Positions 1-34,995 of a DNA stretch of 34,995 nucleotides are shown in pieces; the stretch's first letter is position 1, and each line of letters starts with the position of its first letter. The translations under genes were made by a program, and so were the position numbers. The notes under the pieces are model-generated. The model ran no database searches and was not told the origin of the DNA. It saw only the letters and a program-made list of their open reading frames with translations. Source of the DNA: a virus; IMG/VR virus record IMGVR_UViG_3300003690_001926, positions 1 through 34,995 of that record, one strand, 5' to 3'.

Positions 1-1
1 G

Positions 2-115
2 AAGTATGGCCCGACCTATGTGAAGGCAACTAAGGAGCGGTTGTTAGGTATGGTGTACGACCACCACACCGCCAAGTGGGTCGATGCAGATTCAACACCG
101 AAGGTGCATGGATAG
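2..115 (+). CDS. 3' end of an unidentified gene (partial)
   Basis: An open frame runs from the left edge to a TAG at 113-115 and encodes 37 residues, ending in STPKVHG. The start lies outside the window. No family can be recognised from such a short tail. It is on the same strand as the following gene and 65 bases upstream of it, so it probably belongs to the same early operon. Another in-frame start (76) would extend the next gene over this region, but the strong ribosome binding site at 171-176 argues against that. Confidence 0.35.
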   Translation, partial: KYGPTYVKATKERLLGMVYDHHTAKWVDADSTPKVHG

Positions 116-180
116 GGGAAAAGACGCCCATCATCGTGAACACCTATGCTCCGCAAGGGAATCACACTAGAGGAGGAATC

Positions 181-1080
181 ATGACCCAGCCCGAGACCCA
201 GCAGCCGCAGCCGCGCACCGTCACGCTGACGATGGACAAGGACGCCGTGCCCGTGGTGGGCAACCGTGGCGACCAGTGGGAGCTGTCCGTCAAGCTGTTC
301 GGCAGTCAATTTGCTGGACCCCTTTGGATTGACCGCTCTTGGGCCGACAAGCAGCCCACAGCCAACGAGAAATACACCTGCGTCCTCTCTGTTAAGGGGA
401 TGAAGGGAGAAAAGAAAGACGGCACCGCTCGGGATGGCAACGCCGACTGGGACTGGAATTGGAAGATCGACCGCTGGGACATCGGCAGCAACGGCCAGGC
501 CCCAGGTGACGCGACGCCAGCGCCCACCGGCCAGGTCAAGGACAACGCTCCGGCACCAACGCCATACGCGACACAAAAGCGGCGAGTCCCTGACGACGTA
601 CCGCCCCCGTGGGAAGAGCAGCCCATGAAGCCCGATCACCCGAGCAAGCGCCGCAGCATCGAGCGCCAGGCCGCCCTGAAAGCAGCCATTGAACACCGCA
701 ACGATGTAATCGGAATCGACATCGAGGAACTGCTAAGCTATGCAGAAACCTTCTACGACTGGATTTCCGAAGAGGCCCCTGGGTCCGCCGCAGAGCCCGT
801 TGATTCCGATTACGTGGATACCGAGCCAGAGATTGTGGGCGATGGGCCGACGTATGACCAGGACGGCAACCCCGTGACGGAGGATGCGCTTTTCCCAGAC
901 GAGGATCCCGAGACCATTGACACCATCGAGCAGTTCAGGGCCATGATGGACAAATGGGGCGTCACGGGGGAGCAGCTCAACGGCTACCTGGGCGGCAAAG
1001 GGATAGACCAGTGGCTCGACGGCAAGCTCCGCACCGTCAACGCCGCCTACTTGGCCGTAAAACAGAGGCACGGCGTATGA
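181..1080 (+). CDS. Putative ssDNA-binding (OB-fold-like) early protein
   Basis: 299 aa. The start at 181 is chosen because AGGAGG sits at 171-176 with ideal spacing; a start at 76 has no such site. Residues about 12-100 are rich in alternating β-strand and aromatic residues (WELSVKLFG, GPLWIDRSW, WDWNWKIDRW), as in phage single-stranded DNA-binding OB folds. A Pro/Ala-rich linker, a basic helical stretch (RRSIERQAALKAA), an acidic region and a helical C-terminus (about 255-299) follow. Its place at the head of a replication region agrees with a DNA-metabolism role. The family is not certain and the assignment rests on composition and context only. It may also be a recombination mediator. Confidence 0.45.
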   Translation: MTQPETQQPQPRTVTLTMDKDAVPVVGNRGDQWELSVKLFGSQFAGPLWIDRSWADKQPTANEKYTCVLSVKGMKGEKKDGTARDGNADWDWNWKIDRWDIGSNGQAPGDATPAPTGQVKDNAPAPTPYATQKRRVPDDVPPPWEEQPMKPDHPSKRRSIERQAALKAAIEHRNDVIGIDIEELLSYAETFYDWISEEAPGSAAEPVDSDYVDTEPEIVGDGPTYDQDGNPVTEDALFPDEDPETIDTIEQFRAMMDKWGVTGEQLNGYLGGKGIDQWLDGKLRTVNAAYLAVKQRHGV

Positions 1081-1096
1081 CCGGGGAAGGAGAGCC

Positions 1097-1282
1097 ATGA
1101 CTGACCACGTGCACCACTTCGCGCCCGCTGCCGGCCCCCTGAAGCCGTCCAAGGCGGAGATCGAGGCCGTAGGCGACCTGGCGCGGGCCTCGTGGCTCAT
1201 GACATGCGCCTGCGGGGAGGCGGCCCGGCTGACCGCGTTCGTGGACCCCGTTGGCAATTCCCGACGAAGTGTGGTTGAATAG
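1097..1282 (+). CDS. Small CxC-containing early protein, unknown
   Basis: 61 aa, with a good ribosome binding site (GGAAGGAGAG) just upstream of ATG 1097. Contains MTCACGEAARL in the middle and histidines near the N-terminus (HVHHF), so it may bind one metal ion. No family is recognised. It follows the previous gene after 16 bases and is probably co-transcribed. It is followed by a 181-base intergenic region containing the promoter of the next operon. Confidence 0.6.
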   Translation: MTDHVHHFAPAAGPLKPSKAEIEAVGDLARASWLMTCACGEAARLTAFVDPVGNSRRSVVE

Positions 1283-1423
1283 GGATATAAGTGGCCGCCT
1301 CTGCTCGGTCTGGCCGTAGTATCTTTCCCAGCGCGTGCCTTGTGCCGACTGGGGAGCGGTCAGATCGAACAGGGGCGGTTACTTTTTTGCCCAGAAAACG
1401 CGAAGAGCCACCGAAGAGCACCC

Positions 1424-1453
1424 TTGACATTGTATACTAGCCTAGTATATACT
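1424..1453 (+). promoter_or_regulatory. Sigma-70-like promoter with palindromic operator in the spacer
   Basis: A perfect -35 (TTGACA, 1424-1429) is followed by TATACT at 1448-1453 (18-base spacer) or TATATA at 1446-1451 (16-base spacer). The spacer and -10 are covered by a perfect 17-bp palindrome, TATACTAG-C-CTAGTATA (1433-1449), where a dimeric repressor would block RNA polymerase. Expected transcription start is near 1458-1461, only a few bases before the ATG at 1464. The region 1283-1423 otherwise shows no gene. Confidence 0.65.
1433..1449. repeat. 17-bp perfect palindrome, candidate repressor operator
   Basis: Two 8-bp arms, TATACTAG and CTAGTATA, are exact reverse complements separated by one C. 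The element lies between the -35 and the -10 hexamer of the replication-operon promoter. This arrangement is typical of operators for small helix-turn-helix repressors of phages. No repressor gene is visible in the window, so the binding protein would be encoded outside it or by the host. Confidence 0.55.
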
Positions 1454-1463
1454 TCGTCCTAAC

Positions 1464-1607
1464 ATGCCTACACCAATCCAAATCTCAGGGTTCCGATGCA
1501 CCCGCTGTGGCCACGAATGGAGGCCCCACAACATCGCGGAGCCGCCTCAGCATTGTCCGAAGTGCAAGTCGCCCTACTGGGACCGGCCACGGCAGCGCGA
1601 TCTCTAG
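1464..1607 (+). CDS. 47-aa zinc-ribbon protein, first gene of the replication operon
   Basis: A short gene with the classic pattern FRCTRCGHEW near residues 10-19 and HCPKCKSPYWDRPR near residues 30-43: two CxxC knuckles that form a single treble-clef/zinc-ribbon fold. Many phages and bacteria carry stand-alone proteins of this size and pattern; their roles are mostly unknown. There is no ribosome binding site before ATG 1464 and the promoter ends about 10 bases upstream, so the mRNA is probably leaderless or nearly so. Its TAG stop shares a G with the GTG start of the next gene, giving translational coupling. Confidence 0.7.
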   Translation: MPTPIQISGFRCTRCGHEWRPHNIAEPPQHCPKCKSPYWDRPRQRDL

Positions 1608-2380
1608 TGTCCATCGGCCAGATCAAGGTAGTCTTGCTTAATTCACATTTCACCGCCTCAGAGAACGGCGTCCTCGTGGGACTCGCGTTCACCGCTAAGA
1701 ATGACCGTCCTACCGGCTGGCCGGGGATCGCCACCATCACCGGGTACTCAGGGCTCTCCCACAACACGATCCGAGCCACCCTGAAATCGCTGACCAAGTG
1801 CGGTTGCCTGACCCGCGAGATAAGAACCGGAACATCAGACCTTTTCACCCTAAACATGACCGAGATTGAGGCCCACGCACCCCTACCAAAATTGGTACCC
1901 CGCAAATTTGGTACCCCTACCAAAACCATGACCACCTCCCCTACCAAATCTGGTACCCCACCCCTACCAGATTTGCGTTCACAACAAGGGAAGAGAAACG
2001 TAATAGAAACGGAAGTGGAAACGGAAACTTTTTCCGTCGGAGCAAAAGAAAGCTCCAACGGACTCTATCCAGAATGGTTCACTCAACTGAAGGTATTGGA
2101 CGGTTACACGAACCGGAATCATGCTAAGTCGGTCGAGTTGATTCGGTTGGCTTGCGAGGCTGGAAACGTGGACCCCCACGAAGTGATCCGGGCCTTCATC
2201 GAATATTGGCCGCAAGGGAAGGTGGCTCACGGCTGGAGTGACCCCGTCAAGTCGCTAAAGAACACTCGGAACCTACAGGTGTCCAAGGTTAAGAGGTCCG
2301 CCTCTGGCTCCCCTGGCCGGCTCGGCGGCAGTCCAGAACGATTAGCGATGATGAAGGCAGAAGCGGAGAAACATCGTTGA
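1607..2380 (+). CDS. Winged-helix replication initiator (lambda O-like role)
   Basis: 257 aa from GTG 1607, chosen because it overlaps the preceding stop (TAGTG). A longer frame from 1496 would overlap the whole zinc-ribbon gene and has low-complexity sequence. Residues about 3-88 look like a winged helix-turn-helix of phage replication initiators (GWPGIATITGYSG, SHNTIRATLKSL). Residues about 90-125 are a Thr/Pro/Lys linker encoded by the iteron cluster at 1881-1980. The C-terminal half is helical (YPEWFTQLKVL, ELIRLACEAG). Next to a DnaC-like loader, it probably binds the iterons within its own gene and recruits the helicase. Function is inferred from fold and context. Confidence 0.65.
   Translation: MSIGQIKVVLLNSHFTASENGVLVGLAFTAKNDRPTGWPGIATITGYSGLSHNTIRATLKSLTKCGCLTREIRTGTSDLFTLNMTEIEAHAPLPKLVPRKFGTPTKTMTTSPTKSGTPPLPDLRSQQGKRNVIETEVETETFSVGAKESSNGLYPEWFTQLKVLDGYTNRNHAKSVELIRLACEAGNVDPHEVIRAFIEYWPQGKVAHGWSDPVKSLKNTRNLQVSKVKRSASGSPGRLGGSPERLAMMKAEAEKHR
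1881..1980. repeat. Iteron-like palindromes within the initiator gene; candidate replication origin
   Basis: Copies of a near-palindrome with consensus TACCAAATTTGGTA, mostly followed by CCCC, lie at 1884-1897, 1900-1913, 1942-1955 and 1965-1978, with a half site at 1918-1925. Copies start 16 to 24 bases apart. They lie in the middle of the initiator coding sequence, as the lambda origin does in gene O. A purine-rich, A-rich strand follows at 1983-2035 and could be the unwinding region. That they are origin sites is inference. Confidence 0.55.
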
Positions 2381-2417
2381 ACGCGACCTCAAAGATGAAA
2401 GTGCAGGCCCCGCTACT

Positions 2418-3197
2418 ATGAACAGGACAACACGTAGCGTCCTTGAGAGCTTGCTGCCGACTGGCGCTCCTGTACCGGAGGAGTTCATCTGCCTCGCTTG
2501 CAAGACGCCTGACGCCTCCACGCCTGAGTTCGCTATGTGGGCCGCAGAGCACCGTTCGGACCTCGTGGGGGTGGTGATGCCCTGTGATTGCAAACAGAAG
2601 GCTATCGCGGCGGCTGAGGCCGACCAGCAGCGACGCGAGGAGGCCAACCTTCCTGCCCGAAACGCCACGTTCGCGAACTGGCAGCATGATGAAAGCTCCG
2701 CTGAGATGTGGCGTACTGTCGAAATGTGGGCTACTCACGGCCCGCGAGAGTATTCCTGCCTCACCCTGGTGGGCGTCACGGGCTCCGGTAAATCGCACCT
2801 GATGGAGGCCGCGGGGCGCGTCATGCTGGATCGCGGCCTCAACGTCAGGTACGAACGGGCTGGCGTGCTGCTGGACCACCTACGCGCCACGTTCGACTCC
2901 AGCGAGGAGCAATCCCTGCACGACCGGCTCGACTGGTACCAGAGCCGGGCCGTGCTGTTGCTGGACGACATCGGGATGCACAAGCAGTCTGACTGGGGCG
3001 AGGGCTACATCACGTCCCTGGTGGAACAGCGCATCCTGGACAGGGCACCGTTGATGGTAGCCACCAACTTCGTCAATGCAGACGAGATGGCGGCATCCTG
3101 GGGCGACCGGCTGGCCAGCAGGCTGTTTGATAGACATTCAGGCTCCGTTCGGGTCGTGGTAAGCGAGGCGCCTGATTACCGACTGGGAACGTCATGA
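2418..3197 (+). CDS. DnaC-like AAA+ replicative helicase loader
   Basis: 259 aa. Walker A GVTGSGKSH (residues 119-127), Walker B AVLLLDDIG (178-186), sensor-1 ATN (215-217) and an arginine-finger region around R231/R235 (RLASRLFD) mark a DnaC/IstB-type AAA+ ATPase. The N-terminal region has a four-cysteine set (CLAC 25-28, CDC 56-58), the zinc-containing N-terminal domain often seen in Gram-positive and phage DnaC/DnaI-like loaders. It probably loads the host replicative helicase at the origin marked by the upstream initiator, as lambda P does after O. ATG 2418 lacks a strong ribosome binding site; no better in-frame start is seen after the previous stop. Confidence 0.88.
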   Translation: MNRTTRSVLESLLPTGAPVPEEFICLACKTPDASTPEFAMWAAEHRSDLVGVVMPCDCKQKAIAAAEADQQRREEANLPARNATFANWQHDESSAEMWRTVEMWATHGPREYSCLTLVGVTGSGKSHLMEAAGRVMLDRGLNVRYERAGVLLDHLRATFDSSEEQSLHDRLDWYQSRAVLLLDDIGMHKQSDWGEGYITSLVEQRILDRAPLMVATNFVNADEMAASWGDRLASRLFDRHSGSVRVVVSEAPDYRLGTS

Positions 3198-3247
3198 ACA
3201 ACGCCTCTCTGCCCTCGTACCGGACGGGGAAGGTGGTGTCGCCGTGA
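3194..3247 (+). CDS. Possible 17-aa micro-ORF between overlapping genes
   Basis: ATG 3194 overlaps the helicase-loader stop (ATGA) and the frame ends at TGA 3245-3247, which in turn overlaps the GTG start of the next gene. It could be a translated micropeptide or only a coupling device that carries ribosomes to the next gene. No sequence feature supports a function. Confidence 0.2.
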   Translation: MNNASLPSYRTGKVVSP

Positions 3248-3426
3248 GTGATGAAGGTACTATACATCGCCTGCTAACCCTGGATATCTGGGAGTGTCAT
3301 GGCTGTGGCTTCAGGATGGACGCAGGCCATGAGGACGATACGAAGGAAGGCGGCTATACCTGTCCTCTTTGCGAAGAAACGAGGCTCCATAAGCAGCTCA
3401 AACAGCTTAACGGGTGGGGGTCGTGA
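3244..3426 (+). CDS. 60-aa zinc-ribbon protein
   Basis: Starts at GTG 3244 after a GGGGAAGGTGG stretch that can serve as ribosome binding site. Two cysteine pairs, WECHGCGF (about residues 16-23) and YTCPLCEE (about 38-45), form a typical zinc ribbon. The C-terminus is a short basic helix (RLHKQLKQLNGW). The role is unknown; similar stand-alone ribbons in phage early regions are often suspected to bind nucleic acids or RNA polymerase. Confidence 0.65.
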   Translation: MSDEGTIHRLLTLDIWECHGCGFRMDAGHEDDTKEGGYTCPLCEETRLHKQLKQLNGWGS

Positions 3427-3485
3427 TGTATGTAGAGGACGTCTGGAACGATGAGCAGCAGAGTGCTTCAAGCTGGAAGAGGTGA
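3426..3485 (+). CDS. Possible 19-aa micro-ORF
   Basis: ATG 3426 overlaps the preceding TGA (TGATG), and the frame ends at TGA 3483-3485, just before the strong start of the next gene at 3490. It encodes 19 residues with no recognisable motif. It could serve translational coupling. Support is only the overlap architecture, so it is uncertain. Confidence 0.22.
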   Translation: MYVEDVWNDEQQSASSWKR

Positions 3486-3489
3486 CGAC

Positions 3490-4059
3490 ATGACACTTGA
3501 CCTTGACGGGATGCTGGTGGACCCAGACGGAGACCTTGGAGGTAAGATCGCCACAATCTTCAGCCAGGCGGTCGGATTGGTCGCCCTAGAGCAGCGCAAC
3601 AGGGTGCTGCTTGCAATCGAGGAGTGGTTCTCGGAGGACAGCGACAGCGGGGCGCTTGGGTGCAGCCATTGGCCCGACCTGACCGACGCCATCAACGAGG
3701 CTGGCATCAGAGGCCCGAGGACGCGACGGGAGTGCCCGAGCGACACCCATCGGCTGATCCATTGTGATTCCGTGGACCCATCCTGCCACGGCAACGTCCC
3801 GCCCCACGACAGCACCCTGGACGTGGCGGTGGCGGCTGCTGGGCGCTACGAGCTGCAGAGCCTCCCTGCGGGGGGGCACGAGGCGCGGGTGCTGTACATG
3901 GAGGGAGGGCGACCTTGGTGGACCAACTGGCACCAGGCACCGACGCCCCAGCACGCTATCTTCTTGGCCCTAGCCTGCAAGGTGGAAGCCCTTCGACCAC
4001 GCTACCAGAAGCGGGTGCGCGTGGACGGCTGGGAAGGCAAACGTGATGGCACGGATTGA
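3490..4059 (+). CDS. Unknown early protein
   Basis: 189 aa. ATG 3490 is preferred over the upstream in-frame ATG 3451 because GGAAGAGGTGA lies directly before it. The N-terminal 60 residues are acidic and helical (IATIFSQAVGLVALEQRNRVL), a middle part holds Cys/His residues (LIHCDSVDPSCHG), and the end is basic (RYQKRVRVDGWEGKRD). The section AIFLALACKVEALRP resembles the closing helix of small phage proteins that take a Phe/Trp-containing β-sheet, but no family can be named. Its end overlaps the next gene by 14 bases. Confidence 0.6.
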   Translation: MTLDLDGMLVDPDGDLGGKIATIFSQAVGLVALEQRNRVLLAIEEWFSEDSDSGALGCSHWPDLTDAINEAGIRGPRTRRECPSDTHRLIHCDSVDPSCHGNVPPHDSTLDVAVAAAGRYELQSLPAGGHEARVLYMEGGRPWWTNWHQAPTPQHAIFLALACKVEALRPRYQKRVRVDGWEGKRDGTD

Positions 4060-4321
4060 ACTGTTGATAACAGGCGAGAAGGAATCGGTCGGGGCTCAGA
4101 AGGTTTTGAGCGCGGCGTCCACCATGCTCAAGCTACTTCGGGCCATCGAACGGGAGCAGACCGGCAAGCGGGCGAAAACAAAGTGGGTGGTGGACATCCA
4201 GACAGGTTTCCGTATAGTCCAAATTGCCCTTCACACGGAATCGGAGGACAGTGAGGAGCAGGTATTGGCTACTATGCTGGAGTACAACAAGCGAGTCTCT
4301 ATGGCCGGGGACCGATCTTGA
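4046..4321 (+). CDS. Unknown 91-aa early protein
   Basis: ATG 4046 follows GGGAAGG at 4031-4037; a GTG at 4043 is an alternative start. The sequence begins as a β-strand (MARIELLITGE), has a basic central helix (KLLRAIEREQTGKRAKTKW), then VVDIQTGFRIVQIALHT and an acidic helix. No family is recognised. It overlaps its upstream neighbour and its stop (TGA) overlaps the TTG start of the nuclease gene, so it is translationally coupled on both sides. Confidence 0.6.
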   Translation: MARIELLITGEKESVGAQKVLSAASTMLKLLRAIEREQTGKRAKTKWVVDIQTGFRIVQIALHTESEDSEEQVLATMLEYNKRVSMAGDRS

Positions 4322-4647
4322 CCCGACCATTTGACGCTGTTGACGGGCGCGTGGTGCTGGACGCGCTGCTATCGGAGAAACAGTGGATGGCCCAGGTGGT
4401 CGAGTTGGCAAAGACGCTCGGGTGGAAAGTTTTCCATGCTTACGATTCAAGGCGCTCTGAACCCGGCTTCCCTGACCTTGTGCTCGTCAAACCTCCGTCG
4501 GTCATCTTCGTGGAACTGAAGAAGCAAGATGGCAAGGTAACGAAGCCTCAGAAGATTTGGCTAGATGCCCTCCAGAGGTCTCGAAACGTGCAGGCCTATC
4601 TCTGGCGCCCTTCCGACTGGGACTGGATACAGGGAGTGTTGCGGTAA
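4318..4647 (+). CDS. VRR-NUC (PD-(D/E)XK) nuclease
   Basis: 109 aa. The pattern SEKQWMAQVVELAKTLGW - GFPDLVLV - VIFVELKKQDGKVTKPQ is the VRR-NUC domain: GxPD supplies the metal-binding Asp and VELK the Glu and Lys of the PD-(D/E)XK active site; the N-terminal Glu is in SEKQ. Stand-alone VRR-NUC proteins of this length are common in phages and probably resolve branched DNA during replication or packaging. TTG 4318 is chosen because it overlaps the previous stop (TTGA) and keeps SEKQ; the ATG at 4387 would remove it. Confidence 0.85.
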   Translation: MTRPFDAVDGRVVLDALLSEKQWMAQVVELAKTLGWKVFHAYDSRRSEPGFPDLVLVKPPSVIFVELKKQDGKVTKPQKIWLDALQRSRNVQAYLWRPSDWDWIQGVLR

Positions 4648-4685
4648 ATGCTGGCAACGATGCACGTACACGTAGGAGGAGAATG

Positions 4686-5087
4686 ATGGGATACCCAACA
4701 GAAGGCCTGAGCCTCGGGGAGCGCCTGTTCAAAGCGGGCCAAAGGATCGAGGCCGTCAAGGGGCGATATGGAGTGAGTCCCATCATGACCACAGTCCAGG
4801 ACGACATCATGGAGGCGTGGCGGGATAGGGGGAGTGGCATAGTTACTCAGTTACTCGGCATTACCCATAACAAGTTGAATGACTGGAAGGACTCTCGTGG
4901 TCTGGAGACGCCTCTGAGGAGCCATGCCGAACACCTGGGCGCCCGTCAGTACATCCGCCTCAGGAGGGACAAGGAGGAATCCCACGATGGCCGGGCCTGC
5001 GCCAGGTGCGGAGGCTATGTCGTGGATATGGGGGAGAACCTTTGCGTAAACTGCGGCCACCGTCCCGTCCTACTGGAGGCCGGCTGA
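4686..5087 (+). CDS. HTH and zinc-ribbon protein, possible regulator
   Basis: 133 aa. A strong AGGAGGAG at about 4674-4681 precedes the double ATG at 4683/4686. The central part (VTQLLGITHNKLNDWKD) reads like a helix-turn-helix, and the C-terminus has two cysteine pairs, CARCGG and CVNCGHRP, forming a zinc ribbon. The combination suggests a DNA- or RNA-polymerase-binding regulator, possibly of the switch to late transcription, but no specific family is recognised. Its stop overlaps the next start (TGATG). Confidence 0.6.
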   Translation: MGYPTEGLSLGERLFKAGQRIEAVKGRYGVSPIMTTVQDDIMEAWRDRGSGIVTQLLGITHNKLNDWKDSRGLETPLRSHAEHLGARQYIRLRRDKEESHDGRACARCGGYVVDMGENLCVNCGHRPVLLEAG

Positions 5088-5443
5088 TGTGGCCCTGGAG
5101 CCGACGGCAGAGGCAGTGCGAGTTCGAGTGGGAATGGTTATCGCGGTGGCCGACACCCCGCTGCATCCTGAACCGCGGCCACGAGGGGCCGCACACGGAC
5201 GGCGGACGGCGGACGGCTGGTGCCGCAGGAAACGGAGGCGTGATGGCTACAGTGAACGTGTCAGCGGCTTTGAAGGTTGTGGTTGAGTACGTTGGATGCG
5301 AGGGAGACCACCACAGGATGTGGGTAATCGACCAGATGGTTCGACATTTGACTGGCCCTGATTACGAAGGGTGGATTCGGAGATTCGAGCACGGTGAGGA
5401 AGGCCCCCATACCTACGAATGGGACGTCGGGATTGCGCCTTAA
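5087..5443 (+). CDS. Early-region last gene, unknown, possibly two fused or nested products
   Basis: 118 aa from ATG 5087. The N-terminal half is Trp/Arg rich with a Cys/His motif seen in small phage proteins (CILNRGHEGPH). The C-terminal 66 residues (HHRMWVIDQMVRHLTG, HTYEWDVGIAP) look like a separate small phage protein family, and ATG 5243 has its own strong site (GGAGG at about 5234-5238). A second, shorter product of 66 aa from 5243 is therefore likely, and the upstream part may be a fusion or a read-in extension. The stop overlaps the last codons of the convergent gene on the other strand. Confidence 0.55.
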   Translation: MWPWSRRQRQCEFEWEWLSRWPTPRCILNRGHEGPHTDGGRRTAGAAGNGGVMATVNVSAALKVVVEYVGCEGDHHRMWVIDQMVRHLTGPDYEGWIRRFEHGEEGPHTYEWDVGIAP

Positions 5444-5601
5444 CTCAGCCCCACGAGGACGCCGCCGACGCCGATGACCCAGGGGAACACCTTCATCGCC
5501 ACCATGTAGATGGGCTCCTTCTTCCATATCTCCATGCCCACCGCGGCCCAGACGCCGACGCTGCCGACCGCTATCAGTGCCCACCCTGCTACTGGCATCA
5601 T
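5440..5601 (-). CDS. 53-aa membrane protein, lysis-region candidate
   Basis: Two hydrophobic segments (about residues 3-22 and 38-53) flank a short charged loop (MEIWKKEP). ATG 5601 overlaps the preceding TGA (ATGA) and GGAGGG lies at 5605-5610. It is the final gene of the late strand and its TAA overlaps the TAA of the convergent early gene. Such two-helix peptides at the end of late operons are often holins or lysis regulators, but no family signature is present. Confidence 0.6.
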   Translation of the reverse strand: MMPVAGWALIAVGSVGVWAAVGMEIWKKEPIYMVAMKVFPWVIGVGGVLVGLS

Positions 5602-5765
5602 TCGCCCTCCAAGAGCTTCATACCGAGGGCAACGATCCCGCTAGTGCAACCCGTCACGACGGCGATATACTCGACGTCCCCTGCCAGGATAGACCATACG
5701 GAGATTATTCCCAGCACCAAGATCGCAACTAGAATCTGAGGTCTAACTTTACCGAGCCAAGCCAT
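5598..5765 (-). CDS. 55-aa two-helix membrane protein, holin-like
   Basis: A hydrophobic segment at residues 10-28 (ILVAILVLGIISVWSIL) and a second one at about 34-50 (EYIAVVTGCTSGIVALGMK), both termini short and charged. The length and the VVTG...IVALG...LL pattern are common to small phage membrane proteins near lysis genes. Ribosome binding site GAGGAGAG before ATG 5765 is good. Together with its neighbour it may form a holin/antiholin pair; that is inference from size, topology and place. Confidence 0.6.
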   Translation of the reverse strand: MAWLGKVRPQILVAILVLGIISVWSILAGDVEYIAVVTGCTSGIVALGMKLLEGE

Positions 5766-5777
5766 GACTCTCCTCTT

Positions 5778-6530
5778 CTAGGGCGGCGATATCGCGACTT
5801 CCACGTTATCCGATACGTTGCCTACCTGATATGTAGTGGACGTGGCGATAGTGAAGTCCTTCAACGAAAAGCCATTTCCTTTTCCTATCTCGTTAAGCAG
5901 TATGTCCACCGTGCCAGCACGAACGCGGTCGATCTTGCATAAGCCGCCCTTTGTGAAGATATTCGATAGCTTCAGAACGTCGATCTGTCCGTTGACTCCG
6001 CTGGTGATGGGCTGGATGCGAATCTGGTCATAGGTGGAATTGCTCACGGTCATATTCTCCGCCCTCATTCCGCCTCCGATTCCTCGACGTCGGGGGGTTG
6101 CTGGGGAAGGGCTCAGGCTTTGTCCATCGCTGGAATTGCCAATTATATTTAGCGTGTGTGCCTCAACATTGCTGACGAGCATCTGATCGCAACGCCAACG
6201 GTCAATGATTAGGTGGCCCACCTCCAGCCAAGTACCAGTGAAACCTGTCGAGGTCGCTACCCCGCCAATGATGACGACAGATGTCTCGCCGGAGGGTAAT
6301 GCAGACCCCTGGAACGCCGTGCCAGCGGTCACTGAGCTTATCTCGATGAGGCCCACCGGGGTGGAACCTAGATCAATTCTGAGGGTATTATTGGCGTCAG
6401 AGTAGACGATTGGCACGTCCGCCGGTGCGGCATAGGTTCCCGAATCTCCCCGCGAGAAACTGCGCTCCGCGAACACCGTTTCCGAAACTACCACTGCACT
6501 CCCCGCCGTAGAGCCCAACATGCCCGCCAT
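5778..6530 (-). CDS. β-rich virion protein, probable tail accessory or fibre
   Basis: 250 aa rich in Ser, Thr, Gly and Val with repeating short β-strands (GEVGHLIIDRW-like, NMTVSNSTYDQIRI, IDRVRAGTVDILLNEIG), consistent with a β-helix or fibre protein. No signal peptide or enzyme motif. ATG 6530 follows the in-frame stop of an overlapping frame; an ATG three codons later is possible. It overlaps the C-terminus of the upstream gene by 43 bases. Function as a tail-associated protein is inferred from composition and its place after the large tail genes. Confidence 0.55.
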   Translation of the reverse strand: MAGMLGSTAGSAVVVSETVFAERSFSRGDSGTYAAPADVPIVYSDANNTLRIDLGSTPVGLIEISSVTAGTAFQGSALPSGETSVVIIGGVATSTGFTGTWLEVGHLIIDRWRCDQMLVSNVEAHTLNIIGNSSDGQSLSPSPATPRRRGIGGGMRAENMTVSNSTYDQIRIQPITSGVNGQIDVLKLSNIFTKGGLCKIDRVRAGTVDILLNEIGKGNGFSLKDFTIATSTTYQVGNVSDNVEVAISPP

Positions 6531-6823
6531 TTAGCGGATTCGGTATGGGCATACTCCACCTTCGCCACGATCCAGTCCCTCTTCCGAGCCACCATCCGAT
6601 AGGTGGCGAACGGGGACGCCCTCATGAGACGAGCCGGGGCGCAGACGCAGTAGCCCCATACTAGCCGTAGGCACCAGCGCAGCCCTCTCAGGGCCAGTGA
6701 GACGGCTCCACGGGGGCCACGCCAGAGGATGAACACGGGCAATGTCCAAACGATAAACACTGGCAGCATCCAGAAGAGGAACCGGAACAGGAATATGAGT
6801 CTGCGCCGTAGTCTACTCAGCAT
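6488..6823 (-). CDS. Basic membrane protein, unknown
   Basis: 111 aa. A basic N-terminus (MLSRLRRR) precedes a strongly hydrophobic, Phe/Trp-rich segment (about residues 9-35), followed by a basic, Arg/Trp-rich tail. ATG 6823 lies two bases after the upstream TGA, so translation is probably coupled. A competing frame (6531-6749) reaches exactly to the next start but has no membrane segment and a weak start. It may belong to the lysis region (inner-membrane spanin-like topology), which is unproved. Confidence 0.5.
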   Translation of the reverse strand: MLSRLRRRLIFLFRFLFWMLPVFIVWTLPVFILWRGPRGAVSLALRGLRWCLRLVWGYCVCAPARLMRASPFATYRMVARKRDWIVAKVEYAHTESAKWRACWALRRGVQW

Positions 6824-6825
6824 AA

Positions 6826-7044
6826 TCAGTTTCCATTCAGCGCCATCCATAGTGTTGCGGCGGACAGGGTGGCCGATATGATAGATACCCCCAGTGTCAC
6901 CCACAGTAGCGTAGAGATAGCCGAAGCACGGATATCCTGGGACCGTAGTGCTGGCAGTACCTTTAGGGCGACCAGGCTCGTGAGGTTATCGAGCCGCTCA
7001 TCTGGCCGTGGGTGGTTGGGCTCCTGGCTTTCAGGGGTAGTCAT
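6826..7044 (-). CDS. 72-aa protein with C-terminal membrane segment, holin-like
   Basis: Hydrophilic N-terminal 40 residues (DERLDNLTSLVALKVL, possibly amphipathic), then one transmembrane segment at about 44-68 (LLWVTLGVSIISATLSAATLW). GAGGA precedes ATG 7044 with good spacing. The topology resembles small XhlA-like or type III holin accessory proteins found in phage lysis cassettes, but the sequence gives no family signature. It begins the run of four small membrane proteins at the end of the late strand. Confidence 0.6.
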   Translation of the reverse strand: MTTPESQEPNHPRPDERLDNLTSLVALKVLPALRSQDIRASAISTLLWVTLGVSIISATLSAATLWMALNGN

Positions 7045-7072
7045 GGCATCCTCTTAGTTCTCCAAGCCAGAC

Positions 7073-9100
7073 CTAACGGATAACTTCTTCCAATACCAGG
7101 TCAGCAAACCCTGTGCGCTGTGTTAATGTGTTCGGCGCCGTGGCGACCGAACCACCAGGATTATATAAGGTCTCAATCCACCTGAGACGCTTCACCAGTA
7201 CATTGGTGGCTGTGATGTTGCCGTACCGGAATATCGGCAACGTCACGAGGTCACGAGCCGTCTCCAGTTCCGTGATGACCGATTCCGAAGTCTTATCTTC
7301 AAGTAACGCCGTCGCCCGTATGTCGATGCGGAGGCTGAATCGCTGCAGCACCTTCACGTGAGGCAGCACGTCTATCTCCACGTCCTTCAGCTTCGGCGTA
7401 TTAGTGTTCGTCGTCGCATCTTGATGAAGATTGATACGCAGACCCAGGTTCCGGCTTGACAACCCTGCGCTGGACCCGAACTTCCTAATGGAGGTGCCGC
7501 TGAGGTAGTCCCCCAGATCGGTGTTGGTTCGAGCGTTCAGCCCACCGGAGCCGTCGTCCTCACCGAAGTCCACGTTGATGAACTCGCCCGAGTTGGTCGG
7601 GCTAAGGTCTTCTGCGTTGATACCTACCTGCAGGAATCCCTTGCTAATCAACGGCATCCCCGCGTCGATGTACGGCAGGTCGATAAACCCTTGGGCCTCT
7701 CGCTTAATAGACGCTCCAGACGCGGGGTTCACGAAGGGTTGGGCGAGAAATTTGGAATCACTGGCAGCGGCCCCTGTCCGTATTGCGTAATGAAAAAAGG
7801 GCGTAGCTTCCCCACCCGCCGTTATCCATTCGATCTTTTGGTCCTCTGTGCCATGTCGCCGCATTGAGTGCCAGCCATCGCCATTATGGCACCAGACGCG
7901 AGCGTTCCGCCCCACCTTGCCACCACCTGCAGACACATAAACCATGCCCTGCGCCGCTTCCATCCAGCGGATAGGCCCCATCGCCTCTTCGGGCAAGCCA
8001 TCGCCAAGCGAGAAGTCGTTTGGGACACGTTCGATTCTCCGCTCGGCGTTACTGACAAACATGCGGTAGACGATAGGGGGGGTGTCATCACTTACGCCCT
8101 GGGCAAACCAGAGTGCGCCGTCCTGCATCACCTTCATGCGACGACAATTATCTATATTAGTTGCCATCGGAAATATAAGCCGGAACGTCCAAGTCGAGGG
8201 AGCCGTGTCCACCTCAAACAGCCCGGACTCTGTGCCGACGTAGAGTTTGTCTTCGTTGTCGGGACCTGTCATGACAGCCACGCCCTTAACGCCGCCATTC
8301 GTTGCGTCTCCGCCAGGAAGGTCTATGGCTTCATCGGCCCAGTTGTCACCGGCGTCGGTGGAGGAGAAGAACGTGATGGTGCCGTTCGCCTCGTGCCAGA
8401 GGATAGCAACTGCTTCCCCACCTATAACCTCTAGCAGTCCAGCGTCGATGTCCTCATGTACACCGACACTATCCTTCAGCAGGTTTCCGGCGGGCTGTAC
8501 CGAGGCAGCAGCCCATGTGGCCGCCCCCACATCAGAAGCACGATATACGAGGTGGTCGTTGGCGTTCGCGATCAACGCAAGCAGTTGATCCTTTTGCGAT
8601 TTGAGAGCAAGTCCCACCTTTATTGTCCCGCCGACCCCTATATTGCCGCCGTTAGCCCAGGCGGTATTGGAAGATGTGTTTGTACGGGCCACCACCTGGT
8701 TGCTAGTGTCATCTTCCCACATAGTAACCAGGTTGCCACGAAACAGCTCGGAATCCCGAACGACCTCCAGTCCCGATTGGGTCATGTTCTCTTCCAGTAT
8801 GGGGAGGCGGACATCACGACCGAATCGTGTCTCGCAGGTCGAGTCTCTGAAACGTCGGTACTCATTGACCTTTTGGGCTGAGTCAGAATCGATACGGTCG
8901 CGTCCAAGTCCCTGCATGAAGTTGGGGAAGATGAACGCAGTGTAGGTGGAGATGTCTTCTTGGCGCTGTGCCCCGCCAGTGCGGAACACGACGCCGTACT
9001 GGTCGATGGACTCGCGTTGGACCAGCAAGGCTTCGCCGTCCCGTTCAACAGGTACCGCCTGGAAGCCAACGCCATTCAGCGAGACGTTACCTACGGCCAT
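7073..9100 (-). CDS. Large tail protein with propeller-like Asp-box repeat, nozzle candidate
   Basis: 675 aa. An Asp-box motif (SSTDAGDNW, about residues 260-270) and a weaker neighbour (ASDVGAATW), plus repeats such as DKLYVGTESGLFEV and GMVYVSAGGGKVG, are typical of β-propeller blades. The C-terminal part is β-rich with conserved distance-rule strands (ISKGFLQVGIN). The podovirus tail nozzle (T7 gp12 type) is a propeller-containing protein of similar size and lies next to an adaptor gene, so that role is plausible. It could instead be a sugar-binding tail component. It begins one base after the previous stop. Confidence 0.6.
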   Translation of the reverse strand: MAVGNVSLNGVGFQAVPVERDGEALLVQRESIDQYGVVFRTGGAQRQEDISTYTAFIFPNFMQGLGRDRIDSDSAQKVNEYRRFRDSTCETRFGRDVRLPILEENMTQSGLEVVRDSELFRGNLVTMWEDDTSNQVVARTNTSSNTAWANGGNIGVGGTIKVGLALKSQKDQLLALIANANDHLVYRASDVGAATWAAASVQPAGNLLKDSVGVHEDIDAGLLEVIGGEAVAILWHEANGTITFFSSTDAGDNWADEAIDLPGGDATNGGVKGVAVMTGPDNEDKLYVGTESGLFEVDTAPSTWTFRLIFPMATNIDNCRRMKVMQDGALWFAQGVSDDTPPIVYRMFVSNAERRIERVPNDFSLGDGLPEEAMGPIRWMEAAQGMVYVSAGGGKVGRNARVWCHNGDGWHSMRRHGTEDQKIEWITAGGEATPFFHYAIRTGAAASDSKFLAQPFVNPASGASIKREAQGFIDLPYIDAGMPLISKGFLQVGINAEDLSPTNSGEFINVDFGEDDGSGGLNARTNTDLGDYLSGTSIRKFGSSAGLSSRNLGLRINLHQDATTNTNTPKLKDVEIDVLPHVKVLQRFSLRIDIRATALLEDKTSESVITELETARDLVTLPIFRYGNITATNVLVKRLRWIETLYNPGGSVATAPNTLTQRTGFADLVLEEVIR

Positions 9101-10456
9101 CTAAAAAACTCTGTCCGGTAATTTGAACCTACGCAGCGGCATCCCGACGCCCGTGTACTGCATCTGTTCCTCGAACGCCCCGCGGAACTCGGTGGCCTTG
9201 TCACGCCACTTGGTGTCGTCGGTCTCTAGGTAGCGTTCCTGGCACAGGAACTCTCGCGCCTTGTTGTACACAGGCTCCAGCAGGTCGCCGTCCACCTCGA
9301 TGGTGTCGGTGTCCACAGACACACCGGACAGCAGGTCGGTGCCCACGATGCGCAGGCGATGCAGGTTGGGCAGGTGCTCGGTGAACCGGATGATGCCGCC
9401 GTTGGACGCGCCCGCTACGGGCGGGACGTGTTCCCAGTTGTGGATGGGCGAGTAGGGATGCTCCAATACCTCGGACGGCCCCACCACCAGTATCATCTCG
9501 TCTACGAACGCTGGGATGGCTGCACCAGACGACCCCACGAGCCCCGCTGCCACACTGGTAGCGGTCGCGTCTAGATTGGCAGCGTGCTTTATGTACTCCC
9601 AGCCGGTCCCACTATGGGCCGTGCCGTCACCGCCAGCAATCCGTATAGATACACGGGACGGAGTGTTCGAGTAGACCCACCCCGATACGTTAACCTCCAT
9701 GCCTTCCATCGCGACCGCTGGATAGTCGGAGGATGCGGAGTCTACGGTCTGCAACAAGGTCGTTACGACGCTCGATGGCACGATGACTCGGGCAGAGTTA
9801 GACTCAGACAAGACAGCATAGTTAGAAGAGGGGGAGGTCTGCTTCTCCTGGTTCACGGTGGCGCCGCTGCCAGCTATCGACCAGTTGTCAGCGGTCGTAG
9901 GGTCCGCCCAGTCCTCGAAGTCTGCGTTCAGAAACAGGTTCTCCGCCAGAGGTCGTGCCTGATGCCGTTCTCCCAGGTCGATGCGCCGGATGTTCCGTAT
10001 CGTGCTGGGCAGGGTGTAGGCGACTTGTAGCGGCCCCGTCACGATGGTCTCGATGTCACGCACAATACCGATTTGCTTAGACAGCCCAGGGAACTGACGG
10101 GCGCGGTTGTAGGCCCGCAGGATGTCAGTGGGGTGGAACAGGTACAGGTCTACATCTACGTCCTCGTCCTCTGCGCTGCCCCACGCAGCCGAGACCGCAA
10201 AGGTGCCACTAGACCCTGTGTAGTCCGTGACACGCCGTGTAGCGGTGCCGAGGCCGTTAGCGGGGGTGCCGCCGTCAGCGTCGAGGACGACGGTAGAATG
10301 CCAGCCGTTGAAATGGTCGTCCTGGTTGAAGCGCTGCGCCACTCCCGTGGAGACAATTACAGTATCGGTCGCGATGTTAGTTGAGCTAGTCATCTCAACG
10401 AGGCCCAGGGGCCGCATTATCTCGCGTCGTGCGACGCGCCAGGTGGTCGTTGGCAA
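9101..10456 (-). CDS. Tail/adaptor structural protein with a carbohydrate-binding-like domain
   Basis: 451 aa from TTG 10456; the TTG is supported by the homologous N-terminus of the neighbouring 48-aa gene (both begin MPT[TS]TW). Residues about 1-165 resemble adaptor/structural proteins of tailed phages (PTDILRAYNRARQFPG). About 175-330 resembles a galactose-binding/CBM fold (NLFLNADFEDW, NVSGWVYSNTPSRVSIRI). The C-terminus holds a helix (PVYNKAREFLCQERY). It probably joins the head or tail tube to the large tail protein encoded next. The fold assignment is from pattern only. Confidence 0.6.
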   Translation of the reverse strand: MPTTTWRVARREIMRPLGLVEMTSSTNIATDTVIVSTGVAQRFNQDDHFNGWHSTVVLDADGGTPANGLGTATRRVTDYTGSSGTFAVSAAWGSAEDEDVDVDLYLFHPTDILRAYNRARQFPGLSKQIGIVRDIETIVTGPLQVAYTLPSTIRNIRRIDLGERHQARPLAENLFLNADFEDWADPTTADNWSIAGSGATVNQEKQTSPSSNYAVLSESNSARVIVPSSVVTTLLQTVDSASSDYPAVAMEGMEVNVSGWVYSNTPSRVSIRIAGGDGTAHSGTGWEYIKHAANLDATATSVAAGLVGSSGAAIPAFVDEMILVVGPSEVLEHPYSPIHNWEHVPPVAGASNGGIIRFTEHLPNLHRLRIVGTDLLSGVSVDTDTIEVDGDLLEPVYNKAREFLCQERYLETDDTKWRDKATEFRGAFEEQMQYTGVGMPLRRFKLPDRVF

Positions 10457-10458
10457 GG

Positions 10459-10605
10459 CTACGCGTCCTCAGCGAGAAGGGTTAGCTTCTCTGTGGTCGT
10501 AGTCGCCTTGCTGTATCGGTCCCTGAGAGTGGGGGTAGTTACGTCCTCCCATCCCAGGGGGCGCTGGATTTCGCCGTTCATGGTTTGCCATGTAGAGGTT
10601 GGCAT
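10459..10605 (-). CDS. 48-aa duplicate of the N-terminus of the downstream structural gene
   Basis: ATG 10605 to TAG 10459-10461. The protein starts MPTSTWQTMNGEIQRPLGW, closely matching the start of the following 451-aa protein (MPTTTWRVARREIMRPLGL) and then diverging. It therefore looks like a tandem partial duplication or a small paralogous arm protein. The ribosome binding site is weak. It lies between the 62-aa gene and the structural gene without gaps, so it is probably translated in the same late message. Confidence 0.55.
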   Translation of the reverse strand: MPTSTWQTMNGEIQRPLGWEDVTTPTLRDRYSKATTTTEKLTLLAEDA

Positions 10606-10617
10606 TAGATATGAAAC

Positions 10618-10806
10618 CTACTCAGTAGGAACGACTTCGGGGTAGACGCGGGGGTGTCCGTTCTTAGAGGCATCTAGCTCCTCTTTCATCGCGCCCATCA
10701 TCCGACGCAACGAGATAGTCTCCAGTTGCGCCGCAGCAATAGGATTTATCCGACAAAGCTCATGGATATCCTCTAGCTCTATCTGGATTGGTTGATCTTG
10801 CATCAT
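10618..10806 (-). CDS. 62-aa helical protein, unknown
   Basis: The start at ATG 10806 (with a second ATG at 10803) is preferred; the longer frame upstream (10941) covers another gene's end in a different frame. The sequence is helical (IELEDIHELCRINP, AAAQLETISLRRMMGAM, KEELDAS), resembling short phage virion or assembly proteins with an NPxAAxQLxxxxLxRxL pattern. A GGGGGAT stretch precedes it. Role is unknown. Confidence 0.55.
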   Translation of the reverse strand: MMQDQPIQIELEDIHELCRINPIAAAQLETISLRRMMGAMKEELDASKNGHPRVYPEVVPTE

Positions 10807-10841
10807 GAAGCGATCCCCCGTTCCTTTCTCTTCACGTATAC

Positions 10842-11105
10842 TTATCGGCCCTTCAGGATCGACTTGATCAGCGTGACAGACGCACCGTCCGCTGCTAGTA
10901 CCGCCGCCTCTGCAAGTATCAGCGGCACCTCGATGGCCCATTTGCTTATGGGCATGGCAGCTTCGATGTATTCCTTTTCAGCGTCTGTGTAGTTACAGCC
11001 AGTCGCCCAGTTAACTGTCGCCCCGCTGACGCTAAGAATGTTAGCTTTTGCCTTGAGTTGGTCGGGCGTAAATTATTCAGTTGCCTGTTGTGAAGATAGA
11101 GCCAT
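10842..11105 (-). pseudogene. Small gene interrupted by an in-frame TAA, or stop-codon readthrough
   Basis: ATG 11105 has a perfect AGGAGG at 11111-11116, so initiation is certain to be efficient. After ten codons there is a TAA (11073-11075), but the same frame continues without stops for 76 codons as a sensible helical sequence (DQLKAKANILS, AEKEYIEAAMPISKW, LILAEAAVLAADG) to a TAA at 10842-10844. No alternative ATG, GTG or TTG lies just after the internal stop. A single C-to-T change (CAA to TAA) would explain it. It is either a real nonsense mutation, a consensus error or a readthrough event; other genes here end with TAA, so TAA is not generally reassigned. Confidence 0.55.
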
Positions 11106-11114
11106 CATATCCTC

Positions 11115-12398
11115 CTAGAACGCACCTTCATGGTTTAGACCTGCTTCCAATGAATCTCCAGAACCCTCGTCAACAGCACCATCAAGGCGGTTCCCCACGA
11201 CTACGCAGGATGCGGCTGCGTCATTTATAGCGACCGAGTCCCCTGTCTGGCCTTGGACAATGTTGCCCACTATGACGGTATTATCGCCGGTTGCAGAAAC
11301 GGTTATCCCATCGCCCCCCGAACCGACTATGCGGTTGCCGATGATCCTCGTCTGGGCACCTGTCAAAATGCCGGTACTGTCTGACCCCAGAATGAGACAA
11401 TCTACAATGGAGCAGTCGTGATAGTTGTTGTTGATGGCTATGCCCTGCTGGTCGGAGTCCACGACCTTGACGTGTTTTAGTTGGTTTCGTGCAGCCTTAA
11501 TGAGAATCCCCTGTACGTCATTCCCCGCCCCCGCTGTAGTCTGGACGGCGATGTTCTCGATAATGCAATCTTCGCCCGATATGTCGATGCCGACAGCGGT
11601 GCCACCGTTGCAAAGAGTGTCCCAGCCGCCGCCCGTCACGTATGCGAAGTCCCCCCCAGACGCTATTACGATGCCGTCCAGGTCTACGCCGTTCTCGCAG
11701 ATGAGGGAGCAGTTGGCACCGGAGAGGGTGATGAGTCCCCGTATATCGCACCCTGCACCCAGCATCAGCGTGATATTGTCACCGGAGAGTACGATTGCAC
11801 CCGTCGCTATCGTCCCCGGCTCACATACAATCTTGACGTTGTTAGTCGAAACTGTGAGCGTACTATATGTGCCGCTCTTGACCAGCATCGTGGTATTGAT
11901 TGCAGCGTCTAAGGCATCATCACCATCCTGTAGCGTTGTCCAGTTCCCGCCGCCTCCAGCGTCCACGACGCCGTCGTAGGGCGCACCGCCGCCGTCAGCG
12001 TAGCCGCCCTGGATATCTACGGCACCGCTAACGCTTAGAATCTCAGCTACCGTTACATTGCCCGAACCCGTGGTCTGGAGCGTGATGCCGTCATCGCCGT
12101 CGATGGTGAGTACGCCCTCTGTGGTGCTGAGAGTCGTTGCTTGCTGAAAGGCAAATGCTCCCGTAGTCCAGGAAAGCTCTACATCAGCAGCTATGGAGAA
12201 CCTGAATCCCAGACCACTAGGCACATTAAGCTGAAGAAAGTCGGGGCCGGCAGCGTCTCGCTGGATGCTATAGGTATTGGCGACAGTGGTGACACCGGTT
12301 GTAAAAGATATCGCATCATCTAGGTCGATGCGTTGAGCAACGCGGGTGGTGTAGTTTGAGCCCTCGTTTATTAGACCTGGTGCGAGATTTACTTTCAT
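11115..12398 (-). CDS. Tail spike with parallel β-helix
   Basis: 427 aa. The N-terminal 170 residues form a head-binding or shaft region rich in Gly and Asp. From about residue 185 onward short β-strand rungs repeat every 20-25 residues (CEPGTIATGAIVLSG, GANCSLICENGVDLDG, NQLKHVKVVDSDQQG, NTVIVGNIVQGQTG), the pattern of right-handed parallel β-helix pectate-lyase-like tail spikes that bind or cleave surface polysaccharide. Catalytic residues cannot be assigned by eye. Its neighbours are small β-rich structural genes and the tail gene block. Confidence 0.75.
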   Translation of the reverse strand: MKVNLAPGLINEGSNYTTRVAQRIDLDDAISFTTGVTTVANTYSIQRDAAGPDFLQLNVPSGLGFRFSIAADVELSWTTGAFAFQQATTLSTTEGVLTIDGDDGITLQTTGSGNVTVAEILSVSGAVDIQGGYADGGGAPYDGVVDAGGGGNWTTLQDGDDALDAAINTTMLVKSGTYSTLTVSTNNVKIVCEPGTIATGAIVLSGDNITLMLGAGCDIRGLITLSGANCSLICENGVDLDGIVIASGGDFAYVTGGGWDTLCNGGTAVGIDISGEDCIIENIAVQTTAGAGNDVQGILIKAARNQLKHVKVVDSDQQGIAINNNYHDCSIVDCLILGSDSTGILTGAQTRIIGNRIVGSGGDGITVSATGDNTVIVGNIVQGQTGDSVAINDAAASCVVVGNRLDGAVDEGSGDSLEAGLNHEGAF

Positions 12399-12400
12399 GG

Positions 12401-12703
12401 TTATGCCCTATCGAAACCGTCAAGGAGAGCAGCCTGTAGATTGCCGTTTGCCCCTGCCACCGCGTTGATGAATGAGAAGCGGTTCAGGAAGGCGTTGTAG
12501 TCGTTCCCTGCCAGGGTGAGAACGTCGCCCACGTTCATGAGGGTGCCTACAGCCGCGGTGGGTGCGGTGCCGTCAGCACGCCAGCGTATGGCGTTGTCCT
12601 CGCAGGTAATGATGGCCTGGGTGGTGCGGATGGGGATGGTGCCGATGGAGCCCGCGTTGTCGTCGGCCTTCGTGGTGTCGAGGTGCCCTGTTTGGTTAGG
12701 CAT
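12401..12703 (-). CDS. Small β-rich virion protein, paralogue of the 111-aa gene
   Basis: 100 aa. Shares a pattern with the 111-aa protein at 13532-13867: IRWRADGTAPTAAVGTLMNVGD versus IRARWDDTNPTATVGELIPTGD (separately scattered matches), then a Phe-Ile strand and a final strand. Both are probably the same β-sandwich fold, common in phage decoration or fibre-tip proteins. A strong GGAGG precedes ATG 12703. It is immediately followed by the tail spike gene. Confidence 0.65.
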   Translation of the reverse strand: MPNQTGHLDTTKADDNAGSIGTIPIRTTQAIITCEDNAIRWRADGTAPTAAVGTLMNVGDVLTLAGNDYNAFLNRFSFINAVAGANGNLQAALLDGFDRA

Positions 12704-12807
12704 CGCCTACCTCCTTCATCATCATCATTAGAGGTCGGCTCTATCCAGTTGGACACTGCCTTCGCGTCCCGCCACCCGTGGATGACGGCAGAGGTATTAT
12801 GGGTAGA

Positions 12808-13422
12808 CTACATCAAATCCTGCTTCTTGCGCAAGTGTCGTAGCTTCCGCTTGGTCGACCACCGCGGCTTCGTGTGGCGACCAAGCTCTGCCGGTAGTGA
12901 GTTCTCGTCGGTGGGCATCGGGATTATCTCCGCTAGCTCCTTTGCCACCGCGGGATGGATGTCCCGCATGATGGGCTCCGCCATCTCGTTCGGGACAATC
13001 ATCTTCCACTCGCCCTCGGTGGGCATGATGACCGCCGCAGGCATGTGGCCGCCCCACTTCTTGTGCGTCCACTGCTGCCACCGCTTGTAGACGTGCTCCC
13101 GGTCGTACCAGGAGGTCTGTAGCTGCTCCAGCGCGTGGGAGAACACGTCCTTGTATGACACCTCGTGCTTCCTGCCGTGACCCTTGTGCCTATCAGGATT
13201 GCAGCGCTCAACAGCCGAGCACAGCTCCTCACCTGCGTCTTCAAGCGACGCACCAACGTCCCGAAAGGCATTCTCCACTCCGTCTCCACAAGGAACGTGA
13301 TGAGCATGGTCCTCGCCTTCGGGCCACCACGAGACGTAGGCATACGGAGAGTACATGCCGCGCTCAGGGATGCGATCTATCAGTTTCTGGAATGCTGGAT
13401 GAAACTCGCTACGTTCTTTCAC
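12808..13422 (-). CDS. Unknown late protein
   Basis: 204 aa from GTG 13422 (GAAGAGG upstream). Contains His/Cys-rich stretches (HAHHVPCGDG, ERCNPDRHKGHGRKH), an acidic middle part and a basic C-terminus (RWSTKRKLRHLRKKQ). The Lys/Arg tail could bind nucleic acid or another virion protein. No family is recognised. It lies among small virion genes, so it may be a virion component or assembly factor. Confidence 0.5.
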   Translation of the reverse strand: MKERSEFHPAFQKLIDRIPERGMYSPYAYVSWWPEGEDHAHHVPCGDGVENAFRDVGASLEDAGEELCSAVERCNPDRHKGHGRKHEVSYKDVFSHALEQLQTSWYDREHVYKRWQQWTHKKWGGHMPAAVIMPTEGEWKMIVPNEMAEPIMRDIHPAVAKELAEIIPMPTDENSLPAELGRHTKPRWSTKRKLRHLRKKQDLM

Positions 13423-13439
13423 TTATTCTTTGGCCTCTT

Positions 13440-13532
13440 CTAGAACCATGAGCGTATCCTGTCACGGAGCTGCTGCCACCGTGAGCGGCGGTAGGGGACC
13501 TTGCGCACTCTGTACGGCCAAGGCTGGTACAT
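13440..13532 (-). CDS. 30-aa basic, aromatic micro-ORF
   Basis: ATG 13532 overlaps the stop of the upstream gene (TGATG), and the frame runs 30 codons to TAG 13440-13442, 18 bases before the next GTG start. It is rich in Arg, Tyr and Trp (YRVRKVPYRRSRWQQLRD). The overlap with the upstream stop favours it over a random frame, but the gene is too short to identify and could simply be a coupling leader. Confidence 0.35.
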   Translation of the reverse strand: MYQPWPYRVRKVPYRRSRWQQLRDRIRSWF

Positions 13533-13867
13533 CAGCCGCCACCCAGGAAGTAGTGGGCCTCTACCTGGTAGAAGTGGCCCATCAGGACGGCGCTGGTGCC
13601 GCCCGTGCGGATGAAGAGGTACTTGGTAATCATGGTGAAGTCCAGTAGGATGTCATCTCCGGTCGGTATGAGTTCCCCGACCGTAGCCGTAGGGTTGGTG
13701 TCGTCCCAGCGGGCACGGATGTCTGCCGTCTCTAGCCGCCCCTTGAAGGAATGAGCACCAGCAGGGATGGTGGACGGGCTGCCGGACTCGGCGAACGACA
13801 GTAGGTTGCCCGCTGTGGCCGTGATGACGTAGTGGCCGAAGTCTAGGGCCGTAGGGGTGCGTGGCAT
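13532..13867 (-). CDS. 111-aa β-rich virion protein, paralogue of the 100-aa gene
   Basis: Starts directly after the NeuB-like gene's TAG. The sequence is a run of β-strands (FGHYVITATAGNLLSF, GELIPTGDDILLDF, LFIRTGGTSAVLMGHFYQ). It matches the 100-aa protein at 12401-12703 through a conserved central block (ARWDDTNPTATVGE). The two are likely duplicates, separated by a 204-aa gene. A decoration, fibre-tip or sugar-accepting protein is possible; nothing in the sequence decides. Confidence 0.65.
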   Translation of the reverse strand: MPRTPTALDFGHYVITATAGNLLSFAESGSPSTIPAGAHSFKGRLETADIRARWDDTNPTATVGELIPTGDDILLDFTMITKYLFIRTGGTSAVLMGHFYQVEAHYFLGGG

Positions 13868-14758
13868 CTAGGCCATGAACCTCCGCAGGGATGCGAGCTT
13901 GCTCTTCTCTGACGAGTATACCACCTTGACCCCATCGCCCATAGCGGCTTCCACCTCCCGAACCCCCTTCACCATCTCGGCGAACTCTGCGGGCTCTAGG
14001 CTCAGGGCCTGGTCGCTGCCCCACTGCGTCTTGTCGTTGGTGAAGTGGCGCTCCAGGTACACGGCCCCGAGCGCGACCGCCGCGATGCTGATGGCGGTAC
14101 CGAGCTCGTGACCGGAGTAGCCAATCTGAAACGTCGGTAGTTCTATTTCTGACCGAAAGGATAGTGCTGGCAGTATCAGCACGCGAAGGTTTATCTCTGT
14201 AGGGTCTGTGGGGTAACTGGAGGTACATTGGCAAATGACAAGTGAGTCGCAAATAGGGTCTAGCCCATCTATCGCGTGCTTCACTTGCTTAGGAGTGCTG
14301 CCCCCAGTGGACAGGATTACGGGCCTGCCGGTGGCAGCCACACGCCTCAGTAGGCCATCATCGGTGAGACAGGGGGAACCAATCTTGTACGCGATAGGAT
14401 AGAACGGCTCCATGAAGTCTACCGCAGCCTCGTCCCAGACGGAGACGAACCAGTCGATACCAACATTCCGACAATGGTCATCGATGATTTCGTACTGTGC
14501 TTTGTTGAACTCAAGGCGCTCCCTGTACTCTACGTAATCGAGTTTGCCCCACGGAGTATCTTTCATGACAGCGCGCTGTGCTTCAGGTATAGCATCAGGC
14601 AGTGTACGCTTCTGGAACTTAACCATCGTAGCCCCTGCTTCTTTGGCAAGGTCTATCTGTTTCAGTGCCAGTTTCAGGTCGCCATTATGGTTGCCGCCGA
14701 TCTCGGCGACGATATAGACGGGTTCGCCAGGACCTAGCTTACGGGTACCGATTTCCAT
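13868..14758 (-). CDS. neuB: NeuB-like nonulosonic acid synthase, lacking the SAF domain
   Basis: 296 aa. The TIM-barrel motifs of sialic-acid synthases are present: VAEIGGNHNG (17-26), VKFQ (46-49), YKIGSPCLTD, VILSTGG, QCTSSYP, GYSGHELG and ERHFTNDKTQWGSDQALS. This family condenses phosphoenolpyruvate with a 6-carbon amino sugar (ManNAc or a bacillosamine-derived sugar) to make a 9-carbon nonulosonic acid. The C-terminal SAF antifreeze-like domain of standard 340-350-aa NeuB proteins is absent, which matches a shorter known subfamily with the GYSGHE variant. It overlaps the NeuA-like gene by 25 bases, so the two are coupled. Confidence 0.88.
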   Translation of the reverse strand: MEIGTRKLGPGEPVYIVAEIGGNHNGDLKLALKQIDLAKEAGATMVKFQKRTLPDAIPEAQRAVMKDTPWGKLDYVEYRERLEFNKAQYEIIDDHCRNVGIDWFVSVWDEAAVDFMEPFYPIAYKIGSPCLTDDGLLRRVAATGRPVILSTGGSTPKQVKHAIDGLDPICDSLVICQCTSSYPTDPTEINLRVLILPALSFRSEIELPTFQIGYSGHELGTAISIAAVALGAVYLERHFTNDKTQWGSDQALSLEPAEFAEMVKGVREVEAAMGDGVKVVYSSEKSKLASLRRFMA

Positions 14759-15438
14759 GACAGGATTGCCTCCGCCATCTTCAGGTCGAACGGGGTGTCT
14801 ATCTGCAACCGCTGCTCTTCGTCCATCACGTAGAGCCCGCTACTGTCACCAAGGCGATTGTGGTGCTTGCGCCACACTTCCATGTCGGTGATATAGATTG
14901 CGCCGTTCTCTTCATATTGGTCCATCTCTTGGCGCATGGGACGAAAGCGTGGTTGATGAGCAATGGGTACTCCACAATCACGCCACAGGAAAGCGTGCGA
15001 TGGTACTACCGACAGCATGGAGGAGTACCGCCGTGACTCGAAGTGGTCTAGGGCCTCATCGATGTGGCCCGCCGTCCGCAGCGGCGACGTGGGCTGTAGC
15101 AGCACCACGTTGTCCACCGTCTCGCCCCGCTTCTCCGCCCACTGGTGCAGCACGTGCCCGATGGCGTCTTCGGTGGGCGAGTCGTCCTGGGCCAGATCGT
15201 CGGGCCGCCAGTAGGCCTCCAGCGGCTTCAGCCAGTGGTCGTCATGGTGCTTCCACATCTCCGTCACGTGCCCCATTATCTCAGGGCTGTTCGTCGTCAC
15301 GATGATGTGGTCGATGCTGCGGGCCTCGGTGGCCGCCTGTAGCGTCCAGTCGATGAGCGGCCTGCCACCGAGCGGTGCCATGTTCTTGTTCTTGATGCCC
15401 TTGCTGCCAGCGCGGGCCGGTATGATACCGAGGTTCAT
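14734..15438 (-). CDS. neuA: CMP-nonulosonate synthetase (NeuA-like)
   Basis: 234 aa. Signature IPARAGSKGIKNKN (6-19), the substrate-loop WRPDDLAQDDSPTEDAI (77-93), LLQPTSPLR (113-121) and QIDTPFDL near the C-terminus are diagnostic of CMP-sialic acid/CMP-Kdo cytidylyltransferases. It would activate the product of the neighbouring NeuB-like enzyme with CTP so that a glycosyltransferase can use it. The order synthetase then synthase, with overlap, is typical of nonulosonic acid clusters. Whether the sugar is sialic, legionaminic or pseudaminic acid cannot be told. Confidence 0.9.
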   Translation of the reverse strand: MNLGIIPARAGSKGIKNKNMAPLGGRPLIDWTLQAATEARSIDHIIVTTNSPEIMGHVTEMWKHHDDHWLKPLEAYWRPDDLAQDDSPTEDAIGHVLHQWAEKRGETVDNVVLLQPTSPLRTAGHIDEALDHFESRRYSSMLSVVPSHAFLWRDCGVPIAHQPRFRPMRQEMDQYEENGAIYITDMEVWRKHHNRLGDSSGLYVMDEEQRLQIDTPFDLKMAEAILSWKSVPVS

Positions 15439-16388
15439 ACTGCTACCTTCGCTCGAAACGCCTCTATCGTCTGCCGTATCCCGTCCTCTAGCGACACCTT
15501 CGGTTCCCAGCCGACCTCTCGCAGCTTGGAGCCGTCGAGGAACTCGGACGCCCCGTCGTAGGGATTGCCCTTCACGACGGCCTTGGTGGTCTTGTCTATC
15601 GCAACACCGCTGAAAGTCTCCCGTATCAGGTCTACCAGCAGGCTCACCGCGACGGGCCTGCTACCGACGACATTGACCGCGGTGCCCTTGAACCGCTCTG
15701 CGTTCTCCGCAATGGCGATGAAGGCGTCGGCAGCGTCGGTACCGTACAGGTACGACTTCTGTATCGTGCCGTCGGACTGGATGATGGGCTGCTTGAAGTC
15801 CATCAAGGACAGGATGGTTGCGGGGACGATGTGCTCGTGGTGCGGGTCGCCTGGGCCGTAGGTGTTCGTGGGCCGGACACTGACGGCACGCAGGCCGTAG
15901 TTGTGCGCGTAGCCCTGCGTCAGCATGTCAGCGCATATCTTGCCCACGGTGTACCAGTCACGGCGGCGCATGGACACGTGGTCTTCCTGGTAGTTGCCAT
16001 CACCTAACCAAGGAACCTTAGACATTGAACCGTACACGTGGTTCGTGGACGCGGTGAGCACAGTGGGCACCTTGGCCTGCAGGCACGCCTCCAGTACGTT
16101 ACGGGTGCCGTCGATGCTCAGGTCCATGCTGGCGACGCGATCTTCCTTGGCCGCCGTCACGCCCGACTGCGCCGCAAGGTGGATGAGGATATCCGGTGCC
16201 CAACCCTTGATGGAACACAGTAGGCTATCGTAGTCCAGCACGTTCCCAGTGACGGTTTCGTGCAGGTCGTAGGGGTCTAGTGCCATCGCGTGTATGTCGT
16301 AGTTGAGCACGCTGTGTCCCAGCTCGACCAGCCGCGGCAGCAGGAACGAGCCAATTAAACCTGATCCCCCCGACACTAAGTACCTCAT
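15435..16388 (-). CDS. SDR-family NDP-sugar epimerase/dehydratase
   Basis: 317 aa. NAD-binding GGSGLIGS (7-14) and catalytic YTVGK (146-150, YxxxK) with TASTNHVYG mark an extended short-chain dehydrogenase. The stretch RPTNTYGPGDPHHEHIVPATI and SDGTIQKSYLYGTDAADAF match CDP-glucose 4,6-dehydratase-type enzymes (RfbG) best, but the protein is shorter and the substrate is not certain. It would supply or modify a sugar nucleotide for the nonulosonic acid or a linked glycan. It ends overlapping the NeuA-like gene by four bases (ATGA-like coupling); AGAGG precedes ATG 16388. Confidence 0.82.
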   Translation of the reverse strand: MRYLVSGGSGLIGSFLLPRLVELGHSVLNYDIHAMALDPYDLHETVTGNVLDYDSLLCSIKGWAPDILIHLAAQSGVTAAKEDRVASMDLSIDGTRNVLEACLQAKVPTVLTASTNHVYGSMSKVPWLGDGNYQEDHVSMRRRDWYTVGKICADMLTQGYAHNYGLRAVSVRPTNTYGPGDPHHEHIVPATILSLMDFKQPIIQSDGTIQKSYLYGTDAADAFIAIAENAERFKGTAVNVVGSRPVAVSLLVDLIRETFSGVAIDKTTKAVVKGNPYDGASEFLDGSKLREVGWEPKVSLEDGIRQTIEAFRAKVAV

Positions 16389-16445
16389 TGCGCCACCTCT
16401 TGCATTTGAACGAAGCGCCCGTCATCGCCATGTGTTAACCATGAC

Positions 16446-17186
16446 CTATCCATCAAGCACCTCTTCCAGTGATTTGTACTTTATCGGCACGCCCTTCATC
16501 GGCTTCAGTGCCGGTCGCTCGTCCTTCCCCGTCGCGTTCATGAAGCCTCCAGGGGTGCAGTCGAACATGACGCCGCCGACGGCCTCGAAGTCCTGACGCG
16601 CACGCAGGTGCGACTCCGCTGCGCCCTGCACCGAACGCGGTGTCACGACCATGCCAGGGTCAGCGTCCAGGTCAAAGCAGTACCCCTTCGGCCAGAAGTC
16701 AGTGCCGACGAAGTATATCTCTCGATAGCCCATCCACGCCGCTATCTGTGACAGCGTCAGCGGCGAGTGGCGTCCTGTCTTCAGGGGCTCCAGTGTCTCG
16801 CCGAGCCCCGCGAAGCCGTACTTTGCCATGCGCAACGGGCCGCCGTCCTGTTCCTTCTCAACCCAGACCCAGCCATCCCTTTCAACAGGTTCTGGATGCA
16901 CTACGAACCGCATGGGCATTTTAGGCGACCATGTTTGCGTAATCTCGTCGTAGTAATCTATCTGCTCGGCGTTATATGGCTCGGTCAGACCCATGTAGGT
17001 TGGAATGAAGGGTAACGCTCCCCAGAGAGCCATCCTGTTACAGACGAAGGTGTCCTCGTCAATCAGGCGCTCGACGCCCTTGGTCTTGAGCAGGGATGGG
17101 CCGCAACCCATCATGAAGATGCGACCACTACTTATATTGTGCAGTTCTTCAAGTAGGCCTATGAACTCAGGAGGCTGCGGTTTCAC
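16446..17186 (-). CDS. GT42/Maf (DUF115-like) putative nonulosonate transferase, copy 2
   Basis: 246 aa from GTG 17186 (GGAGGTG upstream). It has MMGCGPSLL (25-33), FVCNRMALW (47-55), SPLTLSQIAAWMGYREIYFVGTDF (given in parts: SPLTLSQIAAW and MGYREIYFVGTDF) and FDCTPGG. The GxGPSL start, CN motif and GY[KR]EIY..G.DF pattern recall CstII-type sialyltransferases and the MptE/Maf DUF115 family, which transfer nonulosonic acids. His193 in a helix after the DF motif is a candidate for the catalytic His. It is a tandem paralogue of the upstream 278-aa gene. Confidence 0.68.
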   Translation of the reverse strand: MKPQPPEFIGLLEELHNISSGRIFMMGCGPSLLKTKGVERLIDEDTFVCNRMALWGALPFIPTYMGLTEPYNAEQIDYYDEITQTWSPKMPMRFVVHPEPVERDGWVWVEKEQDGGPLRMAKYGFAGLGETLEPLKTGRHSPLTLSQIAAWMGYREIYFVGTDFWPKGYCFDLDADPGMVVTPRSVQGAAESHLRARQDFEAVGGVMFDCTPGGFMNATGKDERPALKPMKGVPIKYKSLEEVLDG

Positions 17187-18003
17187 TCAGCACCTCCGCT
17201 ATCTCCCTGTACTCCAACACACCCGATTCGTTGACCCTACCACCAGGAGTGCAGTCGATGACGGTACGGCCAGCGCGTTCGATGTCGCGGCGTGCCCGCT
17301 CGAAGCACTCCAGTATCGACCGTTCGTTACGTGGGAACATCGTGCGGCCCGACTCCTTGTCCCATGCTTGTCCCGTCTGTGTTAGGTCGATTCCCAGAAA
17401 GTAGAACTCAGTGTAACCCATCCATGCTGCAAGCTGGCACAGGGTCAACGGTGACGCCCAGCCGGTTATCAGCGGCGCCAGCCTGTCCCCAAGGCCCTGG
17501 AAGCCCTCCCAACGCATCTGGATGTCGTCTGGGGCCTTTGGGCACCACAGCCAGCCGGGGGCTGTCACGGGCCACCAGTTGATGGCGATACGATTGGTCG
17601 CTGTCGGGTAGTCGTACTGAGGATAGATCATCTTGCCCCAGGCCCCGATAGGCCCAGGTTCCGCCACGACGTGGTGCGTCGGCGTGAACGGCAAGTCTTT
17701 CCAACGGGCTATCCGGTTGACCGTCCACGTCTCCTCGTGCCGCATACGATGCAGCCACTCCACCTGAGACAGCAACGACGGCCCGCTACCGAAGATGAAC
17801 GTCCGGCCCGACTTGGTGTTGTGGACTTCGTCCAACCAGGGAGGCCACTCTATGTCGATACCGAAGTCGTCTTCGGGAGTACCCTGGTGGGCATCGAGGC
17901 TGTTGAAGACGCGGAGAACCATCGAGTCTTCTTCCACGAACCCCAGGTCGAGTTTCGGCACGTGTCCCGAGACGTGGTCCTCAGTGTCGCCGTCAACCAT
18001 CAT
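17167..18003 (-). CDS. GT42/Maf (DUF115-like) putative nonulosonate transferase, copy 1
   Basis: 278 aa. IFGSGPSLL (70-78), TVNRIARW (94-101), SPLTLCQLAAW, GYTEFYFLGIDL (197-207) and VIDCTPGG (248-255) align with the neighbouring 246-aa protein. These also match the arrangement of CstII-like sialyltransferases and DUF115/Maf glycosyltransferases. A 60-residue acidic N-terminal extension precedes the domain. No His equals that of copy 2 in the region between the ID motif and CTPGG, so catalysis may differ. Overlaps the methyltransferase stop (ATATGATG) and the next start; the genes form a coupled chain. Confidence 0.65.
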   Translation of the reverse strand: MMVDGDTEDHVSGHVPKLDLGFVEEDSMVLRVFNSLDAHQGTPEDDFGIDIEWPPWLDEVHNTKSGRTFIFGSGPSLLSQVEWLHRMRHEETWTVNRIARWKDLPFTPTHHVVAEPGPIGAWGKMIYPQYDYPTATNRIAINWWPVTAPGWLWCPKAPDDIQMRWEGFQGLGDRLAPLITGWASPLTLCQLAAWMGYTEFYFLGIDLTQTGQAWDKESGRTMFPRNERSILECFERARRDIERAGRTVIDCTPGGRVNESGVLEYREIAEVLSETAAS

Positions 18004-18977
18004 ATCTCGCGCCTACGAGCCTTGGCGATGAGGGTGTCGTTGCAGCCGTAGCTCACCATGACGGTCCGGTACTCCTTGTCCAACCGACTGATGGAGCGAT
18101 TGAGGATTCCAGACAGTGGATGAGCCCGATTAACAGGTTGTAGGATGAACTGGGCTTCCTGAACGTCCGCCATCGGTTTCTTGTTCAGTATCCAGTTGAT
18201 ATGGTTCATCAACCCGTAACGCTGGTCCCCCATGACCTTCGCCTCGAACGCTAACGCGCCTAGCGCCCCTGCAAGGGTCTCTCGGTTCCAGTAGGTGATG
18301 TGGGGCTTTCGGTACCAGCGGTCTCGGTACTCGTCCACGCCGTAGACGGTCAGCAGGGCGTCACGGACGTTGGGCGTCTCCAGGTACAAGTAACCGCCGC
18401 CGATAAGCCGCTCTTTGCAATCACGCAGGAACTTGGCGGGGTTGGTCTGGTGCTCCAGTACCTGGTTAGCGCAGATGGCGGTGAACCGCTGCCCTGGGTA
18501 GATGTCGAGAAGGTTGCCCTCTTCGCACGGCAGTTCGCCCACGTCTCGCACGTAAGCGGCATCCTCGGGGTTCCACTCGCAGCCGAAGCGGTCGTAGCCG
18601 TCTCCGAGCGCATCAAGGAAGAATCCCGAGGAGCAGCCGATGTCTAGGACCGACGCGCCCTCGGGTACAAACTCGTTGAACCGTTTGACTGACTCACCCA
18701 TCAACGGCCTCATGGTGAGAAACCGTTCCTCGGGAGTCATCACTTTCTCGGGGTTGTAGTCGTGTTCCTTGCGATACTCGTCACGATAGTATTCACGAAT
18801 ATCGTCAAAGGGAGGGGTGATGAACTGGAGGTCGCACTGGAGACAGCGGTAGACGGGATAGTCGGGGTCGTCTCGAACGCCCTTTCGTATCAGCCGTATG
18901 TTAGTCTGCCGACAAAGTGGGCAGGCTACGTTGGCTTCAGTCGGACGTTCCGTCTCCGTCGTGGGTTCCGTTGACAT
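18000..18977 (-). CDS. Class I SAM-dependent methyltransferase with N-terminal zinc ribbon
   Basis: 325 aa. Cysteines C19/C22 and C45/C48 (CPLC, CLQC) form a ribbon, followed by motif I VLDIGCSSG (110-118), GCEWNPE, NQVLEHQTNPAKFLRDCKERL and LYLETPNV. This layout is common among methyltransferases of surface-sugar and secondary-metabolite clusters (Methyltransf_23 type). In the context of sugar genes it may methylate a sugar or lipid-linked glycan. GGAGGACAGCA before ATG 18977 gives a good start, 41 bases inside the previous gene's end. Confidence 0.85.
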   Translation of the reverse strand: MSTEPTTETERPTEANVACPLCRQTNIRLIRKGVRDDPDYPVYRCLQCDLQFITPPFDDIREYYRDEYRKEHDYNPEKVMTPEERFLTMRPLMGESVKRFNEFVPEGASVLDIGCSSGFFLDALGDGYDRFGCEWNPEDAAYVRDVGELPCEEGNLLDIYPGQRFTAICANQVLEHQTNPAKFLRDCKERLIGGGYLYLETPNVRDALLTVYGVDEYRDRWYRKPHITYWNRETLAGALGALAFEAKVMGDQRYGLMNHINWILNKKPMADVQEAQFILQPVNRAHPLSGILNRSISRLDKEYRTVMVSYGCNDTLIAKARRREI

Positions 18978-19491
18978 TGCTGTCCTCCAGTCCTGGTAAG
19001 TCCGAGCCAGCCGCTAATGCGGGCTTGCCGACCCAGACGTCATCAAGCATCTGCCGAAGTTGAGCGGCACCACCATCTGGACTGGTGGTGTCAATCTGCT
19101 CCAGCTCCTCCAGCACGTCCATGAAGGACATACCTTCGGGTAGAACCGCCTTGTGGGGCGTCCCGTCGCCCTGACCAATCGGCCTACGCAGCACCTCTTG
19201 CATAGATGCCATGCCGAACTCCTTGGCAAAGTTCAACAGGGTGAACGCTCCCATGATTACGTTATGGTGCAGTGGCTGGACTATCGCCCCAGGCCACTGG
19301 AATGTGTAGTTGCAGTCGGGGCAGCGATAGATGTTGCCGCCCCGTGCAATTAACGTCATGGTTGGGTGGTCGCACGTGATGGCCTTGCCGTAACGGAAGA
19401 TGTAATTCCGTTTCCGCTCACCACGTGCGGCCACCGCATAGTCGAGCGTGTGTTCAGGTTTGAACTTCTCGACTGCTCTTTCCTCGATCAC
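18937..19491 (-). CDS. Unknown late protein with zinc ribbon
   Basis: 184 aa from GTG 19491, directly after the previous stop. Cys/His pairs CDH (40-42) and YRCPDCNYTF (about 55-64) form a possible zinc ribbon; the C-terminus is acidic (LEDSNVNGTHDGDGTSD). The central helices (GAFTLLNFAKEFGM, MDVLEELEQIDT) have no family match. It connects the head genes and the sugar island and overlaps the methyltransferase gene. Confidence 0.5.
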   Translation of the reverse strand: MIEERAVEKFKPEHTLDYAVAARGERKRNYIFRYGKAITCDHPTMTLIARGGNIYRCPDCNYTFQWPGAIVQPLHHNVIMGAFTLLNFAKEFGMASMQEVLRRPIGQGDGTPHKAVLPEGMSFMDVLEELEQIDTTSPDGGAAQLRQMLDDVWVGKPALAAGSDLPGLEDSNVNGTHDGDGTSD

Positions 19492-19974
19492 TTAGTTGAT
19501 TGCTCCTGGCTTCCCGTAGATGTACGCAACCACTAGGTCAACCATCGCAGCTCCTGCGTCGGTCGTATTAGGGTTAATGGTCAGGTGCCAGTTCACCCAG
19601 TCGTCGGCGTCCAGGTCGGTCGAGGACGTACCGGCAACGTCTCTGGGAACACGTGCCACGAACCCCGCCGTGTCCGTTATCGCCGTGAACAGTGCCGCGG
19701 CACCCGTGGCGTCTCCAGTCGGGCCGCCGTCGGAGAACGTCATCGTCGCCGAAGAGGCAGAGTCAGTCGCTCCAGAGAGGCCAGGAGTGCCAGACAGGCC
19801 ACCGAGCCGGAGGCCCATCGAGAACTCCATGCCGGACACGTCAACCACGCCTGGAACGCTGAACACATTGTACTGCCCCGTAGGGAGGTTGCCAAGGAAG
19901 CCCCCAACGGTGCTTGACACGCCATTGGCGACCAGCCGGCTGACAGACTGTGCATTTGTATATGGGAAAGGCAT
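19492..19974 (-). CDS. Putative virion structural protein
   Basis: 160 aa. AAGGAG precedes ATG 19974 with good spacing. The sequence is Gly/Ser/Thr rich with β-strand pattern (VDVSGMEFSMGLRLGG, VNWHLTINPN, AAMVDLVVAYIYGKPG). In many phages a protein of this type follows the capsid and serves as head decoration or head completion. No specific family is recognised. Confidence 0.6.
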   Translation of the reverse strand: MPFPYTNAQSVSRLVANGVSSTVGGFLGNLPTGQYNVFSVPGVVDVSGMEFSMGLRLGGLSGTPGLSGATDSASSATMTFSDGGPTGDATGAAALFTAITDTAGFVARVPRDVAGTSSTDLDADDWVNWHLTINPNTTDAGAAMVDLVVAYIYGKPGAIN

Positions 19975-20009
19975 TGTTAGTCTCCTTCGTCGTCGAGAAG
20001 CACACCGTC

Positions 20010-20072
20010 CTAGGTGAACTTGCCCCCAACGATGTTTCCGATTACCTTGCGGCCTTCTAGTTTGCCGCTCAC
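20010..20072 (-). CDS. Possible 20-aa micro-ORF
   Basis: GTG 20072 overlaps the stop of the 282-aa gene (GTGA) and the frame ends at TAG 20010-20012, 35 bases before the next ATG. It encodes MSGKLEGRKVIGNIVGGKFT, a plausible compact β-strand peptide. It is supported only by the overlap and by sensible sequence, so it is weak. Confidence 0.28.
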   Translation of the reverse strand: MSGKLEGRKVIGNIVGGKFT

Positions 20073-20917
20073 TTTCTTTGAACTGAAGGTACCGTGTTGA
20101 CGGTGCTGGCTACTGGACTCGCTGCGCCAACTCCGCCTTCAGGGCTTCGTTCTCCGTTGTTAGGTCCGCCTTCGTCGGCATGAGCTACCTTCATCTTTTC
20201 AACGGGAACATGGGACTTGCCACGCCGGAGATATCCATTGACGTGCCTCGATACGCCTTTCAGAGCATCCCAACCGACATCATGCAGTATGCAGAACCAC
20301 TTGAAGGTTGTTCTTCGGGCCACAACCTCCACAGGTGGAGATTCCTGCACCGGCACCTTAAATTGGTCGCAATGCTGGACGTATCCTGCCCATGTCTTAA
20401 ATCTATGTGTTCCTCGAAACGGTCTGCCGTAATGGGCTACGCTGCAAGCGAAGTCACCCTCGCCATCGTGGCCCTGTTCGTGTTCTGGTTCGCCCTCGGT
20501 GGGAACGGCGTCCTCTAACACCTCGACGTCAACTGCAACCACGGCATCCGTGGGAGGACGGAGGCGGAAGCCCTTATGTAGGTAATGCGCTATCTGCGAT
20601 GCATTATTCGCTGGCAGCGGCCCCGTTGGGTGCCAGCCTTTGTCAACCTCTTTCGGGACCATCTGTTTTACGCCATCAACCTTCTCTTCCACCCTTTCGG
20701 TCAGAAAATAGTGCTGCCAGTAGACGGCCTTTCCGCTATCCACCCAATGTGGGAGTACATCTTCGCTTAACTCAAGGGCAAAATTGTCCCGAGCTTCACG
20801 TCGAATCTGCTTCCATTCCGTCTCCTGGAAACGCTCGATATGGTCTAAGCGCTTCTTATCCTCAAGGAACATGTCCCACGCCAATCGCATACCTAGCTTG
20901 GCTTCAACAACAACCAT
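20069..20917 (-). CDS. Late protein with two zinc-finger-like motifs
   Basis: 282 aa. The middle has FACSVAHYGRPFRGTHRFK followed by YVQHC, and WFCILHDVGWDALKG with SRHVNGYLRRG further on, both resembling Cys/His fingers of phage virion-associated proteins, though the spacing is irregular. The N-terminus is helical (KRLDHIERFQETEWKQIRREARDN), and the C-terminus is low-complexity. It sits between a zinc-finger protein with an Arg tail and a structural gene. The role is unknown. Confidence 0.5.
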   Translation of the reverse strand: MVVVEAKLGMRLAWDMFLEDKKRLDHIERFQETEWKQIRREARDNFALELSEDVLPHWVDSGKAVYWQHYFLTERVEEKVDGVKQMVPKEVDKGWHPTGPLPANNASQIAHYLHKGFRLRPPTDAVVAVDVEVLEDAVPTEGEPEHEQGHDGEGDFACSVAHYGRPFRGTHRFKTWAGYVQHCDQFKVPVQESPPVEVVARRTTFKWFCILHDVGWDALKGVSRHVNGYLRRGKSHVPVEKMKVAHADEGGPNNGERSPEGGVGAASPVASTVNTVPSVQRK

Positions 20918-20922
20918 ACTGC

Positions 20923-21546
20923 CTACCTACGTCTGCTACGCGGACGGCTACGTCTCCGCCTACGACTGCTCCGCTCCACCTGGATATCGACAGGCCCGGT
21001 ACCGTTGTTCGTATCAGCGGCGACCGGCGCCGGGGGCGCTAAGGAGAATTGATGAATCGTTACCACCCCTGCACCCTTGTGTAGAGGCCCTTCCGTCTTC
21101 ATACGCTCCAGGTGCCGACGGCCCTGCCCTTTTCGTAAGGCAAAGGGCATACCGCACCCAGAGCATATCTGCACAACGTCACTGCCGGTGCCTTGAGTGG
21201 TGCCTAGCTCCGCACCCTCATGGTCTCGGTGCTGCTGCTCCGTCCTGTCGATGTGAGTAGACACGTCCCGAGAAAAGGCACTTGCGGTCTTGCAAACGGA
21301 GCACTTTGTCACCACCTTGCGCAGGTAGTAGTTGTGCACCATCCCACGCTCTAGCGGATTCGTCCATGTATTATCGACGTTGTCCCACAGACGTATACGC
21401 TCTGCGGGCGAGACCCCGTCAACGCCACTTTCTTTATACCAGTTAGCGACCCCAGCAGCCGCCTGCGACGCCGCACGCTCACGCTCTTGTAGCGTCGCAG
21501 GCATTTCGCGACCTTGTGCATCATTGAACCTAGCCTGGTTAGTCAT
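20923..21546 (-). CDS. Zinc-finger-like late protein with protamine-like Arg tail
   Basis: 207 aa. Two Cys/His motifs: CSVCKTASAFSRDVSTHID plus a trailing His, and CSGCGMPFALRKGQGRRHLE with a later His. The last 18 residues are almost entirely Arg and Ser (RSSRRRRRSRPRSRRR). The gene lies directly after the capsid, so a DNA-binding virion or head-interior role is plausible but not demonstrated. GGAG precedes ATG 21546. Confidence 0.55.
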   Translation of the reverse strand: MTNQARFNDAQGREMPATLQERERAASQAAAGVANWYKESGVDGVSPAERIRLWDNVDNTWTNPLERGMVHNYYLRKVVTKCSVCKTASAFSRDVSTHIDRTEQQHRDHEGAELGTTQGTGSDVVQICSGCGMPFALRKGQGRRHLERMKTEGPLHKGAGVVTIHQFSLAPPAPVAADTNNGTGPVDIQVERSSRRRRRSRPRSRRR

Positions 21547-21555
21547 CTAACTCCG

Positions 21556-22446
21556 TTAGACGGTGGCGGATGCGTCGGAGAAGACTTCGACTCCATGCGG
21601 GGAGGCCCTCTCGCCCTCGCCCCATTCCTGGAAGATGCCGTACTCGATGATCCTTGCGCTGTTGTCTGGCTCCTCGGTCACGTCGGCGTCGTTCGCGATG
21701 ACCATGTAAATGGCGTTGCGGGCGAATATTGCCCCCTTGGCATCGGACCCGGAGTCGAGAGGAATGTTCCCGGAGTGGAATATGCTGATTCCGTAAAGGC
21801 GGTCGTTGCCCCTCCACCAACGCTGTAGGAGTTCGTCACCGAAACCGGCAGGCCGCGAACCCGCAGCCGTTCCAGGATCGGAGATGTCCAGGATGATGTC
21901 GCTGATCTGTTCGATGTGGAGTGCGGCCCTGAGGGGAAGCGGTGCTGGGCCGAACGCGCTGTCGTTATCGGTCAGCAAGAAGGCCACGCCACCCCGGAAG
22001 TGAGTTATGTCCATCTGGTTGGACGCACCCACGATGCTCTTGGAGAAGCCGTCATACAGGGCGATTACGTCTAGGTCCATCCTTCGACGGAGTGAGCCCG
22101 CAGATTGCTCTCCCGCCACGCCGACGACACTGCTGTCACCCTGCCTGCGTATGAGCCGCTTGGAAAGGGTTACGATGATGCCGTGCTCAGACGGGGTGAT
22201 CTGTAGGGTGGCGGTAACGAGCTGCTGTACCTGCGAAAGGTCGGTGCCCTCAGTGAGGGCGGTGGCCGCGCTGAGGCGAGCGTACGTGGATATGTCCCAC
22301 TGTTTGGTGCCCACCTCGATACGTTCGCTTTCAACCAGGTCGGGGCCGGGCGCGGCTGGCTCGAAGGCCAGCATTGCGCTGGAAATGAAAATCTTCTGTC
22401 CGTTGGTTAGGTTGCTTGTACCCGAAAGGGTAATGCCTGTAGCCAT
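21556..22446 (-). CDS. HK97-fold major capsid protein
   Basis: 296 aa with strong AAGGAG before ATG 22446. The C-terminal region shows the major-capsid pattern: SIFHSGNIPLD, AIFARNAIYMVI, ARIIEYGIFQ and a final GVEVFSDASA; an E-loop-like segment and long spine-like helix precede (GSLRRRMDLDVIALYDGFSK, LHIEQISDIILDI). It follows the scaffold gene and precedes small structural genes, the usual order. It probably forms the icosahedral shell. Confidence 0.8.
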   Translation of the reverse strand: MATGITLSGTSNLTNGQKIFISSAMLAFEPAAPGPDLVESERIEVGTKQWDISTYARLSAATALTEGTDLSQVQQLVTATLQITPSEHGIIVTLSKRLIRRQGDSSVVGVAGEQSAGSLRRRMDLDVIALYDGFSKSIVGASNQMDITHFRGGVAFLLTDNDSAFGPAPLPLRAALHIEQISDIILDISDPGTAAGSRPAGFGDELLQRWWRGNDRLYGISIFHSGNIPLDSGSDAKGAIFARNAIYMVIANDADVTEEPDNSARIIEYGIFQEWGEGERASPHGVEVFSDASATV

Positions 22447-22455
22447 CTGGGCTCC

Positions 22456-23181
22456 TTATCCACGCCGGACTGGCTGTCCAATTTTAGCCATGTTGGCGGC
22501 GTACGTATCTGCTGTTATATTCCCTGTCATAAAGAGGTCTCGTAGATCGTCGGAAGTTGACACCCCTCCAGCCGCGGTTGGCGTGCTGCCAACGGGCGGG
22601 CTGGCGGGCGGTGACGGCGGTGCCTGTGTAGGTTGTGGAAGCCCCTTCTCGACCGTCTTGAGGTTCTTTAGGAAGGCGCTGGTGCGTTCGCTCTCTGTTC
22701 CCGTACCTACCAGCAGGTTATAGTCGATACCTGCGGTAGATGGGTCAAGCCCGAAGTCCTTGACAAACGACCGAGCACTCTCGAACTGGTCCATAGGGAG
22801 TTGCGATTCAGGCTGAGGTGCGGGCTGCTGCTGGATGCGGTTGAGCGCGTCCTGCTCATTGTCAATTTGATTCTGAGCAAATGGCCGAACGGAGTCGTCT
22901 ACGTTATCGAGGTTCGACTTCATCTGGCTGATGCGCTCGGTGCGAATCTGGGTCTCCTGTGACCGCTGGGTCGCGGCCCTGTCAGAGTCTAGACGACCCT
23001 GTAGACCACGCACCTGCGAGACCAGGCCCTGGTTCTGCGTCTCCATTGCAGTCTTCATCTCGTTGAACATGGCGGTCGTCACATACTGGGGCGGAGTTGC
23101 CTCTTTCCCATTCTGGACGGCGTCAATCTGATTCTGTACCTGAGTTATCGGGTCGGCTTCCACGGTAGTCTGCGTAGTCAT
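22456..23181 (-). CDS. Scaffolding protein
   Basis: 241 aa from ATG 23181; AGGAGAGGTGG directly precedes it, whereas an upstream TTG at 23202 would start inside that site. Highly hydrophilic, Gln/Asp/Arg-rich and coiled-coil-like (AMETQNQGLVSQVRGLQGR, RTERISQMKSNLDNV), then a Pro-rich hinge and a short C-terminal helix (DDLRDLFMTG) that would bind the capsid. Position immediately upstream of the capsid gene supports the call. Confidence 0.72.
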   Translation of the reverse strand: MTTQTTVEADPITQVQNQIDAVQNGKEATPPQYVTTAMFNEMKTAMETQNQGLVSQVRGLQGRLDSDRAATQRSQETQIRTERISQMKSNLDNVDDSVRPFAQNQIDNEQDALNRIQQQPAPQPESQLPMDQFESARSFVKDFGLDPSTAGIDYNLLVGTGTESERTSAFLKNLKTVEKGLPQPTQAPPSPPASPPVGSTPTAAGGVSTSDDLRDLFMTGNITADTYAANMAKIGQPVRRG

Positions 23182-23200
23182 TCTCCACCTCTCCTGAGCC

Positions 23201-23248
23201 AAACAAAAAGGGCCTGAGCTTCGACACCGTTGTCGAAAACCCAGGCCC
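23201..23248 (-). terminator. Intrinsic terminator or attenuator hairpin before the scaffold gene
   Basis: On the minus strand GGGCCTG (23248-23242) pairs with CAGGCCC (23216-23210), enclosing an inner stem TTCGACA/TGTCGAA with an ACGG tetraloop, and is followed by TTTTTGTTT (23209-23201). The stem-plus-T-tract shape is that of an intrinsic terminator. It ends 20 bases before the scaffold ATG and ribosome binding site, leaving no room for a promoter in between, so it may act as an attenuator or as a 3' end of a small RNA. Confidence 0.75.
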
Positions 23249-23335
23249 TATGCTATGCGCACATGGCCTTCGCATACCGCCACCGCGCAGATGGCGATAT
23301 AGGCTGTTCGGCTAAGACCAATGAAGTCTTATCGC
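23201..23335 (-). ncRNA. Candidate structured ncRNA or attenuator leader
   Basis: Begins at the predicted start of the promoter at 23340-23368 and ends at the terminator above, about 130 bases. On the minus strand it contains a GGCGATA/TATCGCC stem (23336-23330 with 23299-23293) around a TAAGAC/GTCTTA hairpin, then a TATGCG/CGCATA hairpin (23276-23271 with 23259-23254), then the terminator stem. An alternative pairing (TGCGC with GCGCA) excludes the third hairpin. No open reading frame of note lies inside. Whether it is a free RNA (packaging or regulatory) or a leader for the head genes is not decided. Confidence 0.45.
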
Positions 23336-23339
23336 CCTA

Positions 23340-23368
23340 AATGTAACTTGACGAACGATTCTTGTCAA
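23340..23368 (-). promoter_or_regulatory. Sigma-70-like promoter after the 1259-aa gene
   Basis: On the minus strand TTGACA lies at 23368-23363 and TACATT at 23345-23340 (four of six matching TATAAT) with a 17-base spacer. The -35 starts two bases after the TAG of the 1259-aa gene, so the site is not within that gene. It would drive the structured leader and, by readthrough, the scaffold and capsid genes. The promoter call is from hexamer match and position. Confidence 0.6.
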
Positions 23369-23369
23369 C

Positions 23370-26300
23370 CTACTGCACCCCAAGCATCTCGCCCACAGCC
23401 TCAGTGCGGCGTGGATCCTGTTCTTGAAGTACCGTCGGATTGGTAGGAGTTGTGATGTAGCCCCACCGTAGCAGCAGGCGTTCCGTCTCAGGGTCGCCGA
23501 ACATAAGCACCGCCTCTTTGACCAGAGTAGCTTCACTACGTGCTTTGACCAACCCAGGATTCAGTTTCAGGAAATCAGCCTTAAACTCGGGCAGGGTTGC
23601 TTGGAACTCATCGTACTTGTCCTCCAGCCCTGCCGCACGTACCACCGTGCGTTCTATCTCGAAGTAGGACTTCAGCGTCTCACGTGCGTTACGCAGTTCC
23701 TTCAGCGGCTCAGGGTCGTTCGACTGAATGTGGGCCTCGATGTCGTCTATTAGGCTACTGCCGAACTCGCCTCGCAGCTTCTGGATAACCTCATCGCGCT
23801 TCTTGAAGTTGAAGTCACCAGTGTCAGGGTCTTCCAGGTTAGCCGCCTCAAGGTCCACGAAGTACCTGTTCTGCGCCTCATCGAACTTGCTTGTGAACGG
23901 AGAGTCCCCTTCCAGGAACTTCAGGTCTTCATCAAACTGGCCTCGTAGGGTCTCTTTGGTCGCGGAACGTTCAATCTGTTGTTTGGATACTTCGTCACGG
24001 AACTTCTTTCCTTCACCAGGAACAAGTCTAGCGAACAGTTGATTGATTTCAGTATTGAATCTATCGTTCTCGCCCTGGGTTAGGACGCGATACTGCTCAA
24101 TCCGGCTGTCTCGTTCCAGTGAGACCTTACGTCTGGTGGTAAGCTCCGCCTTAACGATGGATGACTCATTTACCTGGACTCGCTCAGGCGGAGTAAGCTC
24201 GTTGAAGGTCTTACCAGGGAACAGTTTCTCGGTGGCACGTTCCCGTAGATGTGAGGTCGTCTCACCGAGTACATTGAAGCCAAGACCCTCTAGTACCTGT
24301 CCTTGTGGGCCTATACGTCCTTCGATCTCACCGATGACTTGCTCTGCCCCAGGTATTACCTTACGCGCCAGTTGGGCAACCCCTGTACCAGCACCGATGG
24401 GCAGGAATAGGTCCTGGATGAGCTGGGCAGTACGAGAGATAATCCCACCTGGGCCAACTGTATCAGTGGGTCGGCCGGCAAAATCGGTAGCATTGAACCA
24501 ATTCGCGACCGCTCGTATTGGGACGGACTCCCTAGACGTGGCAAAGCCTATCGGGTCTAGGGTTTTGAATACCGTGTCCATCTGCCCCATTATGTCGAGC
24601 ATTATTTCAGTGCTATTTCGGCCCGTCAGTGGGAGGGTCGGCGCAGCAAATTTACGGTTGTAACCGAACGGCAACGGGCCGAAGTCGTTTCTAGAGATGA
24701 GCGTATAGCGGTCGAGAGGTAACGCCTCCCCTGTGGCTGCGAAGTGAATAACGTTTGCTGTTCCAATCATGGACAAGTAACTCGCTATCCAGTTTTTGCG
24801 CCAGAAAGCGGCGTTAGGGCCTCTCACAGCCTGTGTGGCCTGTCGCAGCAACGCCTCCGGCTCTCCGAAGGAGAACATCACTCGTGTTAGGAAGTAGCGA
24901 GCAGCCTTCTGTTGGATAACGCTCTGCTCTGCCGGGATAGTCGAGTACCGTAGATTGGCCGTCCGCGCTATCATGCCGTTCAGGGCCTCGTCAGACAGAT
25001 TCGGGAACTGACGTGCCAGCATAGGTGCGATGTTGTTCTTGATGTCGGTCAGGATGGCAGCACGGTAGACTCCCTCAAACAACCCTCGCCGTATCGCGCT
25101 CTCCAGCTCCCCTACCTGCCGCAGAATACCCCTTGGTATCTTTAGAGCACCGGCATCTCTTACTGCTACACGCCCTACCTCGTCAATATTCCCGAAGATG
25201 GTCACGTCGATGTCGGATAGACCAGCCTTACCGATATTCTGCATGTGGACATTGGGCCTACCCTCTACAATTGACTCGGTACTGTTGAAGCCTATCCTGA
25301 GTCGCTGACGAGCACCGGAGCTGATGTTGGACTCCAGGATTGTGTATGTAGACTTAGGCCATGTGACCGCAGCCTTGGCCGCTTCTACTGGCCTCCCTGC
25401 CTTGATTGCATCCAGAACCTCAGTCCAACTACCTATGAAGCTGCGCTGTATGAAGTCGCGTAGCTGGAAGAGGGAACCGAACAGCCTTGCCCGTTTGGGT
25501 ACAAACGTGGCGATGTCCACGGCCTTCAATACGTCTACCTGCCTGCCTCCCATGCCAGGTATCGTTAGCTTCAACTCAGGCACAACGCCATACATATTCT
25601 CTAGCCGGTCGGCCATCTGGTCGGGCACCAGCCAGCGTCGTGTATACATCACGCTCTGGGTTCCATCATCTGCCGTAGCGACGAACGGCTTACCCTCAAA
25701 GGCTGGCCCTACCTTGGGAACACGCCACCCCTTCGGGACAGCGCCGCCTGAGTGTGGTACAGCAAGTCCAGTTCCCTTGAAGTCGTCTATGAGTTGTATC
25801 TGCTGACGGAACCGGACGCCCATCAATTTGGATACCCGTAATTGTTCATACGGGTTCCAGAACAATGGTTCAAAGCCCGCTTCCCGCATCTCTCGATAGG
25901 TAGCATCCACTCGTGGATTAACGAACCCTGGTTTGGCCCCCAGTCTGCCACCACCCACCCCTGGGCCGCCCACGAAGCCTTCTGGTGGTCTCCAGCCACG
26001 GTAGAAGTAGTCTTCCACAGTTGCCATTGCGGGGTCGAAGTCAATCCGCATAGCCTCTTCCAGGTCGGTGAGCTCTCGAAGTATCTTGTAATCGTGTTGC
26101 AGGTTAGCAGGAACCGTTATCTCGCCAGAAGACACCTTGCTCGGATTGTGCAGCGCCTCAAAGAGGTCATCAAAGACCTGGATGTCTTCCTCTCGCGCCA
26201 CAAGTCTGCCACGCTGTATCTTCCCTATACCAAGCGCCTTCAGACGTGCATTGCCCTCCTCCACCACGATACGGATTTCTCCTTCGGCCTGACGTATCGC

Positions 26301-27149
26301 GCCACCGTGGATGCGAAGCAACGCTTGGTCTGGAGCCTCGCCGGGGAGCCGTGTCTGCTGCACCTGCCGCAACACGTCTTCTGGCTCCACGGCAGTAACT
26401 CCAGCGCGAGATGTGACCGAAAGTGTTGGGCCGCTGGGGTCTACCATTCGTGGGCCGTCCGGTATCTCTCGTGGTTTAACCCGTGCAACACGTTCAACAA
26501 CAGCTTTTTGGTGAGCTATTGCAAGGGCACGTTGGTGTTGCACAGCCTGAGACGCAGGCTGTGTAACAGCGGGGAACTCTACCGCTGCCCCCTGAATAGC
26601 CGACCTGGCTGCATTGGCTGACGGGGCAGCCGTAGGACTAAGAGCAGTCTTTATCAGCTTCCCAGCACCTCGAAACTGTGGTGCCAGCATCGCAGCCTGG
26701 ACTACTGGATTCTCCAGGAACTTGCCTATGTCCCTTGTGATGCTAGGGGCTATTGGACTGATTTCGATTAGGTCGTCGGCCCGTACACCAGTAAGTTCGC
26801 CTTCTTGCGGAAATAGACCTGGCGCGATTGCCGCCGTCGTCTCCGCGGTCCTGGTGAAGTCAAATGACGGTGGCGGTAGCAACGGCGACAGTGTCGGCAC
26901 ATCGTCTAGGAACGGCTGTGTGCCAGTAGGCGACGGGAATAACGATGCTGGTGCTGGCTGCTGTATGGGTGCAGCGCCGCCTACCCGTGGGTCAATGACC
27001 GTTGGTCGGTGCCTCCCGGGTACCGGAGGGAAGTCAAACACAGGTAGTGGTGTGGGCTGCGGCGGCACTGCGGGCGTTGGAGCAGCGGGTAAGGCCGCGA
27101 GAAGCTCCGCCAATTCCTCTGGCGTTAGGGAACCGTCTGGATTCGGCAT
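23370..27149 (-). CDS. Large polyvalent-like internal virion protein
   Basis: 1259 aa. A Pro/Ala-rich N-terminus (about residues 1-120) is followed by long helical regions with many hydrophobic helices (KAARYFLTRVMFSFGEPEALL, LFQLRDFIQRSFIGSW, LEGVYRAAIL-like) and a charged, coiled-coil C-terminus (about 950-1230, many Glu/Lys/Arg). The layout resembles large internal virion or polyvalent proteins of podovirus-like phages that are ejected with the DNA. No enzyme motif is evident. It starts with a TAATG overlap after the 963-aa gene. Confidence 0.55.
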   Translation of the reverse strand: MPNPDGSLTPEELAELLAALPAAPTPAVPPQPTPLPVFDFPPVPGRHRPTVIDPRVGGAAPIQQPAPASLFPSPTGTQPFLDDVPTLSPLLPPPSFDFTRTAETTAAIAPGLFPQEGELTGVRADDLIEISPIAPSITRDIGKFLENPVVQAAMLAPQFRGAGKLIKTALSPTAAPSANAARSAIQGAAVEFPAVTQPASQAVQHQRALAIAHQKAVVERVARVKPREIPDGPRMVDPSGPTLSVTSRAGVTAVEPEDVLRQVQQTRLPGEAPDQALLRIHGGAIRQAEGEIRIVVEEGNARLKALGIGKIQRGRLVAREEDIQVFDDLFEALHNPSKVSSGEITVPANLQHDYKILRELTDLEEAMRIDFDPAMATVEDYFYRGWRPPEGFVGGPGVGGGRLGAKPGFVNPRVDATYREMREAGFEPLFWNPYEQLRVSKLMGVRFRQQIQLIDDFKGTGLAVPHSGGAVPKGWRVPKVGPAFEGKPFVATADDGTQSVMYTRRWLVPDQMADRLENMYGVVPELKLTIPGMGGRQVDVLKAVDIATFVPKRARLFGSLFQLRDFIQRSFIGSWTEVLDAIKAGRPVEAAKAAVTWPKSTYTILESNISSGARQRLRIGFNSTESIVEGRPNVHMQNIGKAGLSDIDVTIFGNIDEVGRVAVRDAGALKIPRGILRQVGELESAIRRGLFEGVYRAAILTDIKNNIAPMLARQFPNLSDEALNGMIARTANLRYSTIPAEQSVIQQKAARYFLTRVMFSFGEPEALLRQATQAVRGPNAAFWRKNWIASYLSMIGTANVIHFAATGEALPLDRYTLISRNDFGPLPFGYNRKFAAPTLPLTGRNSTEIMLDIMGQMDTVFKTLDPIGFATSRESVPIRAVANWFNATDFAGRPTDTVGPGGIISRTAQLIQDLFLPIGAGTGVAQLARKVIPGAEQVIGEIEGRIGPQGQVLEGLGFNVLGETTSHLRERATEKLFPGKTFNELTPPERVQVNESSIVKAELTTRRKVSLERDSRIEQYRVLTQGENDRFNTEINQLFARLVPGEGKKFRDEVSKQQIERSATKETLRGQFDEDLKFLEGDSPFTSKFDEAQNRYFVDLEAANLEDPDTGDFNFKKRDEVIQKLRGEFGSSLIDDIEAHIQSNDPEPLKELRNARETLKSYFEIERTVVRAAGLEDKYDEFQATLPEFKADFLKLNPGLVKARSEATLVKEAVLMFGDPETERLLLRWGYITTPTNPTVLQEQDPRRTEAVGEMLGVQ

Positions 27150-30040
27150 TAGCGCGTCAGTACGGTGCGGCCAGTGCGGAGTTGTCCGCGGCGTGTTCGC
27201 TCGGCCTCTTCTGACTCACGTTCCTGCCTCAACACCTCGGACTCGTCAACCCGTTGCTGCTGCAACCGTTCGCTCAGGCCCGCTGGGGTCTGGGAGAACT
27301 GCTCCCGCAACCCTGGCAGGCGTTCGCCAAAGAAGTCACCGAACGTGGGAGGCGCTGGGGTTGCGACGCGGGCCAGGTGCCTCAATCCCTCAGGCGTATT
27401 GGTAAGGCGCCTCAGGGTTGGTCTACGAGCAAGCAATGCAGCTATGCTCTGCTCTATCAGGGGAAGGCGGCCCGTGGGATCGCCCTCCCCAAACCCTCGA
27501 CGGGCCAGCGGGGACTGGCCCTCTTCAACTCCACCCTCAGCGGCCCTGATCGAACGCTGCAGTAGAGCCCGATCACGTTCTAACTGCTCCCTCTCCGTAT
27601 CTATTTCACCCAACTGCGACTGGAACCCCTCGAAGTACGACCTCAACCTGCCAAAGTCGGGTGTAGGCTGGCGTACTGCACCAAACTCCTGCTGCAACTG
27701 CGGTTCCAGGCTTGTCAGGAAATCCAGGAACGGGAGGCTCTCCCCCGCCGCCTCTGACAAGAAGGGCGGGATGTCCGCTGGGGGAAGTGGTGCCTCAGGA
27801 TAGACGACTTTCATACGTGCACCCATAGCAGGAGGTTGGAACGGACTACCACGGATGGCTTGATAAATATCAGTGGAGCTTATACCCTCCAACACTCCTG
27901 GCCCTGAAAACCCTCGACGGGCCAGCGGGGGCTGGCCCTCTTCAACTCCACCCTCGCCGCCCACGTTCCACTCTCCCTTAAATTGCTGAAGGATATTGGC
28001 TACGCTGGGTATGCCTGGCGGCGTTCGGCCAGTCTGTCGCTCGTATCCCCCTGGGGTAAGCTGGAACGGTAATATCCCAGCTTCCTGGGGAGCACCCATT
28101 GTCTCGTCTATGAACGAAAACACGTCCGCAGGCTTTTCGAAAAAACCAGGGATTTGCGCTGCCTTCAGATTTACCGCGTCAACCAGTCGGGGGATAACAT
28201 TGGTTTCTAGGTTGGCCGCAAACTGCGGGTTCTCAATGGGGTCGAGGAGGCCAGCCTGTGCAAGATGGCTCCGTATGGTGTTCTCAAGATTCTGGCCCGC
28301 GAACAGAGTGGTTAGGCCCGCAGACGCCTTCTGCGTCTGAAATTCTTCCCGGCTCAAGAAAGGGACAGTCCCAAAGTCGGATGGTGCGGTAGCTGCGGGC
28401 TGGCCCTCTTCAACCACGTTTCCGAGAGAATCTACAAAACGTTTAAGTGGCCCTGTAAACCCTGGTTGTGCCGTAGGCTGCGGCGGCGACATAAGGCCCA
28501 ACGCAACCGCAAGGTCGCCCTGAAGGGAGCCAGTGGTGGCGTTCCGTTCCATCGCCAGTTGAAGGCTGGGAATATCAACGCTGTTCAGTACCGCCGTTCT
28601 TTCTTCTGGCGAAGTTTCTGACGTGAAAATTCCGGCTCGGGTGAGGATGTCCTCAACGTCGCTTCTCGTGATTCCAGCTATGTCGCTCGCACGCTTCGTC
28701 GCCGCACCAGTCGCTTCCTCTGTCGCCACACGCTGGTACTCTTTTGTCACAGCTTGCCGTAGTTCGTCAAAGTGACTCGCCCGGACGTCAACTGAGGTTG
28801 GGGGCGGCAGTCCCTGATCAAGTCTCTCTTGTACCTCACGTTGCACTTTACGGGCAATCCGGTTTAAGTCCTCATTCGAGATATCGAAACCCTGAAGCGC
28901 ATCCTTAACTAGGGTGCTGGAGTTACTAAAGGTGAAGGTAGTATCTCGGAACGCTTGAGCCTTCGTCTCCGCCACCTTTAACTGGCTTTTCTCCTCCTGT
29001 GCTCGTACCGCATTAGCCTGCATGTCGAATATGACTGGAAGCTGGCTTAGTATGAATTGTTCTATCTCGTGTGTGAGAACAAGGGGGTCCTGTCCTGGAG
29101 GCAGGTTGTCAATGTACGCCCTGACCTTTTGTCCAATTTGACTTTTGAACTTTTGTAGCACCCCTGGCTCCAAGTCGGCTAGAGTGCCATGTTCGTCAGA
29201 TTTAGCCAGTTCGTCGGCTAGTATCTGTTCGGCAACATCCTCTGGGTCTTTGAACCGAGTAATACGTGCTTGGTCTTCCTTCGTAGTGAACTCTGCGGCC
29301 TGCTGTTGCTGCGCTAGAGACGGCGGTATCGGGAACAGTTGGCTCTGATTCTGCGCTATCGCCGGTAACTCACGCTGGATAATCCCCTGAACCGCTAAAT
29401 CAAAGCGGCTCGATGTCGTGTCAACCGCATTGCGCCCAACTAGGTGTAATCCCTGACGGAAAGCCTCAAGGATAGGTTCTGTGGGCTGCTTGTCAGGGGC
29501 GATAATACCTGCGTCACGTGCCTGATTTACAACGACCCTGAGTTGCTGTGCACGTAGCGGTAAAGTGGGGAAGCGAACGATGAACTCTTGCCGCTCATTG
29601 ATTATCTCCGCATGGCCTGCGTTGAGCACGCTGAGCCCTTCAAAATTTAAGAAGGACGGGTCACGGGCAGACGGGCCAGTAAATAGGTTAGATGCCACAA
29701 AGGCGCGTACACGCTGTTTCTGATCTACTGAAACAGTAACCCCACCCAACCTCTGGTCCGTAATGTCGTTTACCAACCGTTCCGCATCTTCGGTGGTGAA
29801 CTCGGCTATTAGGCCAATATCAGCCACAGCACCCTGCGCGGCCTTGGCGCCTTCCAGAGCGCCGAACGCCGCTAGTATGTCTGCATATCTGCCAGGGAAT
29901 AGCTCTTCCGCCTGACGGAAACGCCGAAGCGCGTTTACCGCGTCGGCGATACGCTGTAAGTCAGCGGCACGCCGAGCGGCACGCTGAGCGGCACGCCCAA
30001 TTTCCTCTGGAGTCAGTACATGTCCAGAGATATGAGGCAC
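27149..30040 (-). CDS. Large internal virion protein, 963 aa, with repeat insertions
   Basis: Begins at GTG 30040, overlapping the preceding TAG. Long helical regions with coiled-coil character (AAQRAARRAADLQRIADAVN, SQLGEIDTEREQLERDRALL) alternate with Pro-rich loops. Two stretches of GGVEEGQ[PS]PLARRGF, encoded by the 48-bp repeats at 27491 and 27908, plus a partial copy (VVEEGQP), interrupt the Pro-rich loops. Length, composition and place beside the 1259-aa protein suggest an internal virion protein or tape-measure-like role. Conserved domains cannot be named. Confidence 0.5.
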   Translation of the reverse strand: MPHISGHVLTPEEIGRAAQRAARRAADLQRIADAVNALRRFRQAEELFPGRYADILAAFGALEGAKAAQGAVADIGLIAEFTTEDAERLVNDITDQRLGGVTVSVDQKQRVRAFVASNLFTGPSARDPSFLNFEGLSVLNAGHAEIINERQEFIVRFPTLPLRAQQLRVVVNQARDAGIIAPDKQPTEPILEAFRQGLHLVGRNAVDTTSSRFDLAVQGIIQRELPAIAQNQSQLFPIPPSLAQQQQAAEFTTKEDQARITRFKDPEDVAEQILADELAKSDEHGTLADLEPGVLQKFKSQIGQKVRAYIDNLPPGQDPLVLTHEIEQFILSQLPVIFDMQANAVRAQEEKSQLKVAETKAQAFRDTTFTFSNSSTLVKDALQGFDISNEDLNRIARKVQREVQERLDQGLPPPTSVDVRASHFDELRQAVTKEYQRVATEEATGAATKRASDIAGITRSDVEDILTRAGIFTSETSPEERTAVLNSVDIPSLQLAMERNATTGSLQGDLAVALGLMSPPQPTAQPGFTGPLKRFVDSLGNVVEEGQPAATAPSDFGTVPFLSREEFQTQKASAGLTTLFAGQNLENTIRSHLAQAGLLDPIENPQFAANLETNVIPRLVDAVNLKAAQIPGFFEKPADVFSFIDETMGAPQEAGILPFQLTPGGYERQTGRTPPGIPSVANILQQFKGEWNVGGEGGVEEGQPPLARRGFSGPGVLEGISSTDIYQAIRGSPFQPPAMGARMKVVYPEAPLPPADIPPFLSEAAGESLPFLDFLTSLEPQLQQEFGAVRQPTPDFGRLRSYFEGFQSQLGEIDTEREQLERDRALLQRSIRAAEGGVEEGQSPLARRGFGEGDPTGRLPLIEQSIAALLARRPTLRRLTNTPEGLRHLARVATPAPPTFGDFFGERLPGLREQFSQTPAGLSERLQQQRVDESEVLRQERESEEAERTRRGQLRTGRTVLTR
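27491..27538. repeat. 48-bp in-frame palindromic repeat, copy 1
   Basis: Matches 27908-27955 with one mismatch (A at 27514 versus G at 27931), 417 bases apart, a multiple of three, so both encode the same peptide GGVEEGQ[PS]PLARRGF. The core contains GGGCCAGC and ACTGGCCC, an inverted repeat with one mismatch. A partial 18-bp copy of the end lies at 28397-28414, also in frame. This resembles a protein-inserted palindromic element. Confidence 0.7.
27908..27955. repeat. 48-bp in-frame palindromic repeat, copy 2
   Basis: The core is a perfect inverted repeat: GGGCCAGC (27919-27926), GGGG loop, GCTGGCCC (27931-27938). Together with copy 1 and the partial copy at 28397-28414 it looks like a small mobile or duplicated palindromic element that has been kept in frame inside the 963-aa gene. 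Confidence 0.7.
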
Positions 30041-30225
30041 TACGGCCTACCTGTCTTCAGGATGTTCAGGCTGATGCCGTACTGTCGCGCCCACTTCCGC
30101 ATCGGGTCGTCGGCGGGACTGGGTGCCAGGACGCCTTGCGCCGCGTCCAACGTCTCGTTGAACCGCTCGAACGCCAGGTCGATGGGGCCACGTATCGGGT
30201 CTGGTCGGTCAGTTTCTCTTGCCAT
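30040..30225 (-). CDS. 61-aa unknown protein
   Basis: Sits between a 67-aa gene and the 963-aa gene, overlapping the latter's start (TAGTG). Sequence is charged at the start (ARETDRPDPIRG), then helical (DLAFERFNETLDAAQG, MRKWARQYGISLNIL). No family is recognised. A small connector or chaperone for the large internal proteins is possible. Confidence 0.5.
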   Translation of the reverse strand: MARETDRPDPIRGPIDLAFERFNETLDAAQGVLAPSPADDPMRKWARQYGISLNILKTGRP

Positions 30226-30227
30226 GA

Positions 30228-30431
30228 CTACTTCAGTATCCTATCGTGAAGTTTTTTCGGGAAGTCCTCTTCATCCAACTGTTCCAAAATGCCCCTGCAA
30301 TCTGGGCAGGGCTTGACATCTTGGTGCGCCTCGTGTTTATGAACTGATTCTAGGCCATCCTTTACGTTACCCAACTGGAAGACCGCCAATATCTCAGGGT
30401 CCACTGCTTTCATATAGCTAGTTACGTTCAT
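30228..30431 (-). CDS. 67-aa protein with CxxC motif
   Basis: ATG 30431 with a GAGGT site upstream. The middle has KPCPDCRG, one half of a zinc knuckle, with nearby histidines (HKHEAHQD) that could complete it. The C-terminus is charged (LDEEDFPKKLHDR). It follows the portal C-terminal frame by two bases. No family recognised. Confidence 0.5.
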   Translation of the reverse strand: MNVTSYMKAVDPEILAVFQLGNVKDGLESVHKHEAHQDVKPCPDCRGILEQLDEEDFPKKLHDRILK

Positions 30432-30433
30432 GT

Positions 30434-31003
30434 CTACCTCACCGTCTGTCCGCTAGGCATCCCGACCGCGGGACCTGTGGAGCCGCCGAGTTGTCTACCC
30501 AGGATGTTGATGCCGCCCTGGCCCTGTGGGAACACGGACGGCTGCCCTGCCTGCGACGCCACACGGGCCGCCTGTATGTTGGACTCCCCTGGCCGCTGTA
30601 GCTGTGACAGACCGGGGGCGAACTGGTTGCCCACGTTACCGTTGGGTACGGGAGTGTCGGCGGCGGCGGCCAACTGGGCCGGTAGGTCGAGCCTGCGGGC
30701 CAGCTCCTCCGCCTGCTGTGGGAACAGGGCCTCCAGTAGGCGTTCCGCCGTCTGTTGGTTCTGCTCCTCTAGCGGGTTCGTGATGCCGGCGCGACGCTGG
30801 GCTTCGTACAGGGAAATCATGCCCGCCTTCCACAACCGTTCCGCCAGGATGGCCTCTCGCTCCCGTTCCTCCGGCGCCTCCGCCTTCAGGAAGACACGGT
30901 TCTCGTAGAAGCCTCTGATGTCCTCGGGGGTTATGGTTTGGTCGAAGGAGTGGACCTCTGAACGAGCGCGGACCGTAATGCGTCCACGTATCTTGTTTTC
31001 CAC
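30434..31003 (-). CDS. Portal C-terminal part, in the -1 frame
   Basis: 189 residues from GTG 31003. The beginning ENKIRGRITVRARSEVHSF, then PEDIRGFYENRVFLKAEA, GMISLYEAQRRAGI and a Gln-rich tail match the wing-crown end of portal proteins (the LxxGxISxxEAxxxxGI helix is typical). It overlaps the N-terminal portal frame (30931-31003) in the -1 frame. GTG 31003 could restart translation, but the domain looks like the direct continuation of that portal, so a frameshift, programmed or artefactual, is more likely. Confidence 0.65.
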   Translation of the reverse strand: MENKIRGRITVRARSEVHSFDQTITPEDIRGFYENRVFLKAEAPEEREREAILAERLWKAGMISLYEAQRRAGITNPLEEQNQQTAERLLEALFPQQAEELARRLDLPAQLAAAADTPVPNGNVGNQFAPGLSQLQRPGESNIQAARVASQAGQPSVFPQGQGGINILGRQLGGSTGPAVGMPSGQTVR

Positions 31004-32253
31004 AAGAGCCCTTCCATACCTCTTGCAAGGCCGTCGGCATATGGTCCAAAAACGAGGCGGCCCATTCCTGAGAGGACGGAGACTCCAAAACCTGAAGATA
31101 CCCCTGTAGGCCTAATTCCTCTGACGACATTGGGGAACGTGGCCTCCTCTATCATGGTCTGAACCAGGTTGAGTTGGGTCAGTATCTCTTGGGGCGGCGT
31201 CACCTTGGGCGATGGCATCACCTCTACGCCGCGAGTGATGATGTTCTTCCCTGCGAATATCTCGTAGGAGTCGGAGACGTTCTCGGCCTCCTGCCGATTA
31301 CCGCGGAAGTCTATGGTCGGCCAAGAGTATTGTCGTAGGATGGCCTCGTACTGCGTTACTAGACGGGCCTCGGTGTCCAGCAGGTTGTGTACGGGCCGCA
31401 GAATACCCCTGTACCGTTCGTGGGGCGGGCCGGACGAGAAGTCCAGTGAGGTTGCGGGAACAATCTTCTCAATCGGATTCTCGCCGTAGCCGTGCTCCAT
31501 CGGCGGCAGGACGAACAGATTGTCCGCCAAGAACGCCACATGCGTTTCGGACCAGAACTCCGACCACTCGGCAACGTCGTTCAACCCCTTGGACGAAATC
31601 CACTCAGGGTATCGAGCGCGAATCTCTCGAACGGTGGAGCTATACGACTCAATGCACCATTTCATGCCCAACCTTGAGTCGTCCCATATCAAGTTCTTTG
31701 GGTTGATATTGTCATCTCTGATGGGAAACGAGATGTTCCGTTCGGTCATGAACTCGGTTAGCGCGTCTTTGTACGCCTCTTCGGTGGAGAAGTCGTCCAG
31801 GAAGGGGGCATCGGGCCAGAGGTCGGGATCGAAGGTACGTTTGAGGAACGCGATGCCGTAGGTTATCTCATGTTTGGCTGCGGTGCGCAGCACACGGTTC
31901 GGAGTGTGCATCCAGACGCCCTGGTAGAACTTCTTGATGCGTTCGGCGCGTTCCTTGGCCCTTGGGGACGGCTCCGGCACTGCGAACGTTGGGTTGGACA
32001 CGTCTATATGGTCCGTGGCGACGTTTATGATGGCGTGCGCGGTAGCGGGGCGGACGGGGTCGATTGCCAGCCCGACGGGGACGGGCACGTTACGACGAAG
32101 GAAGTAGTAGTCCTCTTCCTGCCGGCAGTTTGTGTGGAACTGACGGTAATACTGCTCGCCCCAGCGTTTCATCGTCAGGATTTGCTCCAACGTGGGAGCC
32201 TGCCCGTCAACGACGAATATGTCGTCCGTGCCACGTGTAGCGGTGAGTACCAT
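30931..32253 (-). CDS. Portal protein, N-terminal and central part
   Basis: 440 aa from ATG 32253, which overlaps the previous TAA (TAATG). Portal features: a phage portal N-terminus (KRWGEQYYRQFHTNCRQEED), a conserved NPKNLIWDD, and GFGVSVLSGMGRLVFGP before the clip/stem region. The true portal continues in the -1 frame; in this frame it ends with an unrelated tail (TRYVDALRSALVQRS). It lies between the terminase and the large virion genes, as expected. An indel in the consensus could explain the split. Confidence 0.78.
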   Translation of the reverse strand: MVLTATRGTDDIFVVDGQAPTLEQILTMKRWGEQYYRQFHTNCRQEEDYYFLRRNVPVPVGLAIDPVRPATAHAIINVATDHIDVSNPTFAVPEPSPRAKERAERIKKFYQGVWMHTPNRVLRTAAKHEITYGIAFLKRTFDPDLWPDAPFLDDFSTEEAYKDALTEFMTERNISFPIRDDNINPKNLIWDDSRLGMKWCIESYSSTVREIRARYPEWISSKGLNDVAEWSEFWSETHVAFLADNLFVLPPMEHGYGENPIEKIVPATSLDFSSGPPHERYRGILRPVHNLLDTEARLVTQYEAILRQYSWPTIDFRGNRQEAENVSDSYEIFAGKNIITRGVEVMPSPKVTPPQEILTQLNLVQTMIEEATFPNVVRGIRPTGVSSGFGVSVLSGMGRLVFGPYADGLARGMEGLLWKTRYVDALRSALVQRSTPSTKP

Positions 32254-32672
32254 TACAAAACCTGCCCAGTAGCCTCGCATAGCGTATTGAATCGTTTCAT
32301 TTCGCGTTCTTGCGACCTACGTAGAGCACGAGGCATGTCTTTCATAAAATCTTCCGAATGCTCTTCACACATTAACGTGCCGTGCGCATATTGATTCGAG
32401 CCATCTTCCTTGTACCCAACATGAAAGGGGCCTGCTGCCGCATATACTCTAAATGTGAGGTTTGTCCCGCCCAGCAAAAGCGTTAAATGCTCGCCTTCTG
32501 CCGCGACCACACCACATCTCTCTTTACCCCTCCAAGCACAACAACCTTGAACGCCAAGATATTCCAGCGCTCGGCCTGGTTCCGCCATCTCGCCATGAAG
32601 TCTCTTGATTCTTGACGGGATTCCATGTGGGCTTATCCACTCAGCAGCAATTTCAACAGGTTGATGAGTCAA
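32253..32672 (-). CDS. Unknown Cys/His protein between terminase and portal
   Basis: 139 aa from TTG 32672 (TTGA overlap with the terminase stop, GGGGTGAAG upstream). Cysteine pattern CCAWRGKERCG plus LMCEEH in the second half suggests metal binding. Lacks an enzyme signature. Such genes between terminase and portal in other phages have unknown roles, and no family is claimed here. Confidence 0.5.
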   Translation of the reverse strand: MTHQPVEIAAEWISPHGIPSRIKRLHGEMAEPGRALEYLGVQGCCAWRGKERCGVVAAEGEHLTLLLGGTNLTFRVYAAAGPFHVGYKEDGSNQYAHGTLMCEEHSEDFMKDMPRALRRSQEREMKRFNTLCEATGQVL

Positions 32673-34096
32673 AACTTCACCCCGCTGGCTTCGGCTCGCT
32701 CTAGCATACGCTTCGCCTTACGTTCCCGCATCTGCTGTGCCCCGAGGCTCCGACCGTTCCAGCCGTTGGCCTCTGCCTGTGTCGGCAGGTAGCGCCCGTT
32801 CCGAATCGGCTTCATACTCTGCGACTCCTGCGGCGGGTTGCAGGCTACCAGGCACAGGGCCAGTGCGAATACCTCGTCGTCGTGCTCTCCGGGGGGCGCC
32901 TCGGCCCGCGGCGCCTGCACGTTCTTGCTACGACGCAGTTGGAACGCACGGAGCTGTCTCAACAGGGCCGGTATAGGCGGGAAGGAAATCGTCTCTCGTT
33001 CCATTGCGACGACGAGTTGCGAAAGTAGGTCTTGCCGATTGGAGCCGGTGATATTGAACCCTTCGTCCTCGATGGGCAGTCCCATGTCGATTAGCTCTTG
33101 CACCATTGCCTTACCCATGCCGGAGGCGTCGGGCACTAGGTTCTGGACACCCCACTCCTTACAGAGCTGGTTGATATGGTGTCGGGCCTGGGGCCAAGGG
33201 GTACCGTCCCACAGGTGGTGGAACGCGACCTCTCTGGTGTCCGCGTCCATGACTATGAGGACAGTAAAGTCCCGGCTGACCCCCAGATCCAAACCCGCGA
33301 CGTATGAGTGGCCGGGGATGGGTTCGGAGAGTAAATCACCGTGGATACAGGCGTCGATGTTCTTGAAGAAACCAGCTGACATGCTTCGTTCGGCCAGATA
33401 CATGCGTCTCCAGTCGGCTTCGGGGAAGAGTTCTCGGTCGGTCTCGATTTCCTCACGGTGTTCCTCCGTCAGTGTTGGGTTATCGAAGGCCGTCGCGTGC
33501 ATGTAGAAGTATTTCTTGTTGTCGGTCCGCTCTGCAAACGCGCAGCCGCGCCAGAACCAGTGCTCTGGGTACAACGCCGGTATCCCCTCGTACACCGCCC
33601 TGCCGAGCCTGTCAGGCGACCTCAGCATGGGCAGCACCTTGGCGAACGCAGCGTCCTGTATATCGTGCGCCTCCTGCATCCACAGGAAGTCCAGCCCCAC
33701 GGACTGTAGGCTATCGGGATCGTGCGCGGACTTCAGCTCGATGAGACCCCAGGTGGGGTCTTTCTTACCCCGACCGTTCAGGTATATGAGCCCTTCATCC
33801 CGATGAACCTCTTTAATGAACTGCTTCGGCAGTAGCTGCAGCAGCTCGTGCCAGGTCTGTCGTCCCTGCGGTAACGCGGGCACGACGACCCAGGCGTGCA
33901 TCCCAGGTGGAACAAGCGTATCGGGCCGGTCAAGGTTCAGACAAGCCTCGTAGGTCCGTAGTAACTCTCCGAAGGCGCCACGGCTCTTCCCGTACCTACG
34001 CGCCATCTCTAGATACTTGTACTGCGCAGGCGACTGGTGAATAAGCATCTGCCCCTCATGGGGCTGATAATGCTTACTGAGGTCGAGCTGGGTCAT
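32669..34096 (-). CDS. terL: Terminase large subunit
   Basis: 475 aa. The ATPase domain has a variant Walker A ARRYGKSRG (residues about 32-40) and LDFLWMQEAHD as Walker B, in which the usual Asp before Glu is Gln. The nuclease domain has AGLDLGVSRDFTVLIVMD, VPDASGMG and EHDDEVFALALC, the acidic set of RNase H-like terminase nucleases. It would package DNA into the prohead by ATP-driven motion and cut it at completion. ATG 34096 directly follows the small-subunit TAA. Confidence 0.95.
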   Translation of the reverse strand: MTQLDLSKHYQPHEGQMLIHQSPAQYKYLEMARRYGKSRGAFGELLRTYEACLNLDRPDTLVPPGMHAWVVVPALPQGRQTWHELLQLLPKQFIKEVHRDEGLIYLNGRGKKDPTWGLIELKSAHDPDSLQSVGLDFLWMQEAHDIQDAAFAKVLPMLRSPDRLGRAVYEGIPALYPEHWFWRGCAFAERTDNKKYFYMHATAFDNPTLTEEHREEIETDRELFPEADWRRMYLAERSMSAGFFKNIDACIHGDLLSEPIPGHSYVAGLDLGVSRDFTVLIVMDADTREVAFHHLWDGTPWPQARHHINQLCKEWGVQNLVPDASGMGKAMVQELIDMGLPIEDEGFNITGSNRQDLLSQLVVAMERETISFPPIPALLRQLRAFQLRRSKNVQAPRAEAPPGEHDDEVFALALCLVACNPPQESQSMKPIRNGRYLPTQAEANGWNGRSLGAQQMRERKAKRMLERAEASGVKF

Positions 34097-34630
34097 TTAA
34101 CCTGCGGCCTCCTTGGACTTGGTTATCCCGAAGTCTACCACACCACCCCACTCGGGCTCCTCCTCCTCCACATCCGGCAACGCCTCAGGCCTCTTCTCAA
34201 CCTTTATCCCAAGGATAATCTGCGCCGCCCTGAGACGGTCCGCAGTAGTTACGTTCTTACTCTTGGCTATCTTCCCGTTCTGTGTCCGAACGATGAACTC
34301 TATCGCGTTATCACGAATCTGGCTCATAGGGATCAGCTCTCGCCTCGCCCCCTCCACCGCCGCCGCGTCCATCAAGGCCCGAAACTTCTTATTTATCGAC
34401 CTCCCCCTGTATAACCATTCCCTAGTGAACCCAACCTCCCTCAGCGCCCCAATGGTCGTACCCGCCTCACACCGCGCATAAAGGAAAATCATCTCGTTCG
34501 CCGATAACTCGTCCCACCCAGGCATCTTGGTCAGAAACTGCGCCTCTGCGTTCAACTCCCCCTTAACTATGTCAAGGTGACGCCCGTACAACTGCGCCGG
34601 ATGCTGCTGCCCCAAAAACCTACGTGGCAT
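34097..34630 (-). CDS. terS: Terminase small subunit
   Basis: 177 aa. ATG 34630 is chosen because it overlaps the previous TAA (TAATG); a longer start at 34663 is less supported. The N-terminal half is helical with a helix-turn-helix-like segment (SANEMIFLYARCEAGTTIG, REVGFTREWLYRGRSI), as in small terminase subunits that recognise the packaging site. The C-terminus is acidic (VEEEEPEWGG), which would bind the large subunit. Directly precedes TerL. Confidence 0.72.
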   Translation of the reverse strand: MPRRFLGQQHPAQLYGRHLDIVKGELNAEAQFLTKMPGWDELSANEMIFLYARCEAGTTIGALREVGFTREWLYRGRSINKKFRALMDAAAVEGARRELIPMSQIRDNAIEFIVRTQNGKIAKSKNVTTADRLRAAQIILGIKVEKRPEALPDVEEEEPEWGGVVDFGITKSKEAAG

Positions 34631-34959
34631 TAGAAGGCCGCCTTTTCCGGCCCCGATACCCAAGATGGAGACTCATGTTTTGATTCAAGACGGATATCTG
34701 TGACAGATGGAGCTACTCTGGCGAAGTAACCCAATAGCATGAAACGGTATTCTGGGAGAGAATCTACAAAACGTTCAAGATGCGATTGGAAATGAAAACT
34801 CAGCGTCAAGATCCCATCCTGTACGTCCGTTGCTTCGCATCCACGAAGAAGAGCCCCCATCAGATATCGCCCAGCGCGTTCATGTCTAACTGACCTAAGT
34901 AGATCACGCCAACCATCCTTGATTGCAAACCAGGCTGTGTCATCTTCTGACAATGGCAT
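34630..34959 (-). CDS. Small protein resembling a DnaX (tau) C-terminal domain
   Basis: 109 aa. The pattern W-x3-L-x2-V (WRDLLRSV), GALLRGCEATDVQDGILTL and SFHFQSHLERFVDSLPEYRF followed by VTDIRLE resembles the domain near the end of bacterial DNA polymerase III tau subunits, which have a helix, ALLR..., DGxLxLxF, xxFHxxxxE and a final RxxL strand. Such domains in tau bind polymerase and helicase. Next to terminase it may recruit the host replisome or help couple packaging. The assignment is by pattern memory and not certain. TAATG overlap with the small terminase. Confidence 0.45.
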   Translation of the reverse strand: MPLSEDDTAWFAIKDGWRDLLRSVRHERAGRYLMGALLRGCEATDVQDGILTLSFHFQSHLERFVDSLPEYRFMLLGYFARVAPSVTDIRLESKHESPSWVSGPEKAAF

Positions 34960-34995
34960 CTAATGGCTCCTCACAGCAGTTCCCATCTCGCCCCC
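34960..34995 (-). CDS. Possible 3' end of the next late gene (partial)
   Basis: The minus-strand frame from the right edge reads GGEMGTAVRSH then TAG (34960-34962), which is adjacent to the ATG of the next gene. It is open only for 11 codons, so it is merely compatible with a gene continuing beyond the window. GAGGAG within it is the ribosome binding site of the next gene. Confidence 0.25.
   Translation of the reverse strand, partial: GGEMGTAVRSH

Follow-up and report, generated by a model that had tools for sequence, protein, structure and literature searches.

Results

Gene content and position of the island

The window analysed here is the whole of the IMG/VR virus record IMGVR_UViG_3300003690_001926 (34,995 bp, perhaps a fragment), which was taken as a phage because it is an IMG/VR virus record with a terminase. 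Six open reading frames between 13868 and 18977, all on the minus strand, form a single chain, just as the earlier note had described it; adjacent genes share 4 to 41 bases, and only one gap of 57 bases occurs. The chain codes for a NeuB-type nonulosonate synthase of 296 residues (13868-14758), a NeuA-type CMP-nonulosonate cytidylyltransferase of 234 residues (14734-15438), an extended, nucleotide-sugar epimerase-like SDR of 317 residues (15435-16388), two paralogous putative CMP-nonulosonate transferases, termed GTb (16446-17186) and GTa (17167-18003), and a class I SAM methyltransferase of 325 residues with an N-terminal CxxC...CxxC zinc-ribbon-like region (18000-18977). The gap lies between GTb and the SDR. 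Hydropathy analysis found no membrane segment in any island protein, and the island has no gene for a membrane-bound transferase, a flippase or a polymerase. Sequence scans for promoter-like and terminator-like signals at the island gave no excess above chance.

The island is wedged inside the head-to-tail gene block of the record. On one side lies the probable major capsid protein (21556-22446, minus strand), which has no family match and was assigned by gene order and conservation. Its identity to the counterparts in related phages, G046 among them, is 60-79%, and its distant homologues come after a scaffold-like gene in L021, L026 and L059. On the other side a small protein (13532-13867, minus strand), a paralogue of 12401-12703, forms the right-hand edge of the insertion. 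Downstream of the small flanking genes, 11115-12398 contains a right-handed beta-helix (PF13229, 4.7e-6), as expected of a tail spike. These structural genes support the proposed position in a late operon between head and tail genes; the placement alone is no proof that the virion is the target.

The synthase and the activating enzyme

The NeuB protein matched PF03102 with E = 9.2e-68 (228.7 bits against a curated cut-off of 22.1), and the profile of its family matched the Neisseria meningitidis NeuB structure 1xuu with E = 5e-83 across residues 8-286. In the alignment, the metal and PEP positions E19, K47, Q49, K125, H217, H238 and D249 were conserved, as were the columns GYSGHELG, LERHFT, VKFQ and YKIGS. 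For the meningococcal enzyme we take His215, His236, Lys53, Lys129 and others to be the metal and PEP residues. The protein is thus a NeuB with intact synthase residues, as had been claimed. It consists of the TIM barrel only, and the SAF (antifreeze-like) domain PF08666 is absent from the whole record. This size is typical: most phage homologues have 272-300 residues and the nearest bacterial ones are mostly of similar length (many ORFs of 288-305 residues), too short for SAF. The PDB chain 6ncs has 290 residues, so a SAF-less synthase chain has already been solved. Since NeuB scored below the equivalog cut-offs of both NeuB/PseI models (TIGR03569, 224 against 399.65 bits; TIGR03586, 193 against 340.25), the exact sugar cannot be named.

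The identity of NeuA was likewise confirmed (PF02348, 3.7e-20, 73.1 bits against a cut-off of 22.6). Its N-terminal (R)AGSKG(I)xxKN active-site motif is present as PARAGSKGIKNKN, and the CMP-NeuAc synthetases 6ifd (6.6e-26) and 1eyr (3.5e-23) were matched in the PDB. The SDR was recognised by PF01370 (Epimerase, 4.4e-42) and GDP_Man_Dehyd (8.5e-30), with the UDP-glucose 4-epimerase 7ys8 as its top PDB match (1.1e-24). Its active-site motif STNHVYG (SSNHVYG in the L012 counterpart) is not of the dehydratase type. The methyltransferase matched Methyltransf_23 (PF13489, 1.4e-15) and is 53% identical to its counterparts in L012 and L219. The pathway proposed in the earlier note is therefore present in its synthase and activation steps but incomplete: the Asp-Glu motif of dehydratases is missing from the only SDR, and no UDP-GlcNAc 2-epimerase (NeuC-type, PF02350) was found in the record, which may be a fragment. 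Without the epimerase and the dehydratase motif, a host precursor is needed.

Fold class of the two putative transferases

GTa and GTb are 43% identical to each other, and these single domains span 246-278 residues. PF01973, now named MptE-like and suggested beforehand as a check, gave weak matches only, at 2.1e-4 (21.5 bits) and 0.076 (13.2 bits), both short of its 34.6-bit cut-off. PF06002 (GT42) matched neither protein and only 1 of 41 homologues in the transferase family (1.4e-6). When a profile of GTa and GTb was compared with PDB chains, the GT42 enzymes CstII and CstI were the sole significant matches (6e-4); the profile of the 41-member family matched CstII at 1.5e-14, CstI at 4e-12, MptE at 5e-6 and Maf (5mu5) at 7e-6. 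One family member matched the model of the flagellin modification protein PseD, and two matched WaaZ, a Kdo transferase.

The AlphaFold2 model of GTa had a pLDDT of 80.6, with about 90 or more across most of the core. Foldseek returned MptE-type HPPK and CstII as the best matches, followed by GT29 sialyltransferases. CstII was found with a probability of 0.99 and E = 9e-3, a distant match with a TM-score of 0.39-0.44; all PDB fold matches were distant (query-normalised TM at most 0.39) and included a pterin diphosphokinase. The model places GTa in the GT42/Maf/MptE fold class, and from sequence comparison both proteins appear to be diverged single-domain members of it. The catalytic residues of CstII, His188 and Tyr156/Tyr162, were not evident in either protein in alignments read by hand. 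Because these residues seem to be absent and PF06002 gave no match, the description "GT42/Maf-like" holds at the level of the fold class only.

The linkage of such genes to sialic acid synthesis was analysed by permutation within each locus. Transferase-like genes directly adjoined NeuB or NeuA in 54 of 76 cases, compared with 17.9 expected and a maximum of 29 in 1000 runs.

The island in other phages

The expected synteny was found. A distant phage, whose TerL is 36% identical, carries the whole island in the same order and at the same site, together with a third transferase; another phage carries the first part of the island before its contig ends. Five relatives with records extending past this position (L127, L128, L129, L130 and L133) have the same structural gene order and no island there; the insertion site is shared. 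In L127, the homologue of 13532-13867 (73% identity) directly follows a gene of about 250 codons with no island between them. PF03102 was not found in 29 records of TerL relatives, most of which are short fragments, so that the five records named above are the informative ones. In other phages, NeuB islands precede capsid genes. Between two island-bearing phages the dN/dS of the island enzymes was 0.04-0.17, compared with 0.105 for the capsid-like gene; the enzymes are under strong purifying selection.

The six genes stood as drawn, but the extent of the island had been set too small, as the two genes upstream are inherited together with it. The first (18937-19491, minus strand) encodes a conserved protein of 184 residues with a CxxC zinc-ribbon-like motif, 44% identical in L012 and 41% in L219; no homologue was found in the island-free phages examined. 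The second (19492-19974, minus strand) encodes a Ser/Thr/Gly/Ala-rich protein of 160 residues (20% S+T), a candidate acceptor, with homologues in L012 and L219 only (34-39% identity) and an AlphaFold model of too low confidence (pLDDT 31) to give a fold. It occupies the place of the unrelated gene for about 250 residues in the relatives, to which it showed no profile similarity (hhalign probability 1.2%).

Outside the three island phages, the closest NeuB relatives are about 50-56% identical and many are bacterial. In a tree with rows picked by similarity, phage NeuBs group mostly apart from bacterial ones; those of the window and L011 have long branches, lie close to the bacterial part of the tree and are weakly supported there, and no donor is therefore claimed. 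Related NeuBs are common in phages: IMG/VR contains at least 513 matches. By tblastn, three matches for NeuB and none for GTa were obtained among 50,697 phage records, and none of the PHROGs families represents NeuB, NeuA or the transferases. A TerL search of 400 genomes from the same phylum as a Chloroflexota MAG gave only matches of 28-36% identity, in nine genomes, so no host can be named.

Discussion

Our preferred reading, to which we give a probability of about 0.5, is that the island is a late-expressed, soluble glycosylation cassette that would transfer sugar from a CMP-nonulosonate to a virion protein in the cytoplasm. NeuB would form a nonulosonic acid from PEP and a host-derived hexose precursor, NeuA would activate it with CTP, and GTa and GTb would move it from CMP to Ser/Thr of a virion protein encoded in the same operon, most likely the 160-residue product of 19492-19974. 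Tailoring of the sugar may fall to the SDR and the methyltransferase. Such a cassette would be akin to flagellin glycosylation by Maf, with the virus particle as the target, and could mask the particle or alter its surface charge. Donor, acceptor, linkage and purpose are what we infer for it.

The same enzymes could modify the host surface late in infection, capping a polysaccharide or glycolipid for superinfection exclusion or for the release of progeny from receptors. GT42 enzymes cap surface glycolipids, phages are known to carry genes for surface modification, and in some large phages of our survey NeuB is surrounded by broad clusters of polysaccharide-like genes; in L002, as read from sequence, these include a WecB-like epimerase and a GT29-like gene. 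We consider this less probable. We favour the virion as target because of the position inside the head-to-tail block, the insertion pattern seen in several phages, the lack of membrane-bound transferase, flippase and polymerase genes, and the co-replacement of a neighbouring gene of the structural block.

It is rather improbable that the two PF01973-like proteins are kinases or have another MptE-type activity, leaving the CMP-sugar to host enzymes. The top PDB match of GTa by E-value was indeed the archaeal MptE-type HPPK (4.3e-3), and PF01973 is named after MptE. The family profile, however, prefers CstII over MptE by many orders, the transferase-like genes are tightly linked to NeuB/NeuA in many phages, and PF01973 is also the catalytic domain of Maf, which resembles CstII (PMC11339370). 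That the genes are passive cargo, acquired horizontally and with no specific phage role, is already disfavoured and very improbable: relatives live without the island and the nearest outside NeuBs are often bacterial, but the purifying selection, the unchanged order and location of the genes in phages that are distantly related and the overlapping genes fitted to the operon speak against it. A role in DNA modification was dropped, as we know of no link between NeuB/NeuA products and DNA modification.

The preferred cytoplasmic cassette shares a NeuB-type synthase, a NeuA-type activator and a PF01973/CstII-like transferase with the Maf/PseD systems of Campylobacter, Aeromonas and Clostridium, which glycosylate flagellin from CMP-nonulosonates and so have a protein as acceptor, as proposed here. 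Maf, however, has three domains, whereas the phage transferases are lone domains below the PF01973 cut-off and are encoded within the structural operon of a phage, with no flagellin. With CstI and CstII they share the fold class, the GxGPSL and GxD motifs and the top PDB sequence matches, but PF06002 does not match them and conservation of the catalytic His/Tyr is not evident. Glycans are found on capsid and tail-tube subunits of mycobacteriophages (Freeman et al. 2023, cited in PMC12619734); the part of that source consulted mentions no nonulosonate synthesis, whereas the island has a dedicated pair of NeuB and NeuA and a transferase fold of another kind. Roux et al. (2013) recorded neuB in 8 uncontaminated viromes and neuA in 5, and gave both as not described until then from any complete viral genome (PMC3877843, Table 1); these were reads without gene neighbourhood, transferase or mechanism. 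Acinetobacter phage genes acting on nonulosonic acids, epaA/epaB (PMC12053666) and O-acetyltransferases (PMC6586298), alter the existing capsule sugar of the host and, according to titles and abstracts, do not synthesise and activate one, whereas the island encodes NeuB and NeuA. In the open-access literature we found no report of phage-encoded nonulosonate synthesis with transfer to virions.

More tentatively, the island may represent a self-contained phage system of protein sialylation with minimal single-domain Maf/GT42-like transferases and a dedicated surface protein that is exchanged together with a CMP-nonulosonate cassette of the capsid operon. It may be a widespread trait of marine phages, because related NeuBs are numerous in IMG/VR and many are paired with the same transferase family. 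If so, certain phages would themselves make and activate the sugar with which they sialylate their particles, as is known for bacterial flagella and, through host enzymes, for animal viruses. The many virome neuB genes that are unexplained would gain a function, protein glycoengineering would gain small, soluble transferases that use CMP-nonulosonates, and it would become directly testable why phages have genes for sialic acids.

Position and conservation of the island

The virus record of 34,995 bases (IMG/VR) contains a terminase large subunit (TerL; PHROG 2, 8e-28; PF04466, 5e-7), replication-initiation and DnaC-like genes at the left on the plus strand and a long block of structural genes on the minus strand. 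The six minus-strand ORFs of the earlier note were confirmed in position and family: NeuB (13868-14758), NeuA (14734-15438), SDR (15435-16388), the putative transferases GTb (16446-17186) and GTa (17167-18003), and a methyltransferase (18000-18977). As the note had described, neighbours overlap or nearly touch: adjoining ORFs share 4 to 41 bases, and a gap occurs only between GTb and SDR (57 bases). No promoter- or terminator-like signals above chance were found across the island region.

The strongest evidence came from comparative genomics. Five island-free relatives (L127, L128, L129, L130 and L133) were compared; TerL and the MCP-like protein of L127 are 72% and 79% identical to those of the window. 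Their common order is the capsid-like gene (21556-22446 in the window), the genes labelled 20923 and 20069, a gene of about 250 residues, and then the 12808 gene and/or the 13532/12401 family, with nothing intervening; the L130 stretch begins past the capsid-like gene. In the window, this run is broken by the 160-aa gene (19492-19974), the 184-aa gene (18937-19491) and the island. Synteny, which the earlier note had named as a check, was seen in distant contigs. In 3300027815_000001 and 3300001380_000011, whose TerL is 36% identical, the block recurs with its gene order and its place unchanged and with a third transferase added; 3300001380_000055 has it as far as this transferase, where the contig stops. 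Between 3300027815_000001 and 3300001380_000055, dN/dS (Nei-Gojobori; synonymous sites near saturation in some genes) was 0.04-0.17 for the island enzymes and 0.105 for the capsid-like gene; the constraint is equally strong.

Elsewhere in the window, the portal-like gene (30434-32280) is read as two overlapping ORFs (30931-32280 and 30434-31003), and is a single ORF of 611-619 residues in relatives; the split is a frameshift, which is either real or due to faulty assembly. Paralogous small proteins (12401-12703 and 13532-13867) flank 12808-13422, and relatives keep one or both. In 3300027815_000001, the distant phage with the island, a gene that by eye encodes a TatC-like membrane protein (L124:1376-2074) separates the tail genes from the early genes.

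The enzymes of the island

NeuB matched PF03102 with 229 bits, and a profile built from 27 relatives, of which almost all are from phages, matched the meningococcal NeuB structure at 5e-83 (residues 8 to 286). The residues taken to contact PEP, metal and sugar, sites whose loss the note had named as a refutation, are conserved in sequence: E19 (in AEIGGNHNG), K47, Q49, K125, S215, H217, H238 and D249. The NeuB of the window has no SAF domain at its C terminus. Since phage homologues mostly have 272-300 residues, and most ORFs of the nearest bacterial relatives (Chloroflexota, Streptomyces, Hymenobacter; NeuA-like gene at 54 of 80 loci) have about 290-300, this is a property of the clade and not a defect. 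The NeuB and PseI equivalog models both scored far under their cut-offs, so the product sugar cannot be named. No UDP-GlcNAc 2-epimerase was found anywhere in the record, and the precursor must therefore derive from the host or from genes beyond the record.

NeuA matched CMP-NeuAc synthetases in the structural database (6ifd, 6.6e-26; 1eyr, 3.5e-23). The SDR is similar to nucleotide-sugar 4-epimerases. The Asp-Glu pair that marks 4,6-dehydratases is missing from its motif, which reads STNHVYG (SSNHVYG in the island-bearing L012), and this makes a dehydratase role unlikely. The methyltransferase has a repeated CxxC pair at its N terminus.

GTa and GTb are paralogues (43% identical). In the PDB, their joint profile matched GT42 sialyltransferases significantly (E 6e-4) and nothing else. 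A profile of 41 phage relatives matched CstII (1.5e-14), CstI (4e-12), MptE (5e-6) and 5mu5 (7e-6), which is the Magnetospirillum Maf structure, although labelled uncharacterized in its file. The AlphaFold2 model of GTa was good across the core; Foldseek placed MptE-type HPPK and CstII ahead of GT29 sialyltransferases, every match being distant (query-normalised TM ≤0.39), and among viral models DUF115/MptE-like phage proteins were best. In alignments read by hand, the catalytic His and Tyr residues of CstII seem to be missing from both proteins. The earlier note had called them GT42/Maf-like; we assign them to this fold class only, and to neither GT42 nor Maf. PF01973 is the Maf catalytic domain, for which similarity to CstII has been described (PMC11339370).

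NeuB genes in other phages

Related NeuB genes were confirmed in at least 513 of 600 candidate IMG/VR stretches. We analysed 85 loci, of which 83 were IMG/VR or phage contigs chosen by NeuB similarity; the set also held a single bacterial reference with a SAF domain, and near-duplicates. NeuA lay near NeuB in 63 of the loci, and 46 had a GTa-like gene nearby; the latter was absent from all 34 loci taken from TerL relatives, many of them short. GTa-like genes directly adjoined NeuB or NeuA in 54 of 76 cases (17.9 expected; 40 distinct loci).

In other phages (L021, L026, L059), NeuB and further sugar genes precede the capsid gene, in L021 between portal/terminase and capsid; there (L021:2577-10575) and in the other two, NeuB accompanies a radical SAM gene, a methyltransferase and a two-piece pair of TPP-enzyme-like genes. 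In L010 the NeuB set is a different one and follows the capsid-like gene. By sequence-derived names, a marine phage (L002:2006-14682) carries two NeuB-like genes, NeuA, a UDP-GlcNAc 2-epimerase-like gene, SDRs, several glycosyltransferases and a GT29-like sialyltransferase. In a 484-kb phage (L004:7253-12074; LR756508.1) four GT29-like sialyltransferase genes, recognised by motifs, flank NeuB, which suggests that phage NeuB also pairs with transferases of a second fold. In L039, L047 and L060 the second NeuB-like ORF is very long (503-632 residues) and perhaps a fusion.

Possible function

No membrane segments were found in the island proteins. The soluble enzyme set would yield a CMP-nonulosonate, and the dedicated transferases would add the sugar to a virion protein. 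The soluble set, the dedicated transferases, the place among virion genes and the exchange together with one virion gene make modification of a virion protein the best explanation, with a probability of about one half. Its main rival, modification of the host surface, is rather unlikely. We found no open-access report of a phage making and transferring its own nonulosonate. Precedents are the glycosylated virions of mycobacteriophages (cited in PMC12619734), protein glycosylation of the Maf type (PMC11339370) and the presence of neuB/neuA in viromes (PMC3877843). If a virion protein is modified, association alone points to the 160-aa protein as the best candidate for the acceptor, since it has no detectable relation to the product of the gene replaced by its own and, among the phages found, occurs only in those bearing the island.
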